Below, piece after piece: positions 1-44,863 of a stretch of 44,863 bases of DNA (positions within the stretch are counted from its first letter, which is position 1; each line of letters begins with the position of its first letter). This DNA comes from Flavobacteriales bacterium (GTDB taxonomy: Bacteria; Bacteroidota; Bacteroidia; Flavobacteriales; UBA1820): contig JAGAUI010000013.1 in the NCBI GenBank assembly GCA_017620815.1, positions 1 to 44,863 of the forward strand. Direction: 5' to 3'. Under the pieces are notes generated by a model. The model ran no database searches. It had not been told where the DNA came from and worked only from the letters and a program-made list of their open reading frames with translations. A program made the position numbers and the translations under genes.

Positions 1-189
1 ATAAAATTTTACCGAATAGCCCAGAGAGTCATTCGGCAGACGGTTAAAAAGAATTGATTAATATTTACTATAAAGGTAATGAAAAAAAGTTAAATAGAAA
101 CGTTTAATCAAAATCTTTTTAATACAAATACTGTTAAAAAATGCTAACACATAAAATTAAAAGAAAGGCATAGAAAAATAAATAAAATA

Positions 190-221
190 AAAAAATCCCC
201 GCCTTTTGGCGGGATTTTTTT
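190..221 (-). terminator. Terminator of lpdA-folK
   Basis: A GC-rich stem (CCCCGCC at 197-203 against GGCGGG at 208-213) with a TTTT loop is flanked by A and T runs, and it sits directly after the folK stop. Read on the minus strand it ends in a long U tract, the form of an intrinsic terminator. One extra C makes a small bulge. Confidence 0.85.
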
Positions 222-684
222 ATTTATCACATTCTGCCAATAATTCGTCTAGATTTTTATGTAATACTGGGTGTATATAGTTGGGTGCTATTTGGTACAT
301 GGGCTCCAGTACAAAACGTCGCCTGTGGGATAGAGGATGAGGAACTTTAAGACTAGGAGTATCTATCACCATATCATCTATAAAGATGATATCTATATCC
401 AATGTCCGCGAACTATACCCTTTTGCCCCTATGGGTCTTACACGTCCATATCTTTTCTCTATTTCCCATATATCTTCCAATACTTTTTCTGGAGATTTAT
501 CGCTTTCTACTACTGCAGCCATATTCATAAAATCATTTTCGGCTTCAAATCCCCATGGAGGTGTTACTATCACATCAGATATAGAGAGTATTTCCCCTAT
601 TTCTATGCCTATGTCATGTAATGCTCCACGGAATATCTCCCGTGTATCTCCCACATTACCTCCCAATGACAGATAGTATTTCAT
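220..684 (-). CDS. folK: 6-hydroxymethyl-7,8-dihydropterin pyrophosphokinase
   Basis: HPPK transfers pyrophosphate from ATP to 6-hydroxymethyl-7,8-dihydropterin, the step before dihydropteroate synthase in cytoplasmic folate synthesis. The 154-residue protein has the family N-terminus (SLGGNVGDT), the PPWGF pterin loop (42-46) and the signature RTLDIDI, in which D96 and D98 are the expected metal ligands. It ends with PHPLSHRRRFVLEP, also typical. The length is normal for a single-domain HPPK. The ATG lies 3 nt downstream of the lpdA stop, so the two genes are very probably cotranscribed, and a terminator follows immediately. No other folate gene is in the window. The identification is firm. 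Confidence 0.95.
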   Translation of the reverse strand: MKYYLSLGGNVGDTREIFRGALHDIGIEIGEILSISDVIVTPPWGFEAENDFMNMAAVVESDKSPEKVLEDIWEIEKRYGRVRPIGAKGYSSRTLDIDIIFIDDMVIDTPSLKVPHPLSHRRRFVLEPMYQIAPNYIHPVLHKNLDELLAECDK

Positions 685-687
685 CTT

Positions 688-2088
688 TTATAGATGTATG
701 GCCTTTTCATAAGCAGCTTCGGTAGCTTCCATAAAAGCTTCGCTCATGGTAGGGTGAGGATGTACGGCCGAAAGTATCTCGTGTGCTGTAAGTTCACCTC
801 GGCGGGCAAGTACTGCTTCGGCTATCATTTCGGTTACGTTATCCCCTATCATATGCACACCTAGCAGTTCCCCGTATTTGGCATCATATATCACTTTTAT
901 AAAACCTTCGGTAGCACCTGCAGCCTTTGCTTTACCCGATGCTGTGAATGGGAATTTACCTATTTTAAGTTCATATCCTGCTTCGCGGGCTTTGGATTCG
1001 CTCATCCCTACCGATGCAACTTGTGGAGTAGTGTATATAGCTCCTGGTATATTTTTATAGTCAAGAGGTTCGACGTCTTTGCCTGCTATCTTTTCTACCG
1101 CTATAATCGCTTCGGCCGATGCTACATGTGCAAGGGCTGGGCCTGCTACCACGTCACCTATGGCATAGTATCCTTCTATGCTGGTGCGATAGTATTCGTC
1201 TGTTACTATCTTACCGCGTTCTACCTTTATTCCTACTTCTTCCAGACCTATTCCTTCTACATTGGTCTCTACACCTGCTGCCGAAAGCACAACGTCGGCT
1301 TCTATCTCTACTTTACCCTTTGGCGAAGTGATATGAACGGTAAGACTACCATTTTCATTTTCTACTACGCTATCTACCGATGACGAAGTCAAAGACTTGA
1401 TGCCGCGTTTGCGGAAGATACGTTCTAACTCTTTGGATACTTCGGCATCTTCGGTTGGTACTATGGCAGGGAGATACTCCACGATAGTAACCTTGGTACC
1501 CATCGCATTGTAAAAATATGCCAATTCGCTACCTATGGCACCACTGCCTATGACCACCATTCTTTCTGGACGTTCTGAAAGAGTAAGGGCTTCGCGATAA
1601 CCTATCACACGGCGTCCATCCTGTGGTATAGCTGGTAAGTTACGACTGTGAGCACCTGTGGCTATGATGATATGAGAGGCGGTATATGTTGTTTTGGCTC
1701 CTTCAGCGTCGGTTACCTCTACAGCTTTTCCCGGCAATACTTTTCCTGTACCCCATATCACATCTATCTTATTTTTTTTCATAAGGAACTCTACTCCCTT
1801 GCTCATCTGGGCAGAAACACCACGGCTACGCTCTATAACACGTTTGAAATCAACATGTGGAGTAGCGTCTATCTCTATCCCATAGGACGAAGCATGTGAT
1901 AGATATTCATATACCGATGCACTTTTAAGTAGAGCCTTGGTAGGGATACAACCCCAGTTAAGACATACCCCACCTAGGTTTTCGCGTTCTACAAGAGCTA
2001 CTTTCATTCCTTCTTGAGCGGCACGTATAGCGGCTACATAACCTCCTGGACCAGCTCCTATGACTATCAAATCGTAATTTTTTTCCAT
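688..2088 (-). CDS. lpdA: Dihydrolipoyl dehydrogenase (E3)
   Basis: This FAD flavoprotein reoxidises dihydrolipoamide with NAD+ in 2-oxo-acid dehydrogenase or glycine-cleavage complexes. Visible are the FAD-binding GAGPGG (11-16), the redox disulfide CLNWGC (C42 and C47), an NAD-binding GSGAIGSEL, the second FAD motif YAIGDV, and the C-terminal HPHPTMSE containing the His-Glu pair of the partner active site. The open frame continues upstream to 2280, but that part is antisense to tRNA-His. The ATG at 2088 gives the normal 466 residues, and a -7 box at 2113-2120 supports it. It is followed by folK. No E1 or E2 gene is nearby, so which complex it serves cannot be told. Confidence 0.95.
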   Translation of the reverse strand: MEKNYDLIVIGAGPGGYVAAIRAAQEGMKVALVERENLGGVCLNWGCIPTKALLKSASVYEYLSHASSYGIEIDATPHVDFKRVIERSRGVSAQMSKGVEFLMKKNKIDVIWGTGKVLPGKAVEVTDAEGAKTTYTASHIIIATGAHSRNLPAIPQDGRRVIGYREALTLSERPERMVVIGSGAIGSELAYFYNAMGTKVTIVEYLPAIVPTEDAEVSKELERIFRKRGIKSLTSSSVDSVVENENGSLTVHITSPKGKVEIEADVVLSAAGVETNVEGIGLEEVGIKVERGKIVTDEYYRTSIEGYYAIGDVVAGPALAHVASAEAIIAVEKIAGKDVEPLDYKNIPGAIYTTPQVASVGMSESKAREAGYELKIGKFPFTASGKAKAAGATEGFIKVIYDAKYGELLGVHMIGDNVTEMIAEAVLARRGELTAHEILSAVHPHPTMSEAFMEATEAAYEKAIHL

Positions 2089-2112
2089 CTTTTTTCTTTC
2101 TATGTATAGACA

Positions 2113-2120
2113 CAAAAATA
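2113..2120 (-). promoter_or_regulatory. -7 box of lpdA-folK
   Basis: On the minus strand this reads TATTTTTG, matching the Bacteroidetes TAnnTTTG. It lies 25 bp upstream of the lpdA ATG and downstream of the antisense extension of the frame, which argues for the ATG at 2088. No clear -33 TTTG is seen. Confidence 0.5.
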
Positions 2121-2154
2121 CGTTTTTATCACATAAGATAAAAATAATATGACA

Positions 2155-2188
2155 TTTGTTTGTAAATAATAAAAAAATTGTATCTTTG
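2155..2188 (+). promoter_or_regulatory. Promoter of tRNA-His
   Basis: TTTG occurs at 2155-2158 and again at 2159-2162, and TATCTTTG is at 2181-2188. The second TTTG is 18 bp from the -7 box. This is a canonical Bacteroidetes promoter, about 26 bp before the tRNA 5' end, and it diverges from the lpdA promoter. Confidence 0.85.
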
Positions 2189-2213
2189 CACACGCGTGAG
2201 GGTACGCAGGTAT

Positions 2214-2288
<75 letters not shown>

Positions 2289-2290
2289 CT

Positions 2291-2327
2291 AAAGACTCCT
2301 TCTTGAAAAAGAAGGGGTCTTTGTTTT
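2291..2327 (+). terminator. Terminator of tRNA-His
   Basis: A 14-bp stem (2291-2304 with 2309-2322, one G-U pair) closes a GAAA loop and is followed by GTTTTT, three bases after the tRNA 3' end. A run of nine G follows at 2331-2339. Confidence 0.85.
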
Positions 2328-2433
2328 TATGGGGGGGGGAGGGAAGAGAGAGATGGACGATAGGGGGAAGAGAGAAACAATGTTTTGTTGATAAATAATG
2401 CCTTCATCATTGCTCAATGACGGCAAATATATG

Positions 2434-2441
2434 TATCTTTA
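2434..2441 (+). promoter_or_regulatory. Probable -7 box of the yfcE-like gene
   Basis: TATCTTTA differs from TAnnTTTG only in the last base and lies 25 bp before the ATG at 2466. A weak TTG about 21 bp upstream (2410-2412) could be the -33 element. Confidence 0.45.
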
Positions 2442-2465
2442 CCACATAGAAAAAACTAGAGAGAG

Positions 2466-3005
2466 ATGAAAATAGCATTTATATCAGATATTCATGGGTC
2501 GGCACATTGGTGTGAGAAGGCATTTGAGGCGATGGACTCTTGGGGTGCAGATGTGATAGCAGTAATGGGAGATGTGATGTATCACGGTCCACGTAATCCC
2601 CTCCCCGATGGTTATAACCCTATGCGTGTGGCAGAAATTCTCAATGAGCATTCGGGTAAAATAATAGCGGTAAGAGGAAATTGCGATAGCGAAGTTGACC
2701 AGATGCAGATAACATATCCTATGATGGAAGATAGTGCCCGTATGATATGTGATGGTCGCACATTTTTCCTCACACACGGTCATATATTTAGTCCAGAAAA
2801 CCATCCCTCACTTCCAGAAGGTTCTGTTCTAGTTTTTGGTCATATACATACTATGGTAGCCGAAAAACGCAATGGTATGGTGTATTTTAATCCATCGTCC
2901 ATCTCACTGCCAAAGGAAGAAAAACATACTTGGGGGCGTTATGAAAATGGTGTCCTAGAAATAGTAGATGATTCTGGAAATATACTTAAAAGCTTAAAAC
3001 TATGA
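2466..3005 (+). CDS. yfcE: YfcE/MJ0936-family metallophosphodiesterase
   Basis: A small calcineurin-like phosphoesterase. The family hydrolyses phosphodiesters with two metals; the natural substrate is usually unknown, and E. coli YfcE acts on artificial bis-pNPP. Metal-binding motifs appear in order: DIHG (D8, H10), GDVMYHGPRNPL, RGNCD, THGH and FGHIH. The YfcE-like loop HGPRNPLPDGYNP follows the second motif. At 179 residues it has the normal length. Its stop overlaps the start of the next gene as ATGA, implying translational coupling. Family assignment is secure; the physiological substrate is unknown. Confidence 0.9.
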   Translation: MKIAFISDIHGSAHWCEKAFEAMDSWGADVIAVMGDVMYHGPRNPLPDGYNPMRVAEILNEHSGKIIAVRGNCDSEVDQMQITYPMMEDSARMICDGRTFFLTHGHIFSPENHPSLPEGSVLVFGHIHTMVAEKRNGMVYFNPSSISLPKEEKHTWGRYENGVLEIVDDSGNILKSLKL

Positions 3006-3247
3006 AACACGCCGAATTTGTAATGCTTGAAAAGGTCAATAAAAAGACCTATCCAGAATATGCACAGATGAGTGCATCTGAACGTAAAAGCCTTCCTGCC
3101 ACCAATTTCTGGAGATTGCGTATGGGGCTAGAACCTATTCCTGTCCCTCCCGAAGACGAATACTATCAGTGTTATTTCACTCCGCCAGAGGAAGTAAACT
3201 ATGTGAATACCCCTCGTAAGAAGAAACCACAAAAAAACGACCAATAG
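3002..3247 (+). CDS. Small protein of unknown function coupled to yfcE
   Basis: I do not recognise this 81-residue protein. It is soluble-looking, with no signal or membrane segment. It is rich in Tyr, Pro and Glu in the middle (around GLEPIPVPPEDEYYQCYF) and ends in a basic KKKPQKNDQ tail. It starts inside the stop codon of the phosphodiesterase gene (ATGA), so it is probably translated by coupling and may act with that enzyme. Its last codons and TAG are built into the left arm and loop of a bidirectional terminator (3224-3265), so the C-terminal sequence is partly dictated by RNA structure. The overlap and undisturbed frame make it a probable real gene. Confidence 0.7.
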   Translation: MKHAEFVMLEKVNKKTYPEYAQMSASERKSLPATNFWRLRMGLEPIPVPPEDEYYQCYFTPPEEVNYVNTPRKKKPQKNDQ

Positions 3248-3265
3248 GTCGTTTTTTTGTGGTTT
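3224..3265. terminator. Bidirectional terminator with 19-bp perfect arms
   Basis: Arms 3224-3242 and 3247-3265 are perfectly complementary around the loop AATA. Each contains a run of seven A or T, so the hairpin can terminate transcription from both sides. The left arm and loop also encode the end of the 81-residue protein, and the minus-strand gene ends at 3280. Confidence 0.85.
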
Positions 3266-3279
3266 TATAAGATATGTTT

Positions 3280-4218
3280 TTAATATGTCTGGTATTTATA
3301 AAGTGCTTTTATCATCACTCCCGGTTCGGGAGGAGCAGATGTCTCTACCCCTACAGCATAGTCCCAGAAAAATCCACCTTTATATCTTTCGGGTAGATGA
3401 CGGCGGTAGAGAGGGTCTGCAAGAGCTTCTCCTAAGGGGATAAAACGATAACCTCTCTTCCATATGATGTACATTATATATCCCAACATATCGTTGTTTA
3501 TTTCACTGCAACGTATGTCTATGATATGTGTTATCTGGCGGGTGAAGTTCTTTTTGGCCTGTTCTTCATAGAAATCAAGAGTTTCTTTTATGTACTCTAT
3601 ATAGCGTTCACCTATGTAACGCACCAGCATAGTATCACGTTCTATCTTGGAGTTTATGTATGGGGTATTGAAATATTCGTCCTCAAAACGTATAGTGGCG
3701 GTAACGGGGATATAGCCTTCGCGGTTGAGGAAATAGTTCACGCTGTCTATTCTTTCGGGGGAGGCATCTAGGTTCATGTCTGGATAGCGGAAATAACGCA
3801 ATATACTCTCATAGTCTGCTACCAGACGCGATATAACCCTATCTCCATAGTTTATATCATCTATAAACCAACTTGCCGATTTTGCCTCGCCTAGTGGTAT
3901 AGAAGAAAAAGTCCCGTTGCCTATCTCCATGCCACTATCCAGCCAAGTACCTATGATAGCCTCTCGTTTTTCTTTTTCGGTAGGGGCTATGAGGTTCTTT
4001 TCGTTCACAAAACCCACCATGGGCATCTTGGATTTTGAGAGGGTCTGGGCTCCAGTATAGTTAAAACCTTGTACCCACATGAGGTTTACCTGTTTGCCAG
4101 CTACAGGCATTTGGTCCATAGTAAGTGCGGCGTGTTTTATGACAGTGGGTTGGCTGTATGCCGCTATCCCTATCATAAATATAACTATAAGCAATATGTA
4201 TTTTCTTATTCTATCCAT
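3280..4218 (-). CDS. Exported polysaccharide-deacetylase-like protein lacking its metal ligands
   Basis: An exported NodB/polysaccharide-deacetylase-fold protein of 312 residues with a signal peptide (MDRIRKYILLIVIFMIGIAA, cleavage probably after YSQ). It aligns by eye with Bacteroidetes proteins having TFDDLP, GFVNE, GNHTFSH and FRxP motifs. The first motif here is TMDQMP (D35, Q36) and the second is GNGTFSS (G102, S106). The Asp and both His that hold the metal in active deacetylases are therefore replaced. FRYPDMN (143-149) remains. Deacetylase activity is unlikely; a binding role is possible. An alternative ATG at 4248 lies upstream of the -7 box at 4236-4243, so the start at 4218 is preferred. 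Confidence 0.7.
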   Translation of the reverse strand: MDRIRKYILLIVIFMIGIAAYSQPTVIKHAALTMDQMPVAGKQVNLMWVQGFNYTGAQTLSKSKMPMVGFVNEKNLIAPTEKEKREAIIGTWLDSGMEIGNGTFSSIPLGEAKSASWFIDDINYGDRVISRLVADYESILRYFRYPDMNLDASPERIDSVNYFLNREGYIPVTATIRFEDEYFNTPYINSKIERDTMLVRYIGERYIEYIKETLDFYEEQAKKNFTRQITHIIDIRCSEINNDMLGYIMYIIWKRGYRFIPLGEALADPLYRRHLPERYKGGFFWDYAVGVETSAPPEPGVMIKALYKYQTY

Positions 4219-4235
4219 CTTACTATATCTCCCCG

Positions 4236-4243
4236 CAAAGATA
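4236..4243 (-). promoter_or_regulatory. -7 box of the deacetylase-like gene
   Basis: The minus strand reads TATCTTTG, a perfect TAnnTTTG, 17 bp upstream of the ATG at 4218. The leader would be only about 10 nt long. It excludes the upstream ATG at 4248 as the start. Confidence 0.6.
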
Positions 4244-4249
4244 AGCAAT

Positions 4250-4272
4250 AAAGCCTCCCGTAGGGAGGCTTT
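4250..4272 (-). terminator. Terminator of ldhA
   Basis: A perfect 10-bp stem (4250-4259 with 4263-4272) with loop GTA lies 33 bp beyond the ldhA stop, and a short T-rich stretch follows on the minus strand. It separates ldhA from the next gene's promoter by only a few bases. Confidence 0.75.
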
Positions 4273-4305
4273 GTCATAATTTTCTATTAAACTCTACTTA
4301 ATGTC

Positions 4306-5301
4306 TTATACCATATTCTGTACTTTCCCTTCATAGAAGCATTTAATGTTTTCCATCGTAGTTTCAGATATGTTTTTCATTGCCTCACGAGTGAAGAATG
4401 CTTGGTGAGAAGTAACTATCACGTTGTTAAAAGATAGCAAACGTGCCAGTGTATCATCATCCAGAGGGTTATCGCTGTGGTCTTCATAGAAATACCCAGC
4501 TTCCTCTTCATATACGTCCAGTCCTGCAGCTCCTACTTTTTTACTCTTCAGGGCGTCTATAAGACTGGCAGTGTGAATTAGTTTGCCGCGACCTGTGTTT
4601 ATAATCATGACGCCTTTTTTCATCTTTTCCAATGCTGCGGCGTCTATGATGTATTGGGTCTGTTCGTTAAGAGGGCAGTGGAGTGATATGATGTCGCTCT
4701 GGCGATAGAGTTCGTCTAGACTTACATATTCCATACCTTCCTTTTGTGCAAATTCATGGTCTGGATATATGTCATAACCCAGCACTCTCATACCAAGCCC
4801 ACGCAATATGTGGATAAGGATTTTGGCTATTTTACCTGTACCTATGATGCCGGCTGTCTTGCCATACATATCAAATCCTTCTAGTCCATGCAGTGAAAAA
4901 TTGGCATCGCGTGTACGAAGTGCTGCACGGTATATCTTGCGGTTAAGCGAGAGCATAAGGGCTAGAGAGTATTCGGCAACGGCATAAGGCGAATATGCTG
5001 GTACGCGTACCACTGTGATACCATATTGCTGGGCAGCAGCTAGATCCACATTATTAAATCCAGCACAACGCAATGCTATAAGTTTTATACCATTCTGTGC
5101 CAGTTCTCTTATCACTTCGCCGCTGGCATTGTCATTTACAAATATACATACAGCGTCCATGCCTCGAGTGAGAGATACGTTGTCCATGCTCAGGTTACCT
5201 GTGAAGAACTTGATGTCATAGCCATAGTTTTCGTTCTCTCTCTCAAAAGAACTGCGGTCATAGCTTTTGCTACCAAAGAATGCTATCTTGATTTTTTTCA
5301 T
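4306..5301 (-). CDS. ldhA: Fermentative D-lactate dehydrogenase
   Basis: A D-isomer-specific 2-hydroxyacid dehydrogenase reducing pyruvate to D-lactate with NADH. The protein from the ATG at 5301 is 331 residues, matching E. coli LdhA. Motifs include RCAGFNNVDL (78-87), the Rossmann GTGKIA (154-159), NTGRGKLI, LDVYEEEAGYFYEDHS (typical of LdhA rather than SerA) and the catalytic histidine in SHQAFFT (H299). An in-frame ATG at 5373 would add 24 basic residues, but the ATG at 5301 follows a perfect AGGAGG. A terminator follows. It stands alone, without lactate-utilisation neighbours. Confidence 0.92.
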   Translation of the reverse strand: MKKIKIAFFGSKSYDRSSFERENENYGYDIKFFTGNLSMDNVSLTRGMDAVCIFVNDNASGEVIRELAQNGIKLIALRCAGFNNVDLAAAQQYGITVVRVPAYSPYAVAEYSLALMLSLNRKIYRAALRTRDANFSLHGLEGFDMYGKTAGIIGTGKIAKILIHILRGLGMRVLGYDIYPDHEFAQKEGMEYVSLDELYRQSDIISLHCPLNEQTQYIIDAAALEKMKKGVMIINTGRGKLIHTASLIDALKSKKVGAAGLDVYEEEAGYFYEDHSDNPLDDDTLARLLSFNNVIVTSHQAFFTREAMKNISETTMENIKCFYEGKVQNMV

Positions 5302-5310
5302 CTTTTTTTT

Positions 5311-5316
5311 CCTCCT
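5311..5316 (-). promoter_or_regulatory. Perfect Shine-Dalgarno (AGGAGG) of ldhA
   Basis: The minus strand reads AGGAGG, then eight A and one G, then the ATG at 5301. Consensus Shine-Dalgarno elements are rare in Bacteroidetes, and I saw none this good at other starts in the window. It fixes the ldhA start and suggests efficient initiation. Confidence 0.75.
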
Positions 5317-5448
5317 TTTTTTATTGCAGATGGGGAGAATATCACCCCTGTTTCCGGTAGTAAAAGTAGGCATTTATTCTTTATGTAGCATAGATGATGT
5401 TTATTTTTATTTGATAGTAGAATAGATTATATTTATAATGGAAGTATT

Positions 5449-6528
5449 TTAATTAAGCATATATCTATGGACATGGTCAAAGTCTTCCTCGCTACTATAT
5501 GTGTAAAAATAGCTATCGTCACCACTGGCTATGATACGCATAGCAGGAGCGTCCAGCTCATAGTAGCCTGTAAGATTACCGTCCCAATCATATACCCTCA
5601 CCCAAGTGCCTATAAAGTGAGGTTTCATTCCATTATCTATCATCTCAAATTTACAATCTATGTCGAGCATATAGATGTGATTATCGGTTGTGAATATATC
5701 TAAACAACCAGATAATCTTTCGGGTTTAGAATCCATCATAGCCTTGATGCGGTCTATGAGATTATCATCTATGCTGTCACCAACGCTCTTAAAAAGAGAG
5801 ATTTTACCACTAGAAGAGACGTCATAGAAATCTACACGACGTATAAGAGGTGCATCATACATAAGTGCTATGCGGGAGCCTCTGCTGGCGAGTTTTCCAT
5901 CTATGATGTTTCTTGTGTGGTATGGCTCTCCTTTGCTATCATACTCTACCTCTATCGCGGAAGATGTCTTTATGGAGTCTATATGTTTTCCGCTCTCTAC
6001 ATCATCTATAAAAATAGAGTAGGCGTCATCTCCCCGATGGAAATTAAGTGAGGCGTAGTATTTGCCGTCTATGCAGGGTATGTTATCTATATGAAATTTT
6101 TTCCTGCCGTACTTTGGGCGAGGTATAGTACCTGTCATTTTAATGGAGCGGTTATCTACTGCATATTTTGATATCTGTCCATTGCGGCGATAATCACGTA
6201 ACGAGAGATATCCCATATCTCCGTTACCTTTTAAGGCTATGTTGTTATAGGTGTCAAAATCATTTGGGCCATCACCATAGACACCTGTGGAGTACATAAA
6301 TTTCCAGTCGGGCAGGCTGTAAACATAAAAAACATTGTCACTAGATGGTGTGGCACATACGACAGCCTTGCCATCTGCAACAGTCCAAGAGCGGGGTTGT
6401 ATAATCTCGCCTATGGGTAGGCTTTCTCCTTTTATAGGAGTAGGTGTAGGCAGGCTATCTCCTCCTTCACTGCAGGATAGTAGAGTAGCCATACATAAAA
6501 TGCTAAGTGTATAAATAATTTGTCTCAT
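5449..6528 (-). CDS. Six-bladed beta-propeller lipoprotein
   Basis: A lipoprotein of 359 residues from the ATG at 6528. The signal ends in a lipobox (ATLLSC, C19) followed by SEGGDSLP, so it should be exported and lipidated. The rest is a beta-rich repeat protein resembling the Bacteroidetes TolB-like/BF3164 six-bladed propeller family. It shows repeats of the type YVYSLPDWKF, GDMGYLSLRDYRR, GKYYASLNFHRGDD, NHIYMLDID and WVRVYDWDGNLTGYYELD. The function of that family is unknown. A longer start at 6576 would put 16 residues before the signal and is unlikely. It appears monocistronic; no clear promoter box was found. Confidence 0.75.
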   Translation of the reverse strand: MRQIIYTLSILCMATLLSCSEGGDSLPTPTPIKGESLPIGEIIQPRSWTVADGKAVVCATPSSDNVFYVYSLPDWKFMYSTGVYGDGPNDFDTYNNIALKGNGDMGYLSLRDYRRNGQISKYAVDNRSIKMTGTIPRPKYGRKKFHIDNIPCIDGKYYASLNFHRGDDAYSIFIDDVESGKHIDSIKTSSAIEVEYDSKGEPYHTRNIIDGKLASRGSRIALMYDAPLIRRVDFYDVSSSGKISLFKSVGDSIDDNLIDRIKAMMDSKPERLSGCLDIFTTDNHIYMLDIDCKFEMIDNGMKPHFIGTWVRVYDWDGNLTGYYELDAPAMRIIASGDDSYFYTYSSEEDFDHVHRYMLN

Positions 6529-6644
6529 TTTATGAAAAATTAAATGTTGTAATTGAAAAATTTTGTGTTTATACATTAGACTATAAAAACACTTAAAAAG
6601 TTTCAGTCAATGATAAATTTAACACAGCAGATGGCAGGACTCAT

Positions 6645-6676
6645 AAAAAAACGGCACCCGTAGGGTGCCGTTTTTT
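6645..6676 (-). terminator. Terminator of TPR-barrel-truA operon
   Basis: A perfect 14-bp stem (6646-6659 with 6663-6676) with loop GTA, flanked by A and T runs, 66 bp past the truA stop. Read on the minus strand it ends in seven U. The surrounding 6529-6741 contains no gene. Confidence 0.88.
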
Positions 6677-6741
6677 GGGGGGAGTTAAAGTCGTTTCCAC
6701 ACGCACAAAGTCTATGATAGCCGTGAGTGTAGATGATATCA

Positions 6742-7506
6742 CTATTTATTTATGAGGATACTATCCCAGTCATACTCTACCTTATTAAGAGTGAGGCCGT
6801 GTGCAGGAGCACTCATGCCGCTTTTACATCTGGAGTGGCTCTCTATGATGCTAGCTATGTCTTCGGGGAGGATTTTGCCTCTTCCTATATCTATCATGGT
6901 GCCTACTATGGCACGTACCATATTCCTTAGAAAACGGTCTGCACGTATGGTGAATTTCAAGTGTCCGTCTCCAGTGTCCTCCCATCTAGCGTGTGATATA
7001 TGACATATAAATGTCTTGACATCGGTTTTGACTTTGGAGAAACATTGGAAATCGGTATAACGCATCATAATATCACAAGCACGATTCATAGCCTCTATGT
7101 TTAGAGAGTGGAAAAATAGATATGAACTGCTCTCTATAAATGGGTCTTTGAAGGTGTGGATATGATAGACGTATTCCCGTAATGTAGCGTCAAAACGTGC
7201 GTGGGCAGTGTCTTTGACGGGGAATATATCTAGTATGGCTATGTCTTTGGGAAGTATGGAATTAAGACGTCCTATGATATTATCCTCTTTCACTATCTCT
7301 TTTTCTAGGTCTATGTGTGCATACATATTGCGGGCATGAACGCCAGTATCTGTACGTCCAGCTCCTACTATCTCTACAGTAGTACGCAAAATGGTGGAAA
7401 GTCCACGTTCTACCACCTGCTGTACACCCTTTCCTTGACCTTCGGGTTGTGACTGCCAACCATTATATGCAGTGCCTTTATATGAAAGATGGATAAAGTA
7501 TCTCAT
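6742..7506 (-). CDS. truA: tRNA pseudouridine(38-40) synthase
   Basis: TruA isomerises uridines 38-40 in the anticodon arm of many tRNAs. The 254-residue protein has the N-terminal YKGTAYNGWQSQP and the catalytic-loop motif GRTDTGVHA with nucleophile D53. DATLREYVYHIHT and FLRNMVRAIVGTMIDIGRGK, typical of TruA, follow. The length is normal. It is the last gene of a tight set: its ATG is 8 bp from the stop of the outer-membrane barrel gene, so expression is probably tied to that envelope pair. Confidence 0.96.
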   Translation of the reverse strand: MRYFIHLSYKGTAYNGWQSQPEGQGKGVQQVVERGLSTILRTTVEIVGAGRTDTGVHARNMYAHIDLEKEIVKEDNIIGRLNSILPKDIAILDIFPVKDTAHARFDATLREYVYHIHTFKDPFIESSSYLFFHSLNIEAMNRACDIMMRYTDFQCFSKVKTDVKTFICHISHARWEDTGDGHLKFTIRADRFLRNMVRAIVGTMIDIGRGKILPEDIASIIESHSRCKSGMSAPAHGLTLNKVEYDWDSILINK

Positions 7507-7514
7507 GTTTTAGA

Positions 7515-9167
7515 CTAGAAGTTAAATTTAATACCTGCCAATGCACGTAGCCCTACCGTTTCAAATCCATAGATGGCAGGAACTCTACCGTTTATAGTGT
7601 TATTCACATTTACAAATGCACTCCAACGCTTGGTCAATTTATATGAAAGCTCACCGTAGTATTCTATATAACCATCGTTTTCTGCTTCGTATGAAGAACT
7701 GGTAGCTACAACATATGATGAATTATAAGCTAGACGAGCATATACTCCTATTTTTTCGTTAGCAAATTTTCCAGCCCACGAAGCTTCTATACGGAAGTCT
7801 GGTACACAAGATGCCGATGAAAGAACATCTGACGAAGAGCTGTTATACTGGATGTATGCACTAGCAGAATGGGAACGATTTATAGTATATCTTCCAGATA
7901 GTTCAACAGAAAATATGTTTACATCATCACTGCCTAGCAAGTATTGAGGAAGATGGGAGTTATATATCCATAGAAGAGCGTCTTCGGTCATGCTGTAAGA
8001 GGCTTTGACGTCCATTTTAAGAGCTTCGGTTACATTGGCTTCTGCTCCTACGCTAGCTTTGAAACGTTCTAGTGAGAAATGTGTAGATGCAAATGGAGAG
8101 ATGTATGGATTCATATGTGATACTTCTTTCATGGTATTCATATTGATACCGCTGGTAAGGTCTGCATAGATATTCAATCCTCTTGCCACACCAAATGTAG
8201 CGTGAGCCTCTGGCATGATATGGAAATCTGCCCCATCCATAGAACCACCTACTAGTTCTATCCTAGCTCCTAGTCGTGCATCAATAGCTCCTTTTTTATA
8301 TGATACTTGTGGAAGAAGGCTTAGGAGCATCATATCGTTGCTGCCTGTTGTAGATGAAATGTCCATAAATTTCTCGTCATAGAACTCCCAGCGTCCGTCA
8401 AGTGAAATCTTCCAGTTGCGTATCTTGATATTGAAACGTGCTAGGGCATTTAATGCAGTTTCCTTACTGTCTAGGCGTCCGTTATAGAATCCAGCGTCTA
8501 GCACCAGTCTGTCAAATAGTTTACCGTCTTTCTGTGAAGTGATAAAGACTTGTGCTCCATATGTGTTATGTGTAAACACATCAAAAAGAGGCAATGATGG
8601 TGTTCCGCCGTCATATTTTGGGCCATTGTTGCTGAAAGAGTTATATCCATAGTTGAAATTAACTCCTGCATCATAACTGCCTATGTTGCGAGATAATCCT
8701 ATAGCTGCATCTGTGTGAGAATAGTTGCTCTTATTACTATCATATGAGTCTTCGCCGTTTTCACCGCGGTCGTGGTTTATCTTACTCCAAAGGGTTGTCT
8801 TACCCACACTTCCCTTGTAGTACAGCTCTCCCATAGTAGATATATTATAGCCAAAACCAGCCTTGATATAGTTTGGGTAGATGGAGTTTTCTTCCACGCT
8901 GTTCTGTGTTATAAGCATAGCACTTATAGGTTGGGAGGATGATGAAACCTGTGATGATGGGGCATCTGTGATGTAGGTTACAGGAAGTTTTTTACTGCTG
9001 GATGCAGCCTGTGTGGGAGAAAGTTGAGCCTTTTTCTGGGATTTTACCTGTGGAGTGTAACTTTTTTCCACGTTGATGACTTCTGTAGTGGCATTTTGAC
9101 CATAAAGCCCAGTGCCACATAACATCATACCGCACAATAGCGATATAGAAAAGATGATTTTTTTCAT
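7515..9167 (-). CDS. Outer-membrane beta-barrel protein
   Basis: A 550-residue exported protein. A signal peptide (about 1-23, ending at GLYGQ) is followed by a Ser/Gln-rich segment beginning INVEKSYTPQV. Many alternating aromatic/polar strands follow, then a terminal phenylalanine in GIKFNF, the usual outer-membrane insertion signal. It resembles Bacteroidales proteins loosely annotated as TonB-dependent receptors, but I see no plug domain or clear TonB box. Its ATG directly follows the TAA of the TPR gene (TAAATG), so the two are almost surely coupled. The ligand or role is unknown; with the TPR partner it may form an envelope complex. Confidence 0.75.
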   Translation of the reverse strand: MKKIIFSISLLCGMMLCGTGLYGQNATTEVINVEKSYTPQVKSQKKAQLSPTQAASSSKKLPVTYITDAPSSQVSSSSQPISAMLITQNSVEENSIYPNYIKAGFGYNISTMGELYYKGSVGKTTLWSKINHDRGENGEDSYDSNKSNYSHTDAAIGLSRNIGSYDAGVNFNYGYNSFSNNGPKYDGGTPSLPLFDVFTHNTYGAQVFITSQKDGKLFDRLVLDAGFYNGRLDSKETALNALARFNIKIRNWKISLDGRWEFYDEKFMDISSTTGSNDMMLLSLLPQVSYKKGAIDARLGARIELVGGSMDGADFHIMPEAHATFGVARGLNIYADLTSGINMNTMKEVSHMNPYISPFASTHFSLERFKASVGAEANVTEALKMDVKASYSMTEDALLWIYNSHLPQYLLGSDDVNIFSVELSGRYTINRSHSASAYIQYNSSSSDVLSSASCVPDFRIEASWAGKFANEKIGVYARLAYNSSYVVATSSSYEAENDGYIEYYGELSYKLTKRWSAFVNVNNTINGRVPAIYGFETVGLRALAGIKFNF

Positions 9168-12131
9168 TTATTTATCGGTGTTTTTTGATTTTATATATTC
9201 GTTTATAAGTGTTGCTTCGTTGCGAATGTCTGAATATGTGGTACTGCTTATCACATTATCCAGTATGTATCCAGATTGGTAAGTATCACCCGTAGCATAG
9301 TAATTCTGTGCTAGAAGGATAAGAGAGCGAGCTCCTATGTATTTATACATGGGGTATTGGCTACATAGGTATGTTATGGTTTTGATAGAGGTTTCATATT
9401 TTTTCTCATTATACTCTATGCGGGCACGATAGTATAGACCACGAGCCATATTCTCATCTACTGCCACACGCATAACATCATCGGTGAGTTGGGAGGCTTC
9501 TTCATATTTCTCTTCTTCCACTAGTGTGGCATAGAGAGCAACTGTGGCATCGGCATAGAGGCGAGAGTCGTTTTTATATTGCGAACGAATGATATCGGCA
9601 TAGCGTTTCACCCCTTCCCAATCCTGCTCGTCATAATATATGCCTAGAGCGTTGATAGCTGCATATTTTTTATTGTCATCGTGAGTGGCGATGTTATAAA
9701 GCTCTTCTATCTGTGGGAGGGCATAGTATGCACTATCTTGTTTTATCATAATGTCTATGTATTTATAGAGTGCAGCTTCTGTGTGTTTGCCTCCCTTTTG
9801 AGAAGATAGGGTGAGGTAGTCTTTTTTGGCACTGGCTGTATCGGCTATGGCGAGGTATGATTCGCCGCGAGAGTAGATGACATCTGGCAGGAATACACCT
9901 GTGGGGTATTTTTCTGTGTAACGATTAAGGTGTATGATAGATGTAGGGTAGTCTTTCTGAATATAGAACTTACGTGCTGTCTCCCACTGCAATGAGTCCA
10001 TAGATAGCATATCTATAGGCGTAGAGTTTACGTTTTGGCTCCACTGAATGAAATTATCACTTTCTCCCCTTTCTACCGATATCTGTCTCGCCCAACGCAT
10101 GGACTGTGGCATAACAGGTGACGAAGGGTATTTTTCTACTACTTCCTTGTAGAGTGAAAGCGAACGTTCACTATCGCCGCGGTTATAGTAGGCGGCGGCG
10201 GCACGGGATTTGCCTTGAGCTATAAGGTCATTAGAAGCAGACTCTTCTTTTTCTATGGAAAGGAATGCATCTATGGCCTTGTCATTCTGATTTAAGCGTT
10301 GGTATGCAACTCCCAAATCATAGCGTACGCTAGAGCGTAATGGGGAGTCGGGGTATTGGTCTAGAAAATTATTAAGAGATTTGACTTGTGAGGCGTAGTC
10401 GCCCATGATACCCATACATATAGTACGTTGGTATGATAGGTAGTCTGATGGTACGCTACTTCCTCCTAAGGCAGCGGTGTATGAAGAAAGAGCTTCTTTA
10501 TATCTACCTAGTGCAAAAAGACAATCTCCTATACGCATCTGTACATCGGCCTTACTGTCTTTGGAAAGAGGTTTTTTAAGGTATGAGTTAAAGTGTTTAA
10601 GGGCGAGTGAATAGTCTCTGCTCTCGCTGTATAGGTATCCCAACTGGTAGTCTATGGACTCCCATTCGGGGGTATTGCGGCATAGAGGGTGAGAGTTAAA
10701 GACCGAGTACATATCACGAGCCTCGTCATATAGCCCTAGACGTATGTATGTCTCTCCTGCCCAGAAATATGCACGAGCAGTAAGTAGTGGGTCGTAATCT
10801 TGAGAGGCAGATTTAATGTAGTACTTGATGGCGGCATCTAGGTCTCTATCTTCCAATTTTTGTGAGGCTAGATAAAACGAAGCCTTCTGTAGTGCTTCCC
10901 TAGATGCATCGCTGTTGAGACTCATGCCATCTATACACTTGACGGCTTCTTCATATTCTCCGCTAGATAGGAAAGAGTCCACCATATAGTCGTAAACCTG
11001 TGAGCTATGTGTGGATGTGGGGTAGCGATTGAGGTATTCCTTCATCACCTGTGAGACACTCATATATGGATTTCCTATCTCATAAGACAGCATAGCATAG
11101 TTATACCAAGCATTTTCTGTGATAGAAGGTTCGCTCTCTAGCATAGCTGCACTACGGAACGCATCCAGAGCCATATTTTTCTTCCCTGTTTTAAGGTAGA
11201 TATCCCCCACTACAAAATATGATTGCTGGGTATAGTTACATTTTTTCTCTAGAAGAGAATGGAGTGTAGATAGGGCATTGGTATAGTCGCCAGTGCGGTA
11301 GTATGAATATCCTATCATATACTTTTCATTGTCCTCTGGGGTTGAATTGCCAGTATTTTCTATTAAAAGAGGAAGGCATTTGTCATAATCCCCATGATTG
11401 AAATAGGCTATGGCTAGGTTCTTTTTTACAGATGGTGTGTCTTGTGGAGATTTTTCATCACTGGAAAGATATGCTGTAGCGGCAGCTATGGCCTTATCCC
11501 AATGTCCAGATTCTAGATATATACCGCTTAGGTAAGCATTGGTTTTGGCTTTATAGCGTGGGTGGTCTTTTATCTTTTCAAAGTATTCGGCAGCAAGGGA
11601 AATATCTCCCATGCTATAACATATGTGGGCATAGATATATGTGGCGTCGGCACCGTAAGTAGGGCTTTCTATAAGAGTGTACATGCCTTGACGGGCAGAA
11701 GGATAGTCCCCGGTAGCATACTGACAATATGATAGGCGGTAGTTATGACGTGAGCGTTGGGCTTCATCGGCATATGTGAAGCGGTCTAGCATAGAGTAGT
11801 ATTTAAGTGCGAGGCTGTATTCGCTTTTATCCCATAGTGCATCGGCCATAGAACTTATAAGACGTGTGCGATGTGGTGATGAAGGATATTGAGATAGAAA
11901 ATTATCCAGCATATCACAGGATTTGATAGGGGATAGCTTCATCTGGCATAATATGCGATAGTATTCTACGTTATGTCCCTCGGGTGTGGATAGAGAAGAT
12001 AATTCATCTAGAGCCGCCGAATATTCGCCTTGTGAGATAAGGGATTCTACTCGCGAGAAAGAGTTATTCTGCCCTATGACATATACAGATGATAATATGG
12101 AGAGAATTATAACTAATATATACTTATTCAT
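9168..12131 (-). CDS. Large tetratricopeptide-repeat protein, exported
   Basis: The 987-residue protein has a signal peptide (MNKYILVIILSILSSVYVIG, cut near GQ). TPR-like repeats then run to the C-terminus: units such as AEYFEKI, ALKHFNSYLKKP, DKAIDAFLSIEKE and SLSLYKEVVEKYPSSP are visible. TPR proteins are scaffolds, and this one should sit in the periplasm or be anchored to the envelope. The start at 12131 gives a clean signal and lies just downstream of a promoter; the longer frame to 12188 would run through it. It is first in an operon with the outer-membrane barrel and truA. I recall similar TPR-barrel pairs in other Bacteroidales, but their function is not known to me. Confidence 0.82.
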   Translation of the reverse strand: MNKYILVIILSILSSVYVIGQNNSFSRVESLISQGEYSAALDELSSLSTPEGHNVEYYRILCQMKLSPIKSCDMLDNFLSQYPSSPHRTRLISSMADALWDKSEYSLALKYYSMLDRFTYADEAQRSRHNYRLSYCQYATGDYPSARQGMYTLIESPTYGADATYIYAHICYSMGDISLAAEYFEKIKDHPRYKAKTNAYLSGIYLESGHWDKAIAAATAYLSSDEKSPQDTPSVKKNLAIAYFNHGDYDKCLPLLIENTGNSTPEDNEKYMIGYSYYRTGDYTNALSTLHSLLEKKCNYTQQSYFVVGDIYLKTGKKNMALDAFRSAAMLESEPSITENAWYNYAMLSYEIGNPYMSVSQVMKEYLNRYPTSTHSSQVYDYMVDSFLSSGEYEEAVKCIDGMSLNSDASREALQKASFYLASQKLEDRDLDAAIKYYIKSASQDYDPLLTARAYFWAGETYIRLGLYDEARDMYSVFNSHPLCRNTPEWESIDYQLGYLYSESRDYSLALKHFNSYLKKPLSKDSKADVQMRIGDCLFALGRYKEALSSYTAALGGSSVPSDYLSYQRTICMGIMGDYASQVKSLNNFLDQYPDSPLRSSVRYDLGVAYQRLNQNDKAIDAFLSIEKEESASNDLIAQGKSRAAAAYYNRGDSERSLSLYKEVVEKYPSSPVMPQSMRWARQISVERGESDNFIQWSQNVNSTPIDMLSMDSLQWETARKFYIQKDYPTSIIHLNRYTEKYPTGVFLPDVIYSRGESYLAIADTASAKKDYLTLSSQKGGKHTEAALYKYIDIMIKQDSAYYALPQIEELYNIATHDDNKKYAAINALGIYYDEQDWEGVKRYADIIRSQYKNDSRLYADATVALYATLVEEEKYEEASQLTDDVMRVAVDENMARGLYYRARIEYNEKKYETSIKTITYLCSQYPMYKYIGARSLILLAQNYYATGDTYQSGYILDNVISSTTYSDIRNEATLINEYIKSKNTDK

Positions 12132-12156
12132 ATCTATGCTACTATGGTTTAACTTA

Positions 12157-12189
12157 CAAAAGTACGGAAATGATAAGCTATATCCCAAA
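12157..12189 (-). promoter_or_regulatory. Promoter of the TPR-barrel-truA operon
   Basis: The minus strand has TTTG (12186-12189), then 21 bp, then TACTTTTG (12157-12164). The -7 box lies 25 bp before the ATG at 12131. Confidence 0.7.
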
Positions 12190-12212
12190 ATTTTGACATA
12201 TAATTAAGAGTT

Positions 12213-12262
12213 GTCCACATTAAAAATGCGAGCCCCTAGGGGCTCGCATTTTTAATGTGGAC
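12213..12262 (-). terminator. Terminator of the cof gene; 50-bp perfect palindrome
   Basis: Every base from 12213 to 12262 is self-complementary, centred on CCCCTAGGGG at 12233-12242. The arms contain a run of five A or T and lie 14 bp past the Cof phosphatase stop. Read on the minus strand it is a very strong hairpin, but the T run lies within the stem rather than after it, so it is less standard than the other terminators here. Confidence 0.7.
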
Positions 12263-12276
12263 TTATACTAAATAGA

Positions 12277-13122
12277 TTATAATTCAAAAAAGTCGTTGAT
12301 GTATGTAGCTACCCCATCGTCTGTGTTGCGGGCAGTAGTGTCATTTGCAGCGGTTTTGACAACTTCTTTGGCATTACCTACCGCTACACCTACACCTGCA
12401 CGTGTGAGCATGCCTATATCGTTATAGTTATCTCCAAATGCCATTATTTCGTTTACTTTTATATTGTAATAACGAGCCAGAAGGTCTAGGGATTTGTCTT
12501 TGGAAACGGCTTTGGCATTTATCTCCAAGTATGTGTCTTTGCTACGATATATATCTACGTGTTCGCCATACATACTGGAGAGTTTGTGATATACTTCTTC
12601 TATTATATCTACCTCCCCCATCAGCAGTACTTTGTGGGCAGAAAGGCCATCACAGGAAAAACGATGTATCATACCGTTGTTTGGTATGATTTCTGGCTGA
12701 CAACGAGTGTTGTTTATCTCGCGTTCTGTCCAACGGTCCATACGATTGGCATACCAAGAGTCCTTGTGGAATGTGGATACGTGAATGTCGTAATTACTCA
12801 AAAAGAGTAACATATCTATAAAACATTCGTAGTTGATAGGGCGGTTACGCAACACTCGCACTAGTCCGTCTTCTTTTATCTCGCTTTCTATGTATGCTCC
12901 GTTGAAACATACTATGGGACGGTTGATATGGGATTTGTATTGGAAGGGACGCATAGCACGAGGCATACGAGCCGATATCATTATAAACGGGATTCCTTTT
13001 TTATCCAATGCCTCTATGGCACTAGCAGTGGCAGATGATACATCACGAGTGCTATCTAGCAGCGTGCCATCGATGTCTGAACATACTAGTTTTATAGACT
13101 GAGAGTCTGTGTTTTTACTCAT
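12277..13122 (-). CDS. Cof-type HAD-IIB family phosphatase
   Basis: A 281-residue cytoplasmic HAD phosphatase of the Cof/IIB class, which dephosphorylates sugar phosphates, nucleotides or PLP. Motif I is SDIDGTLLDS (catalytic D16 and D18) and motif II is FIMISARM. A type-IIB cap follows, then motif III and motif IV GDNYNDIGML, with a typical GVAVGNAKEVVKTAAN end. The substrate cannot be inferred from sequence. It is monocistronic, bounded downstream by the palindromic terminator, and diverges from the rhodanese gene. Confidence 0.9.
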   Translation of the reverse strand: MSKNTDSQSIKLVCSDIDGTLLDSTRDVSSATASAIEALDKKGIPFIMISARMPRAMRPFQYKSHINRPIVCFNGAYIESEIKEDGLVRVLRNRPINYECFIDMLLFLSNYDIHVSTFHKDSWYANRMDRWTEREINNTRCQPEIIPNNGMIHRFSCDGLSAHKVLLMGEVDIIEEVYHKLSSMYGEHVDIYRSKDTYLEINAKAVSKDKSLDLLARYYNIKVNEIMAFGDNYNDIGMLTRAGVGVAVGNAKEVVKTAANDTTARNTDDGVATYINDFFEL

Positions 13123-13139
13123 ATTTTATGTGTATATGT

Positions 13140-13147
13140 TATCTTTG
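13140..13147 (+). promoter_or_regulatory. Probable -7 box of the rhodanese gene
   Basis: TATCTTTG matches TAnnTTTG and lies 75 bp upstream of the ATG. No clear -33 TTTG is seen at the right spacing, so this rests on the -7 box alone. Confidence 0.45.
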
Positions 13148-13221
13148 GTAATTAACTTGTAGATAGGGCATAAAATTACTAATTTTATTCCATTCCCAAA
13201 ACTTAAAAACAACAAAGACTT

Positions 13222-13518
13222 ATGGATACTACATTTGTTCCAAATCCTTCGGCGTGTTCCATCATAGACATACGCTGGCAAGACCAATATGCCACAGGGC
13301 ATATAGTAGGTTCTATAAATATCCCTAGTGATAGAATCCTCTCACATATAGAGAGTTTTAAGCAGATGCGTAAACCCATAGTGCTGTGTTGCCAGTCGGG
13401 ATATCGTTCACGGCAGGCGGCACGCATACTACTACTCAAGGGTATAAAAGATGTAATAGATGGGGGTGATTATCGTGTACTCTCCCGTAGGTATGACTTA
13501 CCTATAGAGGTCATCTGA
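13222..13518 (+). CDS. Single-domain rhodanese-like protein
   Basis: A 98-residue rhodanese domain, probably a sulfurtransferase (thiosulfate or persulfide sulfur carrier) in the cytoplasm. It shows IIDIRWQDQYATGHIVGSINIP, the usual start of the fold, in two parts (IIDIR, GHIVGSINIP), and the active-site loop CQSGYRS with catalytic C57 preceded by another cysteine (C56). It ends with GIKDVIDGGDYRV, resembling the family's GG-containing C-terminus. It is transcribed alone. Its last 21 bases overlap, tail to tail, the end of the polysaccharide deacetylase gene on the other strand. Confidence 0.9.
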   Translation: MDTTFVPNPSACSIIDIRWQDQYATGHIVGSINIPSDRILSHIESFKQMRKPIVLCCQSGYRSRQAARILLLKGIKDVIDGGDYRVLSRRYDLPIEVI

Positions 13519-14136
13519 ATGTGGGTCTAGAGCACAGAATGTATAGCCTTGTTCTGAAAACTCCCGTAATACACTGGGAAGAACATATCTGGTGCGAGGC
13601 ATAGTCTTTATACTATCGTGAAAGAGTACTATAGAACCATCATCTATATTATTAAAAGCCTTGCGGGTGAGCAGAGTGCTTTTCTTGCTAGGGTCAAAAT
13701 CTCCTATCAGTACGTCTGAAAGCACTATACGGAAGTCTTTTTTAAGGGCACGATACTCTCCTAGTGTGATACGTCCATATGGAGGGCGGAATAATCTTGT
13801 CCCTATGAGGCGTTCGGCTTTCCATACATTGTCTAGGTACTCCTGTGTGCTTACAGAAGTGCCTCTCAGATGGTTATATGTGTGGTTGGCTGGAGTGTGT
13901 CCGGCCTTGAGTAGAAGGTCGTATGTATGAGGGTGTTTATCTATGTTCTCTCCTACACAGAAAAACGTAGCACGTGCATCATATTTTTCCAATTGACGTA
14001 GTACCCAAGGCGTTGCCTCGGGTACTGGACCATCGTCAAATGTGAGGTATATCTTTTTTTCGGTGTGGTTTATCTTCCATATAAACCCTCCCAATATAAG
14101 ACGTGCCAGATGTGGTACCTTAAACGGATAGAACAT
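13498..14136 (-). CDS. Polysaccharide deacetylase (NodB domain)
   Basis: A 212-residue metal-dependent carbohydrate esterase-4 enzyme that removes acetyl groups from GlcNAc-type polymers such as peptidoglycan or capsule. All catalytic motifs are intact: TFDDG (D34, D35), NHTYNH with metal ligands H85 and H89, RPPYG (117-121) and LFHDS. It has a short hydrophobic N-terminal stretch (ARLILGGFIW) rather than a clear cleavable signal. It lies 10 bp after the DUF2723 gene and is probably cotranscribed with it. Its last seven codons including the stop overlap the rhodanese gene antisense. It contrasts with the degenerate relative at 3280-4218. Confidence 0.92.
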   Translation of the reverse strand: MFYPFKVPHLARLILGGFIWKINHTEKKIYLTFDDGPVPEATPWVLRQLEKYDARATFFCVGENIDKHPHTYDLLLKAGHTPANHTYNHLRGTSVSTQEYLDNVWKAERLIGTRLFRPPYGRITLGEYRALKKDFRIVLSDVLIGDFDPSKKSTLLTRKAFNNIDDGSIVLFHDSIKTMPRTRYVLPSVLREFSEQGYTFCALDPHSDDLYR

Positions 14137-14146
14137 AGGCGTTTAT

Positions 14147-17100
14147 TTATTCTTCTGTACGCAAAAATGGATAAATCACTAGGAATGATTCATAGATAGC
14201 ATTCAGGTATTGGGATTTTTCTTCTTTAAGTTCGGGGGAGAAAGTTTCTACTGTGCCATAGAGGTGGTTATACAGGCTCAAGCAATTATATGCATCTTCA
14301 AATACCCCCATTTTTTTGTCTTTGGGGAAAGAGATGTAGAACAAAAGGTCTTTTTCCATCTGGTCAAATGCATAACGTGCCAGACTATCGGCTTTTTCTT
14401 TCTCTCCACTCTGGTAAACGGCCTTGATGGTGTTTACTGTATAGTAATCCACATCAAAACGATTTATAGGCATTTTTTCTATGGAGGTGTTTATTATCTC
14501 GCGAGCACGAGTAGTATCTCCATCCATAAGTAGTGAACGTGTGGTACGTATCATAGAACTACGCATATGTGTGGCCGAACGTTTGTCAAATTCTGTGAGG
14601 TAGGTGCTAGGTAGTTCTATGCCGCCATACTCCCAATTATTCTTTATGATGTTATAGCTACGGTAAGAGTCGTCTGCTTCTAGGTTGTTAAGGCGGAAAG
14701 GCACCAGTTTATATGTCATACCCTCCTGTATAACGTATTCGTTAAGGCAGAACATATTTTCACGAGCGTCTGAAGCGGCTCCAAGCCCGAAGTGTATAGG
14801 ACGGTCCCAATTATAGTTGGATAAAAAGTCTAGGAATGCCAGTGTCTTTTTATCTATGGAAATATTCTTGCCTCTCTGACGTCCTATGGTGATATGCAGA
14901 GTGTCTTCCATGTATGGAGCTTGAAGAGAATCAACTATGCCATACTTGACAGCATTTTCCTTGTTTACAGGGATGGATATGTGTGTGGTAGGAATCATAT
15001 AGTCATATTCGCCAAACATGTCCTTGTATAGTAGGGCGGGGTGTTCGGCAGCTATGAGGTTTATGAAAGTCTTTATATCCAGTTCTTTGTCTGCTATGCC
15101 AGAATTTTCGTTGAGGTATATGGTTTCGTTTCTGCGTCCTGTATATGCACGCTGTTTAATGGTAAGTGGCAGAGGGTCACTATCGTAGTATTGTGAGCGG
15201 AATTGTTTTACGTACCAGTCACACATAAGCAGCGAAGTATTCACCACGCGTACATCGGTACGGTAGCCTTCTACCTCTTGCATGTACCATAGAGGGAATG
15301 TGTCGTTGTCCCCATAGACAACCATTATGCCGTTCTTGCCTACACAGGATAGATAGTTAAGACCTGTGGCATGTCCGGTGCTACGAGTGCTACGGTCATG
15401 GTCATCCCAGTTCTGAGCTGCCATAAGGGTAGGCACTGCCACAAATGCTATGATAGAGGTAAGAGTGGCTATAAGAGGACGCGAAATTTTGACTTTTTCG
15501 CTTATCCATGAATATAGAGCCAGCACTCCTAGACCTATCCATATACCAAATGTCCAGAATGACACAACTAGTGCATAGTCGCGTTCGCGGGGTTCATAAG
15601 GAGGGTTATTGGTATAGATGGTGATACCTACTCCTGTGATAAGGAAGAATAACAGTACGCAATATGCGTCCTTCTGGTGACGTAAGAAATGGAAGAACAT
15701 GCCCACCAGTCCTAGGATAAGAGGCAACATGTAGTACACGTTGTGTGCAGCGTTATTACCTAGGTGGTCTGATGTGGGTTCTTGTGGCCCCAGACGCATT
15801 TCATCAAGCGGACGTATGCCTGTTATCCAGTTACCTTTGTGGGGTTCACCACGACCTTGGTAGTCGTTCTGTCGCCCAGCAAAGTTCCACAAGAAATACC
15901 TCATGTTCATATGTCCCAACTGGTATGTAAGGAAGAAGTGCAGGTTATCTCCAAATGTAGGTATCTCTCCCTCTTTAAGACCTGTGAGTGTCTTGTAGTT
16001 CTCACGATATTGAGATAGGTCGTTGGCTATACGGGGGAAGAAGTTCATATGCTCCTTTTTATAGCGTATAGCAAGCGAATGGTCTATCACGTCATAGCGA
16101 CCGGTTTCATAGTTAGGTTCATAGATGGCCTTTCCTATGATGTATGGGTCTGAATAGTCTGGGGAGGCGTTATATGAAGGACCATATAGTAGAGCCTGTT
16201 TGCCATACTGTTCGCGGGATAGATAATAGTTAAGACCTTCGGCTGTGGAAGGGTTGTTTTCATTGATAGGGGTATTGGCATTGGCACGTATAGGAATCAT
16301 AAGGTATGAAGTAAAACCTATGACTATCATCATAAGAGCCAGCGAGATAGTATTGGCCGCTATCCAACCTTTGCGAGCTGTAATCCATAGAGCAAATGCT
16401 ATGGCTGCTGCCAAAAATACAGCCCAGAATATAGTCCCCGAATGGAAAGGCATTCCTAGACTATTTACAAAAAATACGTCTATCGCACCAAATGAATTGA
16501 TAAGAAATGGGAATATAGCACCAAATGTAAGTACCAGTACTCCGCAAGCTACGGCATTGGCAGCGAGGAAGCGTTTTACTGTAACTTGTTTGTCTTCACA
16601 TTCATAGTAGTACATCATAGCTACCACAGGGATACCTAGCAGTCCCATAAAGTGAACGCCAGGAGCAAGACCTACCATAAGAGCTGTCAGAATGAGCCAT
16701 TTGTTGTTGCGAGGGCGGCCATAGCCGTTTATCCATCTCACTCCAAAATACAATAGTAACACCGTAAATAGTGTTGCCAGAGAATAAACTTCGCTCTCGG
16801 TAGCATTAAACCAAAATGTGTCTGAAAACAGTATCGCACTGCTACCTACTATACCACCGCCTATAGTGGCTATCGCTTCGCCTGTGGATAGTTCTTCCCA
16901 CGTTTTGCCTAGTATCCTACGAGCAAAAAACGTTATAATCCAGAAAAGTAACATTATAGCCACTGCCGATGACAAGCAAGCAAAAACATTCATCACAAAT
17001 GCTATGTTTTCTGCCTCCACGTCAAACATATTACTTATCACTGCACCCATCATCTGGTAGAGAGGAGCGCCAGCAGGGTGTCCTACTTCCAGTTTAACGG

Positions 17101-17230
17101 CTGTAGCAGTGTATTCTGGACAGTCCCATAGAGGCACAGTAGGTTCGGTGGTGGAGATGTAAACGGTAGATGCTATCGCAAACATCACCCAACCTATGAT
17201 AGTATTTAAGTCTTTGAATTTTAGTTTCAT
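14147..17230 (-). CDS. DUF2723 multi-pass membrane protein
   Basis: A 1027-residue inner-membrane protein of the Bacteroidetes DUF2723 family, which resembles the GT-C fold of protein-O-mannosyltransferases and is labelled as a glycosyltransferase family in some databases. The N-terminal half has about a dozen hydrophobic helices. Conserved-looking motifs are PLWDCPEYTATA and GHPAGAPLYQMMG near the start, FWFNATESEVYSLATL, and the soluble-domain GDNDTFPLWYMQEVEGYR. The acidic residues in the first loop (WDCPEY) fit a GT-C active site. The substrate is unknown. It is the first gene with the polysaccharide deacetylase, suggesting a surface glycan role. Confidence 0.88.
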   Translation of the reverse strand: MKLKFKDLNTIIGWVMFAIASTVYISTTEPTVPLWDCPEYTATAVKLEVGHPAGAPLYQMMGAVISNMFDVEAENIAFVMNVFACLSSAVAIMLLFWIITFFARRILGKTWEELSTGEAIATIGGGIVGSSAILFSDTFWFNATESEVYSLATLFTVLLLYFGVRWINGYGRPRNNKWLILTALMVGLAPGVHFMGLLGIPVVAMMYYYECEDKQVTVKRFLAANAVACGVLVLTFGAIFPFLINSFGAIDVFFVNSLGMPFHSGTIFWAVFLAAAIAFALWITARKGWIAANTISLALMMIVIGFTSYLMIPIRANANTPINENNPSTAEGLNYYLSREQYGKQALLYGPSYNASPDYSDPYIIGKAIYEPNYETGRYDVIDHSLAIRYKKEHMNFFPRIANDLSQYRENYKTLTGLKEGEIPTFGDNLHFFLTYQLGHMNMRYFLWNFAGRQNDYQGRGEPHKGNWITGIRPLDEMRLGPQEPTSDHLGNNAAHNVYYMLPLILGLVGMFFHFLRHQKDAYCVLLFFLITGVGITIYTNNPPYEPRERDYALVVSFWTFGIWIGLGVLALYSWISEKVKISRPLIATLTSIIAFVAVPTLMAAQNWDDHDRSTRSTGHATGLNYLSCVGKNGIMVVYGDNDTFPLWYMQEVEGYRTDVRVVNTSLLMCDWYVKQFRSQYYDSDPLPLTIKQRAYTGRRNETIYLNENSGIADKELDIKTFINLIAAEHPALLYKDMFGEYDYMIPTTHISIPVNKENAVKYGIVDSLQAPYMEDTLHITIGRQRGKNISIDKKTLAFLDFLSNYNWDRPIHFGLGAASDARENMFCLNEYVIQEGMTYKLVPFRLNNLEADDSYRSYNIIKNNWEYGGIELPSTYLTEFDKRSATHMRSSMIRTTRSLLMDGDTTRAREIINTSIEKMPINRFDVDYYTVNTIKAVYQSGEKEKADSLARYAFDQMEKDLLFYISFPKDKKMGVFEDAYNCLSLYNHLYGTVETFSPELKEEKSQYLNAIYESFLVIYPFLRTEE

Positions 17231-17262
17231 TTCTATATGTTAAAAATCTGATTATAAGCAGG

Positions 17263-17270
17263 CAAATTTA
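17263..17270 (-). promoter_or_regulatory. -7 box of DUF2723-deacetylase operon
   Basis: The minus strand reads TAAATTTG, matching TAnnTTTG, 32 bp before the ATG at 17230. No -33 match was found. Confidence 0.45.
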
Positions 17271-17428
17271 CTATAAAATATCGGTATTTTCACTAAGGAT
17301 AAATTATTTAAGAAAAATTAAACATTTGCTCTTGTGGGGTAGAATATATGGAGAGTTGTTTTTGAGAAACAAAAAGAAAGAAAAAAACTTTTTTTAAGAA
17401 AAAATATGGAATTTGTTTTAATTATTAT

Positions 17429-17580
17429 TAACTTTGCTCCAAAGTAAGTGGCGGTAAAGTCAATACTTTAAGTTATTTGAGTTAAAAAATTCAGATATGT
17501 TCAAATATCTGATTAACTTAAAGGCTGCCAACCTTCAAAGGTTAGAAAAATTTAATAACAACTAAATAAAAGGTAACATT
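17429..17580 (+). promoter_or_regulatory. Promoter and structured leader of the RprY-like gene
   Basis: TAACTTTG at 17429-17436 is a good -7 box, with a possible TTTG at 17412-17415 but short spacing (13 bp). The implied leader is about 135 nt. It holds a perfect 8-bp stem TCAGATAT/ATATCTGA (17491-17498 with 17505-17512). That stem continues, across a one-sided 5-nt bulge, into AGTTAA/TTAACT (17480-17485 with 17513-17518). A second small hairpin AACCT/AGGTT (about 17529-17542) follows. The stretch 17231-17580 contains no gene; apart from the DUF2723 promoter the remainder is A/T-rich without recognisable elements. Confidence 0.55.
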
Positions 17581-17901
17581 ATGAACATGCAAACAGAATT
17601 CAAAATCGGAAACTATGTTTTTGATTTTCGCAAACGTACGTTGGTAATAGGTGATGAATCTCGTAAACTCACTACCCGTGAAGCCGAACTTCTCCTTATT
17701 TTCTGTGAAAATATGGGAGAACTAGTAGAACGTTCATTTATCCTTAAAAAACTATGGGGTTATGACGACTTTTTCAATGCACGCTCTATGGACGTGTTTA
17801 TCACCAAAATCCGCAAGTATCTAGGCGGAGACCAAAGTGTACAGCTAGCCAATGTACGCGGTAAAGGATACCGTTTGCTTACAGGAGGTCAGCAGGCTTA
17901 A
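17581..17901 (+). CDS. Stand-alone OmpR-type winged-helix domain, RprY-like
   Basis: A 106-residue protein that is almost entirely a Trans_reg_C DNA-binding domain. FKIGNYVFDF begins the N-terminal sheet, LTTREAELLLIF the first helices, SMDVFITKIRKYL the recognition region and NVRGKGYRLL the wing. It closely resembles the effector half of Bacteroidales RprY, including the FFNARSMDVFITK stretch, but has no receiver domain and no phosphoacceptor aspartate. The gene has its own promoter and leader, so it is not a broken remnant of a longer neighbour here. ATC is its commonest Ile codon (4 of 6), unlike its ATA-rich neighbours, which may mean high expression. Targets are unknown. Confidence 0.88.
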   Translation: MNMQTEFKIGNYVFDFRKRTLVIGDESRKLTTREAELLLIFCENMGELVERSFILKKLWGYDDFFNARSMDVFITKIRKYLGGDQSVQLANVRGKGYRLLTGGQQA

Positions 17902-17916
17902 TACAGTGGTCTGAAT

Positions 17917-17952
17917 AAAAAAAAGCCGCCCCTTTCGGGGCGGCTTTTTTAT
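17917..17952. terminator. Bidirectional terminator
   Basis: A 14-bp perfect stem (17919-17932 with 17937-17950), loop TTTC, flanked by A8 and T6. It serves the RprY-like gene from the left and the ABC-F gene (stop at 17973) from the right. Confidence 0.92.
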
Positions 17953-17972
17953 GCCTGACGAGATACCGTCAA

Positions 17973-19616
<1,644 letters not shown>

Positions 19617-19633
19617 CTATTTGTAACGCTGTG

Positions 19634-19641
19634 CAAAGGTA
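19634..19641 (-). promoter_or_regulatory. -7 box of the ABC-F gene
   Basis: The minus strand reads TACCTTTG followed by CA, a perfect TAnnTTTG, 41 bp before the ATG. Confidence 0.65.
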
Positions 19642-19781
19642 CGCAATTATATGGACTTAAAAAATATGAAAAAACTTCACTTTTTCTGTAACCTTTGGTT
19701 TTAAGATTGCGTCTAATGTAGTAGAGCCGCCTGTGGTGGCTGCACCACTAGATAGAGATAAAAAAGAATAATGTTATAAAA

Positions 19782-20318
19782 ATGAAAGATATAAATTTGC
19801 ATAGTGCGGTATGTATGCTAGTAATGCTGCTGCTCGCCTCGTGTAATGCGACATTTACTAGGCACAATTCCCTACTCGAAGAGATAGGTATAGAAGGTGT
19901 TACACATATAGATATAAGAGAAGATATATTTGATGTGAAGATAGAGCCTTCATGGAGTGACACGCTGAAAGTGGAAGTATATGCCGATGACATAACGATG
20001 AACGGTATGACGGGATTTGAAAAACTTATAAAAAATGAAGGACTATATGAGGTAAAGAGGGATTCTACATGTATAGAGATAAGAAACAGCCGTTCTATGA
20101 TGCGTGGGGTAAAAAAATCAAAGGGAGAGATGACCATCAAGATACCACAGGGAGTAACATATGTGCGAGTGAGTAGTAAACGGAGCGATGTACGTGCAGT
20201 AGATGTAGAATTTGATACGTTGGAAATATATGCTACCCGTGGTAGTGTTCATCTAGAGAACTGCAAAGTGGAAAATCCTCACATACGCTGTGAGCATGTA
20301 ATAATGATAGACAAATAA
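19782..20318 (+). CDS. Lipoprotein with DUF4097-like repeats
   Basis: A 178-residue lipoprotein with signal and lipobox LLAS-C21. The mature part is beta-rich (IDIREDIFDVKIEPS, MTIKIPQGVTYVRVSSKRSDVRAV, TLEIYATRGSVHLENCKV). It resembles a short version of the DUF4097 'putative adhesin' beta-helix seen in the next gene. It lies 16 bp upstream of that gene, and the two probably form an operon and act together at the cell surface or in the periplasm. No catalytic motif is seen and the function is unknown. The leader has two alternative small hairpins (19725-19748). Confidence 0.7.
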   Translation: MKDINLHSAVCMLVMLLLASCNATFTRHNSLLEEIGIEGVTHIDIREDIFDVKIEPSWSDTLKVEVYADDITMNGMTGFEKLIKNEGLYEVKRDSTCIEIRNSRSMMRGVKKSKGEMTIKIPQGVTYVRVSSKRSDVRAVDVEFDTLEIYATRGSVHLENCKVENPHIRCEHVIMIDK

Positions 20319-20334
20319 TAAAAAATATAAAGTT

Positions 20335-21579
20335 ATGAAAAGAGTATTTGCAATTGTGGTTATGGCATTGATACTGCCAATGACTCTTATGGGACAGGTA
20401 AGAGTGAATAACATGACTATAGGTCGTGATGGATATATAGAACAGTACGGCTGGAAGATTAAAATAAAAAATAGCAACAATGTATGGATAAACGGCCATA
20501 AGATAGATGGTAAGGTAGATGTGATAGTTTATAACCGAGACAAGATAAAAGTAAACGGACGTGATGTAACATTCCAAGTGTCAACACGTGAACCAAATGC
20601 CAAAAACGTGTCAAATATCGTCATCAATGGTCGTAACCTAGACGATGTGCTGGAAGGTATCCTTACAGCCGCCGATGTTTCATCCAAAAGAGGTGATTGG
20701 TATGAGATAGAGGATAAGGTGATAGCCACCTCTAGAGAAAAAGGCATAGATGCTATACTATGTGACCAGACGGCTCTTTCTGTACAACTAAGCCCTACCG
20801 ATGAAGATGAGGTGAGTGTAGAGGCTCACGTGAGGTATATTAAGGTAAGTAATCCAGATTATGGTATAGAGATAAAACGCCATGGCTCTCTTCTAGAGAT
20901 AAAACAAAAGGGTGGAGCTGTGTCTTTTAATACTGGCAATAAAATAAGTGGCGGAGGTGTTATAAATATAAAAGTGCCACGTACTATGATGCAGACGATA
21001 GTCATAAACAATACAAGTGGTGCTACCTCTATGCACGGTGTAGAGGCGGGTTATATCAATTGTACGACCATAAGTGGGTCTGTAGCTCTTGCTAGAGTAA
21101 AGGCAGAAAAGTCTATCACATTGACATCTACTAGTGGAGGATTGGCGGTAGATTCTGCAGAATGCGGAGGAATGGTGGTGCTGTCATCTATAAGTGGAAG
21201 TGTGATGGTAAGAGATGTGAAATGCAAAAAAATAAGTGCCAATACCACTAGCGGAGGGGTACGTATGGTAGATAGTGGTGCAGAACTAGTTGTCGCACGG
21301 TCTATAAGTGGTACGGTGAATGTGTCTGTAACAGAGGGTTCACTCAAAGATATGTCGTTACAAACTACCAGTGGAAGCATACGCCTATCACTGCCCGGCA
21401 ACATAGAAAAAGATTATACATATAATATGAGCGGAGTATCGGGGACTATACGCATAGGAAGTGTAACAGCATCAAGACAGTTGTCTATGAAGAATGATAA
21501 TGCTCATGCAAATGTACGCTGCAGTAGTGTGAGTGGTTCTATTACCGTAACACAAAGACCTGCTCTCCCACAGAAATAA
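20335..21579 (+). CDS. Exported DUF4097-like beta-helix protein
   Basis: A 414-residue exported protein (signal about 1-20, cut after LMG). After a variable N-terminal half, the C-terminal half carries at least six repeats of 19-21 residues. They alternate between an ISG(S/T)V turn and a T(T/S)SG turn, as expected for the right-handed beta-helix of the DUF4097 family. No C-terminal T9SS sorting domain is seen, so it probably stays in the periplasm or associates with the outer membrane. The partner is likely the preceding lipoprotein. Eight of its first ten Ile codons are ATA. It is followed by an 18-bp-stem terminator. Confidence 0.78.
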   Translation: MKRVFAIVVMALILPMTLMGQVRVNNMTIGRDGYIEQYGWKIKIKNSNNVWINGHKIDGKVDVIVYNRDKIKVNGRDVTFQVSTREPNAKNVSNIVINGRNLDDVLEGILTAADVSSKRGDWYEIEDKVIATSREKGIDAILCDQTALSVQLSPTDEDEVSVEAHVRYIKVSNPDYGIEIKRHGSLLEIKQKGGAVSFNTGNKISGGGVINIKVPRTMMQTIVINNTSGATSMHGVEAGYINCTTISGSVALARVKAEKSITLTSTSGGLAVDSAECGGMVVLSSISGSVMVRDVKCKKISANTTSGGVRMVDSGAELVVARSISGTVNVSVTEGSLKDMSLQTTSGSIRLSLPGNIEKDYTYNMSGVSGTIRIGSVTASRQLSMKNDNAHANVRCSSVSGSITVTQRPALPQK

Positions 21580-21592
21580 TAGCATTTATATC

Positions 21593-21631
21593 CAGAAAAA
21601 AGCGGCAGCCTGTGGCTGCCGCTTTTTTCTG
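21593..21631. terminator. Bidirectional terminator, 18-bp perfect arms
   Basis: Arms 21593-21610 and 21614-21631 are perfectly complementary around the loop TGT, with A6 and T6 inside the stem. It lies between the converging DUF4097-like gene and trxB. Confidence 0.9.
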
Positions 21632-21642
21632 AAGAGATTAAA

Positions 21643-22584
21643 TTATAATTCATTTATATATCTTTCGGCATCCATAGCTGCACGGCAACCACCTGCGGCG
21701 GCGGCTATCGCTTGGCGGTAGCGAGGGTCTGCTACGTCACCTGCTGCAAATACTCCGGGTACATTGGTGTGAGTAGTGTTGTCGTGAGTAACTATATAAC
21801 CTTCGCCATTTAGCTCTACTTGTCCTGCTACTAGTTCGGTATTTGGGTGGTGACCTATTGCTACAAATACGCCGTCTAAGGCTATGTCTGTGTCTGTATT
21901 ATCTACTTTGTTGTGTATTTTAACGCCTTCCACGCCATCGTTGCCATATATTTCTGTTATCTGGCTGTTCCATATAATTTCTATATTGGCAGTAGAGAGT
22001 ACGCGAGATTGCATAGCTTTGGAGGCACGCATCTGGTCTCGGCGGACGATAAGATATACCTTGCTGCATAGTTTGGCCAGATATGTAGCCTCTTCCAGTG
22101 CCGAATCACCAGCTCCTACCACACATACTACCTTGCCTCTATAAAAGAAACCATCACAAGTAGCACAAGCCGATACTCCATAACCTTTGTACTTCTCTTC
22201 GGTAGGGATTCCTAGCCAACGTGCCGATGCTCCTGTGGCTATGATGATACTACGAGCTAGAATAGTCTTTTCTCTATCTATCTCCACTGTATGATAGTCT
22301 CCTTTTTCCTTTCCTAGTGTTACTTTGGTTACCTCTCCAAAACGGATGTCGGTGCCTAAACGACGGCATTGTTCTTCCATCTGGCTCATGAGCATATTCC
22401 CGTCTATGCCATTGGGAAAACCGGGGAAGTTCTCTACTTCGGTGGTCTGTGTGAGCTGCCCTCCTGCTTGCATGCCAGTGTATAGTACTGGAGAGAGGTC
22501 TGCTCGTGAAGCGTATATGCCAGCTGTGTATCCAGCAGGGCCAGAACCTATGATTAAAACTTGTACTTTTTCTGTGTTTTCCAT
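21643..22584 (-). CDS. trxB: Thioredoxin reductase
   Basis: An NADPH-dependent flavoenzyme of 313 residues that keeps thioredoxin reduced. It shows the FAD-binding GSGPAG (13-18), the TGASARWLGIP stretch, the redox-active CATC (C140, C143) and an NADPH-binding GAGDSALEEA. The C-terminal VFAAGDVADPRYRQAIAAAAGGC closes the FAD site. The length is that of the low-molecular-weight class. It has its own promoter (22617-22624) and shares a terminator with the convergent gene. Confidence 0.96.
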   Translation of the reverse strand: MENTEKVQVLIIGSGPAGYTAGIYASRADLSPVLYTGMQAGGQLTQTTEVENFPGFPNGIDGNMLMSQMEEQCRRLGTDIRFGEVTKVTLGKEKGDYHTVEIDREKTILARSIIIATGASARWLGIPTEEKYKGYGVSACATCDGFFYRGKVVCVVGAGDSALEEATYLAKLCSKVYLIVRRDQMRASKAMQSRVLSTANIEIIWNSQITEIYGNDGVEGVKIHNKVDNTDTDIALDGVFVAIGHHPNTELVAGQVELNGEGYIVTHDNTTHTNVPGVFAAGDVADPRYRQAIAAAAGGCRAAMDAERYINEL

Positions 22585-22616
22585 TTTTGTATTAAAATAG
22601 TATGTGTTCTTGTTTA

Positions 22617-22624
22617 CAAAGGTA
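22617..22624 (-). promoter_or_regulatory. -7 box of trxB
   Basis: The minus strand reads TACCTTTG, 32 bp before the ATG. At the -33 distance (22644-22647) only CTTG is seen. Confidence 0.6.
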
Positions 22625-22650
22625 TGATTTTACTGGTAGAGTAACAAGTG

Positions 22651-23808
22651 TTATGGATATGTGGCACGATACCAATCGGTAGATTTATAGCACTGGTTAC
22701 GTTGAACAGATGTGGGGAAGGGGATATATGTAGATAGTCCACAGAATATGTTTAATGGTATGTCAAACATATATGGAGTATGGGCACTGTATATCACTGT
22801 TTCGCCTAGGGCATTGGAAAATTCACTGTATTCGTTGGAATATGTTATAGGGCTTATAAATGAATCTAGGTCATATATGAAATGGTGGTTATATGCGTCT
22901 AGAGTCTGGGTGATGTTTACATCTAGGATATCTATGTCATTTCTATGAGCGTGTATTATCTTTTTGACAGAAGCACATAAGGCATCTAGTTTGGATGTAC
23001 GCACTACCGATACCGTAGCATATCTATATGATGGTATGGAGTGTTGGTTGTAATAGTTAAAGTATTTTTTGGCTATGGATAGGGATAGGTTCTGTGCGTC
23101 TTGAGATTCAGATGTGAGTTCTAGAGTGATATTGTGATATGGGAATCCATCGGCTATGACCTCACATGGAGATGATATGATATAGTCTGCCTTGTCTTTA
23201 AGGGCATAGACTACCTCTACAGCACCCATGTAGCATGCGTCAAATAGTATAAAGTCAAAAGTCCCCGATGGTATTGCTGTTTTAAGTTCATCTATTTCTA
23301 TTTCATAAGTGGTGTTTCTTACTACTTGATGTCCAAATGTTTTGGTAGGAGGGTATTGGTATAGTCTAGATTTTGCACTCTTGGCAACTAAGGGGAACTC
23401 TTGTGGTATCCAGCCCGTGCCGTGAGACCATAGCACCAGAGAGTAAGTGTTTGCAGGAAAGAGAGTTACTATATCCCGTATGGCAGTGGATAGAGATGAT
23501 GAACTGGAGGATATATGACCTGTGTACTCCTTGATGATACGGGAACCATTCTGGTCTATGTATAGCAGTTGGGGCTCGGCATTGGGAGTGTCTTTATATA
23601 TGAGCAGATGAGTATCTGGGCGGGAAGGTAGTTTTTTATAGGCGTTGATGATGACCTCTGTATTGGATTCGGCATAGGAACTAAGGTCGTTATCTGCTGC
23701 CATGTATATGAGTGTCGTACGTTTGGCAATAGGAGCAGGTCCGTCATCTTTATTACATGATATCAAGAAAAACGAAAGGGCTAGTAATATGTATGTTAAT
23801 CTTCTCAT
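22651..23808 (-). CDS. Clostripain-family (C11) cysteine peptidase lipoprotein
   Basis: A 385-residue lipoprotein (signal, lipobox LISC with C18) of peptidase family C11. The catalytic dyad is visible: H129 in LWSHGTGW and C192 in FDACYMGAVEV. The AADNDLSSYAESN stretch near the N-terminus is also typical of the family. Clostripain-like enzymes usually cleave after Arg or Lys; in Bacteroides relatives fragipain activates a toxin, but no substrate is encoded nearby. It should be anchored in the envelope. It lies 66 bp upstream of trxB, which has its own promoter, and has a promoter at 23840. Confidence 0.88.
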   Translation of the reverse strand: MRRLTYILLALSFFLISCNKDDGPAPIAKRTTLIYMAADNDLSSYAESNTEVIINAYKKLPSRPDTHLLIYKDTPNAEPQLLYIDQNGSRIIKEYTGHISSSSSSLSTAIRDIVTLFPANTYSLVLWSHGTGWIPQEFPLVAKSAKSRLYQYPPTKTFGHQVVRNTTYEIEIDELKTAIPSGTFDFILFDACYMGAVEVVYALKDKADYIISSPCEVIADGFPYHNITLELTSESQDAQNLSLSIAKKYFNYYNQHSIPSYRYATVSVVRTSKLDALCASVKKIIHAHRNDIDILDVNITQTLDAYNHHFIYDLDSFISPITYSNEYSEFSNALGETVIYSAHTPYMFDIPLNIFCGLSTYIPFPTSVQRNQCYKSTDWYRATYP

Positions 23809-23839
23809 CTAGACATGTATTTGGGGTTGATGTAAAGTG

Positions 23840-23847
23840 CAAAAGTA
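23840..23847 (-). promoter_or_regulatory. -7 box of the C11 peptidase gene
   Basis: The minus strand reads TACTTTTG, 31 bp before the ATG. The sequence is identical to the metY and TPR-operon -7 boxes. Confidence 0.55.
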
Positions 23848-23892
23848 ATGATAAATATTTATATCATAGGGCGGGTAAAAGATAATTATCTA

Positions 23893-23900
23893 TATATTTG
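23893..23900 (+). promoter_or_regulatory. -7 box of the hydrolase/SMP-30 pair
   Basis: TATATTTG matches TAnnTTTG and lies 24 bp before the ATG at 23925. It overlaps the alternative ATG at 23898, which is therefore not the start. Confidence 0.6.
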
Positions 23901-23924
23901 TGGTATAATAGGAGATATAGTGAT

Positions 23925-24887
23925 ATGAAGAAGACAGTGTTGTTTTTTATCACGTGGTGTGTGCTGTTCCATGCAGAAGTGTGGGGGCAGAACACATATA
24001 GCAGTGAGCGAGACATAACAGCTAAAGATGGTATAGTAATAAAAGGTACACTATTGAGTGTGGAGAGAGAGGATATGATGCCTACTCCGCTAGTAATCAT
24101 AGTGGCAGGCAGTGGAGCTACCGACCGCAACGGCAATGGCTCTGGTCTTAATAGCGACGCATATAAACTCCTATGTGAATCTCTTTCGCGGGAAGGAATA
24201 TCAACTTACCGTTATGACAAACGTGCCATAGCCGCCAGTGCCTATGAAGGTATGAAGGAAGAAGACCTCTCTATGGAACTATATGCTAGTGACGTAAGGG
24301 ACATAGTTCATCATTTCTATACGGCAGGGACATATTCATCTATATATGTGGTAGGACATTCAGAAGGTTCTCTGCTATCTATTCTAGCGGCAGATGATAA
24401 TAAGGAAATATCTGGCGTGGTATCTCTGTGTGGAGCAGGTCGCCCTATGGGTGATGTCCTTAAGGAGCAACTCGCAGTGCAGGCAGGCGGAGTCCTTACT
24501 CCTATCACTACTCCCATAATAGATAGTTTGTCGGCAGGGCATAAGGTGAAAAATGTGATGCCACAGCTTTATTCTTTATTCCGCCCATCGGTACAGCCGT
24601 TCCTTATATCACAGATGAGGTACGACCCTGCGGTAGAGATAGCAAAACTGACGTGTCCTATACTTATCATAAGTGGTAGTAAAGACCTCCAAGTAAAAGA
24701 GGCAGACTATGAGGCATTAAAGGGAGCTGTTCCCACTTGCCGGGCGGTGCGTATAGAAGGTATGAGTCATACCCTTAAAATGACCGATAGTGATAATATG
24801 CAGGTGCAGCTTTATAGTGTATATATGAATCCTGCACTAGAGGTGTCCAGTGAACTGGTGGGAGAGATAAAAAAATTTGTTAAGTAG
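23925..24887 (+). CDS. Exported alpha/beta hydrolase
   Basis: A 320-residue serine hydrolase with a signal peptide (MKKTVLFFITWCVLFHAEVW, cut near GQ). The fold shows VIIVAGSGATDRNGNG (oxyanion region), the nucleophile elbow GHSEG (S146), an acid in ISGSKDLQV and a base in GMSHTLK. It resembles the Bacteroidetes family of periplasmic acyl esterases or hydrolases of unknown substrate. The start at 23925 is chosen because it gives the signal peptide and the -7 box overlaps the upstream ATG at 23898. It is followed 29 bp later by the SMP-30-like gene; they may act on related small esters or lactones, which is inference. Confidence 0.85.
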   Translation: MKKTVLFFITWCVLFHAEVWGQNTYSSERDITAKDGIVIKGTLLSVEREDMMPTPLVIIVAGSGATDRNGNGSGLNSDAYKLLCESLSREGISTYRYDKRAIAASAYEGMKEEDLSMELYASDVRDIVHHFYTAGTYSSIYVVGHSEGSLLSILAADDNKEISGVVSLCGAGRPMGDVLKEQLAVQAGGVLTPITTPIIDSLSAGHKVKNVMPQLYSLFRPSVQPFLISQMRYDPAVEIAKLTCPILIISGSKDLQVKEADYEALKGAVPTCRAVRIEGMSHTLKMTDSDNMQVQLYSVYMNPALEVSSELVGEIKKFVK

Positions 24888-24916
24888 AATAGTAAACATA
24901 TATAAACGATAGTAAG

Positions 24917-25807
24917 ATGAAAAAATTATTGGTAATACTAGGGACTATACTATGTGGAGGTATGTATGCTCAAAGCGTTGACCTGCTACCCGAGGGTACA
25001 TTTACTGCTGCTATGGAGGCATCTTCTCATGATGCGGTAGGTAATCTGTATGCGGTGGGATTAGATGTGCCACACAAGGGGAACGTAGCTGTGGTGCGTG
25101 ATGGGAAGGTTTCGTTATATCTTACCTTGCCCGAAGGTAGCGTGGGTAATGGCATAGTGTGGGACAAAGATGGTAACATGTACATAGCAGACTATACAGC
25201 CCACAATGTATGGATAAAACGTCGTGGTAAAGAAAATCTGGAGTTGTATGCACACCGCAGTGATATGTCCCAACCCAATGACCTAGCTATTCACCCTGCA
25301 GGATACATATATGCGTCTGACCCAGCGTGGAATAAGAGTACAGGCAGGCTCTGGCTTGTCAAGGAAGGAGAGATAACCCTGCTGGAAGATAATATGGGTA
25401 CTACCAACGGTATAGAAGTATCTCCAGCTGGACGTTGCCTGTATGTAAATGAGTCTGTGCAACGCCGTATATGGAAATATATGATACACAAGGACGGCAC
25501 ATTGGGAACCAAAAAAATGTTCTTTGCTTTTCCAGACTATGGTATGGACGGGATGCGTTGTGATAGTGCAGGGCGTCTATGGGTAACACGCCACGGCAAG
25601 GGTACGGTGGTGATACTCTCGCCATCGGGTAAGATGATGAAGGAGATAACACTAAGAGGTAAGAACTGTACCAATATCACTCTTATAGAAGATGATGATT
25701 ATATCTATGGTTATGTAACGGTAGCCGATAGAGGTTGTTTTGAAAAAATACAAGTCTCCAAAAAAGAATTGCGTACGGTAAGTAGCGTGATAGGGATAGG
25801 TAGATAA
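24917..25807 (+). CDS. Exported SMP-30/gluconolactonase-like protein
   Basis: A 296-residue exported beta-propeller (signal MKKLLVILGTILCGGMYA, cut near QS) of the SMP-30/gluconolactonase/LRE family, which contains lactonases and related metal-dependent hydrolases. Family-like motifs are GNGIVWDKDGNMYIADY, QPNDLAIHPAGYIYASDP, TTNGIEVSP and DGMRCDSAGRLWV. The conserved Asn and Asp residues in these are consistent with a metal site. The exact substrate is unknown. It is probably cotranscribed with the upstream hydrolase. No obvious terminator separates it from the next operon. Confidence 0.83.
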   Translation: MKKLLVILGTILCGGMYAQSVDLLPEGTFTAAMEASSHDAVGNLYAVGLDVPHKGNVAVVRDGKVSLYLTLPEGSVGNGIVWDKDGNMYIADYTAHNVWIKRRGKENLELYAHRSDMSQPNDLAIHPAGYIYASDPAWNKSTGRLWLVKEGEITLLEDNMGTTNGIEVSPAGRCLYVNESVQRRIWKYMIHKDGTLGTKKMFFAFPDYGMDGMRCDSAGRLWVTRHGKGTVVILSPSGKMMKEITLRGKNCTNITLIEDDDYIYGYVTVADRGCFEKIQVSKKELRTVSSVIGIGR

Positions 25808-25821
25808 AATAGTGCATCATC

Positions 25822-25877
25822 TTTTACGATAAAAATTTATTGTTAAACGATAATTTTTTTTTGTTTTACGAGAAAAT
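25822..25877 (+). repeat. Three ACGA direct repeats at 21-bp spacing
   Basis: The core ACGA occurs at 25826-25829, 25847-25850 and 25868-25871, exactly 21 bp apart (two helical turns). Each is preceded by TTTT or TTAA and followed by (T/G)A(A/T)AA-like bases. A fourth, inverted and diverged copy (GTTTCACGGGAC read on the minus strand) lies at 25891-25902. They sit over and just upstream of the promoter of the DUF2975-HTH-CPBP operon and look like operator sites. The binding protein is not known. Confidence 0.65.
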
Positions 25878-25903
25878 GTATATACATTTGTCCCGTGAAA
25901 CAA
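25860..25903 (+). promoter_or_regulatory. Promoter within a 43-bp dyad, DUF2975-HTH-CPBP operon
   Basis: TTTG at 25860-25863, a 19-bp spacer and TACATTTG at 25883-25890 form a consensus Bacteroidetes promoter. The whole unit lies in an imperfect inverted repeat (25861-25903, one bulged G) whose centre, AAATGTATATACATTT at 25874-25889, is a perfect 16-bp palindrome. A protein bound there would cover both promoter boxes, so repression is the simplest reading. The likely first transcribed base is near 25897, about 25 nt before the ATG. Confidence 0.75.
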
Positions 25904-25921
25904 ATATTACTATCATAGGTG

Positions 25922-26638
25922 ATGAAAAAAAGCATAGCCCGTAGGGTAAATATATTGTATTGGCTGCTTATAGCAGTGGTTGCTGTCATATTGGTATGGC
26001 AGTTGAGTAGTTTTTTCACTGGATTTGCACAGGGGATGAGTCTTTCTGACGAATACCTTGAACTGCATAAAGAGGGGCGTACTATGTATGCTGCTCCACT
26101 AGATGTTAAAGATTATTACACTACCGATGGTGCCGATGCATATAAACACGTGATAACCCATACTCCCGATAGCAGTATAACCGTCATGGCTCGTGTGGCA
26201 ACATATGGAGTGAGGGTGGAACATGATGAAAATATATCCAATCCTTATGCTTGGATGAAGAAAGCATCGGTGTTGCTTATGGTGGTGGAAATGGTGATAT
26301 ACGTGTTGGTGCTGGTATTTCTGTTTAAGACATTGCAGGATATAAAACGCAGTATGAAAAACGGCACGGTGTTTTCTCGTCGTGTGGTGCGTTATGCACG
26401 ATGGACAGGGATACTGATGATAGTGTGTGTGGTGGGATTTGATATAGCGATGTGGTTACAAGGTAAATATGTGCTATCACTAGTGGAGATGTGTGATACT
26501 TCTCTTGCTTCCATGTATATGACACCATCACCCATAAACTCTATGGTGAGTATAGTCATAGGGCTTCTGGTGTTGTTTTTTGCCGAAGTACTTGGCATAG
26601 GGTATGATATGAGTGAAGAGCAGAAACTTACTATATAG
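25922..26638 (+). CDS. DUF2975-like membrane protein
   Basis: A 238-residue inner-membrane protein with about four hydrophobic helices: residues near 11-33, a pair in the middle (about 117-138 and 160-178) and one near 203-225. A hydrophilic loop lies between the first two. It resembles DUF2975, a family very often paired with a YozG-type HTH regulator, exactly as here (HTH gene 20 bp downstream). The start is the ATG at 25922; an in-frame GTG directly before it would add only one residue. The function of DUF2975 is unknown. Expression is probably controlled by the repeats and dyad upstream. Confidence 0.75.
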   Translation: MKKSIARRVNILYWLLIAVVAVILVWQLSSFFTGFAQGMSLSDEYLELHKEGRTMYAAPLDVKDYYTTDGADAYKHVITHTPDSSITVMARVATYGVRVEHDENISNPYAWMKKASVLLMVVEMVIYVLVLVFLFKTLQDIKRSMKNGTVFSRRVVRYARWTGILMIVCVVGFDIAMWLQGKYVLSLVEMCDTSLASMYMTPSPINSMVSIVIGLLVLFFAEVLGIGYDMSEEQKLTI

Positions 26639-26658
26639 ACCACGTAAAGAAAGAAACT

Positions 26659-26907
26659 ATGCCTATAAGAGTAAACATAGATATAATGATGGCTCGCCGT
26701 AAAATTACACTGGGCGAACTGGCAGAAAGGATAGACATCACTCCTGCCAATCTCTCTATTCTTAAAACAGGTAAGGCTCGGGCGGTACGTTTCTCTACTC
26801 TGTGTGCTATATGCAGGGAACTTGATTGTCAAGTGGGAGATATACTGGAATATGTAGAGGGAGAAGAAGACGATAAAGAAGAAAAAGAAAGTAATAACGA
26901 TAAATAA
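26659..26907 (+). CDS. YozG-type small HTH regulator
   Basis: An 82-residue Cro/C1-type DNA-binding protein. Residues 1-65 form the helix-turn-helix domain (ITLGELAERIDITPANLSIL carries the two central helices, and LCAICRELDCQVGDIL the last). The rest is a strongly acidic tail (EGEEDDKEEKE). YozG-like regulators are usually encoded next to DUF2975 membrane proteins. It is the natural candidate to bind the repeats and dyad at 25822-25903, making the operon self-regulated; this is inference. The next gene follows after 11 bp. Confidence 0.88.
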   Translation: MPIRVNIDIMMARRKITLGELAERIDITPANLSILKTGKARAVRFSTLCAICRELDCQVGDILEYVEGEEDDKEEKESNNDK

Positions 26908-26918
26908 TATAAACCGAA

Positions 26919-27848
26919 ATGTTTTTAAGTAAATCATTCGTAGGACGTAATCGTTGGTATTTATATCTAGCGGTGCTAGTGGTGGTGTTTATAGCCACAC
27001 AGATAGGAGCTATACCATTTACAGTGTATCAGATTTTCACTAGTGGAACACTAGAGACAGGTGTGGTAGATGAGGCTGCTATCGCTACTCCGCATGATAG
27101 TGTAGGACTGGCACTTATGTTACTCTCGTTTGCGGTGGGGCTGGGAGTGCTGTTCCTTCTAGCAAGATGGTGGCAGAAAAAACGCCCGACCGATATAACC
27201 ACTGGACGTAGCCGTTTTGACTGGAAGCGTATGGCGTTTGGTGCGGCAGTGTGGGGACTACTTACGCTCTCTATCACTATGGCACAAGTGAGTGGGGACA
27301 GTGACGTGGTGCTTAATTTTGATGCGTCCAAATTTTTCCCTCTGCTAGTGGTGGGAGTGATAATGTTTCCATTGCAGACAGCCATGGAGGAGGTTCTATT
27401 CCGTGGATACCTTATGCAGGGGGCAACTACTCTCTTCCGTAGTGGTGTGGTGGCTCTTATAGCGACTTCTCTATTATTTGGGCTCATGCATGCCGCCAAT
27501 CCCGAAGTAGATACCTATGGGTTCTGGGTGGCAATGCCTCAATATGTTATCATGGGACTTATAATGGGATATGTAACCATAAAGGACGATGGTATAGAAT
27601 TGGCTCTAGGTATGCACTTTGCCAATAACTTACTAGCTTCGCTTCTAGTTACATCTGAAGGAATGGTGTTCCAGACAGCAGCTATATTCCGCGACACAAC
27701 ACCAGATGTAACACATGCCGATACAGCTATCCTTCTAGCTGGAGGTCTTGTGTTTATGTGGATATGTAAGAGAATGTATGGATTTACAGGTACTTTTTCA
27801 TATAACCGTGAAAAAGCAATTCAAATAGAGGAAAGTAGAAAAATATAG
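26919..27848 (+). CDS. CPBP-family intramembrane protease
   Basis: A 309-residue multi-pass membrane protein of the CPBP (Abi/CAAX protease and bacteriocin-processing) family. The catalytic motifs are intact: EEVLFRG (E157, E158, R162), FGLMH (H191) and HFANN (H233, N236). About six to eight hydrophobic helices are visible. Members process prenylated proteins, bacteriocins or membrane regulators. Here it closes the operon with DUF2975 and the HTH protein, so a role in releasing or degrading a membrane partner is possible, though not shown. No prenylation or bacteriocin gene is nearby. Confidence 0.9.
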   Translation: MFLSKSFVGRNRWYLYLAVLVVVFIATQIGAIPFTVYQIFTSGTLETGVVDEAAIATPHDSVGLALMLLSFAVGLGVLFLLARWWQKKRPTDITTGRSRFDWKRMAFGAAVWGLLTLSITMAQVSGDSDVVLNFDASKFFPLLVVGVIMFPLQTAMEEVLFRGYLMQGATTLFRSGVVALIATSLLFGLMHAANPEVDTYGFWVAMPQYVIMGLIMGYVTIKDDGIELALGMHFANNLLASLLVTSEGMVFQTAAIFRDTTPDVTHADTAILLAGGLVFMWICKRMYGFTGTFSYNREKAIQIEESRKI

Positions 27849-27870
27849 TACAATGTATGTCTTTATGATG

Positions 27871-27878
27871 TACATTTG
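27871..27878 (+). promoter_or_regulatory. -7 box of the M16 peptidase gene
   Basis: TACATTTG is a perfect TAnnTTTG, 49 bp before the ATG. No -33 TTTG is at the right distance. Confidence 0.5.
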
Positions 27879-27927
27879 GACTCATGAATAAATAGATGAT
27901 AAATTAAACTTTAAAACAATAGATGTT

Positions 27928-30741
27928 ATGACAAAATTGAGAAAAACATTACTCGTAGCTGTATCTATGCTCTTTGGTACTATGTGGTGCTATGCACAAG
28001 AGAGCTTCAGCTACAATCCCGATGCTCCGCTACCTGTAAGCAAGGACATCAAGGTGGGTAAACTCAAAAACGGACTTACTTACTACATACGTCATAATGC
28101 TCTCCCTGAAAACAAGGTAGAGTTGCGTCTAGTGGTAAACGCAGGTTCGGTGCTGGAGAACGATGACCAGAGAGGTCTAGCCCACTTTACAGAACATATG
28201 GCATTTAATGGTACTCGCGATTTCCCAGGCAATGCTATCATAGACCGTCTAGAAGAGATAGGTGTACGTTTTGGTGCAGACCTTAATGCCTATACTTCGT
28301 TTGATGAGACTGTTTATATGCTTCCCGTCCCCAAAGAACACCTAGACCTAGGACTTTCTGTGCTGGTTAACTGGGCTTTCTACCTCAATATGACAGACGA
28401 AGACATAGACGGCGAACGCGGTGTGATACTAGAAGAACTACGTCTAGGACGTGGTGCTAGTGAACGTCTTTCAGAAAAATACTTCCCTGTGCTGCTATCG
28501 GGTAGTAAGTATCCAGAACGTATGCCTATAGGTAAAGAAGAGGTAATCAAGAATTTCCCTTATGAAACCATTCGCAGTTTCTATGATAATTGGTATCGTC
28601 CAAATAACATAGCCGTGGTAGTAGTAGGAGATATGAATCCAGACGAGGTCGAAGCCAAAATCAAGGCTTTGTTTGGCAAGGAAAAGAATCCACGCAAGGC
28701 TCCAGAACGTAAAGAGGAAGTTATCCCTCCATTTAAGGGAGCAAAAGCTATCGTGGTTACAGACCGCGAAATGCCTACTACACAGTTGCAGGTGATATTC
28801 CGTGTGGGAGAAAAAGAAAACAAGACACAGGGCGACTATATAGAAGATATAGAAGCTGGTCTATATGGAGAGATGTTGAGTGCCCGCCTAATGGAGATAA
28901 CTCGTAAACCGGGAGCTCCGTTCATCTATGCTGGTGCTGGATACAGCACACTATTGCGTCGTACCAAAGCATTTAATACTGTTGCGGTGTGTGCTCCCGG
29001 AGGTGCACAGGCAGCATTTAAATGTCTTCAGACAGAGGCTCAGCGTGCCAAACTTTACGGCTTCACACAGGGAGAGCTAGACCGTGCCAAAGCTGCTGTA
29101 TTGAGCCGTTTTGAACAGAGCTATTCAAACCGTGAAAAAATGCTTTCTGCACAGCACGTTGGAGAACTACAACGTCATTTCCTAGTAGGAGAGTCTATTC
29201 CGGGTATAGAGTTTGAATATGCACTAGTAAAAGAGGTTCTACCATCTATCACTCTGGAAAAAGTAAATACTTATGGAGATAAACTCATCACAGAAGATAA
29301 CCGTGTGGTGATGGTTATGGGCCCAGAAGGATTGCCATATCCTAGTGAAAAAGAGCTTCTAGATATATTTGCAGCAGTAGATAATGACAAATCCATCAAA
29401 CCTTATGAAGACAAGATGGCTGTAAAACAGCTTATGGATAAAACTCCTGTTGCAGGTAAAGTGGTTGCAGAAAAAACACACGATAAGTCTGGTGTGGTAG
29501 AATGGACTCTATCAAACGGAGCCAAAGTATATCTTAAACCTACTACATTTAAGGATGATGAAATCCTAATGGCTGCAACTAGTAAGGGTGGACGTAGTCT
29601 TTATGAGGCAGCAGATGACCGCAACATCCGTTTTGCGACACAGATACTATCACAGAGTGGTATAAACGGTATTTCTGCTACAGACCTTTCCAAATTCCTT
29701 ACAGGTAAAAATGTACGCATATCTCCTGCTATCAATGCCTACACAGAAACATTAAATGGACAGTATGTGAAAAAAGATGCCAAGACAGCATTTGAACTTA
29801 TGTACTTGCATTTCACAGCTCCATATTTCTCACAGGAGGCATTTGAACTATTTGTGAAGAATGGTAAGGCTCGTGCGGCTTTGCTTATGGAAGACCCAGA
29901 AGCTTATTTCTCATATAAGACTACAGAATTCCTTTCAAACGGCAATCCACGTGCTCTCAATACTCCGCTACCAGCAGACTATGACGGTATAGACCTCTCT
30001 CGTGTAGAGGAAATCTACCGCGAACGTTTTGCAGGAGCCGATGACTTTAACTTCTATTTTGTAGGTAGCTTTACTCTAGATGAGATACGTCCATATATAG
30101 AGACATACATCGCTTCGCTCCCTGCCAAAGGTGTTAAAGAGGCATACAAAGACATCACTTCCAAATATCCTGCTGGAAAGACAGAAAAAGTATTTAACAA
30201 GGGTGTAGATGCCAAAGCCAATGTGAGATTTGTATTCAATAGAGATGATGTGAAATATGACCGCAAGACTGCATTTGATTTTACTATATTCTCATCTATA
30301 CTATCTACACGTCTTCTTAAATCATTGCGAGAGGAGATGGGAGGAACATATTCTGTGGGAGCTCGTGGTACTGCATATTGGCAGCCAAAAGACGAAGCAG
30401 AATTCATAATTGCTTTCTCTTCAAATGTAGAAAAATATAAAGAACTATATGAACGTGCTATAAGTGACCTTAAAGAGCTATATACCAATGGCCCTACAGC
30501 TGAAGAAGTAGCAGCCAAAAAAGAACAAAATGCTCTGCAATGGGTAGAACAGACCAAAACCAATAGATACTGGCTATCTATCCTTTCTGGTGCTGTAAGT
30601 CAAGGACTCTCTCCCGATGAAGCACTTAAAACCAAAGACTATATAGATGCTCTTAACATAGATGATGTAAAAGCTGCTGGACAGAAATATCTTAAACCAG
30701 AAGAGTGGATACGTATTATATGCCTACCAGAGGAAAAATAA
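27928..30741 (+). CDS. Exported M16-family zinc metallopeptidase
   Basis: A 937-residue exported peptidase (signal MTKLRKTLLVAVSMLFGTMW, cut after CYAQ) with two M16 halves. The first has the inverted zinc motif HFTEH (H86, E89, H90) and the distal ligand region GVILEELR (E169/E170). The second half (from about 500) lacks an HxxEH, as in PqqL/pitrilysin-type clamshell enzymes, where it helps bind peptide. It ends with SILSGAVSQG and YLKPEEWIRIICLPEE, typical of the family. Location is probably periplasmic. It is monocistronic and ends before the 28-bp palindrome. Confidence 0.92.
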   Translation: MTKLRKTLLVAVSMLFGTMWCYAQESFSYNPDAPLPVSKDIKVGKLKNGLTYYIRHNALPENKVELRLVVNAGSVLENDDQRGLAHFTEHMAFNGTRDFPGNAIIDRLEEIGVRFGADLNAYTSFDETVYMLPVPKEHLDLGLSVLVNWAFYLNMTDEDIDGERGVILEELRLGRGASERLSEKYFPVLLSGSKYPERMPIGKEEVIKNFPYETIRSFYDNWYRPNNIAVVVVGDMNPDEVEAKIKALFGKEKNPRKAPERKEEVIPPFKGAKAIVVTDREMPTTQLQVIFRVGEKENKTQGDYIEDIEAGLYGEMLSARLMEITRKPGAPFIYAGAGYSTLLRRTKAFNTVAVCAPGGAQAAFKCLQTEAQRAKLYGFTQGELDRAKAAVLSRFEQSYSNREKMLSAQHVGELQRHFLVGESIPGIEFEYALVKEVLPSITLEKVNTYGDKLITEDNRVVMVMGPEGLPYPSEKELLDIFAAVDNDKSIKPYEDKMAVKQLMDKTPVAGKVVAEKTHDKSGVVEWTLSNGAKVYLKPTTFKDDEILMAATSKGGRSLYEAADDRNIRFATQILSQSGINGISATDLSKFLTGKNVRISPAINAYTETLNGQYVKKDAKTAFELMYLHFTAPYFSQEAFELFVKNGKARAALLMEDPEAYFSYKTTEFLSNGNPRALNTPLPADYDGIDLSRVEEIYRERFAGADDFNFYFVGSFTLDEIRPYIETYIASLPAKGVKEAYKDITSKYPAGKTEKVFNKGVDAKANVRFVFNRDDVKYDRKTAFDFTIFSSILSTRLLKSLREEMGGTYSVGARGTAYWQPKDEAEFIIAFSSNVEKYKELYERAISDLKELYTNGPTAEEVAAKKEQNALQWVEQTKTNRYWLSILSGAVSQGLSPDEALKTKDYIDALNIDDVKAAGQKYLKPEEWIRIICLPEEK

Positions 30742-30785
30742 CCCCCTTTCATTTTTAAGATAATATCCTTTATTTAGTTTTTATG

Positions 30786-30813
30786 GTCGGGTTGCCACGC
30801 GTGGCAACCCGAC
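30786..30813. terminator. 28-bp palindrome between M16 gene and porN
   Basis: 30786-30813 is a perfect palindrome (arms of 14, centre CACGCGTG) followed on the plus strand by ATCTTTTT. It lies between converging genes and probably terminates both, most plainly the M16 transcript. Confidence 0.75.
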
Positions 30814-30819
30814 ATCTTT

Positions 30820-31722
30820 TTAATATATCCACATATCCATTTCAAATGCGCGTATCATTTCCTTGATGCGGTCGGCTTCGCGTAATTGGAATAGAGCATT
30901 GGCTCGTAGGTAGTCCTCTATGGCACGGTCGGCATACATATTTTCTTGTTTATATATAACGGCAGAAAAGCGTCGTGCTGTGAGGATATCATCATAGGAT
31001 ATGTTTTGGGCGGTATTCTGTGGATTGAAAGCGGGATAGCTGTCTAGTTCTTTGCGGGCATCGGGATACCATATCCAGAAAAGAGCAACCATATCATCAT
31101 CTCCTGCTTTTACTCCGCTGGCATCGCGGCTGTATGGGGCTATGGCTAGCAAACGGTAACGCAATTCGCTGTGTCGCTTATCAAAATACCACATCCCCTT
31201 GATACGATACTGGGTAACCATGTCTGGGGTAACGCTGTATGTTATGGTATCGGCGGCTGTAAGAGTTTCGCCTTCGGCTAGTTTGTCCATCGCATACTGG
31301 TCTATGCCTTTCATTTCCAACCGAGATGAGACTTCTTGTGGGGTGAGAGGATTTTTAAAGTATTCGTCATCATAGACGTGAGTTATGCGACCCTCCATTA
31401 TAGCGTCCTTAAGCACTGCAAACATGCTCTTGCGTATGGGTAACATCTTTTCATCGGTAGGGAAGTATAGTGGTAGGTTTACTTTCTGGTCTAGGTCTAT
31501 CGTTTCATAGACCACCACACTCCACATCACATCTCGAGGGAAGGTGTATGGGTATTTGACAGGGACTATGGAAGTGTCGGTTATAGAGGAAGAGTACTGC
31601 TCGTGGTATTCCTGAGGGGTGGAGGCGTTAAGGATAGAAACGCTGTGGGATTGGCAGTGGAGTATGGTACTGGATAATGCCATACATATAGTGAGTAGGG
31701 TTGTTGTTTTCATCTTTTTCAT
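30820..31722 (-). CDS. porN: T9SS periplasmic ring protein PorN/GldN
   Basis: The PorK-PorN ring of the type IX secretion system lies in the periplasm under the outer membrane. The 300-residue protein has a signal peptide (TTTLLTICMALSSTILHC, cut near QS) and family stretches such as DVMWSVVVYETIDLDQKVNL, YPDARKELDSY and RRFSAVIYKQ. The ATG at 31722 shares its A with the porM TGA (TGATG), so translation is coupled; a GTG one codon earlier is less likely. It is the last gene of the porPKLMN operon. Confidence 0.93.
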   Translation of the reverse strand: MKKMKTTTLLTICMALSSTILHCQSHSVSILNASTPQEYHEQYSSSITDTSIVPVKYPYTFPRDVMWSVVVYETIDLDQKVNLPLYFPTDEKMLPIRKSMFAVLKDAIMEGRITHVYDDEYFKNPLTPQEVSSRLEMKGIDQYAMDKLAEGETLTAADTITYSVTPDMVTQYRIKGMWYFDKRHSELRYRLLAIAPYSRDASGVKAGDDDMVALFWIWYPDARKELDSYPAFNPQNTAQNISYDDILTARRFSAVIYKQENMYADRAIEDYLRANALFQLREADRIKEMIRAFEMDMWIY

Positions 31723-33284
31723 CACATAAGGGTTATCACTATGGGTGTGGGTTCTTTGGAGGGAATTTTACTGGGCTTATCAAACGAATACTTGATATCG
31801 CGAATGACTATCTCACTGCCTGTTGCCGCTCCTATTATGGCATTGGCTGCCTGTGACGAGAACCTATCTCCTACTACTTGGTATGATGGGCGACCGGGTA
31901 TTTTTACTGTAAAACCTGTAACAGTGAGTGGTATGTCAAACTCAAAGTCTGGATAGCTCACTTCTACACGATTCTGTACTAGAGTGTTTTTATTTATGCG
32001 TAGATTACTCTGCCCGCGTATCTGTCCTACGGGAGCAGGGACACTCTTTATACGGAACTCTTGGGCGGGGAAAGTGTGGATAGTCCCATCACTCATACGT
32101 GCCGATGGAGTGTAACGAGCCGTGCGACCTTGCACAGAAGAAGGGTCTATGATGTATTTCCCTGCTCCCAATAATCGTACTCCGGGGCCCGATAGAGAAA
32201 CGGCATCTGCTGCAACACCGGGGATGGAGATACTCACAGGATTTTCTATCCCACGGTATAGAACGTTCATGCGGGTGGGAGATATTACTGCCATAGGAGC
32301 AGTAACGTCATACTCCCCTTCAAATGGGAAATCTTTAATCTCTCCCTCATCTGTACGTATGCGTATGTATCCACTCCATTTCTTCTCTCCTGTGGAAGAA
32401 GTAGGAATAGAGATGATGCCTCTCCCATCCTCTACTGGCATTTTCTGTCCGTTACTTAAAAAGACTTCGGGGGATTGAGTATCGTCATAAGCAGCCAGTA
32501 TTACTTGAGCACGGAATGCACTACCAGCCATTACGGTGGTGGATTGTGGGAGAACCATAGCTGTGAGGGTATTTGGAACTAGGAGGGCTCCTTCGGTAGT
32601 GGCAGAAATCATCTGTGTGAGGAGTTCTTCCTGTGTGGAACGTATGCGAGACTGGTATTGTGATATAAATGCCAATGCAGCCGCTAGAGGGTAGGCAGAA
32701 AATCTATCTTTAATCCATTCAACGCTTACATCTCCTCGTTTTACTGGCGAAGTAGAAAAATCTACTGCTATCATAGAGAGCAGATGTGTGTCACTGGTCA
32801 TGGAGGATGCTAGAGTACGGAATGAATCCATAAGTTGTGTAAATTCTGCACCCTTACCTTCTCTTAAATCACCGCCTGGGAAAAAGAATTCTCCTGCTAT
32901 GGCAGTAGAGGAAAGGTCGTCTATGTTTTCTATTTGGGAGGGAATGACATCGCTACCTTTCGATATGACACGAGCCATACGCAACATCTCTATTTTATAG
33001 CCTTGTAGAGCATTGAAAAAACTATCGGCAGCATTGCGTAGGGCGGTGGCTTTTTCCAGAGTAGAGGAGTATTTTACAGGGTTATTACGAGCCTTGGTAG
33101 AGATATCGGCATAGAGGGACAGGTTTTTACTCTCTATCTGTGAGGTAGTGGTGGACATAGTACGTTCAAAACTCCAGAAGGCACCTAGTACGTCTATCGA
33201 CACATTGAGTGCCAGCAGAGCCATAAGCACTAGATACATCATATTTATCATCTTCTGCCTAGGAGAATTTGCCGAAAGAGCCAT
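31722..33284 (-). CDS. porM: T9SS motor/periplasmic shaft protein PorM/GldM
   Basis: PorM is the inner-membrane protein whose N-terminal helix sits with PorL in the motor and whose periplasmic domains reach the PorK/PorN ring. The 520 residues fit: SPRQKMINMMYLVLMALLAL near the N-terminus is the conserved helix region (residues 7-35 approximately), with GAF at its end. A long helical region (to about 220) and beta domains follow, ending in PTPIVITLM. The arrangement and length match P. gingivalis PorM. It lies 56 bp after porL and overlaps porN by one base. Confidence 0.96.
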   Translation of the reverse strand: MALSANSPRQKMINMMYLVLMALLALNVSIDVLGAFWSFERTMSTTTSQIESKNLSLYADISTKARNNPVKYSSTLEKATALRNAADSFFNALQGYKIEMLRMARVISKGSDVIPSQIENIDDLSSTAIAGEFFFPGGDLREGKGAEFTQLMDSFRTLASSMTSDTHLLSMIAVDFSTSPVKRGDVSVEWIKDRFSAYPLAAALAFISQYQSRIRSTQEELLTQMISATTEGALLVPNTLTAMVLPQSTTVMAGSAFRAQVILAAYDDTQSPEVFLSNGQKMPVEDGRGIISIPTSSTGEKKWSGYIRIRTDEGEIKDFPFEGEYDVTAPMAVISPTRMNVLYRGIENPVSISIPGVAADAVSLSGPGVRLLGAGKYIIDPSSVQGRTARYTPSARMSDGTIHTFPAQEFRIKSVPAPVGQIRGQSNLRINKNTLVQNRVEVSYPDFEFDIPLTVTGFTVKIPGRPSYQVVGDRFSSQAANAIIGAATGSEIVIRDIKYSFDKPSKIPSKEPTPIVITLM

Positions 33285-33340
33285 ATCTATAGTTTTGGTT
33301 TTAAATGTTGTGGGTAAATAGTTTCTCTATGAGATTACCG

Positions 33341-34033
33341 TTACTTCCTACTAGAAGGATTCATAGCATTAAGGACATTGCCATAGATACTACCCAATGC
33401 TTCCAGATTGGCAGCTAAGCGTTCTATACTGCCACTCACACGGGAGGAGCTTTCGGCTACGCGTTGCATGGTAGAGGATATGGTGCGTATATGACTCTCC
33501 TGATGTGCCATCTGTTCTATGTGGGAGGTGTATATGAGGTTGAGTTTTTCTAGATTTTCTGTGGCTGTGTTCATCTGGGTGGAATATGCCGTAGAAGCAG
33601 CTCTTACCCCCTCAAGAGATGAAAGCGAGCGAGCTTCTTGTGAGAGCCTGTTCATCCCTTCTGAAAGACGCTCCATCATAGAGGCATCTATACCTGCACG
33701 GGAGAGTAGTGTGTCCAGTTTTTCTGAAAGAGATGTTTCTATATTATTATCACTAATGGGAATGACAGCAGCTGTATCTTGGGATTTGTCCCCACCTACC
33801 AGAGCAGGAAACACCTTCTCCCAATGATAGTCATATCCTATGGGGTCTATGGCCGTGATAGCAAATAGTATAGCTTCTGAAAGCATACCTATACCTATTA
33901 TAAGGTCGCCGTAAGGAAGGTGCAGAATTTTAAACATAGCACCTATGATAACAACCGATGCACCTAGATTGTAGGCTACATTTACAAATTTCTTCCAAGT
34001 CCTAGAACCTAGAAATGATGTGTTCTCTTTCAT
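33341..34033 (-). CDS. porL: T9SS motor protein PorL/GldL
   Basis: PorL forms the proton-driven motor ring in the inner membrane with PorM. The 230-residue protein has two N-terminal helices (about 18-37 and 44-62). The second carries E53 in GIGMLSEAILFAI, matching the transmembrane glutamate that is conserved in GldL/PorL and required for the motor. A cytoplasmic region rich in Ser and helical heptads follows (from about 90 on). It lies 12 bp after porK. Identification is firm. Confidence 0.95.
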   Translation of the reverse strand: MKENTSFLGSRTWKKFVNVAYNLGASVVIIGAMFKILHLPYGDLIIGIGMLSEAILFAITAIDPIGYDYHWEKVFPALVGGDKSQDTAAVIPISDNNIETSLSEKLDTLLSRAGIDASMMERLSEGMNRLSQEARSLSSLEGVRAASTAYSTQMNTATENLEKLNLIYTSHIEQMAHQESHIRTISSTMQRVAESSSRVSGSIERLAANLEALGSIYGNVLNAMNPSSRK

Positions 34034-34045
34034 GGTATGACGTTT

Positions 34046-35425
34046 TTATAGTTTGCGATTTTTCCCTACTCCTATATCGGGACAGTCCTGTACGGTGCGG
34101 AATCCTATGTAGCTGCGAGCAGAATCCCTATGTTCATAATCCCGTGTGCCTATCTGTAAAAACAGAGCCACATCTTTCCATGAGCCACCCTTGATGACCT
34201 TGTTGTGGTTAAGCTCTAGGGTGTATGTAGGGTTGAGTGATGATACAAACGAAGTGCTTGATGCTTCGTATGATGATAGCGTCCATTCGGCGACATTTCC
34301 AGCCATGCAGTATAAGCCGTATGAGTTGGGAGCAAATGAACGAGCAGGGGAAGTCATATAGACACCATCGGCCATATAGTTCCCTCTCATGGGTTTGAAA
34401 TTGGCTAAAAAGCACCCTCTGGAATCCATAGTGGATGGCCCTCCCCAAGGATACGGTGACTGGTTAAGACCTCCGCGGGCAGCATATTCCCATTCGGCTT
34501 CGGTGGGTAGGCGGAAGGCGGGGACGGGAGGTTCGCCACGGGAGCGTTGGTATGCGTTTTTTTTCTGTGTCCGCCAATGACAGAAGGCCATAGCTTGTTG
34601 CCATGTTATGCCTACCACAGGATAGTCATCATAAGCAGGTGATTCAAAATACGTCTGCATAGATGGGAGGTTATAGGAGTAGATAAAATCCCGTACCCAT
34701 ACGGTGGTATCTGGATAGACAGCTATGTTATGTGTCTGCATGAAGTCTTCTATCTTCCCTCCACCAAAACGGGCGGCACGATTTTCATCTATGGAAACAT
34801 AGGTGTATATGAGCTGACGCGTGTCTATCCTGTCTTCCAGTTCTGCCGAAAGCCGAGATTCTATGGGTAGCAGCATGCCGTCCCGTACTTCTACAGAGTA
34901 GATGTCTTTCTGTTCACGCCCCCAGTCTAGTTTACGGCTCCAGTCTATCCTGCGACCTTCATTGGGAGCATTGGGGTTGAGAGAGCCGTATGTACGCATC
35001 ATATATTCATGATAGGGTGTTTCTTCTTCCTCGCTGGAGAGATAACGATAGTAGCCTACACCTTCATCGCTATCGGCTCCTACTTCAGCGGCTTTCTGTG
35101 CCAGACGTGCACGGAAGATAGAATCTCTCACCCAATAGACAAACTCGCGGTATTCGTTATTGGTTATTTCGGTCTCGTCCATATAGAACGAAGCAACGGT
35201 TACGGTTTTAAGTTGTCCATCCAGTGCAGAAGAAGGGTCATAAGAGGCGTTGCCCATAATGTATGAGCCTGCGTCTATCTTTACCATTCCTAGTGGACGG
35301 TCGTGTCTCCATCCTGTCCCTCGAGAGCGTACTCCAGTGAGTTCGCCTTTGTCTGATGAGTGGGCGGTGAAACAGGAACACATCATGAGTGTAGATAAAC
35401 AGAGTGTGGTTATGGTGAGTTTCAT
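34046..35425 (-). CDS. porK: T9SS ring lipoprotein PorK/GldK
   Basis: PorK is an outer-membrane lipoprotein forming the T9SS ring with PorN. The 459-residue protein has a signal with lipobox-like MCSC (C18). The body is an FGE-sulfatase-like fold: MVKIDAGSYIMGN, FYMDETEITNNEYREFVYW, GITWQQAMAFCHW, FRLPTEAEWEYAARGG, AGNVAEW and KGGSW are visible. This combination is characteristic of GldK/PorK. It lies 29 bp after porP and 12 bp before porL. Confidence 0.96.
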   Translation of the reverse strand: MKLTITTLCLSTLMMCSCFTAHSSDKGELTGVRSRGTGWRHDRPLGMVKIDAGSYIMGNASYDPSSALDGQLKTVTVASFYMDETEITNNEYREFVYWVRDSIFRARLAQKAAEVGADSDEGVGYYRYLSSEEEETPYHEYMMRTYGSLNPNAPNEGRRIDWSRKLDWGREQKDIYSVEVRDGMLLPIESRLSAELEDRIDTRQLIYTYVSIDENRAARFGGGKIEDFMQTHNIAVYPDTTVWVRDFIYSYNLPSMQTYFESPAYDDYPVVGITWQQAMAFCHWRTQKKNAYQRSRGEPPVPAFRLPTEAEWEYAARGGLNQSPYPWGGPSTMDSRGCFLANFKPMRGNYMADGVYMTSPARSFAPNSYGLYCMAGNVAEWTLSSYEASSTSFVSSLNPTYTLELNHNKVIKGGSWKDVALFLQIGTRDYEHRDSARSYIGFRTVQDCPDIGVGKNRKL

Positions 35426-35454
35426 GTGAAAATGGTAGTTAGATAATGATATGG

Positions 35455-36390
35455 TTACAGGAAACGCACATCTCTTATGACAGCAGATGGCGGTGGAGCA
35501 GATGTTTTTTTACGCTCTTTGGGTGAAGGACGATAGATGAGTAGGACTTCGTGAGAACCTCCTGTGGAACTAGCTAATCCCGAAATCCCAGTCTGATAGC
35601 AATAGTTTACTTGTAGCTCTTTCCATATATAGCCTACATTTATCCCAAATGAGCGTTCGTTGCCATATGAAAGACCTGCTATAAGACGGCGTTTTATGAT
35701 GGTGGAAAGATTGGCAGTCAAGGAAAGGGTAGTCATGTCGCTACCTAGTAGCCCCGAAGGACATAGAGATATATCACGCCCTATATCCCACGAATACCCT
35801 CCCATAAAAAAGATGTGGTTCTTCTGTTTTAATGATAGTGCGTCTGTAAGGTTATGGGAGAATTCCAGAGTGTGTATAGATGAAAGACCTATGTAGTACC
35901 TCTTACTCCACATAGCTATTCCCACCCCCAACTGTGGAGCAGTCGAGGAAGTCCTATCTGTAGGAATATAAGGGTCGTCTGGCATAGAACTGTTCCATTT
36001 GTCATCCACTCCCAGACGAGTGATGCCTCCCGTCAAACCTATGGATATGCTGGATTTGCCTATCTGTAGGCTATAAGCATACCCTATCCTAGAGACTAGA
36101 GTTGAAAATCCTCCAGCACGGTCATATCCTATCATAGCACTACCTGCACCCTGTGAAGAAAAAAGAGGCATACGCCCTATGATTGCGGCAGTATGTGGAG
36201 CTCCTTCTATGCTGCTCCACATGCTACGGTAGGTAGCCAGAATCTCGCTACGTCCTTCTAGAGGAGCAAAGGCGGTGTTGTAGTAAACCTTGTTATAATA
36301 CCACTGGGAGAAATATGGAACCTGCTGTGCTGAGGAAGGGATAGCACATAGACACGATAGAGAGAGCATAAAAAATATAGCAGTATTTCT
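35455..36390 (-). CDS. porP: T9SS outer-membrane protein PorP/SprF family
   Basis: A PorP/SprF beta-barrel of the type IX system. After a signal peptide it begins QQVPYFSQWYYNKVYYNTAF, the family start, and continues with many barrel strands. It ends with an unusual Pro/Lys-rich tail (SPKERKKTSAPPPSAVIRDV). It is the first gene of porPKLMN. The start is uncertain: the frame can begin at TTG 36432, GTG 36390 or ATG 36369. The GTG gives a plausible signal (MRNTAIFFMLSLSCLCAIPSS) with an Arg at its N-terminus, so I prefer it. No clear promoter was found. Confidence 0.88.
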   Translation of the reverse strand, partial: RNTAIFFMLSLSCLCAIPSSAQQVPYFSQWYYNKVYYNTAFAPLEGRSEILATYRSMWSSIEGAPHTAAIIGRMPLFSSQGAGSAMIGYDRAGGFSTLVSRIGYAYSLQIGKSSISIGLTGGITRLGVDDKWNSSMPDDPYIPTDRTSSTAPQLGVGIAMWSKRYYIGLSSIHTLEFSHNLTDALSLKQKNHIFFMGGYSWDIGRDISLCPSGLLGSDMTTLSLTANLSTIIKRRLIAGLSYGNERSFGINVGYIWKELQVNYCYQTGISGLASSTGGSHEVLLIYRPSPKERKKTSAPPPSAVIRDVRFL

Positions 36391-36520
36391 CACTGTGATA
36401 GAGCTGATGTTCTGTCTTGAAATTACAACCAAAATTTTATATGATGATAGATTTTAGCATTGTGGGAGAGTTAAAAAATGTTGTGTGGCGGGGTATGGTA
36501 GTATAGATGTGAAAAAATCG

Positions 36521-36528
36521 TATATTTG
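36521..36528 (+). promoter_or_regulatory. -7 box of ssrA
   Basis: TATATTTG (followed by CG) matches TAnnTTTG, 15 bp before the mature tmRNA 5' end, so a short leader is processed off. No strong -33 is seen. Confidence 0.6.
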
Positions 36529-36543
36529 CGGGTGAAAAACATA

Positions 36544-36946
36544 GGGGTCGGCATTGGCTTTGACAGCGAGACCGGTCGATATGTAAGCACGTAGAGCAGT
36601 GGGGGAGTGGCTCTTAAATCTCTTCCCTCAAAGTATAAACGGCGAAAATAACTACGCTCTTGCTGCCTAGTCTTTCACAGAAAGACTAGAGCCTACGTCT
36701 GTTCAAGGAACAGAGGCGGGACATCGCTCCGAAGCCACGTTTCACGGCGTCGGGAGAAGCGGTGCCGAAAAGTGAAAACAAGCCTCTTGCCGACTGAGGG
36801 CAGAGGACTGAAATCTCAAATGCAGGGTAAGGCTGCCCTTATGGTGTTTGTGACATTAGGCAGCCCTGACAACTTTTCACAAAATAAACGTGTAGAAAGC
36901 ATAAAGGTCGCTCGTTTGGACCCGGGTTCGACTCCCGGCGGCTCCA
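36544..36946 (+). ncRNA. ssrA: Transfer-messenger RNA
   Basis: tmRNA rescues stalled ribosomes and tags their proteins for destruction. The tRNA half is clear: 5' GGGGTCG pairs with 3' CGGCTCC, and the T arm reads CCGGGTTCGACTCCCGG. The tag frame at 36641-36667 encodes GENNYALAA and ends at TAG (36668-36670), the Bacteroidetes tag. AAC precedes it, so the resume codon may be AAC or GGC. A hairpin (AGTCTTT/AAAGACT) follows the tag. CCA is not encoded (A then CAA). About 403 nt long. An apparent frame at 36772-37092 is not a gene. Confidence 0.96.
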
Positions 36947-36957
36947 CAAGTGATTGT

Positions 36958-36989
36958 AAAAAGCGGCACCCCATAGGGTGCCGCTTTTT
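36958..36989. terminator. Bidirectional terminator of ssrA and metY
   Basis: A 14-bp perfect stem (36958-36971 with 36976-36989), loop CATA, with A5 and T5 at the stem ends. It separates tmRNA from the convergent metY. Confidence 0.92.
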
Positions 36990-37012
36990 GTGGATAGTGT
37001 TGTGTGTAAGTA

Positions 37013-38296
37013 TTATTTGCTCTTTTCAAATGCCTGTGCAAAATCTTTCAGCAGGTCATCTATATCCTCAATTCCTACAGCTACGCGTATGAGGTTATCA
37101 TACACACCTGCTTTTTCACGTTCTTCTGTGGTGAGCTGCTGGTGAGTCATGGATGCAGGGTGGGTAACGATGGATTTTACATCTCCTAGATTGGCAACTA
37201 GGTCAAATACTTTAAGCGAATTTACAAAGCGTTCGGCACGTTCATACCCTCCCTTGATACGGAAAGATAGAAGACCGCTTGCTCCGTTGGGTAGGTATTT
37301 GAGGTATAGGTCGTGCTGATGGCTGGATTTAAGAGCAGGGTATGTAACGCTCTCTACTTCATCATTGTTATCCAGATATTCGGCTATTTTAAGCGTGTTT
37401 TCGCTATGGGCTTTCATCCTAACTCCTAGCGTTTCCAGTCCCTGTATAACTTCAAATGCCGCAAACGGATTCATACAAGCACCTATGTCTCGTAATCCTT
37501 CTGTACGCAGTTTGGTGATAAAGGCAGCAGGAGTGAGGTCGGCATATATCATACCGTGGTATGCAGCATCGGGTTCTGTGAATTCTGGGAAACGTCCAGA
37601 TGCTTTCCAGTCAAAACGTCCACTGTCTATCACCGCACCAGACATAGTAGTACCGTGACCTTGCATGTATTTGGTAAGAGAATAGGTAACTATATCGGCT
37701 CCGTGGTCTATGGGACGTAAAAGGGCACTGGTAGGTACGGTATTGTCCACTATGAGTGGTATCCCGTGACGATGTGCTATGCTGGCTATTGCTTCTATGT
37801 CTATCATTACCAGTTGAGGATTTGGCAGAGCTTCTATAAAGATAGCTTTGGTATTGGGACGTATAGCACGCTCGTATTCTTCAGGGTCTATGCTGTTTAC
37901 AAGTGTAGTTTCTATACCTATACGTGGCAAACGTATAGAGAACATAGTATGGGTGCCACCATATACCATAGAGGAGGATATAAGGTGGTCTCCGCTATGC
38001 ATAAGGGTGAGTATGGTGGAGAAAAGAGCCGCAGTTCCAGATGCAAATACACAAGCTCCCACACCCCCTTCAAGTTCTGAAAGACGACGTTCTAGGATAT
38101 CGGTCGTGGGGTTATTGAGTCGCGAATATATATAGCCCGGACGTGATAGATTGAAAATTTTGGCGGCGTTTTCGGCTGTACCAAAATCATATGCCGATGT
38201 AAGATAAACAGGCACAGCACAACTACTCTGATGTTCGGCAGGGTCGTAAGCACCATGTATAGCAATGGTGGCAGGTTTGGCAGTAGGTTTTTCCAT
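37013..38296 (-). CDS. metY: O-acetylhomoserine sulfhydrylase
   Basis: A PLP enzyme making homocysteine from O-acetylhomoserine and sulfide in methionine synthesis. The 427-residue protein has the Cys/Met-metabolism fold: YIYSRLNNPTTD (phosphate binding), VFASGTAALFS, the PLP-binding YSLTKY with K209, and SIVTHPASMTHQQL near the C-terminus, typical of MetY. Length and motifs favour MetY over cystathionine enzymes, but a related gamma-synthase/lyase role cannot be fully excluded. It has its own strong promoter and shares a terminator with ssrA. Confidence 0.92.
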   Translation of the reverse strand: MEKPTAKPATIAIHGAYDPAEHQSSCAVPVYLTSAYDFGTAENAAKIFNLSRPGYIYSRLNNPTTDILERRLSELEGGVGACVFASGTAALFSTILTLMHSGDHLISSSMVYGGTHTMFSIRLPRIGIETTLVNSIDPEEYERAIRPNTKAIFIEALPNPQLVMIDIEAIASIAHRHGIPLIVDNTVPTSALLRPIDHGADIVTYSLTKYMQGHGTTMSGAVIDSGRFDWKASGRFPEFTEPDAAYHGMIYADLTPAAFITKLRTEGLRDIGACMNPFAAFEVIQGLETLGVRMKAHSENTLKIAEYLDNNDEVESVTYPALKSSHQHDLYLKYLPNGASGLLSFRIKGGYERAERFVNSLKVFDLVANLGDVKSIVTHPASMTHQQLTTEEREKAGVYDNLIRVAVGIEDIDDLLKDFAQAFEKSK

Positions 38297-38348
38297 ATCT
38301 ATGATTGGATAATTATATGACTATTTATTTTAAATCTTATAGAAGGCT

Positions 38349-38379
38349 CAAAAGTAAAGATTTTGGTCGTGATATCAAA
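38349..38379 (-). promoter_or_regulatory. Promoter of metY
   Basis: The minus strand has TTTG (38376-38379), a 19-bp spacer, then TACTTTTG (38349-38356), 52 bp before the ATG. Confidence 0.75.
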
Positions 38380-38426
38380 TATTTTTATGTTTTTTGCGAT
38401 ATATGACCAAGACTATGCAACAAAAG

Positions 38427-38457
38427 TTTGTTTTTAAGATGGCGAGTTGTACATTTG
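38427..38457 (+). promoter_or_regulatory. Promoter of the DegT gene
   Basis: TTTG (38427-38430), 19 bp, then TACATTTG (38450-38457): a full consensus promoter 41 bp before the ATG. It diverges from the metY promoter about 50 bp away. Confidence 0.85.
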
Positions 38458-38498
38458 TAGTCTGTTTAATAGAATAAAAGAAATACACATACTTTATA

Positions 38499-39641
38499 AT
38501 GAAAGATATAAGAATGGTTGACCTTAAAGGTCAGTATGAAAAAATAAAAAGTGAGATAGACGCTGCTGTGGTAGCGGTTATGGAATCATCGGCATTTGTA
38601 AATGGACCAGACGTGCACGCTCTGCAGGGAGAACTAGAACAATATCTGGGAGTAAAACACGTTATCCCTTGTGCCAATGGTACAGATGCTCTACAGATAT
38701 CTCTTATGGCTATGGGACTGGAACGTGGTGATGAGGTGATAACCAGTGATTTTACATTTGCTGCTACGGTGGAGGTTATAGCATTGCTAGGACTTAAGCA
38801 GGTATTGGTAGATGTTGACCCAGACACTATGGTAATGAACCCTGAAGCTCTTCGTTGTGCTATCACTCCTCGTACACGAGCTATTATCCCTGTGCATCTG
38901 TTTGGACAATGTGCTCCTATGGAGGAGATAATGAAGATAGCAGAAGAACACAATCTACTAGTGCTAGAGGATACCGCCCAAGCGATAGGTGCCGAATACA
39001 CTTTTACAGATGGAACAGTTAAAAAAGCAGGTACCATAGGAAATATGGGAGCAACATCTTTCTTCCCATCCAAGAACTTGGGTTGCTATGGAGATGGCGG
39101 TGCTATCTTTACCAATGATGATGCACTGGCACACCGTGCACGTGGTATAGTAAATCATGGTATGTACCGTCGTTATTATCATGACGAGATAGGTGTAAAC
39201 TCACGTCTGGATAGCATACAGGCGGCTATATTGCGTATAAAACTACGTCATCTAGACCAGTACACTGCTGCCCGTCAAGCAGCGGCAGCTATGTATGATG
39301 AAGCATTTGCCGAAGTTAAAGGCGTGAAGGTGCCTGCACGAGCAGAACGTACTACTCACGTATTCCATCAGTACACATTGCGTCTTGATGAGAATATAGA
39401 CCGCGATGCTCTTATAGAATTCCTCAAAGGTAAGGGTATCCCTGCCATGATATACTATCCAGTGCCATTGCGTCATCAGAAGGCTTATGACACTCACGAC
39501 TATGATGATACACTCTTCCCAGCTACAGACCTTCTAGTACGTACGGTGATGTCCCTGCCTATGCACACAGAACTGGATAAGGAACAAGTAGATTATATCG
39601 CTACAGCAGTAAAAGAAGGATTGGCTGTATGTGTTAAATAA
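38499..39641 (+). CDS. DegT/DnrJ/EryC1/StrS sugar aminotransferase
   Basis: A 380-residue PLP-dependent aminotransferase converting a nucleotide-keto-sugar to an amino sugar in surface-polysaccharide synthesis. It shows MVDLKGQYEKIK at the start, NGTDALQIS, VHLFGQ, EDTAQAIGA, the PLP lysine K192 in FFPSKNLGCYGDGGA, and GVNSRLDSIQAAIL. The sequence resembles WbpE/WlbC-type enzymes making amino-sugar precursors. P. gingivalis PorR is also of this fold and is needed for the A-LPS anchor of T9SS cargo, but I cannot say this is its orthologue. It is monocistronic. Confidence 0.88.
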   Translation: MKDIRMVDLKGQYEKIKSEIDAAVVAVMESSAFVNGPDVHALQGELEQYLGVKHVIPCANGTDALQISLMAMGLERGDEVITSDFTFAATVEVIALLGLKQVLVDVDPDTMVMNPEALRCAITPRTRAIIPVHLFGQCAPMEEIMKIAEEHNLLVLEDTAQAIGAEYTFTDGTVKKAGTIGNMGATSFFPSKNLGCYGDGGAIFTNDDALAHRARGIVNHGMYRRYYHDEIGVNSRLDSIQAAILRIKLRHLDQYTAARQAAAAMYDEAFAEVKGVKVPARAERTTHVFHQYTLRLDENIDRDALIEFLKGKGIPAMIYYPVPLRHQKAYDTHDYDDTLFPATDLLVRTVMSLPMHTELDKEQVDYIATAVKEGLAVCVK

Positions 39642-39652
39642 CATAGGTAAAC

Positions 39653-39703
39653 GGCCATTGCAAAAAAGGGGCAGCCGCAGGCTGCCCCTTTTTTGCAATG
39701 GCC
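39653..39703. terminator. Bidirectional terminator with 24-bp perfect arms
   Basis: Arms 39653-39676 and 39680-39703 are perfectly complementary around the loop GCA. The G/C core is flanked by A6 and T6, and pairing continues eight bases beyond into GGCCATTG. It sits between the DegT gene (stop 39641) and mutS (stop 39717). Confidence 0.9.
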
Positions 39704-39716
39704 TAGTTGTTCAATG

Positions 39717-42356
39717 TCAATCTTTAAGACCTATACTTTTCTTTATTTCAGATAATTTTACCAATGCTTCAACGGGTGTAAGACTGTTTATGTCTATGTT
39801 TTGGAGTTGGTCTTTGATGTTGAGCAGTGTAGGGTCATCTAGTTGGAAGAAACTCATCTGCATAGGACTATCAAATGGGTTTTCAGTCGTTTTTTTGCTG
39901 CTAGAGCCTTTTCCTGCTGCCGACGAAGCAAATGCACTGGTAGGATTGTTCTTCTCCAGTGATGAAAGTATCTGTTCTGCACGACGCACCACGCGAGAAG
40001 GCATACCTGCTAGACGTGCTACGTGAATACCAAAACTATGGTTTGAACCACCAGCTTCTAGACGGCGGGTAAAGATTACGTGTCCTCCCTGTTGTTGTAC
40101 AGAAACGTTGAAATTGCGTATGCGAGGGAAGGAATCTGCCATCTCATTGAGTTCATGGTAGTGAGTGGCAAAAAGAGTCTTGGGATGTTGAGAACTATTA
40201 TGCAAAAATTCAGATATCGCCCAAGCTATGGATATCCCGTCATAGGTGCTAGTCCCACGTCCTATCTCGTCTAGTATAACTAGCGAACGTTCGGTGATGT
40301 TGTTGAGGATATTGGATGTTTCATTCATCTCTACCATAAATGTAGATTCCCCTCCCGATATGTTGTCACTAGCTCCTACGCGAGTGAAAATCTTGTCTAT
40401 GATGCCTATGCGGGCACTAGATGCAGGAACATAACTTCCTACCTGTGCCATAAGACATATAAGTGCCGTCTGACGTAATAATGCCGATTTACCCGACATA
40501 TTGGGGCCGGTAATCATTATTATCTGTTGGTTCTCGCGGTTAAGTGTAAGGCTGTTTGGAATGTATTGTTCTCCTACACTCATACGGCGTTCTATAACAG
40601 GGTGGCGTCCGTCTATGATTTCAAGGTCTGTACTATCATCTACTACTGGGCAAGCATAGCCATATTCACTGGCGATAGTTGCAAATGATAACAGACAGTC
40701 TATCTGTGATATCACCTGTGCATTGTCCTGAATAGCAGTGATGTATTTGGCTGTTTTTTCTACTAGAGCGGTATATATACTATTTTCTAGTTGTGCTATT
40801 TTTTCTTCGGCACCTAGTATTTTGGCTTCAAATTCTTTGAGTTCGGGAGTAATATAACGTTCGGCCGAAACAGTAGTTTGTTTGCGTATCCATTCGGCAG
40901 GAACCTTATCCTTGTGGGTGTTACGCACCTCTATGTAGTAACCAAAGACGTTGTTAAATGATATTTTAAGCGAAGGTATGCCTGTACGGGCACTCTCGTG
41001 TTCTATGATGTTGTTGAGGATGGTTTTATCGTTCTGTAATATCTCTCGTAGTGAATCAAGTGTAGAATCTACGCCTTCGGCTATCACACCACCCTTGGAG
41101 AGTAGGCTGGGGGCATCTTCACATAGTGTGCGGCGTATGAGGCTACATAAATCTCCACAGGCATCCAGTGATGAGGTTAGCTGTAAGAGATGTTCATTTT
41201 CGCTGTATGACAATATGTTCTTGATAGGAGTAGATACATCTAAGCTACGACACAAAGCCATAAGTTCTTTGGGGTTGATACGTGCGGTAGCTACTTTACC
41301 CGCTAGACGTTCAATATCTGAAACAGATGAAACATAACGGCGTATCTCTTCGGCTTTTTCTTCTTGAGTGAGGAAGTATTTGACAGCACTCTGACGTTCG
41401 TTTATGGCTTTCACGTCTTTAAGGGGTAGCATTAGCCATCGTTTCATCATGCGAGCTCCCATAGGACTTAGCGTGTGGTCCATAACATCTAGCAGAGTTG
41501 TGGCTTCTGGGTGTGGAGAGGATAGTATTTCAAGGTTGCGAGAGGTGAAACGGTCTAGCCATACATAGCTATCATTCTGTATGCGGGAAATACGAGATAT
41601 GTGTTCTGTACGGTTGTGTTCTGTCTCTTTGAGGTAGTGCATGATAGCTCCTGCTGCAGCTATGCCGCTATTCATCTTTTCTATGCCAAATCCTTTAAGA
41701 GATGTGGTACCGAAGTGTTTGAGGAGAACTTCTCGGCCTCCATTTTCAGAAAATGCCCAGTCATCCATCATGTATGTGCGGTAACTGCCGCCAAAACGGG
41801 CATTGAAGTCTGTCTTACGACGACGTTCGTGGAGAACCTCACTAGGAGAGAATGACTGAAGTAGTTTCTCCATTTGTCCAAGTGTGCCTTCGCTTATAAG
41901 GAATTCTCCAGTGGAAATATCCAATAGTGATATGCCATTTGTCCTCTCTCCAAAATGGATAGCACATAGGAAATTATTTTTACCTGCCGAAAGAACACCA
42001 TCGTTCATCGCTACACCCGGTGTGATGAGTTCGGTAACACCGCGTTTGACTATCTTTTTGGTGAGTTTGGGGTCTTCTAGCTGGTCGCATACAGCTACGC
42101 GTTTGCCTGCTAGTACAAGTTTAGGGAGATATGTGTCTATCGCATGATGAGGAAATCCTGCCAACGCTGTTTCTGATGCACTGCCATTACCACGTTTGGT
42201 AAGTACGATGCCAAGAATCTTGGAACACTCTATGGCGTCCTGTCCAAATGTCTCGTAAAAATCTCCTACACGGAACAGTAGTACGGCATCGGGGTGTTGG
42301 GCTTTTATGGCATTGTATTGTGCCATAAGGGGAGTGGTAGTGGAGCTTTTGGCCAT
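39717..42356 (-). CDS. mutS: DNA mismatch repair ATPase MutS
   Basis: MutS recognises mismatched bases and starts repair with MutL. The 879-residue protein has the mismatch-contact FYETF near residue 33, the connector and lever domains, and the ATPase core with Walker A GPNMSGKSALL and DEIGRGTSTYDG. It also has the FATHYHEL motif and the C-terminal helix-rich end. All are intact, so this is a functional MutS1. It is the last of three tightly spaced genes (MFS, radical SAM, mutS): 19 bp separate it from the radical-SAM gene. Confidence 0.97.
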   Translation of the reverse strand: MAKSSTTTPLMAQYNAIKAQHPDAVLLFRVGDFYETFGQDAIECSKILGIVLTKRGNGSASETALAGFPHHAIDTYLPKLVLAGKRVAVCDQLEDPKLTKKIVKRGVTELITPGVAMNDGVLSAGKNNFLCAIHFGERTNGISLLDISTGEFLISEGTLGQMEKLLQSFSPSEVLHERRRKTDFNARFGGSYRTYMMDDWAFSENGGREVLLKHFGTTSLKGFGIEKMNSGIAAAGAIMHYLKETEHNRTEHISRISRIQNDSYVWLDRFTSRNLEILSSPHPEATTLLDVMDHTLSPMGARMMKRWLMLPLKDVKAINERQSAVKYFLTQEEKAEEIRRYVSSVSDIERLAGKVATARINPKELMALCRSLDVSTPIKNILSYSENEHLLQLTSSLDACGDLCSLIRRTLCEDAPSLLSKGGVIAEGVDSTLDSLREILQNDKTILNNIIEHESARTGIPSLKISFNNVFGYYIEVRNTHKDKVPAEWIRKQTTVSAERYITPELKEFEAKILGAEEKIAQLENSIYTALVEKTAKYITAIQDNAQVISQIDCLLSFATIASEYGYACPVVDDSTDLEIIDGRHPVIERRMSVGEQYIPNSLTLNRENQQIIMITGPNMSGKSALLRQTALICLMAQVGSYVPASSARIGIIDKIFTRVGASDNISGGESTFMVEMNETSNILNNITERSLVILDEIGRGTSTYDGISIAWAISEFLHNSSQHPKTLFATHYHELNEMADSFPRIRNFNVSVQQQGGHVIFTRRLEAGGSNHSFGIHVARLAGMPSRVVRRAEQILSSLEKNNPTSAFASSAAGKGSSSKKTTENPFDSPMQMSFFQLDDPTLLNIKDQLQNIDINSLTPVEALVKLSEIKKSIGLKD

Positions 42357-42375
42357 AGTTGTATATAATTATATT

Positions 42376-43344
42376 TTATCTGTGCGAATTTAGGGAAAAA
42401 ATGCGTCCCTGCCAGCGTTTTTCTTCTCTCATTTTTCTGATAATTGCTTCTCGCATCTGTGGAACACGCAGGTCTGTACCCCATAGAGGTGAGCGGCGGT
42501 AGCGAGGTGGAGTTTCAGATATAAAACGTTCGACAGGTAAGTCGGGACGGAGTCGTTCTAGTACGTCTATGATAAAGTGGGTGTATTCCTCTATGGAAAA
42601 TATGTGATATCCTCCTCGGTCTTCTTCCCAGTCTTTTTCCAGAGCAGTGCCTCGTATTATCTGTAACTGATGGAATTTTATGGAGTCCAAAGGTAGGCGA
42701 TTTATTTCATCAACCTCTTTTGGCATATTTTCGAGGCTGTCCTCTAACCCCCACATGAAATGAGCTGCTGTGTGGATGCCTCGGCTGTGGGTCATCTCTA
42801 TGGCTCGCACCGCTGTAGCATAGTCGTGGCCTCGGTTAACTCTACGTAGTACTTCATCACTGGTGCTTTCAACACCGTATTCTATGCTTACAAAGTACTC
42901 TCTGGATAGTTGAGAAAAAAAATCAAGCAGCCTCTCATCTACACAGTCCGGGCGGGTACCAATGACTATACCTCCTATTTCTGGGCGGGAAAGGACTTGT
43001 AGATAGAGGCGTTTAATGTCTTCAAATGTCCCGTAAGTATTGGTATATGCTTGAAAATAACCTAAAAATAAAGCTGTGCGGGGGTATCTCTCTCGTAGGA
43101 ACTTAAGACCTTCATCTATCTGATGGTTGATATCTTTCCCGTGGGCGTAGAATGGCACAAAACTCTCGTTGTTGCAAAAACTACACCCGCCACGTCCCAC
43201 CCTCCCATCACGGTTGGGACATGTAAATCCCGTGGCGAGTGATATTTTCTGCAACCGACCGCCATATCGTTCTTTGAGTCGTTCTACCGCACTATTATAC
43301 GGTAGGTTGTCTCCCCAATGATAGATGACGTGAGAGTCGTTCAT
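42376..43344 (-). CDS. YhcC/TIGR01212-family radical SAM protein
   Basis: A 322-residue radical SAM enzyme of the YhcC (TIGR01212) group, whose reaction is not established to my knowledge. The cluster motif is CPNRDGRVGRGGCSFC, with the three cysteines 12 and 3 residues apart as in that family. YFQAYTNTY, IGTRPDCV and SIEYGVEST follow, and the typical RPDLPVERFISETPPR lies near the C-terminus. It lies 5 bp after the MFS gene and 19 bp before mutS. Confidence 0.9.
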   Translation of the reverse strand: MNDSHVIYHWGDNLPYNSAVERLKERYGGRLQKISLATGFTCPNRDGRVGRGGCSFCNNESFVPFYAHGKDINHQIDEGLKFLRERYPRTALFLGYFQAYTNTYGTFEDIKRLYLQVLSRPEIGGIVIGTRPDCVDERLLDFFSQLSREYFVSIEYGVESTSDEVLRRVNRGHDYATAVRAIEMTHSRGIHTAAHFMWGLEDSLENMPKEVDEINRLPLDSIKFHQLQIIRGTALEKDWEEDRGGYHIFSIEEYTHFIIDVLERLRPDLPVERFISETPPRYRRSPLWGTDLRVPQMREAIIRKMREEKRWQGRIFSLNSHR

Positions 43345-43349
43345 AAGAA

Positions 43350-44711
43350 TTATTTTTTAATGTTGGGGAGTTCTAGTCCGTATCCATATTTTTTATCGGC
43401 ACGTAGCAGTAGGTAGGCCACAATGAATGACGCAGTAGCTAAAGCACCAAATATAATCATAGGTAGAGTATAATTATAAAGAGCAGCTCCGTTTTCATTT
43501 ACTCCTACTACACAGTAGTGTTCCTGTACATATCCCATAAGTGTAGGGATACCCCATAGTCCTATATTCTGTATAAAGAATATAAGAGCATAAGCAGTAC
43601 CTAGTTGACGTACAGGGAAAATCTTGGCAACAGCGGGCCACATAGCCGATGGCACTAGAGAGAATGCTATTCCCAGCAATATCATAAGAGCTACGGCTAT
43701 CACCCAAGAATCAATAGAAGGTATGGCATAGGTAAAGTGTACTCCTATAAGTATCGCTGCTCCCAACATCATGATAGAGGCACTCTTACCCTTGCGGTCT
43801 ATAAGCCCTCCAAATATAGGAGTTAGCAGTAATGCACCTAATGCTGGTAGTCCGACTATAGTACCAGCAAAATCTGGGTCTATGCCGTATTTTGTAATCA
43901 TAAGGGCACTGGCAAATTTCTGGAATGGGAATATGCAAGAGTAGAAAAGTACGCATAGTATGGATATGAGCCAGAAGCCTCGGTTTGTGATGATGTTTTT
44001 AACGTCGGCAAATGAGAATTTTTCTTCGTCTGTGTCATCCATAGCACTTTCTTGGGCGTCAAGTTTTTTATCCATCACCGCAAATACAAAAAACGAAATC
44101 ATTCCCACTACAAGCAGTACTAGACCTATAAGCACAGGTGTTGTTATCTCAAAACGTTTGGCGATAGGGATTGCCAGACTATAAGCTGCTTGACTGCCTA
44201 TACGAGCCAGAGCTACCTGAATACCCATAGCCAGAGCCATCTCTTTACCACGGAACCAACGAGCTATAATCTTGGTAACGGTGATACCAGCGGTTTCGGC
44301 ACCTACACCAAATATGGCATATCCAGCAGCACACATAAGCACATCGCTTTTATATCCCATTATGATAGTGTTACTGCCACCCATATAATTCATACCGTAA
44401 TACTCCATTAGAGTTCCCACTACCATGAGTATAGTGGCTAGTTTACCTGTAAAACGTACTCCAAAGCGGTCCATGATAAGACCACCCCATATGAGCATTA
44501 GCAAAAAGACGTTTAGGAAACTGTATGCCCCTGTATAAAATCCATATTCAGAGCCATCCCAGCCTAGGTTTTCTTGTAGCATGGTCTGCAATGGAGCCAT
44601 CACGTCATTTACATAATATGCAGCCATCATAGTGAGGGCTATCACTCCTAATGCACTCCAACGCATGATAGCACTATCGCGAAGGGTAGATGTATTTACT
44701 TTTTGTTCCAT
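43350..44711 (-). CDS. MFS transporter, MFSD1-like
   Basis: A 453-residue inner-membrane major-facilitator protein with about twelve hydrophobic helices. The first loop holds GLIMDRFGVRFTGK and the second half GLIDRKGKSASIM, both MFS loop-2/3 signatures. The central loop has an acidic stretch (DDTDEEKFS). By eye it resembles bacterial relatives of MFSD1, a dipeptide exporter in animals, but the substrate is not certain. It is the first gene of the operon with the radical-SAM gene and mutS. Confidence 0.82.
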   Translation of the reverse strand: MEQKVNTSTLRDSAIMRWSALGVIALTMMAAYYVNDVMAPLQTMLQENLGWDGSEYGFYTGAYSFLNVFLLMLIWGGLIMDRFGVRFTGKLATILMVVGTLMEYYGMNYMGGSNTIIMGYKSDVLMCAAGYAIFGVGAETAGITVTKIIARWFRGKEMALAMGIQVALARIGSQAAYSLAIPIAKRFEITTPVLIGLVLLVVGMISFFVFAVMDKKLDAQESAMDDTDEEKFSFADVKNIITNRGFWLISILCVLFYSCIFPFQKFASALMITKYGIDPDFAGTIVGLPALGALLLTPIFGGLIDRKGKSASIMMLGAAILIGVHFTYAIPSIDSWVIAVALMILLGIAFSLVPSAMWPAVAKIFPVRQLGTAYALIFFIQNIGLWGIPTLMGYVQEHYCVVGVNENGAALYNYTLPMIIFGALATASFIVAYLLLRADKKYGYGLELPNIKK

Positions 44712-44754
44712 TATGGTGTATAATTATTGTTGTTTATAAATTCATAATTAGCTA

Positions 44755-44762
44755 CAAATGTA
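44755..44762 (-). promoter_or_regulatory. -7 box of the MFS-yhcC-mutS operon
   Basis: The minus strand reads TACATTTG, 43 bp before the ATG. No -33 TTTG is at the right distance. Confidence 0.5.
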
Positions 44763-44804
44763 CGACATATTTGCGGGAAAAATGATAGAGAGTGATAGTT
44801 AATA

Positions 44805-44858
44805 GCCCAAATAAGCGATAGCGGTGCCCCTAGGGGCACCGCTATCGCTTATTTGGGC
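44805..44858. repeat. 54-bp perfect palindrome at the window end
   Basis: All bases 44805-44858 are self-complementary (27-base halves), centred on CCCCTAGGGG at 44827-44836. There is no T tract after either arm, unlike an ordinary terminator. The centre equals that of the 50-bp palindrome at 12213-12262. It may still end the transcript of a gene beyond the window. Confidence 0.7.
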
Positions 44859-44863
44859 GGTCA

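Follow-up and report, generated by a model that had tools for sequence, protein, structure and literature searches.

Tandem palindromes in 21-bp phase over the promoter of a DUF2975-HTH operon are the probable operator of its own HTH regulator

Among the described systems closest to the locus analyzed here is VanUG of Enterococcus faecalis, the autorepressor of the vanG regulatory operon, which represses its own promoter, binds in two steps in gel shift assays and gives a footprint from -70 to -20 that spans a pair of imperfect palindromes lying side by side and overlapping the -35 element (PMC4405338). A gene pair encoding a YoaS-like membrane protein and an Xre regulator was entered in Table 2 of Makarova et al. 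2009 as a conserved neighbourhood with 32 occurrences and was set aside as not being a toxin-antitoxin system (PMC2701414). The text of 5.4 million open-access papers yielded only two mentions of DUF2975, both incidental, and open-access text gave no instance of the letters of the motif described below; the operator of the DUF2975-HTH module appears to be undescribed. Autoregulated operons that couple a DNA-binding protein to a membrane protein thought to hold or release it are known from the LytTR systems HdrRM and BrsRM. Both DUF2975 and the HTH protein paired with it are widespread and uncharacterised, and an operator would tell what the HTH protein binds.

The window analyzed here is the whole stretch of Flavobacteriales DNA presented above, 44,863 nucleotides in length. 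The operon of interest begins with a gene for a YoaS-like DUF2975 membrane protein of 238 aa (25922-26638, + strand; Pfam PF11188, E 3.8e-15) that ends in the C-tail SEEQKLTI. Directly 3' on the same strand, in an order kept in most of the 80 loci sampled below, lies the gene for an 82-aa YozG/VanU-like regulator of the HTH_26 (Cro/CI-type) family (26659-26907, + strand; PF13443, E 4.4e-21), the proposed autorepressor. The third gene encodes a CPBP (Rce1-like) intramembrane protease (26919-27848, + strand; PF02517, E 6.4e-19). These Pfam matches confirm the gene content that an earlier reading of this DNA from its letters alone (the sequence-only reading) had assigned to the operon. An M16 zinc peptidase gene follows (27928-30741, + strand; PF05193/PF00675). 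Further downstream are the genes for GldN and GldM, components of the gliding/type IX secretion machinery (30820-33284, - strand), and a clostripain-family (C11) peptidase gene is located at 22651-23808 (- strand). The HTH_26 domain scored 75.3 bits against a Pfam cut-off of 22, and the NCBIfam VanU model matched the same protein with an E of 2.5e-7 and 30.8 bits against a cut-off of 150. Only one solved structure, 3tyr/3tys, is related to it in sequence. The AlphaFold model of the DUF2975 protein (pLDDT 82) is built from four long helices, helices 1 and 2 being separated by a small beta region, and a fold search of the PDB with this model returned nothing significant (best E 0.52).

Upstream of the operon, ACGA cores at 25826-25829, 25847-25850 and 25868-25871 are spaced by exactly 21 bp. 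This is the only equally spaced triple (15-45 bp spacing) among the 109 ACGAs of the window, and Markov-shuffled windows contained a mean of 0.01 such triples, so the regular array noticed in the sequence-only reading is real. Its description as simple ACGA iterons was replaced after comparison with three genomes of the same genus (G001, G002 and G003, with G002 the nearest relative). The conserved block in G003 is the palindrome TTTATCGAAAAACGATAAA, and in G002 the copy over the -33 element, 21 bp after the palindrome, is TATTTGTTTTTCGAGAA. The repeated unit is a 17-bp palindrome, TTATyG-WWWWW-CrATAA, present in three tandem copies at 25816-25874, and the ACGA cores are the right halves of these copies. 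The middle copy, candidate operator box 1 (25837-25853, + strand; TTATTGTTAAACGATAA), is a near-perfect palindrome with 0 mismatches to this consensus and is the strongest of the three at 22.4 bits by position weight matrix; an exact pattern search found no other 0-mismatch copy in the genome of the window. Candidate box 2 (25858-25874, + strand; TTTTTGTTTTACGAGAA; 8.7 bits) lies exactly 21 bp 3' of box 1. Candidate box 0 (25816-25832, + strand; ATCATCTTTTACGATAA; -0.2 bits), 21 bp 5' of box 1, has an intact right half-site, CGATAA, and a degenerate left half. Its right half is CAATAA in G002 and G003 and is not kept in G001, and since CAATAA is a valid CrATAA half-site box 0 is preserved in two of the three relatives.

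The promoter described in the sequence-only reading was also recovered. TTTG at 25860-25863 (+ strand), overlapped by box 2, and TACATTTG at 25883-25890 (+ strand; TAnnTTTG), separated by 19 bp, fit the Bacteroidota promoter consensus as -33 and -7 elements, and transcription would be expected to start about 7 bp 3' of the -7 element. Replication iterons were rejected as an interpretation, as the repeats overlap the promoter of the operon and the five genes scanned around them include no replication initiator.

The sequence-only reading had further placed a 43-bp dyad over this promoter. An inverted repeat does exist there, with 17-nt arms at 25860-25876 and 25888-25904 pairing at 14 of 17 positions, and this complementarity is what would favor a DNA or RNA dyad as the main regulatory element. 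However, when the local 351 bp were shuffled 100 times, 2 shuffles gave pairing as good. The nearest relative, G002, retains the right arm but G001 and G003 do not, and the 69-locus alignment described below contained no counterpart. We therefore rejected the dyad as a functional element and consider it very improbable that it is the main one. RNA structure was likewise ruled out as the basis of boxes 0 and 1, which lie upstream of the -33 element and therefore are not transcribed from this promoter.

Conservation was assessed in 80 loci carrying the HTH gene, taken from GTDB genomes, with 84 upstream regions scored. The weight matrix was seeded with TTATCGAAAAACGATAA and made symmetric, and the threshold was set at the 99th percentile of shuffled regions. 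The palindrome was found above this threshold in 72 of the 84 upstream regions, with a median score of 21.2 bits compared to 7.3 bits for the 99th percentile of the shuffles; no site was found near the HTH locus in 7 of the 84. As the matrix was trained on the same sites that it scores, the independent evidence comes from the offsets of the copies. When 69 non-redundant regions were aligned on their best site, 50 had a further copy at +21 and 34 had one at -21, compared to 0-6 copies at each of the other offsets scanned from -40 to +59. The +21 copy was present in 24 of 35 Bacteroidota regions and 26 of 34 regions from other phyla, and the -21 copy in 10 of 35 and 24 of 34 respectively. The 21-bp phasing is thus conserved upstream of related DUF2975-HTH operons, the comparison by which the proposal of a phased array stood to fall. 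Box 2 covers the -33 TTTG in Bacteroidota and the -35 TTGACA in Bacillota. The palindrome, its phasing, its overlap with the promoter and its linkage to the HTH gene hold across phyla.

The overlap of box 2 with the -33 element and the AT-richness of the region could also be accounted for if the repeats were simply UP-element-like promoter context together with the -33 and -7 boxes, with no repressor involved. We regard this as highly unlikely. T, T and G at offsets 24-26, corresponding to the -33 element, are present in 84-96% of the 69 loci, but the most conserved columns are the symmetric G at offset 5 and C at offset 11, at 100%. Boxes 0 and 1 are not promoter elements, and neither the -21 copy nor the right half of box 2, with its C at offset 32 in 74%, belongs to the promoter consensus. 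In addition, the site persists in plasmids of 66-74% GC. The palindrome was detected on annotated plasmids of Streptomyces, Klebsiella, Priestia, Bacillus, Paraclostridium, Parabacteroides and Gemmatirosa, and a second copy at 21 bp was recognisable in 4 of the 8 plasmids; the Gemmatirosa plasmid has one at 22 bp. Of the high-GC Streptomyces plasmids, one (L124) keeps CTATCGATTTTCGATAG and a copy 21 bp away and another (L129) has a single CTATCGAGATTCGATAG; an AT-rich motif in high-GC DNA cannot be background.

The arrangement of the boxes varied among loci. Some had one clear box only, and in some the second box was at 22, 31 or 58 bp. Of a further 26 loci from the order of the window, 24 carried the palindrome, in most cases as a single strong box covering the -33 element, with a weak copy at -21 as well in some. 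Among the Flavobacteriales loci L118, G162, G200, G187 and G115, two perfect palindromes are separated by 31 bp (about three helical turns) in some and by 58 bp in others. On a Klebsiella grimontii plasmid (L125) the module copy has a GC content of 34%, and matches to the HTH protein occur on 64 Klebsiella plasmids, suggesting transfer from a low-GC source. On a Paraclostridium bifermentans plasmid (L128), the HTH gene is preceded by a tandem pair of DUF2975 genes together with a DUF3955 gene, and the operator precedes the whole set.

The specificity of the palindrome was measured by scanning 246 genomes of the order of the window for the exact pattern TTATYGWWWWWCRATAA, using the reversed pattern as a control. 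The pattern was present in 60 of 71 genomes bearing the HTH gene compared to 25 of 175 others (Fisher p 8e-26, a statistic that ignores phylogeny), and the reversed pattern showed no such link (11/71 and 25/175). Forty-two of the 75 listed sites were no more than 3 kb from the HTH gene, nearly all of them 0.5-1.1 kb upstream and 5' of DUF2975. Genomes lacking the HTH gene contained 34 sites in 175, close to the control rate of 40 in 246. As sites away from the HTH operon occur at the control rate, a wider regulon was rejected, and the regulator looks to be a local one.

These counts bear on the proposal that a different, global regulator owns the palindromes and controls the DUF2975 operons incidentally. 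Binding of the palindrome by the HTH protein is a prediction, and 11 of the 71 HTH-bearing genomes lack the exact palindrome, both of which leave some room for such a regulator. The control-level frequency of sites off the operon speaks against it, as does conservation in phyla without an obvious shared regulator. The HTH gene also keeps the site where its operon has no intact DUF2975: five loci with DUF2975 missing or disrupted still carry it 5' of the HTH gene or of the operon that contains this gene. In one of these (L043) the HTH gene adjoins the sites, which lie 61 and 82 bp upstream and thus 21 bp apart; the operator is also retained in a locus with a CPBP gene (L033), in two with an SPFH/Band 7 operon (L060 and L079) and in one with a DUF2975 remnant (L086). 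We consider a global regulator improbable. Variation between C and T at the fifth base of each operator arm is most strongly associated with HTH residues 29 (P/L) and 30 (A/S), which adjoin the invariant T28, N31, L32 and S33 where the recognition helix is expected to begin, although this covariation may be partly attributable to phylogeny because the TT class is mostly Flavobacteriales.

Our preferred reading, to which we assign a probability of roughly 0.8, is that the HTH regulator encoded in the operon has its operator at 25816-25874 and that the operon is negatively autoregulated by this dedicated, local repressor. A dimer of the HTH protein most likely recognises the 17-bp palindrome TTATyG-N5-CrATAA, and two to three such dimers would line up along one face of the DNA in 21-bp steps, equal to two helical turns. 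Box 1 would act as the anchor, occupancy of box 2 would cover the -33 element and block RNA polymerase, and box 0 would serve as an extra weak site. Phased binding and self-repression by this protein had been suggested in the sequence-only reading. Conservation of the palindrome, of the 21-bp phase and of the -33/-35 overlap across phyla argues strongly for both, and cooperativity is a prediction, as binding and repression are.

The position of box 1 just 5' of the -33 element is one that activators usually occupy, and the HTH protein could instead activate the operon from box 1 or box 0. Box 2 covers the -33 element itself, which argues against activation from box 1; a second copy lies over the -33/-35 element in most loci, Flavobacteriales have a single strong box at -33, and VanUG is a repressor (PMC4405338). 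We judge activation unlikely, if a little less so than control by a global regulator.

Under negative autoregulation by the HTH protein, the DUF2975 protein would probably act through its C-tail, EE[NQ]xLTI, to relieve or modulate repression according to a membrane-level signal, a role to which we give about even odds. This tail, a feature defined in this analysis rather than taken from a published definition, is near-universal, including in loci not selected for it, and outside the nearest relative DUF2975 proteins are only 10-32% identical to that of the window. T at position -2 of the tail was present in 55 of 58 aligned proteins, a proportion biased upward because these loci were tail-selected. 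The tail is a candidate docking peptide for the repressor. A membrane partner that could tune self-repression had been proposed in the sequence-only reading, and the near-universal tail lends that idea indirect support. The more specific idea of a membrane-to-DNA switch, in which the tail is the docking signal and is presented to the HTH repressor to free it from the 21-bp-phased operator, is offered tentatively and is the less likely of the two. In two of the DUF2975-less operons (L079:516-1121 and L060:469-1071) the first gene product is an unrelated membrane protein with no Pfam hit, encoded beside the SPFH/Band 7 protein, and the tails of these proteins, EETNSYTI (L079) and EGLNSYII (L060), resemble the DUF2975 tail EENDYTI.

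A tuning role for the CPBP protease, also proposed in the sequence-only reading, did not hold up in general: 3' of the HTH gene, loci of this genus alone carried its EExxxR motif, and CPBP was rejected as a general regulator. The HxxEH motif of M16 peptidases occurs 3' of the HTH gene in 22 loci, with the M16 gene close behind in about 20 Bacteroidota loci. As this family trails the HTH gene in many Bacteroidota loci, M16 possibly belongs to the controlled unit, and the protease may be the real cargo of the operon in those loci.

A helically phased operator kept across phyla would mean that the main target of the module is its own expression. With this promoter driving a reporter, the signal to which the membrane protein responds could be assayed directly, and the palindrome provides a motif for spotting such operons in unannotated genomes. 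The YoaS-like/Xre pair of Makarova et al. 2009 is a gene pair of the kind found in the window, and its description there, as far as it concerns this pair, includes no operator, phasing or mechanism. HdrRM and BrsRM are alike in pairing a DNA-binding protein with a membrane protein in an autoregulated operon, but their protein families are unrelated to DUF2975 and HTH_26, and membrane control of the window operon is a proposal. VanUG and the window protein are both small Cro/CI-type HTH proteins, as the match to the VanU model at E 2.5e-7 indicates. VanUG binds tandem palindromes over the -35 element of its own operon as boxes 1 and 2 are placed here, with box 2 over the -33 element, a likeness drawn from the footprint description and not from the operator letters. 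However, VanUG is paired with VanRS and has no DUF2975 partner, and the window protein scores far below the VanU cut-off, so that it resembles VanU in its proposed working and is no VanU. Tandem-operator autorepression is an ordinary type of mechanism, and the 21-bp phasing is unusually strict.
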